Of a DNA stretch of 36,834 nucleotides, positions 1-36,834 are shown piece after piece. This stretch comes from Fidelibacterota bacterium (GTDB lineage Bacteria > Fidelibacterota > Marinisomatia > SCGC-AAA003-L08 > D37C17), in contig PBGO01000033.1 in assembly GCA_002719095.1 (NCBI GenBank), positions 1 to 36,834 of the forward strand, given 5' to 3'. The translations under genes were made by a program, and so were the position numbers. Under the pieces are notes generated by a model. The model saw nothing but the letters and a program-made list of their open reading frames with translations, searched no databases and was not told where the DNA came from. Every line of letters starts with the position of its first letter. Positions within the stretch are counted from its first letter, which is position 1.

Positions 1-153
1 CAACTTAAACTGAACTTCGCTTGACTCGGAAGACGATTGGATACTTTTAGCTTCAAATTTTGTAGGTAAACTAGAATCAAAACCAACCCAATTTGTGGAA
101 AAGGTGAAGCTTGAAACAAGAATAAGTGTAAAAAATGGATGAAAATTTTGCAT
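1..153 (-). CDS. N-terminus of a secreted protein, cut by the window edge (possibly C25/gingipain-like)
   Basis: An ATG at 153 opens a frame that stays open to base 1 and gives 51 residues. A GGAG lies 8 bases upstream of the ATG, which supports this start. Residues 1-20 (MQNFHPFFTLILVSSFTFST) look like a Sec signal peptide. After it comes NWVGFDSSLPTKFEAKSIQS and a Ser-rich stretch leading to VQFKL. This resembles the mature N-terminus of large surface proteins with C25 (gingipain-like) peptidase domains in related phyla, but no catalytic part is visible, so the family is a guess. A perfect inverted repeat (167-192) sits just upstream of the ribosome binding site. Confidence 0.5.
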   Translation of the reverse strand, partial: MQNFHPFFTLILVSSFTFSTNWVGFDSSLPTKFEAKSIQSSSESSEVQFKL

Positions 154-166
154 TAATAAAACTCCG

Positions 167-192
167 TTTGTTTAAATATAATTTTAAACAAA
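167..192. repeat. Perfect 10-bp inverted repeat upstream of the secreted-protein gene
   Basis: TTTGTTTAAA (167-176) and TTTAAACAAA (183-192) are exact reverse complements around the 6-base loop TATAAT. The element ends 14 bases before the start codon of the minus-strand gene and just upstream of its ribosome binding site. It could be an operator or a 5'-UTR hairpin. There is no T-run, so it is not a clear terminator. Confidence 0.5.
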
Positions 193-246
193 GAAGCAAA
201 TGATTAGTAGTTATTTTACATTCTGTTACAGGTGAGCATAAAGTAG

Positions 247-528
247 TTACTCAATATTTATTTCGTCTAAATTTGTTGATTCAAAAATTTCATTTCCTAT
301 ACCTTTTCCAGTCTCTATTGAACGGTCAATAACTTCTTCAACTGCACCTGAACCTTCTGTTAAAGCTATGTAGCCTAAATAAATTCCGATAAAAAGGAAA
401 ACTAAGATTGCAATTTTAAATAATTTTTTTGTTAGAGTGTATAAAACAACACCCAAAATAACTAGTGAAATGATTAAAATTATCGGATCCCCTGAAACTT
501 TCGTGATTATACTTTTGATACTTTCCAT
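247..528 (-). CDS. Small membrane protein, unknown function
   Basis: This encodes 93 residues starting MESIKSIITK. The start is taken at the ATG at 528 because GGAG sits 10 bases upstream; a TTG three codons earlier would fall almost on top of that site. Two hydrophobic segments (about residues 15-33 and 37-57, separated by a short KKLFK stretch) suggest two membrane helices. An acidic tail follows (EGSGAVEEVIDRS to the end), probably soluble. I recognise no family. The gene lies downstream of another small membrane-anchored protein and may be transcribed with it. Confidence 0.55.
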   Translation of the reverse strand: MESIKSIITKVSGDPIILIISLVILGVVLYTLTKKLFKIAILVFLFIGIYLGYIALTEGSGAVEEVIDRSIETGKGIGNEIFESTNLDEINIE

Positions 529-559
529 AGTTAACAATCTCCATAATGGTGATTAAAAA

Positions 560-958
560 TCAATTTTCAGACTCTAATCTCTTAATTATGTATTCTTTCT
601 TTGATTCGAAATTTTTCATAATTATATTTTTCATTGTATCAGGGTCTTCAACATATCTAAATTTTTCAAAAGTTAAGTAGATTGCTTCACGAATACTTTC
701 ATCAATGACATCAGGAAATAAATCCATAGGTCTTTTACCATTTTCATCATCAGACTCATACCAATTTATAATTTGTTCTTTATCATAGTAGCCATTATCT
801 CGGTTTTTAACCCACTTTTCAGCTGACTCAGAAATGTACTCTTTATAATTTTCATATTTTCCTGAAGGAGTCATTTCGTCATAAACTATCACCAACATTC
901 TCCAGGGAACTATAATTAATAAAAAAACTGACAATAATATTAAAAATATTTTGTTCAT
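560..958 (-). CDS. Hypothetical protein with one N-terminal membrane anchor
   Basis: This encodes 132 residues starting MNKIFLILLSVFLLIIVPW, a single hydrophobic anchor or uncleaved signal. A soluble charged region follows, rich in Glu, Lys and Tyr. The frame is open further upstream, but that extension runs through tRNA-Leu, so the start is placed at the ATG at 958. The gene begins 11 bases after the tRNA 3' end on the same strand and may be read from the same transcript. No family is recognised. Confidence 0.5.
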   Translation of the reverse strand: MNKIFLILLSVFLLIIVPWRMLVIVYDEMTPSGKYENYKEYISESAEKWVKNRDNGYYDKEQIINWYESDDENGKRPMDLFPDVIDESIREAIYLTFEKFRYVEDPDTMKNIIMKNFESKKEYIIKRLESEN

Positions 959-968
959 AAAATTTATG

Positions 969-1052
969 TGCCGAGAGTGGGACTCGAACCCACACGTCCC
1001 GAGGGACACCGGATTTTGAATCCGGCACGTCTACCAATTTCATCATCTCGGC
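969..1052 (-). tRNA. tRNA-Leu (anticodon CAA)
   Basis: On the minus strand the acceptor arms GCCGAGA and TCTCGGC pair perfectly, followed by discriminator A. The anticodon stem CCGGA/TCCGG encloses the loop TTCAAAA, giving anticodon CAA for UUG codons. A long variable arm (about TGTCCCTCGGGACG) marks a class II tRNA, as expected for leucine. The T arm reads GTGGG-TTCGAGT-CCCAC. CCA is not encoded and must be added after transcription. Length is 84 nt. Confidence 0.95.
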
Positions 1053-1078
1053 TACGTGTTAATTTAAGTAAAATGAAT

Positions 1079-3922
1079 CTAAATTCTAATTAATTTGGAT
1101 TCATTACTATCTTTAACATACTTGTCAAGTGATTTGAAAACATCATATTTCACTGCCGCATTCCAATCACCAACGATAATTAATTTCTTTTTTGCGCGAG
1201 ATAGGGCAACATTTATTTTTCTCTTATCTCCTAAGAAACTTGAATTGTTTTTATCTGAAACGCATGTTGAGAAAATAATAACATCTCTCTCATCCCCTTG
1301 GAATCGGTCAACCGTGTCTACAAGATCTCTAGAGTCAATTTTTAAACTTTTATTTTCTATTGATAAATCTAATTTTCTTCTTATTAGAGCTACCTGTGCA
1401 CGATATGGTGCAATAATCCCAATCGTTTTTGGGTTCACACCTTTTCTGATTAAAAATTCAAACAAATCAAGAATTATTTCACCATCTTCCTCAAATGATT
1501 TTGAGTCTAAGTTATCATTTGAATTTTGAGTATCAACAATTGTTATTACATCTTTTGGATAACAAATTTTACTTATTGTACTTGGTGTTTGTTTTTCATC
1601 ATAAAGTTTTTTGAAAGAAATTTTTGTATTATTCAGCAATTTTCCATCATAAAATTGTTTTGATATAAAGTTACCTAAAACTGGATTCATCCTATGCTGA
1701 GTATTTAGCATTACTTTTACTGAATCTGGAACATTTTGGTTATCAAATAATTCTTGAAATAAAGTTTTATTTAGTAATCTTGAATCATTGCTAGTCAAAA
1801 TAGGTGGCTGCTGGTGATGATCACCAACAAGAATATGCGACTTAGCTAATCTTAAGACACCGAATGAGTTAGGCATAATCATTTGAGATGCTTCATCAAT
1901 AATTGCTACATCATATCCATCCTTTCCAAGCAAAGAATCATACTTACCTGATGACCATGAGTAGGATGTTGATGCAAGAATTGGAAAATCATCTATTATT
2001 TTTTTTGTCTCCTCTAATCTCTCAGTGTTGGTTTTTTCGGTTTCTTCATTCATAGGATTTGACTTTAATTTGAAGCCAGAATTAGTTATTCTAAAAACTT
2101 TCAAGTCAGAATCTAATTCGTAAATTTTATCTATCATCTCATCCAGAGCCCTATGAGTGAAAGAAGAAATAATGATTTTTTTTCCTATTTTATTTAATTC
2201 ACGAACAATCATTGCAATTATTGATGTTTTTCCTGTTCCTGGGGGACCTTGAATCAATAGTAATTTCTTGATTCCCAGCGATAACATAACTGCTTTTTTT
2301 TGTATGGCATTTAGCTCGAAATTTGATGACTGAAAGTCAAACATAATTTCTTCATTTGGTTCAATATTATCATTTCCTGAAATTGTATTTCTTAAATAAG
2401 ATAAATTTGAATCTTTGAAGAAATTAAACAGAGAAACATAATTAACGTCAAAAATTGAATCCGAACGCATTGTGTCAATCCATTTTGGTAAAAAGGTTAA
2501 AGGTTTAGAAAAATTTAACTCTATTGAATCATTTCTAACTTTTTTAATAAATCCTTGAGCAACATTTCCCTTTACAGGGCCGTAAATATCACTCACTAAA
2601 CACATATCATTTTCTCTGATTTCTGAGTTATTAATACATTTTACTTTTATTGAATTTTTATATTTTTTTACTATCTCTATAACCTCAATTCGCTTCCCAG
2701 ATTTAATTTTTTCTTCTGAGGATATTTTAAAATAATTACTAAAATTTCTTTTCACACTCAAGGATTCTACGTTTAAAAATTTATTGTAATTATTAAAAAA
2801 TAATTTCTGATTATGATTTAATGAATTATAATGATCAATCAATAATGGATTTAATTCAAAATTTGGTTTAATCTTACTATTGTTAATGCATACACATTCT
2901 TGAAGATGGAAGCATTTATCGCACATAGAAAATCTTTTATGTTCGTAGTCAAAATTATAGAAAATCTCATCAGCAACTAGCCTATTTCTCAAATTTATAA
3001 CATTACTTATTGTTTCGTAATTTAGATCGACTTTAAGACCCAATTTAATGCTTTGAGGACTTTTGAAATCATATTTTTTGTAGTCTCCGGAATAAATGAT
3101 AAGGGGTGGCACAACCTCCTTCTGTTTATATTTATTAGCAAGAAGTAATGAATATGCCTGTACTTGGTAAGAATGTCCTGTTTTTGCATGTTTTTTCCAT
3201 GTTTTTCCAGTTTTTAATTCAACAGCTATTAATTTTTCTTTTGACATAATCACGCTATCAATTTTTCCTTTCATGCCAAAATCAGTATCAACAATATAGT
3301 GTTCCGAAAAAACTTTTTTATTAAAATAAAAATTTTTATTCTTTTTTATATAAAGGTATAGCGCATTTAAATGATTCTTTATTCCTTGTGTTATTTTTTC
3401 AATATTTAAATTAAGTATTGCAAAATAAATAATATTCTTATGAATTGTTTCATCTAACTTCTTTCTTAGTTTATCAAAATATTTACTTTTATCAAGACTT
3501 ATGTCTGTAATAATATCTTCAAAAACCTCATGAACAATATTTCCTATAAGCGTGTACTTATTTGGCAAAAAATTTGAAAATTTCCGATTAAATATTGATC
3601 TCTCATAGTAGTCAAATTTTGTTAAATCTGTAACATTAATCAAAATAGATGGGTCTAGGACAAAGTAAGATTGAAGCTCTTTATTGAAAGTTAATTCATT
3701 TTTATTAAGTTCAACGTTTATTAGTGCTATTGGAACATTTTGAGAAACTGATTTATTCACGTTGGAATTAAAAATATCTTTGACTATTCTAAATGAAGTT
3801 TTGAATTCGTTATTTAGCTTGATTTTTAATTTTTCATTTCTATAGGTAACAATTATATCATTAGTAGCATCATCAAAGCCTGTTATTTCACATTTTAAAT
3901 TTATTTTTTTATTAGATTCCAA
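1079..3922 (-). CDS. Dna2-like fusion of a PD-(D/E)XK nuclease and an SF1B helicase
   Basis: The 947-residue protein joins a Cas4/RecB-type nuclease to an Upf1/Dna2-type superfamily 1 helicase. Nuclease motifs: H131 (GNIVHE), D222 in GKID, E235-L-K237, and QVQAY at 253-257. A Cys cluster C334-x2-C337-x5-C343-x-C345 matches the C-terminal part of the Fe-S ligands in Dna2/Cas4/AddB nucleases. Helicase motifs: Walker A GPPGTGKT 559-566, DEAS 676-679, GDHHQQPP 700-707, QHR 742-744, DRFQGDERD 872-880, NVALSRAKKKL 904-914. The expected role is 5'-flap or end resection on single-stranded DNA. The start codon is TTG at 3922 with only a weak ribosome site, so the exact N-terminus is uncertain. It lies 13 bp downstream of exonuclease I and is probably co-transcribed. 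The Cys usually found near residue 105 appears to be Tyr. Confidence 0.85.
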   Translation of the reverse strand: MESNKKINLKCEITGFDDATNDIIVTYRNEKLKIKLNNEFKTSFRIVKDIFNSNVNKSVSQNVPIALINVELNKNELTFNKELQSYFVLDPSILINVTDLTKFDYYERSIFNRKFSNFLPNKYTLIGNIVHEVFEDIITDISLDKSKYFDKLRKKLDETIHKNIIYFAILNLNIEKITQGIKNHLNALYLYIKKNKNFYFNKKVFSEHYIVDTDFGMKGKIDSVIMSKEKLIAVELKTGKTWKKHAKTGHSYQVQAYSLLLANKYKQKEVVPPLIIYSGDYKKYDFKSPQSIKLGLKVDLNYETISNVINLRNRLVADEIFYNFDYEHKRFSMCDKCFHLQECVCINNSKIKPNFELNPLLIDHYNSLNHNQKLFFNNYNKFLNVESLSVKRNFSNYFKISSEEKIKSGKRIEVIEIVKKYKNSIKVKCINNSEIRENDMCLVSDIYGPVKGNVAQGFIKKVRNDSIELNFSKPLTFLPKWIDTMRSDSIFDVNYVSLFNFFKDSNLSYLRNTISGNDNIEPNEEIMFDFQSSNFELNAIQKKAVMLSLGIKKLLLIQGPPGTGKTSIIAMIVRELNKIGKKIIISSFTHRALDEMIDKIYELDSDLKVFRITNSGFKLKSNPMNEETEKTNTERLEETKKIIDDFPILASTSYSWSSGKYDSLLGKDGYDVAIIDEASQMIMPNSFGVLRLAKSHILVGDHHQQPPILTSNDSRLLNKTLFQELFDNQNVPDSVKVMLNTQHRMNPVLGNFISKQFYDGKLLNNTKISFKKLYDEKQTPSTISKICYPKDVITIVDTQNSNDNLDSKSFEEDGEIILDLFEFLIRKGVNPKTIGIIAPYRAQVALIRRKLDLSIENKSLKIDSRDLVDTVDRFQGDERDVIIFSTCVSDKNNSSFLGDKRKINVALSRAKKKLIIVGDWNAAVKYDVFKSLDKYVKDSNESKLIRI

Positions 3923-3935
3923 TCGTACAGTACAC

Positions 3936-5375
3936 TTACTTACTTAGTAAATACTTTTCAAAGGATTTTAAAATTTCAACCTGCTGATTGTCCAAATTAG
4001 ATATGTCTTCAAGTTTTGAACGGGTTTCATTTAAAGCATCTTCAATAGTATTTCTTTTTTTTCCTGAGGCATCAATATGAACATCTTCCTTTGTTGATTG
4101 AATATACATATCAAACTCTTTCTTCAATGTTGATGATAAGTGATTGTAATAATTTCTCCCTAACAATCTGGTTGCTTTTGCTTTTACATCATCATATTGT
4201 ATGTTTTCAACAAAATTAGCTTTCTTATTTAAATCAGTTATTTCATGAAAATCATTACAAACCTTTTTTTTGCCTTCATCAAAGTGAAATGCACCTTTAG
4301 GATAGAGTGAAGCATCTAAGTCAAAGTCTCTGTCTTCATACTCAATAGATAAGAAATATTCAGATAGTTCATGAAGATATTGAGGATTAGATTGTATCCA
4401 TTTCTCGTTGATTGAAAAAAGTTCTTTTTTCTTAGAGGATGAAACATTGTACTTTTCAGACATTGGTAAAATAAAATCAGGAACACCTGTTTTTCTTGAA
4501 ACAGTACTTTTTTTGAGTTCAGAAAAAATTCTTTTTTCATTTATTGAATCAAAAATTTTTGTATCGAGCCTAAGCCAAAATGTTTTGTTTAGTTTATTAT
4601 CCTCTGCAATTTTTATACATTGTGAAATACAATTATTCTTGTAGCCAAATTTATTTCTAATAAATAACCCTTTTGAATATGAACTACCATCTGATAATTC
4701 TATGTGCTCAAGATTATTTAACCTTTGTAAATCAGTATTTTTATCAAAACCTTTGCATAGGTAACTCCACATTTCTTCATTTTCTTTTCTTAATAATTTC
4801 GCTAGCTCAATAGTAGCTTCTACATCTACAAGAGCATCATGCGCCATACCTTGTGCCAAATCATTAAAACTGTTTAAATACTCTAGACGCAAAGAAGGTT
4901 TATTATTCACAACAGGCCACTTCATTGTATTTTTTTCATAGAGGAAATATAAAATAGTAATAGGCATAATATCCATTCTAGCACAATTAGATAAATTGTT
5001 TTGGTTTGAATAAGGATTTAATAAATTCCTATCATAAGTAAATCGCATAAATTCATCATCAAAACTTATAGTATTGTAACCAAGATTGATTGTATCTTCG
5101 GAAGAAAGAATAGAGTGCATTTTTTTTGTAGCCTCGTACTCATTAGTTCCTTTTAAAAGATAAGAAACATCTAACCTATTAACAATTAAAGCTCCTGCAT
5201 GAGGAATTACATCCTCTCTCAGTTTAATTTTGAATTCATGTCTTTCAATTTCATTGAAATTCAAGTCAGTTCTAATAGCTGCAAATTGAAGAATTTGGTC
5301 AAATGCTGGGTTCATTCCAGATGTCTCTAAATCGTAGAATGAATAATATTTATAAGGTTTTCTGGTTAAATCCAT
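3936..5375 (-). CDS. sbcB: Exodeoxyribonuclease I (3'-5' ssDNA exonuclease)
   Basis: The 479-residue protein has the length of E. coli ExoI (475) and matches it along its whole N-terminal half. It degrades single-stranded DNA 3' to 5' in recombination and mismatch repair. DEDDh catalytic residues are visible: D15 and E17 (FYDLETSG), D106 (GYNTISFDDEF), H179 and D184 (AHDALVDVEAT), each at or two residues from the E. coli position. NPAFDQILQFAAIRTD at 22-37 is a family hallmark. The C-terminal half, with the SH3-like and helical regions in the family, is more diverged and Lys-rich. ExoI is mostly known from Proteobacteria, so its presence here with a Dna2-like enzyme downstream is of interest. 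Confidence 0.92.
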   Translation of the reverse strand: MDLTRKPYKYYSFYDLETSGMNPAFDQILQFAAIRTDLNFNEIERHEFKIKLREDVIPHAGALIVNRLDVSYLLKGTNEYEATKKMHSILSSEDTINLGYNTISFDDEFMRFTYDRNLLNPYSNQNNLSNCARMDIMPITILYFLYEKNTMKWPVVNNKPSLRLEYLNSFNDLAQGMAHDALVDVEATIELAKLLRKENEEMWSYLCKGFDKNTDLQRLNNLEHIELSDGSSYSKGLFIRNKFGYKNNCISQCIKIAEDNKLNKTFWLRLDTKIFDSINEKRIFSELKKSTVSRKTGVPDFILPMSEKYNVSSSKKKELFSINEKWIQSNPQYLHELSEYFLSIEYEDRDFDLDASLYPKGAFHFDEGKKKVCNDFHEITDLNKKANFVENIQYDDVKAKATRLLGRNYYNHLSSTLKKEFDMYIQSTKEDVHIDASGKKRNTIEDALNETRSKLEDISNLDNQQVEILKSFEKYLLSK

Positions 5376-5407
5376 AGTGATTTAGAAAATCAGAGTACTC
5401 ATAGTCA

Positions 5408-5752
5408 TTAATTAGAATATTTTTGTTTGGGTTGTTTCTTTTTGGGAATTACCTCTGAATCTAAAAATATTTCAGGTATTTGAGGATATTTTTTTCTTAT
5501 TTGTCTTATTTTTCTTTTATAATCTTTTTTCAGCTGCTTCAATTCCTCTTTTCTTTCAATTTTGAGCTGACTAATCTTAAGATTATAATTATCATCAATT
5601 TGGCTTTTATCTGCAAGATAATTGCTTTTGATCTCTCCAATTAGATTTCTCACATCAGGCATACTGAGTTCTGATTTTTCACTAAGACTGTCTTCATGAA
5701 CAGTCTCACAGATAATTAAGCTCAATAATAAAAAAGTATAAATTAAAAACAT
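5408..5752 (-). CDS. Small exported coiled-coil protein, unknown function
   Basis: This encodes 114 residues. Residues 1-15 (MFLIYTFLLLSLIIC) form a signal or anchor. The Cys is preceded by Ile rather than Gly/Ala/Ser, so a lipoprotein site is doubtful. Residues about 35-95 are a charged heptad-like stretch (SQLKIERKEELKQLKKDYKR), predicted coiled coil, and the tail is Lys/Gln/Pro-rich. It lies between the BI-1 gene (14 bp upstream) and exonuclease I (32 bp downstream) on the same strand and is probably in the same transcript. I recognise no family. Confidence 0.5.
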   Translation of the reverse strand: MFLIYTFLLLSLIICETVHEDSLSEKSELSMPDVRNLIGEIKSNYLADKSQIDDNYNLKISQLKIERKEELKQLKKDYKRKIRQIRKKYPQIPEIFLDSEVIPKKKQPKQKYSN

Positions 5753-5766
5753 AAACAGCTTTCCAA

Positions 5767-6525
5767 CTATCTTCTTGAATTTAGTTTAGCTAGTAATCTC
5801 AAAATTTCTAAATATAACCAAACAAGTGTCACTAATAATCCAAAAGCTCCGTACCATTCCATATATTTGGGTAACCCCTTACCGGATGCATTTTCGATGA
5901 AATCAAAATCTAAAACAAGATTTAAAGCAGCTATTACTACAACAAAAAAACTAAACCCAACACTAATTAGAGGTGCAGGTTGTCCAGGTCCTCCAATTTG
6001 CATGAATGAAAATGTTGATCCACCAGAGAATATTCCATATAAAATTGCAACTAAGTAAACTATACCTATACCTGCTGTTGCTGCAAAAAGACCTAATCTG
6101 AAGTTTTGAGTTGGATTTATGATTCTTGACTTGTATGCAAAAAGCAATGAACAAAAAACTCCAAAAGTTAAAAACACAGCTTGTTGAGCAATTCCGGTAT
6201 ACATACTATCATATATAGATGAAATGCCACCTAAAGCTATACCTTCTAGCAAAGCATAAAATGGTACAGTAAAAGGCGCCCATTCCTTTTTAAAAATTGT
6301 CACTATTGCAAGTATCAATCCACCTATTATACCAAACCATATTAGGTTTATCATCTGATAATTAAATGTAAAACATGCAGAAATGAAAAGAATAAGTAAC
6401 GAAATACCGGTTTTGTTAACAGTACCGTTGAGTGTCATTTGTTGTTGGTGAGTTCTATTAAAAGACTCAAAAACGTTAGCATTTAAAGCAGGATTACCAG
6501 ACCTAAAGGATATATTTCTATTCAT
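5767..6525 (-). CDS. Bax inhibitor-1 / YccA-like membrane protein
   Basis: The 252-residue protein begins MNRNISFRSGNPALN, the typical start of the bacterial BI-1 subfamily (Bax1-I, YccA/TMBIM-like). About seven hydrophobic segments follow from residue 40 on. Conserved patches include PFYALLEGIALGGIS (about 88-102), NPTQNFRLG, and near the end LVLDFDFIENASGKGLPKYM, whose aspartates correspond to the acidic pH/Ca2+-sensing site known in BsYetJ-type members. The role is inferred as an inner-membrane ion leak or stress-related channel. AGGA sits 8 bases before the ATG. It shares a 59-bp divergent spacer with the small gene at 6585. Confidence 0.85.
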   Translation of the reverse strand: MNRNISFRSGNPALNANVFESFNRTHQQQMTLNGTVNKTGISLLILFISACFTFNYQMINLIWFGIIGGLILAIVTIFKKEWAPFTVPFYALLEGIALGGISSIYDSMYTGIAQQAVFLTFGVFCSLLFAYKSRIINPTQNFRLGLFAATAGIGIVYLVAILYGIFSGGSTFSFMQIGGPGQPAPLISVGFSFFVVVIAALNLVLDFDFIENASGKGLPKYMEWYGAFGLLVTLVWLYLEILRLLAKLNSRR

Positions 6526-6584
6526 TGTAAAATTCCTATGTTTAAATTAAGTTTGAAATTTAATAAATATTTAAGGATTAATCT

Positions 6585-6869
6585 ATGTTTATCGAAATGA
6601 ATTTAATATATCCATTCAAAAGTACAAGAAAAAAAATCATTCATTCCCTAGAGAAGTATAAACTTGACATTGAGAAATTAGATGATTGTATAGAGTTTAA
6701 TATTTACAAGGATACATACTCTGAAAAAATAATTTATATGATAAAGTGGACTTCTTGGGAATCTATGAATGAAAATACAGATAAAGAAAAATTTAAAAAA
6801 AGAGTTGAGGAAATGATGAATCTTCAAAAATTTCCTGCAGAAGTTTACAGGTTAGAAGAAAATCATTAA
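6585..6869 (+). CDS. Small conserved protein, possibly ferredoxin-like/ABM fold
   Basis: This encodes 94 residues with no signal peptide. AAGGA lies 7 bases before the ATG. The pattern of beta strands and helices, with IIYMIKWTSWESMNENTDKE followed by an amphipathic helix KKRVEEMMNL, resembles the core of antibiotic-biosynthesis-monooxygenase (ABM) or dimeric alpha-beta barrel proteins, where W..WE is followed by a 'H...F' helix. This is a fold-level guess only. The gene overlaps the next gene tail-to-tail by four bases. Confidence 0.5.
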   Translation: MFIEMNLIYPFKSTRKKIIHSLEKYKLDIEKLDDCIEFNIYKDTYSEKIIYMIKWTSWESMNENTDKEKFKKRVEEMMNLQKFPAEVYRLEENH

Positions 6870-7159
6870 AAGTTAATATCACATTTTTCGATTGAGGAAC
6901 TAATATGTAAATCCAATCTGTTATAAATTTGAGGATTACTTTCCAAAGTTATTGACTCGTTATTCATTCTAACGTACTCTTCATAGGAAAAGTCACCAAT
7001 GAATATTTTAGTGACACATTCACATTTCTCTTCTGTTACGCCTTTAGATAAACATTTAGAAATCATTTCTTCATACTTCAATTTGTCCCATCCATTATCA
7101 CTGCATGAGAAATTAAATGTTAAGATTGAAAAAAAAATATAAAAGCATACATTGTTCAT
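6866..7159 (-). CDS. Small Cys-containing lipoprotein
   Basis: The start is taken at the ATG at 7159 (MNNVCFYIFF), giving 97 residues. The open frame extends 12 codons upstream, but that start would put charged residues before the signal. Residues 1-19 form a lipoprotein signal ending in NFSC with Ser at -1. The mature part has C..(17)..C, then EKCECV, a C-x-C pair, and one C-terminal Cys, so disulfides are plausible. Small secreted proteins with a K-C-x-C-V helix are common in this lineage but lack a known role. The stop codon overlaps that of the plus-strand gene ending at 6869. Confidence 0.55.
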   Translation of the reverse strand: MNNVCFYIFFSILTFNFSCSDNGWDKLKYEEMISKCLSKGVTEEKCECVTKIFIGDFSYEEYVRMNNESITLESNPQIYNRLDLHISSSIEKCDINF

Positions 7160-7217
7160 TTTGTGATAGAGCATAATAATTAATTTACACATCATTAACG
7201 ATGAATGTTAAGGAAAT

Positions 7218-7273
7218 AAAAAAAGGAAGGAAATATTGCCTCCTCCAAAGAGACCATACAAACCTTCCTTTTT
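7218..7273 (-). terminator. Rho-independent terminator after tRNA-fMet
   Basis: On the minus strand, AAAAAGGAAGG (7273-7263) pairs perfectly over 11 bp with CCTTCCTTTTT (7230-7220), and the 3' arm runs into a seven-T tract at 7224-7218. The loop is long, 32 nt, and may fold further. It starts four bases after the tRNA 3' end, so it would end the tRNA transcript. Confidence 0.75.
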
Positions 7274-7276
7274 AAA

Positions 7277-7353
<77 letters not shown>

Positions 7354-7365
7354 TCAATTTTTACT

Positions 7366-7392
7366 GCAAAAACTTCCGCACAAAGTTTTTGC
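7366..7392. repeat. Perfect 10-bp inverted repeat between metalloprotease gene and tRNA-fMet
   Basis: GCAAAAACTT (7366-7375) and AAGTTTTTGC (7383-7392) pair perfectly around a 7-base loop. It lies 12 bases upstream of the tRNA 5' end on the minus strand and about 80 bases after the metalloprotease stop. There is no T-tract after it on either strand, so a processing or operator hairpin fits better than an intrinsic terminator. Confidence 0.45.
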
Positions 7393-7472
7393 TTGAATCC
7401 CATAACTTAAAGATACATAAATGGCCTAAAAGATAATCATTATTTAATATATAATTCAAGCAAAGTTTTAAA

Positions 7473-9014
7473 CTACTTCAAAAAAGTTATGTTTGTCGAG
7501 TAAATAATACTATGATTATCCTTGATGACTAATTTATAACTTCCAGATGAATTAATATATTTGCTTAAATCAAATTGTATTAATTCAGTAGATTGATATG
7601 AACTTAATTTTATTTTTTCTGTGAAAATTAAACTCCCTTTTAAATCGTAACAAAGTAAATCAACATTATCAGAAAATTCATTGGTAATTTCTATAAATAA
7701 ATTATTATTGAGCTTTATTGGATTGGGATACAAACTAACTACTCTTGCTGTAATTAATGGCTTAACTAAGGTCTGTACTTGCAAAGCTACATCAACAACG
7801 TCTTCTTCAGATGAAAAAATAAAAAAAATTTTATCACCATTATCTAATAATAGTTGATTTTGATTTAAATTATCACTTAAATAATTTGAATAACCGATTC
7901 GACTAAAGGATGCTTTAATATTGTTTGAACTAGAAATACTGTTAAAAATCAATTCGCTTAATATACCTACACCAATGATATTAACAGATAAATCATCAGC
8001 AGTTTGAGTAAAATAGATTTTTTCATCAGGAAGAATGAAATTTGATGTACTCACGGAGATTGGATTTATAAGGCGTTGATCTTCATGAAAATAAAAATTT
8101 TGATTAAAATAATCATACTTCCCACAAAATAGATTCTTTGATATAAAATCAGTCCAAATTGAGGAAAATGATTTTTTAAAATCTTCTTCTACGGTTCTTA
8201 ATATTGATTCCCTTGGACTAAGACCTGATGAAAATTTATTCCATATATTTCTTATTATTGTTGTTTCATTAATTGACGAACTATAGTCAACAATATTTGT
8301 TAGGTAATGACCAAACAATGCCATACTATAGCCAAAATTAGCCTCACTTTGACCTTGCACTAAATCACTGCCATCAAATTTTTGAACAGGATTATTAAAT
8401 AGGGAATAACTAAGTGCATCAACGAAAGACAAGTAATCATTGCAATTTGGTACCATAACATCCTCAAACCACATTGATGACATCTCCATAAGAAAATCAC
8501 TATTTTCATTAAAATTAGGTTTATAAGCTCTTTGTACAGCGTGAAAATATTCATGGGCAACACTAATTTGCATTTTTTCTAATGAGTTATGACAATAATC
8601 AGATGAAAAATTTAAACCGTTGTAATCATTATCAATTTTTACATAACTGGCTCCTGGATAATTGCTATCTACGACATTCCACCCCCATGCACTTTGATTT
8701 AGTAAATAAATATCGTAGATACCATCAGCATCAGATGGCTCTTCTAAAAAATGCATATCTTCTAATAATGTTTTTCTACTTAATTCAGCAAACTGTGCAA
8801 CATTTTGAACATAATCTGGAATGGAATCTTCATCCAAATCCTCGAGATTTGGAGCATTATCGCTTTCTAAGTCATAATGAATCATAAAATTTCCAAATTC
8901 TGAAATGTAACTATGACTTAGTGATGGTCTTATTCGGTTTATTTCATTATCATGAATGCATCTATCTGGTAATAACAAATCATATGTAATAAATATCAGA
9001 AATAAATATATCAT
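7473..9014 (-). CDS. Secreted zinc metalloprotease with T9SS-type C-terminal sorting domain
   Basis: The 513-residue protein has a short signal segment (MIYLFLIFITYDLL). A calcium-loop-like stretch DLDEDSIPDYV (59-69) is typical of the MXAN_6640-type putative metalloproteases. The active site is HEYFH at 154-158 (VAHEYFHAVQ), with a downstream MEMSSMWFEDVM (176-187) offering the third zinc ligand Glu, in gluzincin style. Residues 425-513 form a type-A sorting domain: SLYPNPIKLNN, CYDLKGSLIF, and SGSYKLVIKDN. The protein is therefore predicted to be exported across the outer membrane and attached or released there. It ends well before tRNA-fMet and starts 2 bp after the der stop codon, so it is probably read through from der. 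Confidence 0.82.
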   Translation of the reverse strand: MIYLFLIFITYDLLLPDRCIHDNEINRIRPSLSHSYISEFGNFMIHYDLESDNAPNLEDLDEDSIPDYVQNVAQFAELSRKTLLEDMHFLEEPSDADGIYDIYLLNQSAWGWNVVDSNYPGASYVKIDNDYNGLNFSSDYCHNSLEKMQISVAHEYFHAVQRAYKPNFNENSDFLMEMSSMWFEDVMVPNCNDYLSFVDALSYSLFNNPVQKFDGSDLVQGQSEANFGYSMALFGHYLTNIVDYSSSINETTIIRNIWNKFSSGLSPRESILRTVEEDFKKSFSSIWTDFISKNLFCGKYDYFNQNFYFHEDQRLINPISVSTSNFILPDEKIYFTQTADDLSVNIIGVGILSELIFNSISSSNNIKASFSRIGYSNYLSDNLNQNQLLLDNGDKIFFIFSSEEDVVDVALQVQTLVKPLITARVVSLYPNPIKLNNNLFIEITNEFSDNVDLLCYDLKGSLIFTEKIKLSSYQSTELIQFDLSKYINSSGSYKLVIKDNHSIIYSTNITFLK

Positions 9015-9016
9015 AA

Positions 9017-10327
9017 TTATTTAGATCTAAAGGATATTTTGATAGAAACTCCTAAAAATCCAAACTTAAGTCTAAGCTGATTTTCTAGATATCTTTTATA
9101 TGGAACAGAAAAAAGCTTTGGATGATTAGTATGAAATACAAACAAGGGCGGACATATTCTGATTTGCGATACAAATTTTATTTTTAAATTTTTTCCTTTT
9201 ATTGCAACAGGTGGGTTAGCTTTTATTACATCAGCAAGCCAGAGGTTTAAATCACGTGTCTTAATTTTTAAAGATCTATTATTATTAACTTCCAAAGCAG
9301 TTGATATCACATCTCTGACTCTTTTATTTTCTTTGACAGATGTAAAAATAAAGGGATAATTTTTTAATGAACTATATTTATATCTTATTTTATTTATATA
9401 ATTTGACATGGATTCTTGTTTATTCTTTACTAAGTCTAATTTATTAATAACTATCACTAGCCCCTTGCCTTTTGAAATGATATTTCTAATAATATCTTGA
9501 TCTTGCTTTCCAAAATCTTTAGTTATGTCAAGCATCATTAGCACTATATCGCACTCATCTATAATTCTGCCAGTTCTAACTGTACTGTAATACTCAATAT
9601 CTTCAGTAATTTTACTTTTTTTTCTAAGTCCTGCAGTATCAATTAATCTTATTTTGTGATTAAAATAGTTTATACTAGAATCTACAGAATCTCTTGTAGT
9701 TCCGGCTATATCAGTTACTATGGATAAATTCTTATTCATAATTTTATTAATTAGTGACGATTTTCCAACATTTGGAGTTCCAATTATTGCAATACTAAAA
9801 TCATGTAATTTATCATTATTTTTTTTAGCTGATAGAGACCCATGAATTCTGTCCAATAAATCTCCAATATTTTTTCCTGTTTGCGATGAAATCATTATTG
9901 GATCATTAAGCCCAAGTTCATAGAAATTATTTTTATTACTTACTAATCTATCGTTGTCAACTTTATTTAATATAAAAAGATAAGGTTTATTTAGTTTTAA
10001 AATACTTTGTGCTAAATCTCTGTCATTTGCAGTAATTTCCTGCTTCACATCCATCAGTAATAGTATTAAATCGCTCTCATTCTTAGCTATATCAGACTGT
10101 ATATTTACTTCTAAATCCATTACTTTTTTTGAATTACTTATATATCCACCCGTATCAATAATATCATAGTTTTGACCATTCCAAATAAATGAACTCTTTA
10201 TTCTATCCCGTGTGACGCCCTCCTGTTCTGAAACTATTGAATGAGATTTTCCAATGATTCTATTGAATAGAGTCGACTTTCCAACATTAGGCTTCCCAAT
10301 TATTACTATTGTATTTTTATTTGACAT
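9017..10327 (-). CDS. der: Ribosome biogenesis GTPase Der (EngA)
   Basis: The 436-residue protein has the two tandem GTPase domains unique to Der. The first has GKPNVGKST at 11-19, then DTGG and NKVD. The second has GTPNVGKSS, DTAG and NKLD. A C-terminal KH-like domain follows, with PPLFVFHTNHPKLF and YKRYLENQLRLKFGFLG, typical of the family. Der acts in 50S subunit assembly in the cytoplasm. The length is normal (E. coli 490, B. subtilis 436). The start ATG is 71 bp from the divergent TerB-like gene. Confidence 0.97.
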   Translation of the reverse strand: MSNKNTIVIIGKPNVGKSTLFNRIIGKSHSIVSEQEGVTRDRIKSSFIWNGQNYDIIDTGGYISNSKKVMDLEVNIQSDIAKNESDLILLLMDVKQEITANDRDLAQSILKLNKPYLFILNKVDNDRLVSNKNNFYELGLNDPIMISSQTGKNIGDLLDRIHGSLSAKKNNDKLHDFSIAIIGTPNVGKSSLINKIMNKNLSIVTDIAGTTRDSVDSSINYFNHKIRLIDTAGLRKKSKITEDIEYYSTVRTGRIIDECDIVLMMLDITKDFGKQDQDIIRNIISKGKGLVIVINKLDLVKNKQESMSNYINKIRYKYSSLKNYPFIFTSVKENKRVRDVISTALEVNNNRSLKIKTRDLNLWLADVIKANPPVAIKGKNLKIKFVSQIRICPPLFVFHTNHPKLFSVPYKRYLENQLRLKFGFLGVSIKISFRSK

Positions 10328-10342
10328 TTTATGATATTAATT

Positions 10343-10371
10343 TTTACAAGCTAAAATTAAGTAAATATAAT
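10343..10371 (+). promoter_or_regulatory. Sigma-70 type promoter for the TerB-like gene
   Basis: TTTACA (10343-10348) and TATAAT (10366-10371) are separated by exactly 17 bases, a near-consensus pair (11 of 12 matches). The start codon of the TerB-like gene lies 28 bases beyond the -10 box. In DNA this AT-rich, chance matches to -10 boxes are common, but the matching -35 box and exact spacing make this one credible. Confidence 0.55.
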
Positions 10372-10398
10372 ATATAATATTATCTATATTAATTAAAG

Positions 10399-10794
10399 AT
10401 GAAGGATTCTAAAAAAACAATATTAAATGCATGCTCTCTCCTCATATGTATATCCAAAGCTGACGATATTATTACAAACGATGAGATAGCTATTATCGAA
10501 GAAATTCTAATAGATTTTTTTAATATCGACCAAACGGAAGTAAAGCAAGTAATTAAATCTGGTTTTCAATCTGTAGAACAATCAGTTGATATATTTCAAT
10601 TTTCGAATCAAATAAACGAATCATTTACATACCAAGATAAAATAGATTTCTTAAAATGTATTTTTGAAGTAGGGTATATTGATGGAGAATTGCATGATAT
10701 GGAATACCATTACATAAAAAAAATATCTTATCTTCTTAATATAGAACGTGATGATTTGATAAATGTAAAATTAGAATTTAAAGACTATATCTAA
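10399..10794 (+). CDS. TerB-like (tellurite resistance B fold) protein
   Basis: The 131-residue all-helical protein carries the TerB duplicated pattern: SKADDIITNDEIAIIEEIL near residues 19-38 and VGYIDGELHDMEYHYIKKI near 91-109. In both, an acidic loop precedes a helix with a D/E pair, as in the metal-binding TerB/DjlA N-terminal family. No signal or membrane segment is visible. The function in vivo is unknown; TerB-fold proteins often sense or bind metals near membranes. It is one of only three plus-strand genes here and overlaps the frr stop by four bases. Confidence 0.75.
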   Translation: MKDSKKTILNACSLLICISKADDIITNDEIAIIEEILIDFFNIDQTEVKQVIKSGFQSVEQSVDIFQFSNQINESFTYQDKIDFLKCIFEVGYIDGELHDMEYHYIKKISYLLNIERDDLINVKLEFKDYI

Positions 10795-11342
10795 TTAAGT
10801 ATTTCTTTCTCTTTTGCAGAAGATAAATCAGAAATCTTCTTGATAGTATTATCGGTAATTTCTTGAACATTATCTAATGCGCGTTTAACATTATCTTCGG
10901 ATAACCCTTCTTCTTTCATGCTCTTAATTTTCTCGTTGAAATCTCTTCGAGTATTTCTAATCGATACTTTACCTTCTTCTACAATTTTATGGACATGTTT
11001 GATTATTTCTCTTCTTCTATCTTCAGTTAAAGCAGGAATATTTAGTCTTATAACATTACCATCATTATTAGGAGACATACCTAAATCTGATGAAATTATA
11101 GAAGATTCTATGATTTCAATACTTGATGGATCGAATGGTGTTATAACTATCATCTGAGCTTCTGGAACTGAAATATGAGCAATGTTTTTAAGGGGTTGCG
11201 GCGTTCCGTAATAATCAACTTGTACGGAATCTAACATAGACGAAGAAGCTCTTCCAGTTCTCATTTTTGATAACTCTGATTGATAATAACTAATTGTTTT
11301 CTCCACTTGTTTTTGCATCTCTTTGAGCAAATCTTCTACCAT
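10791..11342 (-). CDS. frr: Ribosome recycling factor
   Basis: The 183-residue protein (family about 185) has the typical LSKMRTGRASSSMLDSVQVDYYG near 24-46, ISVPEAQMIVITPFD and IRLNIPALTEDRRREI. RRF works with EF-G to split the post-termination ribosome. The ATG lies inside the pyrH end (ATGGTAG, where TAG is the pyrH stop). GGAGG sits 6 bases upstream, so translation is coupled to pyrH. It is the last gene of the ribosomal run and ends against the convergent TerB-like gene. Confidence 0.97.
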   Translation of the reverse strand: MVEDLLKEMQKQVEKTISYYQSELSKMRTGRASSSMLDSVQVDYYGTPQPLKNIAHISVPEAQMIVITPFDPSSIEIIESSIISSDLGMSPNNDGNVIRLNIPALTEDRRREIIKHVHKIVEEGKVSIRNTRRDFNEKIKSMKEEGLSEDNVKRALDNVQEITDNTIKKISDLSSAKEKEILN

Positions 11343-12079
11343 TTTAATCCTCCGTTGGAAATTATTGTTCCTTCTTTCTTACCTTCAAATAAATTCTTAA
11401 GCGATTTTCTTTTTAATATATCAAAAACTACTATTGGTAAATTATTTTCTTTACAAAGTGTAATTGCAGTAAGATCCATTACCTTTAGCTCTCTATCAAT
11501 TACGTCTTTAAAAGTCAAATCGCTAAATTTTTCAGCTTCTGAATCCTTGTTAGGATCGCTAGTAAAAACACCATCAACTTTAGTAGCTTTAAGAAAGACT
11601 TGAGCGCCAACTTCGATGGCTCTAAGTGCTGCGGTTGTATCCGTTGTAAAGTATGGATTACCTGTACCACCAGCAAGAATTACAATTCTACCCTTTTCAA
11701 GATGTCGAGTAGCTCTTCTTCTTATGTAGGGTTCTGCGACTTTTTTAATATCGAGAGCAGACATAACCCTAGAATCTAAACCAAGCTTCTCTAACTCTGA
11801 TTGAAGCGCAAGTGAATTCATTATAGTTGCCATCATGCCCATATAATCTGCTGTTACTCTATCCATTCCTTTAGATGCTATGGATACTCCTCTAAAGAAG
11901 TTGCCACCGCCAATAACAATTGAAATTTGTTTGTTGGGATGATAAATATTTGAAATATCTTTAGAAATTGTATTTAAAGTAGAAGGATTTATTCCGAAAT
12001 CCAGATTTCCGGCAAGAAACTCGCCACTTATTTTGATTAATACTTTTTCTAATTTGAGATCAGAAACAGAAGATTTCAT
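11336..12079 (-). CDS. pyrH: Uridylate kinase (UMP kinase)
   Basis: The 247-residue amino-acid-kinase-fold enzyme phosphorylates UMP to UDP. Visible motifs: VLIKISGEFLAG near 13-24, VIGGGNFFRG near 55-64, DYMGMMATIMNSLALQ, the GRIVILAGGTGNPYFTTDTTAALRA block, and LKATKVDGVFTSDP. It follows tsf with a 3-bp gap and overlaps frr by 7 bp. In the same direction upstream lie pyrR, pyrB and a pyrC-like gene, so the UMP maker and the UMP user share a neighbourhood. Confidence 0.97.
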   Translation of the reverse strand: MKSSVSDLKLEKVLIKISGEFLAGNLDFGINPSTLNTISKDISNIYHPNKQISIVIGGGNFFRGVSIASKGMDRVTADYMGMMATIMNSLALQSELEKLGLDSRVMSALDIKKVAEPYIRRRATRHLEKGRIVILAGGTGNPYFTTDTTAALRAIEVGAQVFLKATKVDGVFTSDPNKDSEAEKFSDLTFKDVIDRELKVMDLTAITLCKENNLPIVVFDILKRKSLKNLFEGKKEGTIISNGGLKW

Positions 12080-12082
12080 CTT

Positions 12083-12712
12083 CTATTCGGAATTTTCTTT
12101 ATTTGATGTGGATATAGTTTCGCCAAGCTGAAATCGCATAAACCTAGCTATAGATATATTTTCACCTAGCTTTGCAATTGTATCAGTTAAAACTTCCTTG
12201 ACAGTAGTATTAGGATCTTTCACAAATTGCTGTTCCAAAAGAGCATTTTCTTTGCAAAACTTATCCATTCTACCTTCAACCATTTTGTTAACTATTTCAT
12301 CAGGCTTACCTGACGCTTTAGCTTGTTCAGCATATATTTCACGCTCTTTACTTAAAACGCTCTTTGAAATTTCATCTTTCGATACAGAGACTGGAGCCGC
12401 TGCTGCAATATGCATAGCTATGTCTTTGCAAAGAGACTGAAATGCATCTGTTTTTGCCACAAAATCAGTTTCGCAATTAATCTCTAGCATTACACCAAGC
12501 TTCGAACCTGGATGTATGTATGTTGTAATAAGACCATCCTTGACTTCTCTTCCTGCTTTTTTCTGTGCTTTTGCAATACCAGACTTTCTCAAGAAATCCA
12601 TCGCTTTTTGAAGCTCACCATTTGACTCAGTAAGCGCTTTCTTGCAGTCCATCATGCCAGCACCTGATATATCTCTTAATTCTTTGACTTTTTTTGCACT
12701 TATAGAACTCAT
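12083..12712 (-). CDS. tsf: Translation elongation factor Ts (short form)
   Basis: This 209-residue EF-Ts exchanges GDP for GTP on EF-Tu. The N-terminal UBA-like domain reads KELRDISGAGMMDCKKAL (10-27). The nucleotide-exchange motif TDFVA is at 82-86. Length is near that of the Thermus protein (196) and well below E. coli (283), so the second core subdomain is missing and the protein may act as a dimer as in Thermus. It sits between rpsB and pyrH, the usual rpsB-tsf-pyrH-frr order. Confidence 0.96.
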   Translation of the reverse strand: MSSISAKKVKELRDISGAGMMDCKKALTESNGELQKAMDFLRKSGIAKAQKKAGREVKDGLITTYIHPGSKLGVMLEINCETDFVAKTDAFQSLCKDIAMHIAAAAPVSVSKDEISKSVLSKEREIYAEQAKASGKPDEIVNKMVEGRMDKFCKENALLEQQFVKDPNTTVKEVLTDTIAKLGENISIARFMRFQLGETISTSNKENSE

Positions 12713-12734
12713 AGTTTTTTATTACCCTTTAAAA

Positions 12735-13484
12735 TTACTTACTTAGTGTTTCTTCTGCTTCTACTTCAACATTTGCGTTTTGTGTGTCGCTTCCTTCATT
12801 TTTCAAATTTCTAAAGTCATTAATTGAATCAACGAAATAGCTTAAAATTAGTTTAACTGTTTTAATTGAATCATCATTTGCCGGGATAGGGAAGTCTACA
12901 GATTCTGGATTTGTATTTGTATCAACTATCCCAAAAACAGGAATACCCAAAATTTTGGCTTCATCAACAGCATTTTTTTCCAATTTGACGTCAACCACAA
13001 AAATAGCGCTTGGTAAGTATCTCATATCTTTGATACCTCTATGTAAATCTGATAATTTGATTCTTTCTCTCTCAAGCATCATAGTTTCTTTTTTGGTAAG
13101 ATTCTTGTAAATTGATGAAGATTCTTTTTCAAGCTTTTCAAGCCTTCTGATACTTTTCTTGATAGTAGCAAAATTTGTCAGAATTCCTCCTAACCATCGT
13201 TCAACAATGTAAAACATACTACAAGAATCAGCTGCCTCTTGTACAACATCCTTGACTTGATTCTTTGTGCCGACAAATAAAATATTTCCACCTTCGCCCA
13301 CTATATTTAATATTTCTTTATCAACCTTCTCCATCGCCTTGACTGTTTCTTCAAGATCAATGATATGAACTCCATTCTTTTTTGTAGCAATGTATGGAAG
13401 GAACCTAGGATCCCACTTTGAAGTAGGATGACCAAAATGAGCTCCAGTATCTATTAATTCTTGGACTGTAATTGACTTTTTCAT
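12735..13484 (-). CDS. rpsB: 30S ribosomal protein S2
   Basis: The ATG at 13484 gives a 249-residue protein starting MKKSITVQELIDTGAHFGHP, the normal S2 N-terminus. The open frame extends 13 codons further into rpsI, which is rejected. Family blocks: WDPRFLPYIATKKNGVHIID, FVGTKNQVKD, VERWLGGILTNF and IPVFGIVDTNTNPESVDFPIPANDD. The tail (after about residue 230) is acidic and Glu-rich. It starts 4 bases after the rpsI stop, with only a weak ribosome site, so it is probably coupled to rpsI translation. Confidence 0.97.
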   Translation of the reverse strand: MKKSITVQELIDTGAHFGHPTSKWDPRFLPYIATKKNGVHIIDLEETVKAMEKVDKEILNIVGEGGNILFVGTKNQVKDVVQEAADSCSMFYIVERWLGGILTNFATIKKSIRRLEKLEKESSSIYKNLTKKETMMLERERIKLSDLHRGIKDMRYLPSAIFVVDVKLEKNAVDEAKILGIPVFGIVDTNTNPESVDFPIPANDDSIKTVKLILSYFVDSINDFRNLKNEGSDTQNANVEVEAEETLSK

Positions 13485-13488
13485 AATT

Positions 13489-13887
13489 TTATCTTTTAGA
13501 AAACTGAAACTTCTTTCGAGCACCAGGTTGACCGTACTTCTTTCTCTCGACCTCTCTTGAGTCTCTAGTTAACATACCTTCTTTTTTTAGTAGTGTTCTT
13601 AAATCTGAATCGATCATCTGTAACCCTCTGGCAATAGCCAATCTTATAGCACCAGCTTGCCCAGTTTGACCACCTCCTTCAACATTGACAATAATATCAT
13701 ATTTCTTTAAAGAGTTGGTTAACTCAAGAGGTTGTTTGATAATCATTTTAGAAGTATCCCTAGAAAAATAAACATCTATATCTTTTTCATTAATTGTAAT
13801 GGCTCCCTTTCCAGGATAAAAATAAGCTCTAGCAATAGATTCTTTACGTCTTCCAATAGCATGAGTTTCATGTAATTTTTTATTCAT
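13489..13887 (-). CDS. rpsI: 30S ribosomal protein S9
   Basis: The 132-residue protein has the S9 signature GGGQTGQAGAIRLAIARGL (about 74-92), then LTRDSREVERKKYGQPGARK and the conserved C-terminal SKR that reaches the P-site tRNA. The N-terminus HAIGRRKESIARAYF is also typical. Its ATG overlaps the end of rplM by 8 bp. Ribosomal protein S9 is almost always paired with L13, as here. Confidence 0.97.
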   Translation of the reverse strand: MNKKLHETHAIGRRKESIARAYFYPGKGAITINEKDIDVYFSRDTSKMIIKQPLELTNSLKKYDIIVNVEGGGQTGQAGAIRLAIARGLQMIDSDLRTLLKKEGMLTRDSREVERKKYGQPGARKKFQFSKR

Positions 13888-14314
13888 TTATATCTAGCAC
13901 CTTTGGATTTTGACTTGAATGTGGGTGAGATGGACCAGAATAGACCTTAAGATGATTAAATAATTTTCTTCCTAATCTGTTGTGCGGAAGCATTCCTTTG
14001 ACAGCTGAATTTATAATTCTCTCAGGATGTTTTTCTTTCAAAGATTTGTATGAAGCTACTTTTTGACCACCTGGATATCCTGTATGGTGCCAATATTCTT
14101 TTTGTTCACTTTTGTTACCAGATATGATAACTTTATCTGCATTGATAACAATAACAAAGTCTCCCATATCAAGATTCGGTGTAAAGAACGGCTTGTGCTT
14201 TCCTCTAATTACTTGTGCAACATTACTTGCGAGTCTTCCTAGTTTTTTCCCCGTAGCATCTACGACAAACCAGTTTCGTTTTATTTGATTTTCTTTAATT
14301 GATAGTGTTTTCAT
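13880..14314 (-). CDS. rplM: 50S ribosomal protein L13
   Basis: The 144-residue protein shows the L13 signature: WFVVDATGKKLGRLASNVA (15-33), IRGKHKPFFTPNLDMGDFV, the GYPGGQK motif, and AVKGMLPHNRLGRK. It binds 23S rRNA early in assembly. The 68-bp spacer to the end of the pyrC-like gene holds a possible weak promoter (TTGTGT about 15 bases before TATAAG), too poor to annotate alone, so read-through from the pyr genes is possible. Confidence 0.97.
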   Translation of the reverse strand: MKTLSIKENQIKRNWFVVDATGKKLGRLASNVAQVIRGKHKPFFTPNLDMGDFVIVINADKVIISGNKSEQKEYWHHTGYPGGQKVASYKSLKEKHPERIINSAVKGMLPHNRLGRKLFNHLKVYSGPSHPHSSQNPKVLDINE

Positions 14315-14382
14315 AGTATTTTTTATCTGTATATTTATAGCCTAGTAACTTATAATTAATACATTTAATACACAAGTTTAAA

Positions 14383-15675
14383 TTAATCAAATGAGTGAAT
14401 TTTATTTTTACAAAGAACATATTTTATTTTTCCTTTCATACTTTTACCTATCATTGGTGAATTCTTAGATTTTGAAAAAATATTTTCTTCTTTAAATACC
14501 CATTTTTCATTTGTATCAATAACATTAAAATTAGCAGGTCGGCCAGCTTTTATTGAATCTAGCTCTAGATTATATACTTTAGATGGATTTAATGTAAATA
14601 AACCTAGAATTTCTTCAATTTTAAAATTATTCTCGCTTAAAATTTTATTACAAAAAGGAAATGCAGACTCTAATCCAATAACACCATGCTTAGAATTTAA
14701 TAAATCAGACTCTTTAGATTCTGATGCTCGAGGGAAATGATCAGAAACAATACAATCAATCGTACCATCTCTCAATCCTTCAATCAAACCTAAGCTGTCT
14801 TTTTCGGATCTTAAAGGAGGCGAAATTTTAAACACTGCATCAAAATCTACAAACTCTTCCTGATTCAAACCCAAATGATTAGGAGATACATCAGCAGATA
14901 TCTTAGAATACTTATTTTTAAAAAACTTAATTAAATCTACTGATTTTTCAGAACTGACATTAGGTATATGAATTCTTCCACCAACATATTTTGCTATCTC
15001 AATATTTTGATAAATTGCTATAGTTTCGGATATATAAGGATTTGCGGGAAGACCCATTTCTGTTGAAAATTTACTCTCATGCGTAAAACCATTGCTTGAT
15101 AAATCATAATCTTCAGTATGATTAAAATACGGAATGTTAAACATACTGGTATACTCCAGAACATTTCTAATTAGTTGGGTATTTTTAAGAATTTTGTGTG
15201 CGTCAGAAATGGCAACAACACCTTTTTTGGACATTAGGCCGATTTCGCTGATCTCTGTGCCATTTAGATTTTTTGTTGCGGCCCCAATTAATTCAATATT
15301 AATTAAAGATTCTTTAATTCTATTTTTCATGTAACAAACTAAATCTAGAGAATCTATACACGGATTTGTATCGGGTAGCATGCATATGCGTGTATAGCCA
15401 CCAGCCAAAGCTGCTCGAGAAACACTACAGATTGATTCAATGTCTTCATTGCCTGGCTCACCTAAATGAGTACGCAAATCAATAAATCCAGGAGATATAA
15501 CAAAACTTGAGCAATCTATAGTTTCTATGTCAGATGAATCTCCTTGATAATTCATATCTTTAATATCACCATCAATGATTAATAAGCTGGCTCTTTTGAT
15601 TTTCTTGGATTCAGGATGATACACTTTTGCATTCTTGAGCAAATATTTATCTAGCTTGTTCGAAATTAAAGACAC
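14383..15675 (-). CDS. Dihydroorotase-like protein (PyrC'/PyrX type), probably non-catalytic
   Basis: The 430-residue protein is a type I dihydroorotase homologue by length, order of motifs and position after pyrB. Key residues differ. The DxHxHxR zinc motif reads D66-L-R68-T-H70-L-G72, so the first His is Arg and the substrate Arg is Gly. The PNT motif reads P101-D-T, so the substrate Asn is Asp. The H-V-S zinc His is N239. H186 (NHTED), D158 and D312 remain. This matches the pseudo-dihydroorotases known beside ATCase in pseudomonads, which hold PyrB in its active complex without catalysis. An active enzyme would then be encoded elsewhere. The start is GTG at 15675, six bases after a perfect GGAGGTGA inside the end of pyrB. 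Confidence 0.85.
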   Translation of the reverse strand: MSLISNKLDKYLLKNAKVYHPESKKIKRASLLIIDGDIKDMNYQGDSSDIETIDCSSFVISPGFIDLRTHLGEPGNEDIESICSVSRAALAGGYTRICMLPDTNPCIDSLDLVCYMKNRIKESLINIELIGAATKNLNGTEISEIGLMSKKGVVAISDAHKILKNTQLIRNVLEYTSMFNIPYFNHTEDYDLSSNGFTHESKFSTEMGLPANPYISETIAIYQNIEIAKYVGGRIHIPNVSSEKSVDLIKFFKNKYSKISADVSPNHLGLNQEEFVDFDAVFKISPPLRSEKDSLGLIEGLRDGTIDCIVSDHFPRASESKESDLLNSKHGVIGLESAFPFCNKILSENNFKIEEILGLFTLNPSKVYNLELDSIKAGRPANFNVIDTNEKWVFKEENIFSKSKNSPMIGKSMKGKIKYVLCKNKIHSFD

Positions 15676-16602
15676 TTACTCACCTCCTCCCAACAATAAA
15701 TATAAAACACTCATTCTAACTGCAACTCCATTTAATACCTGATTCAAAATAATTGAATTTGGTCCATCAGCAACACAACTACTCACTTCAACTCCTCTAT
15801 TGATCGGCCCCGGATGCAATATTGTAATATCTTTATTATACTTATTTATTAAACTACTAGTAATTCCAAATAAGGACCTATATTCTCTAGTTGATGGGAT
15901 AATGCCTATACCCATTCTTTCTCTCTGGATACGTAAAACATTCAGAGCATCTGCCCATTTAACTGTATCCTTAATATCGTGAGAAACCTCTACTCCAAGA
16001 CTCTCAATACGTGCAGGTATTAAATTTGAAGGTCCGCAGACCCTAACTTTTGCACCTAATTTTGTTAGTCCATAAATGTTTGATCTAGCAACTCTGCTGT
16101 GGAGAATATCTCCAATAATTCCTACTTTCAAGTTTTTTATACTTTTAAACTTTTCTTTTAAACTCATAATATCAAGTAATGCTTGCGTTGGGTGTTCGTG
16201 AAAACCATCGCCACCATTAATTATTGAAGCGTCAACATAATTTGTGAGATTGATGCATGAGCCTGGAGATGAATGCCTAATTATTATGCAATCAATCTTC
16301 ATAGAATGTATATTCTGCACTGTATCTTTAAAACTTTCACCTTTATTCAAGCTTGATGTGCCTTTTGAAAAACTGGTCACATCAGCAGATAATCGTTTAG
16401 CTGCTAAATCAAAGGACATTTTTGTTCTAGTAGAATTTTCAAAAAAAAGACTCAAAACATTTTTACCTTTTAATGAAGGAACTTTTTTGATTGGACGATC
16501 TAAAACTTCTCTAAACTTAAAGGCAGTTTGAAGTATTTTCTCAATATCATTCTTGGGAGTGTTTTGAAGACCGAACAAGTGTTTTATCGAAATGAGGCTC
16601 AT
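15676..16602 (-). CDS. pyrB: Aspartate carbamoyltransferase catalytic subunit
   Basis: The 308-residue protein joins carbamoyl phosphate and aspartate, the first committed step of pyrimidine synthesis. Carbamoyl-phosphate site STRT is at 57-60 (FFENSTRTKMSFDLAAKR), with K87 in SSLNKGES and HPTQ at 137-140. Aspartate-side motifs are VLRIQRERM and LHPGPINRGVEV. No regulatory pyrI is seen; control by PyrR and association with the PyrC-like protein are more likely. Its ATG overlaps the pyrR stop (ATGA), and its last codons (GGA GGA GGT GAG) double as the ribosome binding site of the next gene. Confidence 0.95.
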   Translation of the reverse strand: MSLISIKHLFGLQNTPKNDIEKILQTAFKFREVLDRPIKKVPSLKGKNVLSLFFENSTRTKMSFDLAAKRLSADVTSFSKGTSSLNKGESFKDTVQNIHSMKIDCIIIRHSSPGSCINLTNYVDASIINGGDGFHEHPTQALLDIMSLKEKFKSIKNLKVGIIGDILHSRVARSNIYGLTKLGAKVRVCGPSNLIPARIESLGVEVSHDIKDTVKWADALNVLRIQRERMGIGIIPSTREYRSLFGITSSLINKYNKDITILHPGPINRGVEVSSCVADGPNSIILNQVLNGVAVRMSVLYLLLGGGE

Positions 16603-17135
16603 TTATTTACCATAGCAATTTCGTCTTTTCCATCAAATTCAAGCATATTTACGGTTATATGCTGTTCAATTTTAGTAGGATAATTTTTACCAACAAAATC
16701 TGGTCTAATTGGTAATTCTCTGTGACCTCTATCAACTAAAACAGCAAGCTTGATTGACTTTGGTCTTCCAAATGAAAAAATTTCCTCAATCGCAGCTCTA
16801 ATTGTTCTACCGCTATGAAGAACATCATCAATAAGAATGATATTTTTATCAGTTAAATCATAGGGAATTACAGATGGACCTAATTTAGGTGCTAAAAATT
16901 TATTTGAAAAATCATCTCTGTGAAAAGTAATATCAATAGTACCCATTGGAGTATCAAAATTTAGAATTTTATCAATGTTTTTTTTAATTCTTGCTGATAA
17001 AAATTCACCTCTAGTTTTGATTCCAATCAAAATGAAATCTTGATGATTTTCTGATGATTCGACAATCTCATTTGAAATACGAAAAACCATTTTATTCACA
17101 TCTTCTTGATTGGCTAATATATGTTTATTTTTCAT
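16599..17135 (-). CDS. pyrR: PyrR, pyrimidine operon RNA-binding regulator / uracil phosphoribosyltransferase
   Basis: The 178-residue type I phosphoribosyltransferase has the PRPP loop LIDDVLHSGRT at 101-111 and the early motif ILIGIKTRGEFLSARI (35-50). PyrR proteins bind the pyr mRNA leader in response to UMP/UTP and also convert uracil plus PRPP to UMP. Gene order pyrR-pyrB-pyrC is the classic autoregulated arrangement. A leader with a matching hairpin lies directly upstream (17152-17202). No Shine-Dalgarno is visible before the ATG, only ATAAATTTTAATAATT. Confidence 0.93.
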   Translation of the reverse strand: MKNKHILANQEDVNKMVFRISNEIVESSENHQDFILIGIKTRGEFLSARIKKNIDKILNFDTPMGTIDITFHRDDFSNKFLAPKLGPSVIPYDLTDKNIILIDDVLHSGRTIRAAIEEIFSFGRPKSIKLAVLVDRGHRELPIRPDFVGKNYPTKIEQHITVNMLEFDGKDEIAMVNK

Positions 17136-17151
17136 AATTATTAAAATTTAT

Positions 17152-17202
17152 GTGAGGGAGTTAACAAAAAAGATAAGACTTTAACTGCCTCACGGAACAG
17201 TT
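17152..17202 (-). promoter_or_regulatory. Candidate PyrR-responsive leader with two exclusive hairpins
   Basis: On the minus strand, AACTG (17202-17198) pairs with CAGTT (17187-17183), enclosing TT, then CC-GTGA-GG. The core CCGTGAGGC resembles the known PyrR-binding consensus (ARUCCNGNGAGGYU) with one base fewer. Alternatively, GTGAGGCAGTTAA (17193-17181) pairs with TTAACTCCCTCAC (17164-17152), 12 of 13 positions. The two structures share bases and cannot coexist. The 3' arm ends 16 bases before the pyrR ATG. A possible promoter lies just upstream: TTAACA (17239-17234), 16-base spacer, TATGAC (17217-17212). Whether control acts on transcription or translation is not visible. Confidence 0.6.
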
Positions 17203-17274
17203 TTAAAAATCGTCATAATTTATAATATTTAAATGTTAATAAAAAAATGAAAATATATTAATAACTTTAGTAAA

Positions 17275-18378
17275 ATGTACATTCTTCATTCATATATAAT
17301 TAAAAGCTTTATCTCAAAATTTTTAAGTATAATTTTTGGATTTATCCTTCTATTTCTCATAATTGACATAATAGGTAATATTGATAAATTTCTTGAGTCT
17401 AATCTTACGCAAAAAGAAATTTTTTATTTTTCATTATTATCTATACCAAGTTTTATAAGCTTTGCTTTGCCAATGTCTACTCTTCTTGCATGTATGTTTT
17501 CAATTGGGCAATTGCAAAAAAATCATGAACTAACTGCTATAAAATCATGTGGTGTAAGCCTGAAAAGTATATCAATAAGTCTAATAATTATTGGTTCGAT
17601 AATAAGTTTTTGTTCATTTTTATTTGATAATACAATTGTAACAAAATCTTTAACTAAAAAAGAAATAATAAATAAAAAACTTTCAAGGAATTATAATAAA
17701 TCAAATCAAAATCTAAGACATTCGCATATTATCTACGATAAAGGTGTAAAAAAGATAATGAGTATTGAGAATTATCAATTTTCATCTGGACTGGCTACAA
17801 ATGTTGTAATTCAAGAATTTGAAAAACAATCAAATCAATTATCGCATAAAATGTTAGAAAATTTAAAAATTGATTCAATGATCTTCATTTACAAAGAAAA
17901 AAAATGGCACAGAAAAGGAATTTCAAGAAGAAATATTAATGATAATATGATTTCAACTTTACTTAGTAATGATACAATATTCTTCCTTAATGAAGATGAA
18001 TCTTTTTTTACTGAGAAAGATCTTAACGATCTATTACCTGATTCAGATCAATTGAACTATTGGGAGTTAAAACAAATTTCGTTAAAAAGGCCTGAACAGC
18101 ATGAAATTGAAGTTGACTACAATTTTAAAGTTGCTTTTAGCTTTACTAGCATAATTATGATTTTTTTTGGAATTGGTCTATCTATTAGAAATCCCAGAGA
18201 TGCATCTACAGCTGGTATTGGTCTAGGTATAATTACAATATTTCTTTATTACATTGGTATAAAAATTGGTCAATCTATGGGCTATAGCCAAACACTTACA
18301 CCATTTTATTCTGTTTGGACAATTAATATAATTTTTCTATCTGTTGGTGGATGGCTCTTTTCAAGAATACGAACTTAG
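17275..18378 (+). CDS. LptF/LptG family LPS-export permease
   Basis: The 367-residue protein has the YjgP/YjgQ layout: three N-terminal membrane helices (about 12-35, 50-80, 98-122), a periplasmic beta domain (about 125-285) and three C-terminal helices from 286 on. It starts MYILHSYIIKSFISKF, typical of the family, and contains LPMSTLLACMFSIGQLQKNHELTAIKSCGVS, the cytoplasmic coupling-helix region that contacts the ATPase LptB. It would form one half of the inner-membrane LptBFG transporter that extracts lipopolysaccharide. LptF and LptG cannot be told apart here. It shares its upstream region with divergent pyrR and overlaps the next stop by four bases. Confidence 0.85.
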   Translation: MYILHSYIIKSFISKFLSIIFGFILLFLIIDIIGNIDKFLESNLTQKEIFYFSLLSIPSFISFALPMSTLLACMFSIGQLQKNHELTAIKSCGVSLKSISISLIIIGSIISFCSFLFDNTIVTKSLTKKEIINKKLSRNYNKSNQNLRHSHIIYDKGVKKIMSIENYQFSSGLATNVVIQEFEKQSNQLSHKMLENLKIDSMIFIYKEKKWHRKGISRRNINDNMISTLLSNDTIFFLNEDESFFTEKDLNDLLPDSDQLNYWELKQISLKRPEQHEIEVDYNFKVAFSFTSIIMIFFGIGLSIRNPRDASTAGIGLGIITIFLYYIGIKIGQSMGYSQTLTPFYSVWTINIIFLSVGGWLFSRIRT

Positions 18379-19976
18379 TTTTTTTTCTCAAATCTAAATA
18401 CATTTATAATATTTGAAAAAAAATCTTTTAATCTCTTTAAAAAAATATTTTCTTCATCATTAGATTCAACATAATCATAGAAAAAATTTAATGCTACATC
18501 AACTCCTCTCGCTCGGCTTGATTTAAAACTTCCTATGTAAGCATATCCAAAATCAAGTTTTAAATTACCAAAAGAATAACCTGAACCGATGCAAAATCTA
18601 TACCTATCGTCTCCGCCCAACGTTGTTCCGATTCTTATGGGTATTTTTGGATTTTTATTTATTTCTGTTCCAATAGATACTTTCCATTTTTCTTCGTTTG
18701 TAAAAGTTTGATCAAGTCCAGTTGAAATATCAAATGCTACAAGCATATCTTCTTCATAAAAGTTTTTAGAAGCACCAAATCTTAATAGTGTTGGGTAGTC
18801 AGTTTTAAAAGGGATAGAATTAAAAAGATTCATTTCTGAATCAATTAAATTATCTGTGGGGACGACAACTCTACCATCATCTAGGAGCAAAATCTTATCA
18901 GATTCTATTTTTGCTTCATTTGAGGATTGGATTTGACTTGTTTGATCGGACGAATCAATGAAAAATAACGGTAATTCCGATTGATCTATTCCTGCAACAT
19001 TTATGATAGGGATATCATTAAAATTTAAAATAGATACCCTATATGTATCAGTGACAAACATGTCCTCTGGTGTAGAAGTTAATAATTGTTGAGCATTCAG
19101 GCTGTCAACCCTAAAATTAAAGAAAAAATATTCTTTTTCTCGAACTGGAAATTCTACCCCTATAGATTCAAATCCATTTCTTAATGCGGTATTCTTATTC
19201 CATTGCATGCTTGAAAAAGCATTAATTAATGAGGCTCCAATTTTAATACCATTTTCAAACTCTTTTGTTGAAAAACCAAAATCTAAACCATAGCCAAACC
19301 CTCCAAGACCTTGCTTTATTAAATAATTACCACTCCCTAAAAAAGCAGTTGTATCTGTTTTGAAAAAAGCGTTACCAAGCTGCTCCATATTTGAATAATA
19401 AATACCTTGTAAAATTTTAGCTGAAATTCCGACGTTGAATTCTTCAAATTTTTTGCAATAACTAAACCCAGTTTCAAATGTTGCTATTGAGTTCTGAGTA
19501 AATGCCATATCTAACTCTTTACCAACTTCATTCCCAAAAAAAAATATGTCAACGAAAGCTTGAGGAAACTTAATTTCCCCATAAAGAAAGATATTGGATG
19601 TGAAAGCATAATTATTCTTTGAAAAATTTAGACCGGGTATGGAATTTATTGAATTAAATTTCAATTTCACACCTTCACCTTTTAAAATATTTTTTATGTT
19701 ATTTTTTGGATAATAACTTGAAGCGAGCGGATTATCAAAATGAGCTCCATTAATCTGATTATATCGTTCAATTGTCAAGAAATTATTTGAAAAAGAGGAC
19801 GAGGAGGAGAATGCATTTGCTGTCCAATCTGTTCCTGTGTTAATATTTGCAGGGTTTATTCCAACTGCTCTGTAACCATTTGATAATGTTGTATATGCAC
19901 CTCCCAAACCAAGCATGCGAGCATCATTATAATTTTGCGATACTAAAATTGACATTATAATGAAAAAAAATATCAT
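18375..19976 (-). CDS. Outer-membrane beta-barrel protein (DUF5723/PorV-like)
   Basis: The 533-residue protein has a signal segment (MIFFFIIMSILVSQ). ARMLGLGGAYTTLSNGYRAV and GINPANI follow, the plug-like N-terminus seen in PorV/UPF0164/DUF5723 barrels. The rest shows alternating strands ending in aromatic residues, such as GLGGFGYGLDFGFST and FRFCIGSGYSFGNLKLDFGYAY, consistent with about 14 strands. A region near 340-390 (SSDQTSQIQSSNEAKIESDK) is polar and could be an external loop. The ATG overlaps the stop of the large lipoprotein gene (ATGA), so the two are translationally coupled and may act together at the outer membrane. The exact function is unknown. Confidence 0.7.
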   Translation of the reverse strand: MIFFFIIMSILVSQNYNDARMLGLGGAYTTLSNGYRAVGINPANINTGTDWTANAFSSSSSFSNNFLTIERYNQINGAHFDNPLASSYYPKNNIKNILKGEGVKLKFNSINSIPGLNFSKNNYAFTSNIFLYGEIKFPQAFVDIFFFGNEVGKELDMAFTQNSIATFETGFSYCKKFEEFNVGISAKILQGIYYSNMEQLGNAFFKTDTTAFLGSGNYLIKQGLGGFGYGLDFGFSTKEFENGIKIGASLINAFSSMQWNKNTALRNGFESIGVEFPVREKEYFFFNFRVDSLNAQQLLTSTPEDMFVTDTYRVSILNFNDIPIINVAGIDQSELPLFFIDSSDQTSQIQSSNEAKIESDKILLLDDGRVVVPTDNLIDSEMNLFNSIPFKTDYPTLLRFGASKNFYEEDMLVAFDISTGLDQTFTNEEKWKVSIGTEINKNPKIPIRIGTTLGGDDRYRFCIGSGYSFGNLKLDFGYAYIGSFKSSRARGVDVALNFFYDYVESNDEENIFLKRLKDFFSNIINVFRFEKKN

Positions 19977-22900
19977 TTTAAGTTATCTGATTGCTTCTGC
20001 TCCTCAACAACTATTTTTTTACTTTGATTAGAGGTTACCCCTGTATCTAGCACTAATGTAAGAAATGATCTTACACCTAGATAATTTGTAGTTTGAAGTG
20101 AGCTTGGATTGCCTTCAGTGCTTGCAAGTGTAATCATTGGTACCATGTATCTTTGCTCTTTAGCAGTAAACCATGAAACGCGATTTGCATCCAGAACCTC
20201 TGATGAAAATGATATACTGGGAGTACTTACAAATCCATTCTGGTCAAGTAACTCAGGCTCTATAAACGACACATCAATTATTCTACCAATCCAAAATAAA
20301 ACTGAGTCTTGACCATTTACATCGTTTTTCATGAATTCAACATAATAAGCTCTGTTGTCTTCATTATTAATTTGTTGAAAGTCAACAGAATCAACACCAA
20401 GATCAGAAAGAGAATCACTATAATTAAGCCAGGTAAAGCTATTATTTTCGCAAGATAATTGATCTTCATAATTACTGTTTGAGCATCTGGTATTTAAATT
20501 TTTCAAATTATCTAAATAAAGAGGAAATATCGTGCTATCAGAAATTAACATAGACATTGATATCCCAAATGGAGAAGAATTAGTGAACTCAGCATTAAAT
20601 ACTGCCTCAACAAGTGAATTATTAATTTGATTTGAAACCTCTTCGTCCATTGCTTCTAAATTTGAAATATCTTTTGGAATGAAAACCCAATTTTCATTAA
20701 AGACAAAAGCAAGTGGTGCTCTAATAGAAAACTCACCCCAGAGATTATCGTTTTCTCTGAGAGTTCCTTCTCCATCAATAAGAACAGAGCCAACCATATT
20801 CATTTGATTAGGACCAAAATAAATAAAATCTAGTAAACTAACATTCTCTTCGCCATCAAAAGGTACCGTTATTACCTCATAAGGATTTTCATCTAGCTCA
20901 GAACAATAATACTTTGTTGTTTGACTATCTTTATTAATTTCTATTTCAGTTATAGCAATATCACCTACCTGATAATTGCAAATATTTTCTTGTGTTCTGT
21001 TTGGAGAGTCAAGAACAATTTCGAAAGGAAAATTTTTAGATTCTATACTTTCATCATCAAAACAATCTGCTGTTGAAAATCCATTTGGACATTTTTTACC
21101 GGTCAAATTAAAAGTTGCATTAACTGTATTAATTGTAATTTGATTATAAATTTTCATATCCATAAAAATATCATACAACTTAAAATCATCAAAACCATTT
21201 GGAATATCTTGAAGAGGAACAGATTGAGCCTGTGGAAAGTCTATTTGTTCAGTTATTGCAGAAATAGATTTTAACTTAATATTTGAAACTTCTGCTTGAT
21301 ATCCAGTTTCTCCAATTGAAAGAATATTGTTAGTTAAAGGAATTCTATATTCTCCATTTTCGATCATGAAATCATAGTTAATTTCAATATTTTCTAAGCT
21401 GGTACCTAATTCTTTACTTCCAATAATTTTATTACTCAAATTAAAAGTATCGAGATAATTACTTTGTGATGGTATAGTAATTTTTTCAGAATATAAAATA
21501 TCTTCATCATATATGTTTGAAAAGTCCAAATTAAGTTCTGCAGAACCAAAGAAGCCATTATCAACATTAAGTATAAATTGATTTGAATATAAGGTCTCTT
21601 GATTTTGATATATTTGATCCTGTTCACCAAAATCTCCAGTCGATTCAATACCATCTATACCATAATCGTCAAATTGTGTTCCATCATCAATTAACGCTTC
21701 CCTAACTTCAATTTGATCAAATGAAGGAAAATCAACTAAGATTGGATCCGTCTGCGGAGTATCATTAATTTCTAAATTAACTACCAGAGTATCTAGTAAT
21801 AATTCACCACTAAGGCTAAATGTGATTTCATCATCTTGGATGTTCCAGCCATCTAAATTTTCAGCTAAACATGGATTACAACCTGAAGCTAAACACTCAT
21901 CATTTGATGAGAACTGTGATGGATTAGTACTATCGTCATCATCAATTACGGCTGAATCTGTTGTACAAACATAAACTGAACCATTGTAACATGGATCACA
22001 CTGATTTAGGCATTCAGATTGAGATTGATAAATAGTAATTGAATCTGGTATTCCATCGCCGTCAAGATCTTCTTCATTTATATTTCCATTATCATCAATT
22101 GCATCTGATGAGCATGCATGGATGGGTTCTAAAAAGCATGGATTACATGAATCTATACATTCTTGAGAAGAATTATATGTTTGTATGAGATTTGTATCTA
22201 AATTACCGTTTGAATCAAGAGCGTCTGTAAGGCAAGCAAAAAGACTTACACTCACGCAATCTAAAAAACAATTATTTGAACAATTAGATTCTTGATCATA
22301 AACATTACTATCTACTGGGCAAACATAAGTGTTTTGCTGTAAGCATGGAGAACATGAATTTTCACATAAATTTTGAGAATTGGACCCTTGGTATGTTGTA
22401 GGCTCTCCAGTAATGTTACCTGTGGAATCTACAGCATCTGCTACACAGACTGCAAGACTGAAATCCAAGCAAGCATTGCAGTTAGAACCACAATCTGTTT
22501 GAGCATCGATACCTTGATAAATTGTAGGTTCTCCAGAAATATTTCCATCACTATCAATTGCATCAGCAGCACAGACGTATAACTGTTCACCAAAACAAGG
22601 ATCGCAATTACTTGAACAATCATTGTTGTCATTAAAGATAGTAAAATTATTATCATTAATTATTATTTCACCTGTATTTTCGTTTATTGATAAAGCATCA
22701 GAAACGCATATATTTAATGAACATTGATCTTGTGGAATTTGTTCAGAGTCTACCTGAATACTTATTTCTGCAAATAATGAGCTTTCAAGAGATAGTTCAT
22801 AAGATTCGAATTGGACATTACCATTAACTGTTGTGTACGGAGCAATACTTGAAATGGTTAAAGAAGTGAATTTATTATTATCGATGATAGCACCTTTGAA

Positions 22901-23746
22901 AATATTAAATTCTAAATTATCTACAGTAAAAGGAAGTCCATTTCTAAACTCAATCTCCCACAACATAGATTCATCAAGAATAATTTTTTCAATTGATATT
23001 GAACCCAAATCACCGAGATCTATTCCATCTGTATTAATCGATAATGGCACTTCAACAACAATTGGTTCATTTATTTGCTCTGTTGCTAGGGAAATAGGGT
23101 CCGGAAAATTGCCTAAATCAAAAGGGATAGATAAGCTTTGTTCATTATCAGGAAGAAAATCAGAACATGATTGGAAAATATTATTAATAAATTCATTGTC
23201 TGATTCAGGAATTTCAATATTGACTGGAATATTTGTAGGTTCAAATAACGGACTAGGTAAATTCTCTCCCAAATCATAGGTAGAAGACTCTTGAATTACT
23301 TGAGGATCAATGGCAATGTCAGATAAATCTAATTTAAAAAATTGAAGGTCTAGCTGCTGTTCAACTTTGTTTAGTCCAATTGAATCTAAACTGCTGTCAA
23401 ACTCCATTTGAATCATATTTTCAAGTGAATCTGTTGTTCCAAATGTATCCCATTCTCCATTTGAATTTTCATCAATATAATTCTCACCTAAATCATATTG
23501 GCCGTTACCTTGTGTACCATCTAAATCAATAATTTCGCAATCATTATCGATACCGCAATCGTCATACTGTTCAGCTGAAGTTGTTATAATACCGTCTTGC
23601 AATATACCCTCAAAGCCATATTCTGTATCAATAAGTGGAACAGTTAGCGGTAGGTACCAAGCAGGTGTTTCAGGCTCTTCTGGAAGTTTCAATTCACATG
23701 AAAAGAAAAAAATAGCAAATAATGCAATTAATCTTTTTACATTCAT
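19973..23746 (-). CDS. Large lipoprotein with seven Cys-rich repeats
   Basis: This 1257-residue protein begins with a lipoprotein signal (MNVKRLIALFAIFFFSC, lipid Cys 17). Residues 61-100 hold calcium-loop-like NGQYDLGENYIDENSNGEWD. Residues 120-340 and 640-1230 look like beta-rich extracellular domains. Residues 342-626 are seven tandem repeats of about 25-45 residues with the pattern VC..DA.DS.GN....TY......C...C.PC. No enzyme motif was recognised. The C-terminal part (about 1220-1230) reads YLGVRSFLTLVLDTGV. It follows ahcY with no gap and overlaps the barrel gene by four bases. It is likely surface-exposed and may partner the barrel. Confidence 0.75.
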   Translation of the reverse strand: MNVKRLIALFAIFFFSCELKLPEEPETPAWYLPLTVPLIDTEYGFEGILQDGIITTSAEQYDDCGIDNDCEIIDLDGTQGNGQYDLGENYIDENSNGEWDTFGTTDSLENMIQMEFDSSLDSIGLNKVEQQLDLQFFKLDLSDIAIDPQVIQESSTYDLGENLPSPLFEPTNIPVNIEIPESDNEFINNIFQSCSDFLPDNEQSLSIPFDLGNFPDPISLATEQINEPIVVEVPLSINTDGIDLGDLGSISIEKIILDESMLWEIEFRNGLPFTVDNLEFNIFKGAIIDNNKFTSLTISSIAPYTTVNGNVQFESYELSLESSLFAEISIQVDSEQIPQDQCSLNICVSDALSINENTGEIIINDNNFTIFNDNNDCSSNCDPCFGEQLYVCAADAIDSDGNISGEPTIYQGIDAQTDCGSNCNACLDFSLAVCVADAVDSTGNITGEPTTYQGSNSQNLCENSCSPCLQQNTYVCPVDSNVYDQESNCSNNCFLDCVSVSLFACLTDALDSNGNLDTNLIQTYNSSQECIDSCNPCFLEPIHACSSDAIDDNGNINEEDLDGDGIPDSITIYQSQSECLNQCDPCYNGSVYVCTTDSAVIDDDDSTNPSQFSSNDECLASGCNPCLAENLDGWNIQDDEITFSLSGELLLDTLVVNLEINDTPQTDPILVDFPSFDQIEVREALIDDGTQFDDYGIDGIESTGDFGEQDQIYQNQETLYSNQFILNVDNGFFGSAELNLDFSNIYDEDILYSEKITIPSQSNYLDTFNLSNKIIGSKELGTSLENIEINYDFMIENGEYRIPLTNNILSIGETGYQAEVSNIKLKSISAITEQIDFPQAQSVPLQDIPNGFDDFKLYDIFMDMKIYNQITINTVNATFNLTGKKCPNGFSTADCFDDESIESKNFPFEIVLDSPNRTQENICNYQVGDIAITEIEINKDSQTTKYYCSELDENPYEVITVPFDGEENVSLLDFIYFGPNQMNMVGSVLIDGEGTLRENDNLWGEFSIRAPLAFVFNENWVFIPKDISNLEAMDEEVSNQINNSLVEAVFNAEFTNSSPFGISMSMLISDSTIFPLYLDNLKNLNTRCSNSNYEDQLSCENNSFTWLNYSDSLSDLGVDSVDFQQINNEDNRAYYVEFMKNDVNGQDSVLFWIGRIIDVSFIEPELLDQNGFVSTPSISFSSEVLDANRVSWFTAKEQRYMVPMITLASTEGNPSSLQTTNYLGVRSFLTLVLDTGVTSNQSKKIVVEEQKQSDNLK
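21869..22723 (-). repeat. Seven Cys-rich protein repeats inside the lipoprotein gene
   Basis: Repeat units by protein residue: 342-384, 389-426, 431-468, 473-497, 502-537, 542-586 and 591-626. Units 2 and 3 are the most alike (VCAADAIDSDGNISGEPTIY against VCVADAVDSTGNITGEPTTY). Unit 4 is shortened and unit 6 carries an extra acidic insertion (EEDLDGDGIPDS). Each has about four Cys with a closing C-x-x-x-C-x-x-C or similar, suggesting disulfides within units. The layout (VC..D...TY....C...C) recalls Kazal-like modules, but this is speculative. Confidence 0.7.
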
Positions 23747-25045
23747 TTAGTATCTATAATGATCCGGTTTAAAAGGCCCTTTTTTGTTCAAATTTGAATA
23801 TTCTTCTTGTTCATCTGTAAGCTTTGTTAGCTTTACATTTAGTGCATCAAGATGTAATCTTGCAACTTCCTCATCAATACTTTTGGGAAGAACAAAGACT
23901 TCATTTTTATGTTTTTTTGTCCACAACTCAATTTGAGCCAATACTTGATTGGTAAAAGATGTAGACATTACAAAAGACGAGTGACCTGTTGCATTACCAA
24001 GATTTACAAGTCTTCCCCTTGAAAGTAATATTATTGATTTTCCATCTTCAAAAGTAAACCTATCAACTTGTGGTTTAATATTATCTTCTTTGATTGATTC
24101 ATTTGATTCTAGAAAGTGGACATCTATTTCATGATCAAAATGTCCTATGTTGCATAAGATTGAATTATCTTTCATTTTTATCATATGATTTTTATTTACA
24201 ACATTTTTATTTCCTGTTGCTGTTACAAAAATATCTCCATAGTTTGAAGCATCATCCATAGTTACAACTTGAAATCCTTCCATTGCAGCCTGAAGAGCAC
24301 ATATAGGATCTATCTCTGTAACAAATACTCTAGCTCCATACCCTTGCATGGACTGAGCACATCCTTTACCTACATCACCAAAACCGCAAACTACTACATT
24401 CTTACCTGCAATCATAATGTCCGTACCTCTTTTAATTCCATCAGCTAATGATTCCCGGCATCCATATTTATTATCAAATTTTGATTTTGTAACAGAATCA
24501 TTAACATTTATTGCTGGGAAAGGAAGTTCATTGCTCTGAAACATAATATTAAGAGATTTTACTCCAGTTGTTGTTTCTTCGGAAACTCCTTTAATATCTG
24601 ATATTAAATCTGGAAATTTATTTATAACCATTGCTGTCAAGTCTCCGCCATCGTCCAACAAAAGGTTTGGACCTTTTCCACCAAAATTGAGTGTTTGCTC
24701 TATACACCATTCATACTCTTCTTCGGTTTCTCCTTTCCATGCAAAAACAGGTATGTCTCTTTTTGCTAAAGCGGCTGCAGCACTATCTTGTGTAGAGTAA
24801 ATGTTGCATGATGACCATCGTACCTCAGCTCCTAAATCCATCAGAGTTTCAACTAAAACTGCTGTTTGGACTGTCATATGAATACAACCAGCTATTCGAG
24901 CACCATCAAGAGGCTTTGTTTCTTTATATTTTGAACGAACTGACATTAGGCCTGGCATTTCTTTTTCAGCAAGAGAAATTTCCTTTCTGCCAAGTTCAGC
25001 TAAAGAAATATCTGCTATTTTATAATCTTTTGTAATATTTTCCAT
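23747..25045 (-). CDS. ahcY: S-adenosylhomocysteine hydrolase
   Basis: The 432-residue enzyme splits S-adenosylhomocysteine into adenosine and homocysteine, removing the inhibitor left by methyl transfers. Motifs: [13 protein letters not shown] (56-68), [15 protein letters not shown] (79-93), NAD-binding [16 protein letters not shown] with GFGDVG at 221-226, and the C-terminal [10 protein letters not shown] that reaches into the partner's NAD site. A GGGGAAAG ribosome site precedes the ATG. It follows metK by 15 bp, so SAM synthesis and product recycling are co-expressed. Confidence 0.96.
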
Positions 25046-25060
25046 TTTATAACTTTCCCC

Positions 25061-26236
25061 TTATTGGATTCTATCTTTTAAAATATCTACTTTATCTAAA
25101 TTTTCCCAAGTGTAATCTTTTCTACCAAAATGACCATATGCAGCCAATTTTCTGTAAATTGGTTTTTTTAAATTTAAGTTGTTAATAATATCTTGTGGCT
25201 TTAAGTCAAATACATTCCTGATCAAGTCAACAATTTCATCATCTGTTATTTTTCCTGTACCAAAAGTATCTGCATAGACTGAAGTTGGCTCTGCGACTCC
25301 AATACAGTACGATAATTGTATTTCACATCTAGTTGCAAGCTCAGCACCAACAATGTTTTTAGCTATGTATCTTGCCATGTAAGCTGCAGATCTATCAACT
25401 TTTGACGGATCTTTACCTGAAAAGGCTCCCCCACCATGTCTTGCAAAACCTCCATAAGTATCAACAATAATTTTTCTTCCTGTGAGCCCCACATCTGCAG
25501 CAGGACCGCCTTCAACAAATCTACCTGTACCATTTACAATAAAATTAGACTCATCAAAACTAAAACCATAATCCGTTAAAATTGGCACAATAACATTTTT
25601 CGCTACTTCATTTTTTATAAAAAAATTCTCTTTTTGCTCCGTCTCAAACTCATTGAGCAAATCATCATGTTGAGTTGCGATTACCACCTTATCAATTGAT
25701 ATTGGTTGATTAAGACTGTTATATTTTACCGTAACCTGACTTTTCCCATCCGGCTTTAACCAAGGCAGGGTGCCATTTTTTCTAACAAATGTTAATCTTT
25801 CTGTTAATCTTTGAGAAATTGTGATTGGAAGCGGCATTAACTCTTCCGTTTCTGAGCAAGCATAACCAAACATAAGTCCTTGATCTCCTGCACCTTGTTC
25901 ATGGTCCAATGAAGAATCTACACCTTGAGCAATATGCTTACTTTGAGGTTTGATTAGTGTTTCCACATCACAATTTTCATCATATCCAATATCAATCAAA
26001 GTTTTTTTCACAATCAATTCGTAATCTATATTTGCATTGGACGTTATTTCACCTGAAATGAAAACCTTCAAATCATGCCCTGTTTTTGAACCAGTAATCA
26101 TTGTTTCACAGGCCACTCTGGAGTTAGAGTCTTGGCTTAATATCTGATCTAAAATAGCATCAGAAATACAATCAGCTACCTTATCTGGATGACCTTCAGT
26201 TACAGACTCTGATGTAAATAAATAATCTTTATTCAT
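25061..26236 (-). CDS. metK: S-adenosylmethionine synthetase
   Basis: The 391-residue enzyme makes SAM from methionine and ATP. Motifs: [20 protein letters not shown] (11-30, catalytic H16 and D18), GAGDQG at 115-120, and [19 protein letters not shown] near 260, the phosphate-binding P-loop-like segment. Length is typical (E. coli 384). It overlaps the end of pckA by four bases and precedes ahcY. No SAM riboswitch is visible, which fits its mid-operon place. Confidence 0.97.
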
Positions 26237-27849
26237 AGATTTTCCTTGATTTTTTTTGGTCCAAATTTTTCTAAATGTTCGACCTCTTGACCGTATTGTT
26301 TAAAGTTTTCTTTAAACATTGCTGATAATTTTTTAGCAACTTTCAAATATTCTTTTCTATCATTCCACATATTAATTGGCTCAAGTATATTTTTGTCTAC
26401 TCCATCTATGTGCGTAGGAATAGAAAAATTTAGAGTATCCTCAATTTGAAATTCATTTTTTTCAATCGCTCCACTTAAAATATTTGAAATAATATTTCGC
26501 GTATTTTTGATGCTAATCCTTTTAGCTCCGTGTGATGGAGAACCTCCAACCCAACCTGTATTAACTAAATATACTTTTGAATTATACTTGGTTATTTTTT
26601 CTTTGAGAAGCTGTGCGTAAACCAAAGGATGTAAGGTTAAGAAAGGACCACCGAAACAAGGTGAAAAAGTAGCTTGGGGTTCAGTGACACCTCTTTCAGT
26701 ACCAGCAACTTTTGCTGTATATCCCGTTATGAAGTGATACATGGCTTGTTCCAAGCTCAATTTTGATACTGGAGGCAATACTCCGTAAGCATCACAAGTC
26801 AAAAAAATTATTGTTTTTGGATGCCCTACAGAACTTCTTTTTCCAGAAGCAGCTAAAGAATTTTTTATGTGAGTTATTGGATATGAGACTCTAGTATTTT
26901 CTGTCTTAGAGCCATCATTAAAGTCAATAATATTATTTTCATCATGAACAACATTTTCAAGAAGCGCTCCATGTCTAATTGCTGAAAATATATCAGGTTC
27001 TTCAACTTTATTTAATCTGATAGCTTTAGCATAACAACCGCCTTCAAAATTAAAAATACCATTATCAGACCATCCATGCTCATCATCACCTACAAGGGGT
27101 CTGGTATAGTCGGTTGACAGAGTTGTTTTTCCCGTACCACTCAATCCAAAGAAAAGAGCAACATTTTGGCCAGATTCATCAACATTACACGAACAATGCA
27201 TAGATAGAATATTTTTTTGGGGTAGAAGATAATGTAAAACTGAAAAAATACCTTTTTTCATTTCACCAGCATATTCTGTACCTCCAATAATAGCCACTTT
27301 TTTATCAAGACTGAAAATAATGAATGTTGAAGAATTTAAGCCGTGTTTTTTAAAGTTCTCATTTGCAATATCCGAAGCATTAATAATTGTAAATTCTGGC
27401 TTAAAATTATCTAGCTCTTCTGTTTTTGGCCTGACAAACATATTGTGACAGAAATGAGCTTGCCAAGCTTTCCTAGCAAGAACTCTTATTGGCAACCTAT
27501 TAGTTTCACAATCTCCACCATAACCATCAAAAATAAAAGTTTTAGATTTTTTATCAGAATTATAATATTCTAGCGATTGATTAAATAGTTCTTCGAAAAT
27601 ATGTTTTTCAATAGGTCTATTAACATCACCCCACCAGATTTTATCTCGAGATGACTTCTCTTTGACAAAATATTTGTCTTTTGGAGATCTCCCAGTAAAA
27701 ATACCCGTATCAACCATGACTGCACCATTTTGTGCCATTTTAGTTTCACCACTGCTAATACTCTCTTCAATTAATCTTTCAATTGATAAATTTCTTAAAT
27801 AATTCAAATTATTACTTAAACCTATAGTATCTAAACCAAAAATTTTCAT
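26233..27849 (-). CDS. pckA: Phosphoenolpyruvate carboxykinase (ATP)
   Basis: The 538-residue enzyme interconverts oxaloacetate and PEP with ATP, the entry to gluconeogenesis or, in reverse, CO2 fixation to oxaloacetate. Motifs: [10 protein letters not shown] (51-60), P-loop GLSGTGKTT (235-243), metal and lid residues GDDEHGW (254-260), and [15 protein letters not shown]-type PEPCKs are about 530-540 residues, so this is full length. It overlaps both neighbours by four bases. It has no obvious metabolic link with metK or xer, so the grouping may only reflect dense packing. Confidence 0.96.
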
Positions 27850-28760
27850 TTCTCTAACGGATGTGATTTTTTATAATCTTTTTTCATTTTTTCTAACTGT
27901 ACATGCGTATAAACCTGAGTTGAAGATAAGCTTTCGTGCCCAAGTAATTCTTTCACAGACATCATATCAGCACCAGACTGCAACAAATGAGTTGCAAAAC
28001 TATGCCTTATAGAATGTGGGCTTAATTTCTCATCATTTGAAATTCTTTTCAAATGTTTTTTAGTTATATTATAAATCGTTTTCTCGCTAATATGGCCTGA
28101 AATATTTTTTTTACTTAAAGATTCAAACAAATATTTTTTACCATTTAGTTCAAAAGCTTCAATATATTTTTCTATAATGACAACTGATTTCTTGCTTAGA
28201 ATGACGTCTCTTTCTTTTTTTCCTTTTCCAAAAACTCTAATGATTCTATTTGATAATTTGATATTTTTTAGCTCGATTCTAGCAAGCTCTGAAATTCTTA
28301 TTCCAGTTGAATAGAAAATTATCAGAATACACATTTCCATTAAAATCCTTTCATCATCAAGTTCGATATTGAAAAGTTCTTTAATTTCTCTCATTGAAAG
28401 TAAATGAGGTAATTTTTTAGATATTTTAGGTGATTTTATACTTTTCATTATATTATTATCAATAATATTATTTTTATACATGTATTTATAGAAAGATTTA
28501 AGAGTAGCGACTTTTCTTGAGATTGATTTGTCAGACATTTTTTTTGCGTGTAATGAAAATAAAAATTCTTTTATGTGTTCTTTATTTAATTCTATAAAAA
28601 TTAAGTTCGAATTACATAAATGTATGAAGTCTTTAAACTGGTTTAAATCAATGGTATAATTCCTTAAAGTGTGATTGGAGTATTTTTTTATAATCTTTAA
28701 ATACTCAAGATATTCATTTAAAAGAATTTGATTGCTTTCATTTAATTTTGTTTTTTCCAT
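27846..28760 (-). CDS. Tyrosine recombinase of the XerC/XerD family
   Basis: The 304-residue protein has the SAM-like core-binding N-terminus (residues about 10-105) and a full catalytic set: R155 (TGIRISEL), K181 (GKGKKERDV), H249 and R252 (SPHSIRHSFATHLLQSGAD), H275 (LLGHESL) and Y284 (TQVYTHV). Xer recombinases resolve chromosome dimers at dif. The size and the chromosomal operon setting argue for a housekeeping Xer, not a phage integrase. XerC, XerD or a single XerH-type cannot be told apart. No dif site was seen nearby. It overlaps rluD by 19 bp. Confidence 0.88.
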   Translation of the reverse strand: MEKTKLNESNQILLNEYLEYLKIIKKYSNHTLRNYTIDLNQFKDFIHLCNSNLIFIELNKEHIKEFLFSLHAKKMSDKSISRKVATLKSFYKYMYKNNIIDNNIMKSIKSPKISKKLPHLLSMREIKELFNIELDDERILMEMCILIIFYSTGIRISELARIELKNIKLSNRIIRVFGKGKKERDVILSKKSVVIIEKYIEAFELNGKKYLFESLSKKNISGHISEKTIYNITKKHLKRISNDEKLSPHSIRHSFATHLLQSGADMMSVKELLGHESLSSTQVYTHVQLEKMKKDYKKSHPLEK

Positions 28761-29713
28761 AAACTAATTACCTCTTTCATATCATTTGGCAAATCCACAT
28801 TAAAATGAACTTTTTCTTTTGAATAAGGATGTAAGAAAAATAAAGATTGAGCGTGAAGCATATGCCTTTGAATCAAATTTAAAGTTTTTTTGAGTTTCAT
28901 TGTATAATCTGTATGAAAAGATTTAATATTTTTTGAATCTCCAGAGTATTTATCATCTCCTAAAATTGGACAACCAATAGATTTCATGTGTACTCTGATT
29001 TGGTGTGTCCTTCCAGTTTTAGGAAATAATCTTAAGTATGAAATAGGCCCATAATTTTTTATTGTTTCATAGTTGGTAATAGCTTCTTTACCATCAGTTT
29101 TTGAAACTTTGAATGCAGTCTTGTTTCTACGATCTCTCTTTAAATAGTTTTTTATTATTCCTTTATCTTTTGGGTTTCCCCAAACTATAGCTTTATACAT
29201 TTTTTTAATTTTTCTTTTTTGAAACAAAGTTGATAAGAGACTGTGGGTGTTGTCATCTTTAGCAACCAAAATTAATCCCGATGTATTTTTATCAAGTCTG
29301 TGTACAATTCCAGGTCTGATACTGTTAGTTTCAGATAATTTTGAAAAACAATGAATCAAACCATTTACAAGTGTGTTTGAGTGATTGCCATTTCCAGGAT
29401 GTACTACAACTCCAGATTTTTTGTTTACAACAATGAAATACTCATCCTCGTATATAATTTCAATATCCATTTTTTCAGGAAGAATTAAATTATTTTGCTC
29501 TACTTCGTTTGTTTGAATATTACATTTAATTATTTGATTTTGTCTTAAAATCTGTGAGGGTTTTACACCTGCTCCATCAACGAGTATCATTTTATTTTGA
29601 ATCAGACTTTTTATCTTGCTTCTTGAAAAGTCAATTAATTTTTTTGATAAATATTGATCAATTCTAATTTTATTTTCATCAACAATTATTTCTTTTGTGG
29701 GATTTGAATCCAT
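28742..29713 (-). CDS. rluD: 23S rRNA pseudouridine synthase, RluD/RluA family
   Basis: The 323-residue protein has an N-terminal S4 RNA-binding domain (about 14-70, including RIDQYLSKKL and ILVDGAGVKPSQIL) and an RluA-type catalytic domain with RPGIVHRLDKNTSGL (133-146), where D141 is the catalytic Asp. KTGRTHQIRVHM later is also typical. The S4 domain favours RluD, which modifies helix 69 of 23S rRNA, over RluA. Its ATG coincides with the lspA end, placing it between lspA and xer, an arrangement often seen in bacteria. Confidence 0.9.
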   Translation of the reverse strand: MDSNPTKEIIVDENKIRIDQYLSKKLIDFSRSKIKSLIQNKMILVDGAGVKPSQILRQNQIIKCNIQTNEVEQNNLILPEKMDIEIIYEDEYFIVVNKKSGVVVHPGNGNHSNTLVNGLIHCFSKLSETNSIRPGIVHRLDKNTSGLILVAKDDNTHSLLSTLFQKRKIKKMYKAIVWGNPKDKGIIKNYLKRDRRNKTAFKVSKTDGKEAITNYETIKNYGPISYLRLFPKTGRTHQIRVHMKSIGCPILGDDKYSGDSKNIKSFHTDYTMKLKKTLNLIQRHMLHAQSLFFLHPYSKEKVHFNVDLPNDMKEVISLWKKQN

Positions 29714-30240
29714 TATTTTTTCATTGAGTATAAACTATCAACAGGTGCAAAAATTAAGAAAATCATACCTATCGTAATAAAAGTGTCAGCTAAATTAAAA
29801 ATAAAAGGAAATATATTTTGAAATAACGCGATAAAATCAACGACTTCACCATAAACGATGCGATCATACAAATTGCCAATAGCGCCACCTAAAATTAACG
29901 AAAAAGGGAAACATAGAATGAAACTTTTTAACTTAGAAGATCTGTATAATGCTATTATTATAAGTACGGTAAGTGCTATGGTTATTGGTGTAAGGATATG
30001 AGCATACGTTCCAGAACCATCAATTCCCCAAGCTATTCCCTTATTAGAAATTCTTTTAATCATTAAAAAGGGATTAATAACTGATAATTCATATTGACCA
30101 TCAGAGGTGACGTAAAAACCTGAACCAATATTTTCTGAAAATTTAATTTTAATCAAATATTTTGTATACAGATCTAATGCAAAACAAAATAAGGATATAA
30201 ATAAATATTTAACAAAAAATAGGTTTGGTATCAGAGTCAA
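29713..30240 (-). CDS. lspA: Lipoprotein signal peptidase (signal peptidase II)
   Basis: The 175-residue inner-membrane aspartyl protease has four hydrophobic segments (about 9-30, 80-98, 107-124, 145-168). Catalytic motifs are GNLYDR with D126 and FNLADT with D152; D135 sits in VVDF. It cleaves lipoproteins before the lipid-modified Cys. The start is TTG at 30240 with AGG nine bases upstream; no in-frame ATG exists nearby, so the N-terminus is slightly uncertain. Large lipoproteins encoded downstream in the same run would be its substrates. Confidence 0.94.
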   Translation of the reverse strand: MTLIPNLFFVKYLFISLFCFALDLYTKYLIKIKFSENIGSGFYVTSDGQYELSVINPFLMIKRISNKGIAWGIDGSGTYAHILTPITIALTVLIIIALYRSSKLKSFILCFPFSLILGGAIGNLYDRIVYGEVVDFIALFQNIFPFIFNLADTFITIGMIFLIFAPVDSLYSMKK

Positions 30241-30256
30241 ATAAAAAGCCTATAAT

Positions 30257-30634
30257 TTACAGTTTACTTCTTTCTTTGCAATCCACACACTTACTACTAT
30301 GAGGGACTTCTTCAAGCCTGGCTTTAGATATTTTAACACCACACGATGAACAAACTCCAAAAGTACCTTCTTCAATCATATTTAAAGCTTTTTCCATATG
30401 TTTTATGAATGTATCTTCTCTTTGCATCATGTAATATGCATTTTCCATTTCTTGGTGATCGGAGCCTGCATCAGCCATATGAGATGAATAAATCGAATTT
30501 GAGCTTCCTTGATCAATAAGGTTATCAGTACGATCTTTAATTTTTGATAAATCTTCTAGAGCCGTTTCTTTCTTTTTGATTATGCTTGCTTTAAATTTCT
30601 CTAATTCACTCTTGGTCCACGTTTTGTTTGACAT
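30257..30634 (-). CDS. DksA/TraR-type zinc-finger protein
   Basis: The 125-residue protein has a long N-terminal coiled coil (about 8-85, with the acidic hinge HMADAGSDHQEME near 52-64) and a C4 zinc finger C95-x2-C98, C116-x2-C119 (GVCSSCGVKI, KCVDCK). DksA-like proteins insert into the RNA polymerase secondary channel and work with ppGpp, but this shorter TraR/DksA-like type lying between ileS and lspA is widespread with unknown targets. It starts immediately after the ileS stop. Confidence 0.88.
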   Translation of the reverse strand: MSNKTWTKSELEKFKASIIKKKETALEDLSKIKDRTDNLIDQGSSNSIYSSHMADAGSDHQEMENAYYMMQREDTFIKHMEKALNMIEEGTFGVCSSCGVKISKARLEEVPHSSKCVDCKERSKL

Positions 30635-33600
30635 TTATTGCTCCATTTTTTCCTTAGAAATTTGAATAACAACTTTTGAGGAAGCTATTGCTACTTCTTT
30701 TGTATGTTTAAGATTTCTTGAATCTAAATATAAATTTATAGCTAATACCTCATTCATAAAATATTTTTTATGCTTATTTATCGCAGCTTTAATTTCATCG
30801 TTTGCAGAAATAGCAACTGATATTCGATTACTTACCTCAAAATCAGACTCTTTTCTAAAATTTTGAATATGTCTTATTAAATCTCTTATTATTCCTTCAA
30901 GCCTCAGATTTTCATCTATATTTTTATTAAGAGCAACTTTAAATTTTGAACTTGAGGCAACTTCAAAGCCATCAAAAGCTTGTTCCTCAACAATGAAATC
31001 TGTGTGTGATATCTTAATGTTATCAGTTAATTTAAAATCAATAATTTTTTTTATTATTATGTGGTTTAATTCCTCAGAATTTATTTTTTTTATGCTCAAC
31101 ATAACTTCTTTCATATTTGTCTTAAATTTTTGACTAAGTATTTGGAAATCAGGTTTAATTAAAAGCTTTGAGATATCACTTGATTTATCAACAAATCGAA
31201 TTTTTTTTACGTTTAACTCCTCAAAAATATCATTTTCATTATTTGATATATATTTTTGAAATTTTGAATCAGAACAATGAACGACAATTTCTGCTAATGG
31301 TTGTCTGATTTTTATATTAGCCTTATTTCTGGCTGAACGGCCAAGGGAAACAACATCAATAATGGTGTCAATCTCATCAATTATACCATCATTTACATAA
31401 GTTTCATTAGCTGAAGGATATTCCTGTAAATGTATACTTTCTTTATTTTTTGTTAGAATTTGATACATGTAGTCAGATAAAAAAGGTATCACTGGTGAAA
31501 CAATTTTTAAATACTTTGTGAGAGTTGAATGCAACGTGAAATAAGCAGAATTTTTATCACTATCATTTTCAGACTTCCAAAATCTGCGCCTATTTCTTCT
31601 TACATACCAATTTGATATTTCATCTAAAAATACGGCAGCCTCATCCATCAGTTGATATACCTTGAAATCAGAATAGAGCTGGTCAGCATTATGAGCAAAC
31701 TTTTCACTTTTGGATAATAGCCACTTATCCAGCTTGGAAAAATCTTCTTGATTGGGAGTGTGATTGTTCGGATCAAAATCATCCAAGTTCGCATATGTGA
31801 CGAAAAACGAGAATGTATTCCAAAGCGTAATTATTTTTTTCCTTACATCATCAGCAATTGAATATCCAAATAGAAGATTTCTCTCTGGATTCTGAGAACA
31901 ATAAAGCCATCTCATAACATCAACACCCATTTTTTCTGCAGCGTCCTCAAACCATATCGCATTTCCCCATGATTTATGCATGTCGCGACCTGTTTCATCT
32001 TTAACAAGAGCGTGCCCAAGGAGGGTTTTGAAAGGAGCTTTTTTCTCCATAATAGTTGACATAGCTAATAATGAATAAAACCAATTTCGAAATTGGCCAG
32101 GAAAACATTCAACGACAAAGTCTGCAGGAAACCATTTTTCCCAATATTCTTTATTTTTAGTATAGTTCAAGGTTGAATAAGGAACGATACCTGCGTCAAG
32201 CCAAGGGTTGCCAACATCAGGTATTCTTTTGCCTATCAAACCACTATCCGGATGTTTAATCTTAACTTTATCAATCCATGGACGATGAGGACTATTACCT
32301 TCGAACTCATCCCATCCTTCAACAGCAAGTTCTTTTAATTCTTCTTTTGAACCAACAACAAAATAACTACCGTCTTCAAAAGTCCATATTGGAAGAGCCA
32401 AACCCCAAAATCTTTTTTTGGATATCATCCAATCACCCATATTTTCAAGCCACTCATTTTCTCTTTCATTGCCCCATTCTGGTATCCAATTAATATCTGA
32501 GACAATTGATTTTATATCGTCTCTCCAGTCCATATTTATGTACCATTCGTCAACCATTTTATATACCAGCTCATCTCCAGACCTCCAGCAATGAGGGTAA
32601 ATATGAGGATACTTCTCTTTGTATAAAAGTATATCATTTTCTTTTAAATAATTAAGAATCAGTTCACATGTATTTTTTTCAGTAGCTAATTTTCCAGATA
32701 AAAAATCGAAACCTTCAATGTATCGCGCTTCTTCATCAAGAGGAGCAATTTCGACTAAATTTTCTTTTTTTCCAATTTTATTATCAACGGCGCCACAACC
32801 TGTCGCGATGTGAACAATACCAGTTCCCTCACCGGGAACGACAATATCATTTCCTACATTATCCTTGCCACCATCAATTACTCTGTGGCAATTGATAGAA
32901 TTAATGTTATTTTTTTTCAAATTTTCGTTTATTATAGGATGGCCTCCAGATTTTTTTTGAGCTGGTAAGTAATCAAAAGGACCGCTGTACTTCCAACCAA
33001 CCATATCTTTACCTTTGATAGTATCCAATATTTTATAACCGCCTCTTTCATTGAAAATCTGTTCAATTGTTTTTAGTTTTGGAACTCCCTGAACCCATAA
33101 TTTTTTTTCCTTAAATTGCTTTTCCAATCTTTGAAATTTAAGATTCTCTTCTGCAAAATAATATATTGAACCATCATTGGACTTAACTTTAACATATTCT
33201 AAGTCTACATTTACAGCGGCAGCAACATTTGAAGTCAAAGTCCATGGTGTTGTTGTCCAAATTAATAAATTTTCGTTCTCTCTGTCAATTAGAGGAAACT
33301 TTACAAAAACCGAGGTATGAGCAACAAGTTTTCTGCCTTCGATAATTTCCATCTGTGAATAAGAAGTTCCAGATCTACCTGACCATGGAACGACATCATA
33401 TCCCTTGTAAATTTTACCCTGTTCAAATAATTTTTTCAAAAAAGACCAAATGGTATAATTATTTTCATCTGACATTGTATAATAGGAGTTTTCCCAATCC
33501 ATCCAATAACCAAGACGCTTAGATTGTTCAGTTTGGATAGCAGAATATTTCATCACTCTTTGCTTGCATTCATTGACAAACTTTTCTAATCCATAAGATT

Positions 33601-33952
33601 CGATATCACGCTTGGTTTCAAAACCCATTTGCTTTTCAACCTCAACCTCTACCCAAAGTCCTTGACAGTCAAATCCATTTTGATATCTCATATCATAACC
33701 TTTAAGAGCATGGAAACGTTGGAAAACATCCTTTAGAGTTCTGCCCCAAGCATGATGTACACCCATAGGATTATTGGCTGTTATTGGACCATCCATGAAA
33801 GACCATGTTTTATTACCTTGATTTTTTTTGCGCAACTTATCAAATGTTTTATCTTGTTCCCAAAATTTTAACATTTCATGTTCAATTTTTATAAAATCTA
33901 CAACTTTAGGGATGTTTTTAAATTTGTTGCTCTTTTTGGACACTTTGCTCAT
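30635..33952 (-). CDS. ileS: Isoleucyl-tRNA synthetase, type with altered HIGH motif
   Basis: The 1105-residue class I synthetase has the isoleucine layout. The ATP signature aligns as G64-V-H-H67 (NPMGVHHAWGRTLKD) in place of HIGH, and KMSKS reads D657-M-H-K-S661. The editing domain has TTPWTLTSN (234-242) and TGIVHIATGCGAVD (377-390). The amino-acid site GFDCQGLWVEVEVEK (93-107) and WRSGD/SKKRFWG segments fit. GxHH in place of HIGH is known from certain bacterial type-2 IleRS enzymes that are hyper-resistant to mupirocin. It is the first gene of a ten-gene minus-strand run. An 8-bp inverted repeat lies just upstream (33960-33992). No T-box is seen. Confidence 0.92.
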   Translation of the reverse strand: MSKVSKKSNKFKNIPKVVDFIKIEHEMLKFWEQDKTFDKLRKKNQGNKTWSFMDGPITANNPMGVHHAWGRTLKDVFQRFHALKGYDMRYQNGFDCQGLWVEVEVEKQMGFETKRDIESYGLEKFVNECKQRVMKYSAIQTEQSKRLGYWMDWENSYYTMSDENNYTIWSFLKKLFEQGKIYKGYDVVPWSGRSGTSYSQMEIIEGRKLVAHTSVFVKFPLIDRENENLLIWTTTPWTLTSNVAAAVNVDLEYVKVKSNDGSIYYFAEENLKFQRLEKQFKEKKLWVQGVPKLKTIEQIFNERGGYKILDTIKGKDMVGWKYSGPFDYLPAQKKSGGHPIINENLKKNNINSINCHRVIDGGKDNVGNDIVVPGEGTGIVHIATGCGAVDNKIGKKENLVEIAPLDEEARYIEGFDFLSGKLATEKNTCELILNYLKENDILLYKEKYPHIYPHCWRSGDELVYKMVDEWYINMDWRDDIKSIVSDINWIPEWGNERENEWLENMGDWMISKKRFWGLALPIWTFEDGSYFVVGSKEELKELAVEGWDEFEGNSPHRPWIDKVKIKHPDSGLIGKRIPDVGNPWLDAGIVPYSTLNYTKNKEYWEKWFPADFVVECFPGQFRNWFYSLLAMSTIMEKKAPFKTLLGHALVKDETGRDMHKSWGNAIWFEDAAEKMGVDVMRWLYCSQNPERNLLFGYSIADDVRKKIITLWNTFSFFVTYANLDDFDPNNHTPNQEDFSKLDKWLLSKSEKFAHNADQLYSDFKVYQLMDEAAVFLDEISNWYVRRNRRRFWKSENDSDKNSAYFTLHSTLTKYLKIVSPVIPFLSDYMYQILTKNKESIHLQEYPSANETYVNDGIIDEIDTIIDVVSLGRSARNKANIKIRQPLAEIVVHCSDSKFQKYISNNENDIFEELNVKKIRFVDKSSDISKLLIKPDFQILSQKFKTNMKEVMLSIKKINSEELNHIIIKKIIDFKLTDNIKISHTDFIVEEQAFDGFEVASSSKFKVALNKNIDENLRLEGIIRDLIRHIQNFRKESDFEVSNRISVAISANDEIKAAINKHKKYFMNEVLAINLYLDSRNLKHTKEVAIASSKVVIQISKEKMEQ

Positions 33953-33959
33953 AATGCTA

Positions 33960-33992
33960 ATTTATCGTTATAAAGTGTAAATACCGATAAAT
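33960..33992. repeat. 8-bp inverted repeat in the ileS leader
   Basis: ATTTATCG (33960-33967) and CGATAAAT (33985-33992) are exact reverse complements with a 17-base loop, 7 bases upstream of the ileS ATG. It could form a leader hairpin just before the start codon, where no Shine-Dalgarno is visible. In DNA this AT-rich an 8-bp repeat can occur by chance. Confidence 0.35.
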
Positions 33993-34008
33993 AATTTATG
34001 CCAATTGA

Positions 34009-34293
34009 TTAAAAATTTTCTTCTAAAAGAACTTCTCCTTTCTCATTAAAGCTTTTAAAAGTACCCGACCTAGCACCATTGAGATATTGACCACTAAGAC
34101 GTAAATTCCCATTCGGCCAAAAAGATTTTATTTTTCCTGATAACTGATTATTCTTGTAATTTTTAACCATAATGACTTTGCCAGAACGATTGTGAATTGT
34201 TACTTTGCTAAATTCATCATTTTTGATAATATTTTTTTCGATTTCAAGTTTTCCAATTTTAATTTTTTCATTCGTAGTCTTATTTAATTTCAA
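34009..34293 (-). CDS. MORN-type repeat protein
   Basis: This encodes 94 residues with repeats of the MORN_2/YwqK type: GKVIMVKNYKNNQLSGKIKS, FWPNGNLRLSGQYLNGARSG and FKSFNEKGEVLLEENF, each a beta hairpin with a Gly turn. Such proteins are common in this lineage and their role is unknown. No ATG is in frame. TTG at 34293 has GGAG seven bases before it and is preferred; TTG at 34311 or 34323 would add up to 10 residues but lacks a ribosome site. It lies upstream of ileS on the same strand. Confidence 0.6.
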   Translation of the reverse strand: MKLNKTTNEKIKIGKLEIEKNIIKNDEFSKVTIHNRSGKVIMVKNYKNNQLSGKIKSFWPNGNLRLSGQYLNGARSGTFKSFNEKGEVLLEENF

Positions 34294-34376
34294 ATCTATT
34301 CTCCATCTCAAGTCGACTCTCAAATTTAAGAAAAAAAAATAAATGATATTTGATTGATATAAAGAAATTATTATGG

Positions 34377-34400
34377 TGTGACTTTTATCACATAGTGTGA
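34377..34400. promoter_or_regulatory. CRP/FNR-like palindrome TGTGA-N6-TCACA
   Basis: TGTGA (34377-34381) and TCACA (34388-34392) are spaced by six bases (CTTTTA), an exact match to the CRP core consensus. A third half-site TGTGA lies at 34396-34400, making a second overlapping palindrome ATCACA-TAG-TGTGAT (34387-34401). It is about 85 bp upstream of the MORN gene start and just after the esterase stop. A CRP/FNR-family operator is plausible. On the plus strand the second palindrome is followed by six T, but no plus-strand gene precedes it. Confidence 0.45.
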
Positions 34401-34404
34401 TTTT

Positions 34405-35526
34405 TTAACTAATTATTAAATTGACTAACACAACTACATCAACAATGTTGAGAAACCCATCATCATTCATGTCTGAAGCTTGTATTTCTTGAAAAGATGG
34501 CGTACTCAATTGAAGTATAAAGTTTACTAACATAACTGTGTCTAAAATATTTATTGAATCATCTTGATTTACGTCCCCAATTGTTACTTCAGGACAAACA
34601 ATATCATATAAAAAGCTGCTAGTGTAATCAGCTTCAAATTCCATATCAGAATAGGGACCATGACCCTCATTTTCGTAGGTATATAACGCACTGTAGTTCC
34701 CTAATTCCTGCATTTTTTCATGAATGATATAACTTCCATCAACTTCAATATTTAACCCAAATAGAGTCACTAAATCATTTGCATATGGAACGACATCATC
34801 TTCATCACCGTGCATGCTAACAATAGGGATATCATCATCTACAAGCCAATCTGAATCACCTATTGCTCCAGATAAATTAACAACACCATTTATAGTTGAA
34901 TCATAACCAGGGTTTCCGGATAGCCCCTCAAAACCTCCATTTGAGTTAAAATAATTAATTAGGAACGTAGGAACCTCAGATTGTTCATTTAAATAAGCTG
35001 AATTAATCGATGTGAATGCACCAGCAGAATATCCGCCGACAAAAATACGATTTGAATCAATATTGTAATCATTAAAAAGTTCATCGTTCATTCTAAAATA
35101 GCGTATTGCAGCCTTCAAGTCGTGAGTTGCTTTCATGACTGCTATATATCCATTGAGTTCAGTTGGATTTGTAAATAAAAGATGCTGAGATAGTCTGTAG
35201 TCTATAGCAACAGCAACATATCCCATCTGAGCATACTTATTGCAAAGGCTCACAACTAGATTAGAACTTTTCGAACCTTCAACAAATGAACCTCCAAAAA
35301 GGAAGAAAATTAAAGGTCTATCATCTAAGCTATCTTCAGCTGGATAATAAATATCCATATACAAATTTTGAGTGTATTCAGATCCAGATATTGTTTGATT
35401 GGTGTTTTGTCCATAGAGTACTTGATAATCGGTTGCTACATCAAATATATAATCAGTGTATCGATCTCCCGAACAATCATTTTGAGCAACTAAAAAACCT
35501 AAGAAAATGTAAATAAATTTTAGCAT
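34405..35526 (-). CDS. Secreted alpha/beta-hydrolase (esterase) with C-terminal dockerin
   Basis: The 373-residue protein has a signal peptide (MLKFIYIFLGFLVAQ). The hydrolase domain (about 25-310) has oxyanion motif FLFGGSFVEGS (75-85), nucleophile S167 in GYSAG, acid D243 in HGDEDDVVP and H289 in ENEGHG, the BD-FAE/carboxylesterase plan. Residues 316-372 are a type I dockerin-like duplication: GDVNQDDSINILDTVMLVNFIL and DMNDDGFLNIVDVVVLVNLI, with Ca2+-loop aspartates. No type-A sorting domain follows. The substrate could be an acylated polysaccharide, but that is inference. It is separated from its neighbours by 94 bp and 81 bp. Confidence 0.82.
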   Translation of the reverse strand: MLKFIYIFLGFLVAQNDCSGDRYTDYIFDVATDYQVLYGQNTNQTISGSEYTQNLYMDIYYPAEDSLDDRPLIFFLFGGSFVEGSKSSNLVVSLCNKYAQMGYVAVAIDYRLSQHLLFTNPTELNGYIAVMKATHDLKAAIRYFRMNDELFNDYNIDSNRIFVGGYSAGAFTSINSAYLNEQSEVPTFLINYFNSNGGFEGLSGNPGYDSTINGVVNLSGAIGDSDWLVDDDIPIVSMHGDEDDVVPYANDLVTLFGLNIEVDGSYIIHEKMQELGNYSALYTYENEGHGPYSDMEFEADYTSSFLYDIVCPEVTIGDVNQDDSINILDTVMLVNFILQLSTPSFQEIQASDMNDDGFLNIVDVVVLVNLIIS

Positions 35527-35607
35527 ATTTTTTTATATAATAATACTTTATTTTTTATTCTTTTTACTAGTTTTTTATTATTTAAATATAGATTAAGCAC
35601 AAATTAG

Positions 35608-35624
35608 TTAAAGTATTACTTTAA
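35608..35624. repeat. Perfect 17-bp palindrome at the end of the methyltransferase-like gene
   Basis: TTAAAGTA (35608-35615) and TACTTTAA (35617-35624) flank a single T. The palindrome includes the stop codon of the membrane methyltransferase-like gene (TAA at 35623-35621). Without a T-tract it is a weak terminator candidate. An operator for the downstream esterase gene (start at 35526) is also possible. Confidence 0.35.
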
Positions 35625-36238
35625 TATAGCGTAAAGTATGTTTTGATACTTCCAGATTGGTGCAAAATATCAATGAGTATTATTAATCCGTAAAAGAAAG
35701 TAAATCCTGCAATTTCAATAATTACCCTTTGAATTTTTTTTATATTAACATCCATTAAAGTATCTTTTTCTTGGCTAGAATAAAGCTTGAAATCAGGCCA
35801 AAATCTCGGGGTTTTATCATAATATTTCTTATAAGAATCTATGTGCATACTAAGTAAAATTTTCTCCTCATTGTAAACTGTGGGCAAATAGATTAATAGA
35901 AATAAAATTAACATTAAACCAACAACAATGATACTTTGAATAGCTAATGCATAACCAAGAATGAGCATTATACTAAAAACATAAAGGGGATTTCTTACGA
36001 TAGAATAAGGACCTGTTGTAATTAATTTTACATTTTTATTTCCCTCGATATAAAGCGAGCACCACAATCTCCCAGCGCAACCAACAAGAATCAGAATGAA
36101 GCCTATTGATTTTAATGCTAAAGATATATTTCCATTTTCTAGAGAACCATGATTTGAAATAAATAATGCGCCAATAAATAGAACCAATAATGTTTTAGAT
36201 ATTAGAAGCCTGTAATGAGCTATTTTACTTTTTATCAT
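35621..36238 (-). CDS. Membrane protein of the isoprenylcysteine methyltransferase / PEMT family
   Basis: The 205-residue protein has about five membrane helices. The SAM-binding signature GPYSIVRNPLYVFSI (76-90) and the later pair EE at 124-125 (VYNEEKILLSMHIDSYKKYY) followed by TPRFWP are the hallmarks of the ICMT/phospholipid N-methyltransferase-like integral membrane family. Bacterial members have mostly unknown substrates, probably lipids or small hydrophobic molecules. The product needs SAM, made by metK elsewhere in the window. It lies 5 bp after the stop of the sorted surface protein and is likely co-transcribed with it. Confidence 0.8.
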   Translation of the reverse strand: MIKSKIAHYRLLISKTLLVLFIGALFISNHGSLENGNISLALKSIGFILILVGCAGRLWCSLYIEGNKNVKLITTGPYSIVRNPLYVFSIMLILGYALAIQSIIVVGLMLILFLLIYLPTVYNEEKILLSMHIDSYKKYYDKTPRFWPDFKLYSSQEKDTLMDVNIKKIQRVIIEIAGFTFFYGLIILIDILHQSGSIKTYFTLY

Positions 36239-36243
36239 AATTA

Positions 36244-36834
36244 CTATTTAACCAACATCAGTTTTTGTGTTTGGGTATAACTTCCTGACGTCATTTTCAT
36301 AAAGTAAACACCACTTGAATGTCTTGTCCCATCCCATACTATGCTATAATACCCTGGCTGATAATTATCATTCACCAGCGTTTGAATATTTCTTCCGGAT
36401 AGATCATAAATACCAATGTTTACCACTGATTCAGTTGGCACTGAGAAGTTAATCGTAGTTGATGGATTAAACGGGTTAGGATAAGCTTCTGATAGGCTAA
36501 ATTCCTGCGGCACATCAGATATCGATGTCACTGAATCAATCGTATAAATCATATTATTACTCCATAATGGAGTATCAGCGATTAGATTAATGATTTCTCC
36601 TGATGACTTAAACAGCTTAAATTGAGGTAAAGACCCTTCCTTGCAATAAAGCTCCGTTCCATTTGTTCCGTCATTACCCATAACGGGTATATCTGTATAG
36701 GGACCTGCATACCTTCTATAGCCAACCACCTCATTATTGCAGTAAGAAGCAATATGATCATTAAAGGTTATATCATAACCATCAAGTTCAATCGAACCCA
36801 GGAAGTAAAATGCCTGATACATTGATTGAATATA
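36244..36834 (-). CDS. C-terminus of a secreted surface protein with type-A sorting domain, cut by the window edge
   Basis: The frame is open to the last base, so the 5' end is missing; 196 residues are visible. The first part (YIQSMYQAFYFLGSIELDGY, then VGYRRYAGPYTDIPVMGNDG) matches a beta domain common in large secreted proteins of this lineage, often repeated before the end. The last 90 residues hold FSLSEAYPNPFNPSTTINFS, VNIGIYDLSGRNIQTLV, SSGVYFMKM and the final KLMLVK, a FlgD-like type-A (T9SS) sorting domain. An internal ATG at 36822 is not the true start. Confidence 0.8.
   Translation of the reverse strand, partial: YIQSMYQAFYFLGSIELDGYDITFNDHIASYCNNEVVGYRRYAGPYTDIPVMGNDGTNGTELYCKEGSLPQFKLFKSSGEIINLIADTPLWSNNMIYTIDSVTSISDVPQEFSLSEAYPNPFNPSTTINFSVPTESVVNIGIYDLSGRNIQTLVNDNYQPGYYSIVWDGTRHSSGVYFMKMTSGSYTQTQKLMLVK

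Follow-up and report, generated by a model that had tools for sequence, protein, structure and literature searches.

The gene that follows pyrB in the window (the 36,834-nucleotide stretch of DNA analysed here) encodes a PyrC-type dihydroorotase in which most of the catalytic residues have been replaced. In pyrimidine synthesis PyrB catalyses the second step and dihydroorotase the third. The explanation that best accounts for the data, and one that we consider very likely, is that its product is a class A2 pseudo-dihydroorotase (PyrX or PyrC') which scaffolds PyrB, while the chemistry is done by a second dihydroorotase. The scaffolding role is suggested by the adjacency to pyrB, purifying selection, the lack of PyrI in the family, the contrast with a distant family of the same phylum and published precedent. 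Those features of a class A2 system that can be tested by sequence are all present in the window genome, and PyrB binding and catalytic inactivity are predicted.

The pyrB–pyrC locus

The 430-aa open reading frame of the PyrC-type protein starts with GTG, which is separated from pyrB by a single TAA, and a strong Shine-Dalgarno sequence (GGAGGAGGTGAG) is placed within the end of pyrB. The protein scored 297 bits against the NCBIfam model TIGR00857 (cut-off 279). The alignment with Aquifex PyrC that the first-pass annotation had proposed as a check was performed; the Aquifex aeolicus dihydroorotase matched the window protein end to end (residues 10–425, 33% identity), and the catalytic losses were confirmed. 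Profile, alignment and fold thus all indicate full-length homology to a type I dihydroorotase. The neighbouring PyrB is complete, and its active-site motifs STRT, HPTQ, LRIQRER and HPGPINRG are readable in the translation. The coordinates of all features are listed in Table 1.

The gene order in the window is pyrR-pyrB-pyrC-rplM-rpsI-rpsB-tsf, with pyrH further on. The slot from pyrR to rpsB is found in the window genome (G000), in three relatives with a degenerate PyrC (G002, G013 and G018) and in intact relatives. Since nearly all relatives examined have the same pyrR-pyrB-pyrC-ribosomal order, whether their PyrC is intact or degenerate, it is the ancestral orthologue that has degenerated here, not an extra copy. 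The draft assembly of the window genome amounts to 1.46 Mb, with 90% completeness and 5% contamination.

Elsewhere in the window, two adjacent long open reading frames on the minus strand (18375–19976 and 19973–23746; 533 and 1257 aa) had no hit in Pfam or NCBIfam under the thresholds applied, and a predicted esterase-like protein at 34405–35526 (minus strand) has a dockerin type I domain at its C-terminus.

Table 1. Position and identification of the pyr cluster genes and of the replaced catalytic residues in the window
Feature	Position	Strand	Basis
Degenerate PyrC-type (type I, class IIa) dihydroorotase, proposed PyrX/PyrC' pseudo-dihydroorotase, 430 aa	14383..15675	-	TIGR00857, 3d6n_A match
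pyrB, aspartate carbamoyltransferase catalytic chain, 308 aa, proposed partner	15676..16602	-	NF002032, 378 bits (cut-off 263)
pyrR, pyr operon regulator / uracil phosphoribosyltransferase, first gene of the cluster	16599..17135	-	NF003549, 204 bits (cut-off 138)
rplM; with rpsI, rpsB and tsf marks the conserved slot	13880..14314	-	Synteny across relatives
First metal motif D66-L-R68-T-H70-L-G72, replacing DxHxHxR	15460..15480	-	H68 and R72 invariant in 49 intact relatives
D102, replacing Asn of PNT (Aquifex N95)	15370..15372	-	Alignment
A159, replacing zinc-ligand Asp (Aquifex D153)	15199..15201	-	Alignment; PMC3880350
N239, replacing beta-site His (Aquifex H232)	14959..14961	-	Alignment; Aquifex H232A active
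R316, replacing His of TDHAPH (Aquifex H309)	14728..14730	-	Alignment

Loss of catalytic residues

The first-pass annotation had described a PyrC homologue without key catalytic residues. This was confirmed, and the loss is deeper than described: compared with 49 intact relatives, six of the nine active-site residues are replaced (H68R, R72G, N102D, D159A, H239N and H316R). From Aquifex to the window protein the changes are H61 to R68, R65 to G72, N95 to D102, D153 to A159, H232 to N239 and H309 to R316, and the residues retained are H63 (H70), H180 (H186) and D305 (D312). Two of the three alpha-zinc ligands are gone (H68R and D159A); where an active type I dihydroorotase, the partner in class A1 ATCase, has HxH and an Asp, the window protein has R68, H70 and A159. 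Aquifex R65, N95 and H309 are presumably the substrate-binding residues (CAD R1475, N1505 and H1690). Zinc-ligand and substrate residues are therefore both absent, including the equivalents of H61 and D153, as in a class A2 pseudo-dihydroorotase.

The earlier reading of the motifs D66-L-R-T-H-L-G72 and P101-D-T agrees with the translation and the alignment, and H186 and D312 are retained as it stated; D158, however, which it took for a retained zinc ligand, is a neighbouring Asp that is not a ligand. In the Aquifex enzyme, the ligand D153 adjoins G154 (PMC3880350) and the sequence there is T151-D152-D153-G154, so that the ligand column of the window protein is A159. D159A and H316R were missing from the earlier list of losses. 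N239 had been read correctly in place of the H-V-S histidine, but it is weak as a sign of catalytic loss and not diagnostic alone, because the Aquifex H232A mutant, like H180A, keeps full activity (PMC3880350); the single catalytic zinc of that enzyme is bound by H61 and D153 (PMC3880350).

The 49 intact relatives, all of the same class, gave 62 columns at least 98% conserved, nine of them catalytic and 53 other. With the nine catalytic columns picked from the literature after the finding had been seen, 6/9 catalytic columns were changed in the window protein vs 14/53 of the others (p 0.025), and 7/9 in each of the degenerate orthologues of G002, G013 and G018 (p 0.0001–0.001); none was changed in any intact relative. 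R72, H239 and G160 are gone in all degenerate orthologues, and otherwise the sets of lost residues vary by lineage.

That the window protein is still a dihydroorotase, working with an altered metal site of H70, H186 and D312, seems to us highly improbable. It is true that these three residues are retained in a predicted fold that is intact, and that the Aquifex enzyme tolerates the loss of H180 or H232, but the alpha site is gone together with R72, N102 and H316, substrate binders in the family. The orthologues also miss different subsets of the remaining residues (H186 in G002; H70 and D312 in G018), as expected of a disused site, and a complete second enzyme is present in the genome. A lack of dihydroorotase activity in the window protein is what we infer from its residues.

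It is unlikely that the protein has taken up another reaction or that its old active site now binds another ligand, such as a regulatory nucleotide, whether or not the protein also binds PyrB. Charged residues (R68, D102 and R316) do stand in for the catalytic set, and nucleotides inhibit the class A2 complex of P. aeruginosa, although this inhibition is held to be a destabilisation of the complex and not the work of an allosteric site (PMC7053772); moreover, the replacements vary by lineage and reveal no new motif in common. Equally doubtful is the more specific proposal that residues such as R68, D102 and R316 now form an effector-binding site which regulates PyrB activity. If true, it would mean that the gain of a foreign dihydroorotase made an enzyme subunit a regulator.

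Predicted fold and selection

The window protein is predicted to fold confidently as a dihydroorotase (AlphaFold model, pLDDT 90.5, pTM 0.92). The best Foldseek match of the model was the Aquifex subunit from the ATCase complex (3d6n_A, TM 0.92); the free latent form ranked lower (1xrf, TM 0.78). The resemblance to the ATCase-bound over the free form is only suggestive, as the predictor was probably trained on both structures.

The frame is open (430–441 aa) in all four genomes with a degenerate PyrC, which belong to three genera. Between the degenerate proteins of G013 and G018, from one genus, pS was 0.56 and pN 0.25; the resulting pN/pS of 0.46 is rough, with pS close to saturation, though well below 1. 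The PyrC:PyrB divergence ratio of this pair was 3.1, within the range of intact pairs (1.96–3.29), and its PyrC is still under purifying selection. The non-catalytic invariant residues are mostly retained. A functionless, decaying pseudogene that stays in the pyr cluster by chance would agree with the raised divergence (38–42% identity to intact family members, compared with at least 49% among the intact members), but the long open frames, the pN/pS value and divergence ratio, the retained invariant residues and the good Shine-Dalgarno sequence coupled to pyrB all speak against it, and we regard it as very unlikely. The analysis as a whole indicates that the window protein has probably been kept as a structural partner for PyrB.

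A second dihydroorotase in the genome

The first-pass annotation expected an active dihydroorotase encoded elsewhere in the genome, and a candidate was found, although the intact HxH motif proposed for the search reads QVH in it. This gene (G000:C13:8309-9622; L001:1501-2814) encodes a 438-aa dihydroorotase of another class, scoring 601 bits with PRK07575 (cut-off 529) and 529 bits with PRK09060 (cut-off 482). Q-V-H-F-R replaces HxHxR, and the protein has a Lys, both later His, the Asp and DHAPH. By sequence, the structures closest to it are P. gingivalis 2gwn, an L-hydantoinase and the M. jannaschii dihydroorotase 7uof. The tetranucleotide profile of the contig agrees with that of the window (r 0.993). 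A search of the window genome for a type II dihydroorotase found none, and one dihydroorotate dehydrogenase is present.

In SAR324 and Poseidoniales genomes, the QVH class was the sole dihydroorotase found in a search with TIGR00857 and TIGR00856, and enzymes of this class are therefore very probably active. The presence of the C13 gene thus provides the separately encoded dihydroorotase of a class A2 system, with its activity deduced from these relatives. The replacement of the first metal His by Gln (QVHFR) was also seen in SAR324, Poseidoniales and most of the planctomycete and cyanobacterial enzymes compared, a sample that leans to QVH because the patterns of the collection scan contained it. 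As the QVHFR enzyme is often the only intact dihydroorotase, either this class can do without the first His or Gln serves as a ligand in its stead.

Distribution within the phylum

The family of the window comprises 23 genomes, and the pyrBC slot was assembled in 19 of them, 15 with an intact and four with a degenerate PyrC; the degenerate PyrC adjoins pyrB in all four. The second-class enzyme was found in 3/4 genomes with a degenerate PyrC vs 0/15 with an intact one (p 0.004, kinship ignored), and the family's own second-class enzymes form one clade (100/99). The exception, G018, has a degenerate PyrC and no second dihydroorotase was found in its genome, which is 72% complete; it shares a genus with G013 and G008, and both of these have the second-class enzyme. 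On a tree of neighbour genes, decay of PyrC inside the family needs three changes, and a single clade was not clearly rejected (p-AU 0.05). When the genome collection was scanned with only the window protein as query, no relative was found.

Several candidates were set aside. The second-class enzyme also occurs in G007 and G008, assemblies without PyrB and PyrC; the missing PyrC was not taken as evidence of loss, as PyrB is equally absent there. Three apparent counter-examples lie on probable foreign contigs: a second pyrB with an intact pyrC (G013:C26), whose gene cluster is placed among other families of the class (100/98); a degenerate PyrC away from pyrB (G014:C27, L308), with a BatA-domain neighbour; and a PRK09236-like enzyme (G020:C29, L062), with DUF4296 and hemD as neighbours. 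By this gene content, the latter two contigs resemble Bacteroidota.

PyrI (PF01948) was matched in none of 19 genomes of the window family (the window genome and 18 members), while the positive control, family f30, gave 6/6. No class B ATCase (PyrB with PyrI) was therefore recognised in the window genome. The distant family f30 of the same phylum (18 genomes) has a separately placed second-class enzyme alongside pyrB-pyrI (6/6 tested), and no PyrC was found in any of its 18 genomes. The f30 pyrB (G255, G251, G259, G246, G252 and G240) is about 34% identical to that of the window, with pyrI directly after it, and the ATCase of f30 differs in type from that of the window family. The window family keeps a dead PyrC and lacks PyrI, whereas f30 has PyrI and no PyrC. 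PyrC thus seems to be retained in its dead form when PyrB is left with no alternative partner, and to be missing when PyrI is there, but two lineages compared in this way do not amount to proof.

Genomes outside the phylum

Sixteen genomes outside the phylum were chosen for carrying the second-class enzyme, and no intact PyrC-type protein was found in them. Three planctomycetes have a degenerate PyrC adjoining pyrB and two cyanobacteria have a degenerate PyrC; the others are without PyrC. The PyrC-type proteins of the cyanobacteria (L187:324-1634 and L188:1498-2907) and planctomycetes (L184–L186) also miss catalytic residues, for example with LYSHSGEP at the first motif and with PNT changed to PDT, and all five genomes carry an enzyme of the PRK07575/PRK09060/PRK09236 class. 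The L187 protein scores above the cut-off of NCBIfam PRK07369 and would be annotated as a dihydroorotase.

Proposed course of events and meaning

The order of events that we infer is gain of the second enzyme followed by loss of the PyrC active site. A dihydroorotase of another class (PRK07575/PRK09060, QVHFR) would have entered the lineage and taken over the step from carbamoyl aspartate to dihydroorotate, and PyrC, the ancestral occupant of the slot beside pyrB, would then have been free to lose its active site, though not its fold. The dead subunit would have been kept as PyrB needs a structural partner.

Once the probable foreign contigs are set aside, no sampled genome combines an enzyme of the PRK07575/PRK09060 class with a PyrC whose catalytic residues are intact. 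This suggests a rule, open to testing, by which dead proteins among the annotated 'dihydroorotases' could be predicted; NCBIfam models such as PRK07369 call both members of such pairs dihydroorotase. The arrangement itself is already known and it is the window lineage that is new to it; a literature search gave no report of a dead pyrB-linked dihydroorotase in Marinimicrobia. The uncultured marine phylum SAR406 (Neomarinimicrobiota) would thus join the lineages in which PyrB has a former dihydroorotase as a non-catalytic partner, and this one phylum offers three states: intact PyrC without a second enzyme, dead PyrC with a second enzyme, and a second enzyme with PyrI and without PyrC.

Comparison with known systems

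Class A2 aspartate transcarbamoylase is a dodecamer in which two PyrB trimers are held by three pseudo-dihydroorotase dimers. In P. aeruginosa, PyrB without the pseudo-dihydroorotase is an inactive monomer, and the two together form a 457 kDa complex (PMC7053772); the statement in the first-pass annotation that an inactive PyrC' beside ATCase keeps PyrB in its complex in pseudomonads agrees with this precedent, and its reading of the window gene is supported in substance. Like Pseudomonas PyrX/PyrC', the window protein has the size of a dihydroorotase, lacks the catalytic residues and is encoded beside pyrB, with another dihydroorotase, presumed active, elsewhere. Unlike it, the window gene belongs to another phylum and has pyrR upstream and its own pattern of lost residues, and the inactivity and PyrB binding of its product are predictions. 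The window PyrB also reads without a long N-terminal extension, in contrast to the 11 residues in P. aeruginosa.

In S. meliloti, disruption of smc01361, which lies beside pyrB, caused pyrimidine auxotrophy despite an essential PyrC encoded elsewhere, and its product (PyrX) was proposed to be an inactive subunit required for PyrB (PMC5929573). The window gene likewise adjoins pyrB in a genome with a separate dihydroorotase, a case that is read from sequence where the S. meliloti one comes from a mutant. The closest solved structure, by both sequence and fold, is the class A1 dihydroorotase-ATCase of Aquifex aeolicus (3d6n_A). The Aquifex subunit shows activity in its complex with ATCase, unlike what is predicted for the window protein, and of its H61, H63, R65, N95, D153 and H309 only H63 is retained in the window protein. 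The pseudo-dihydroorotase domain of fungal URA2/CAD is similar in having a dihydroorotase fold without zinc ligands that is kept with ATCase, but it is part of a fused eukaryotic polypeptide and represents an independent case (PMC7053772).
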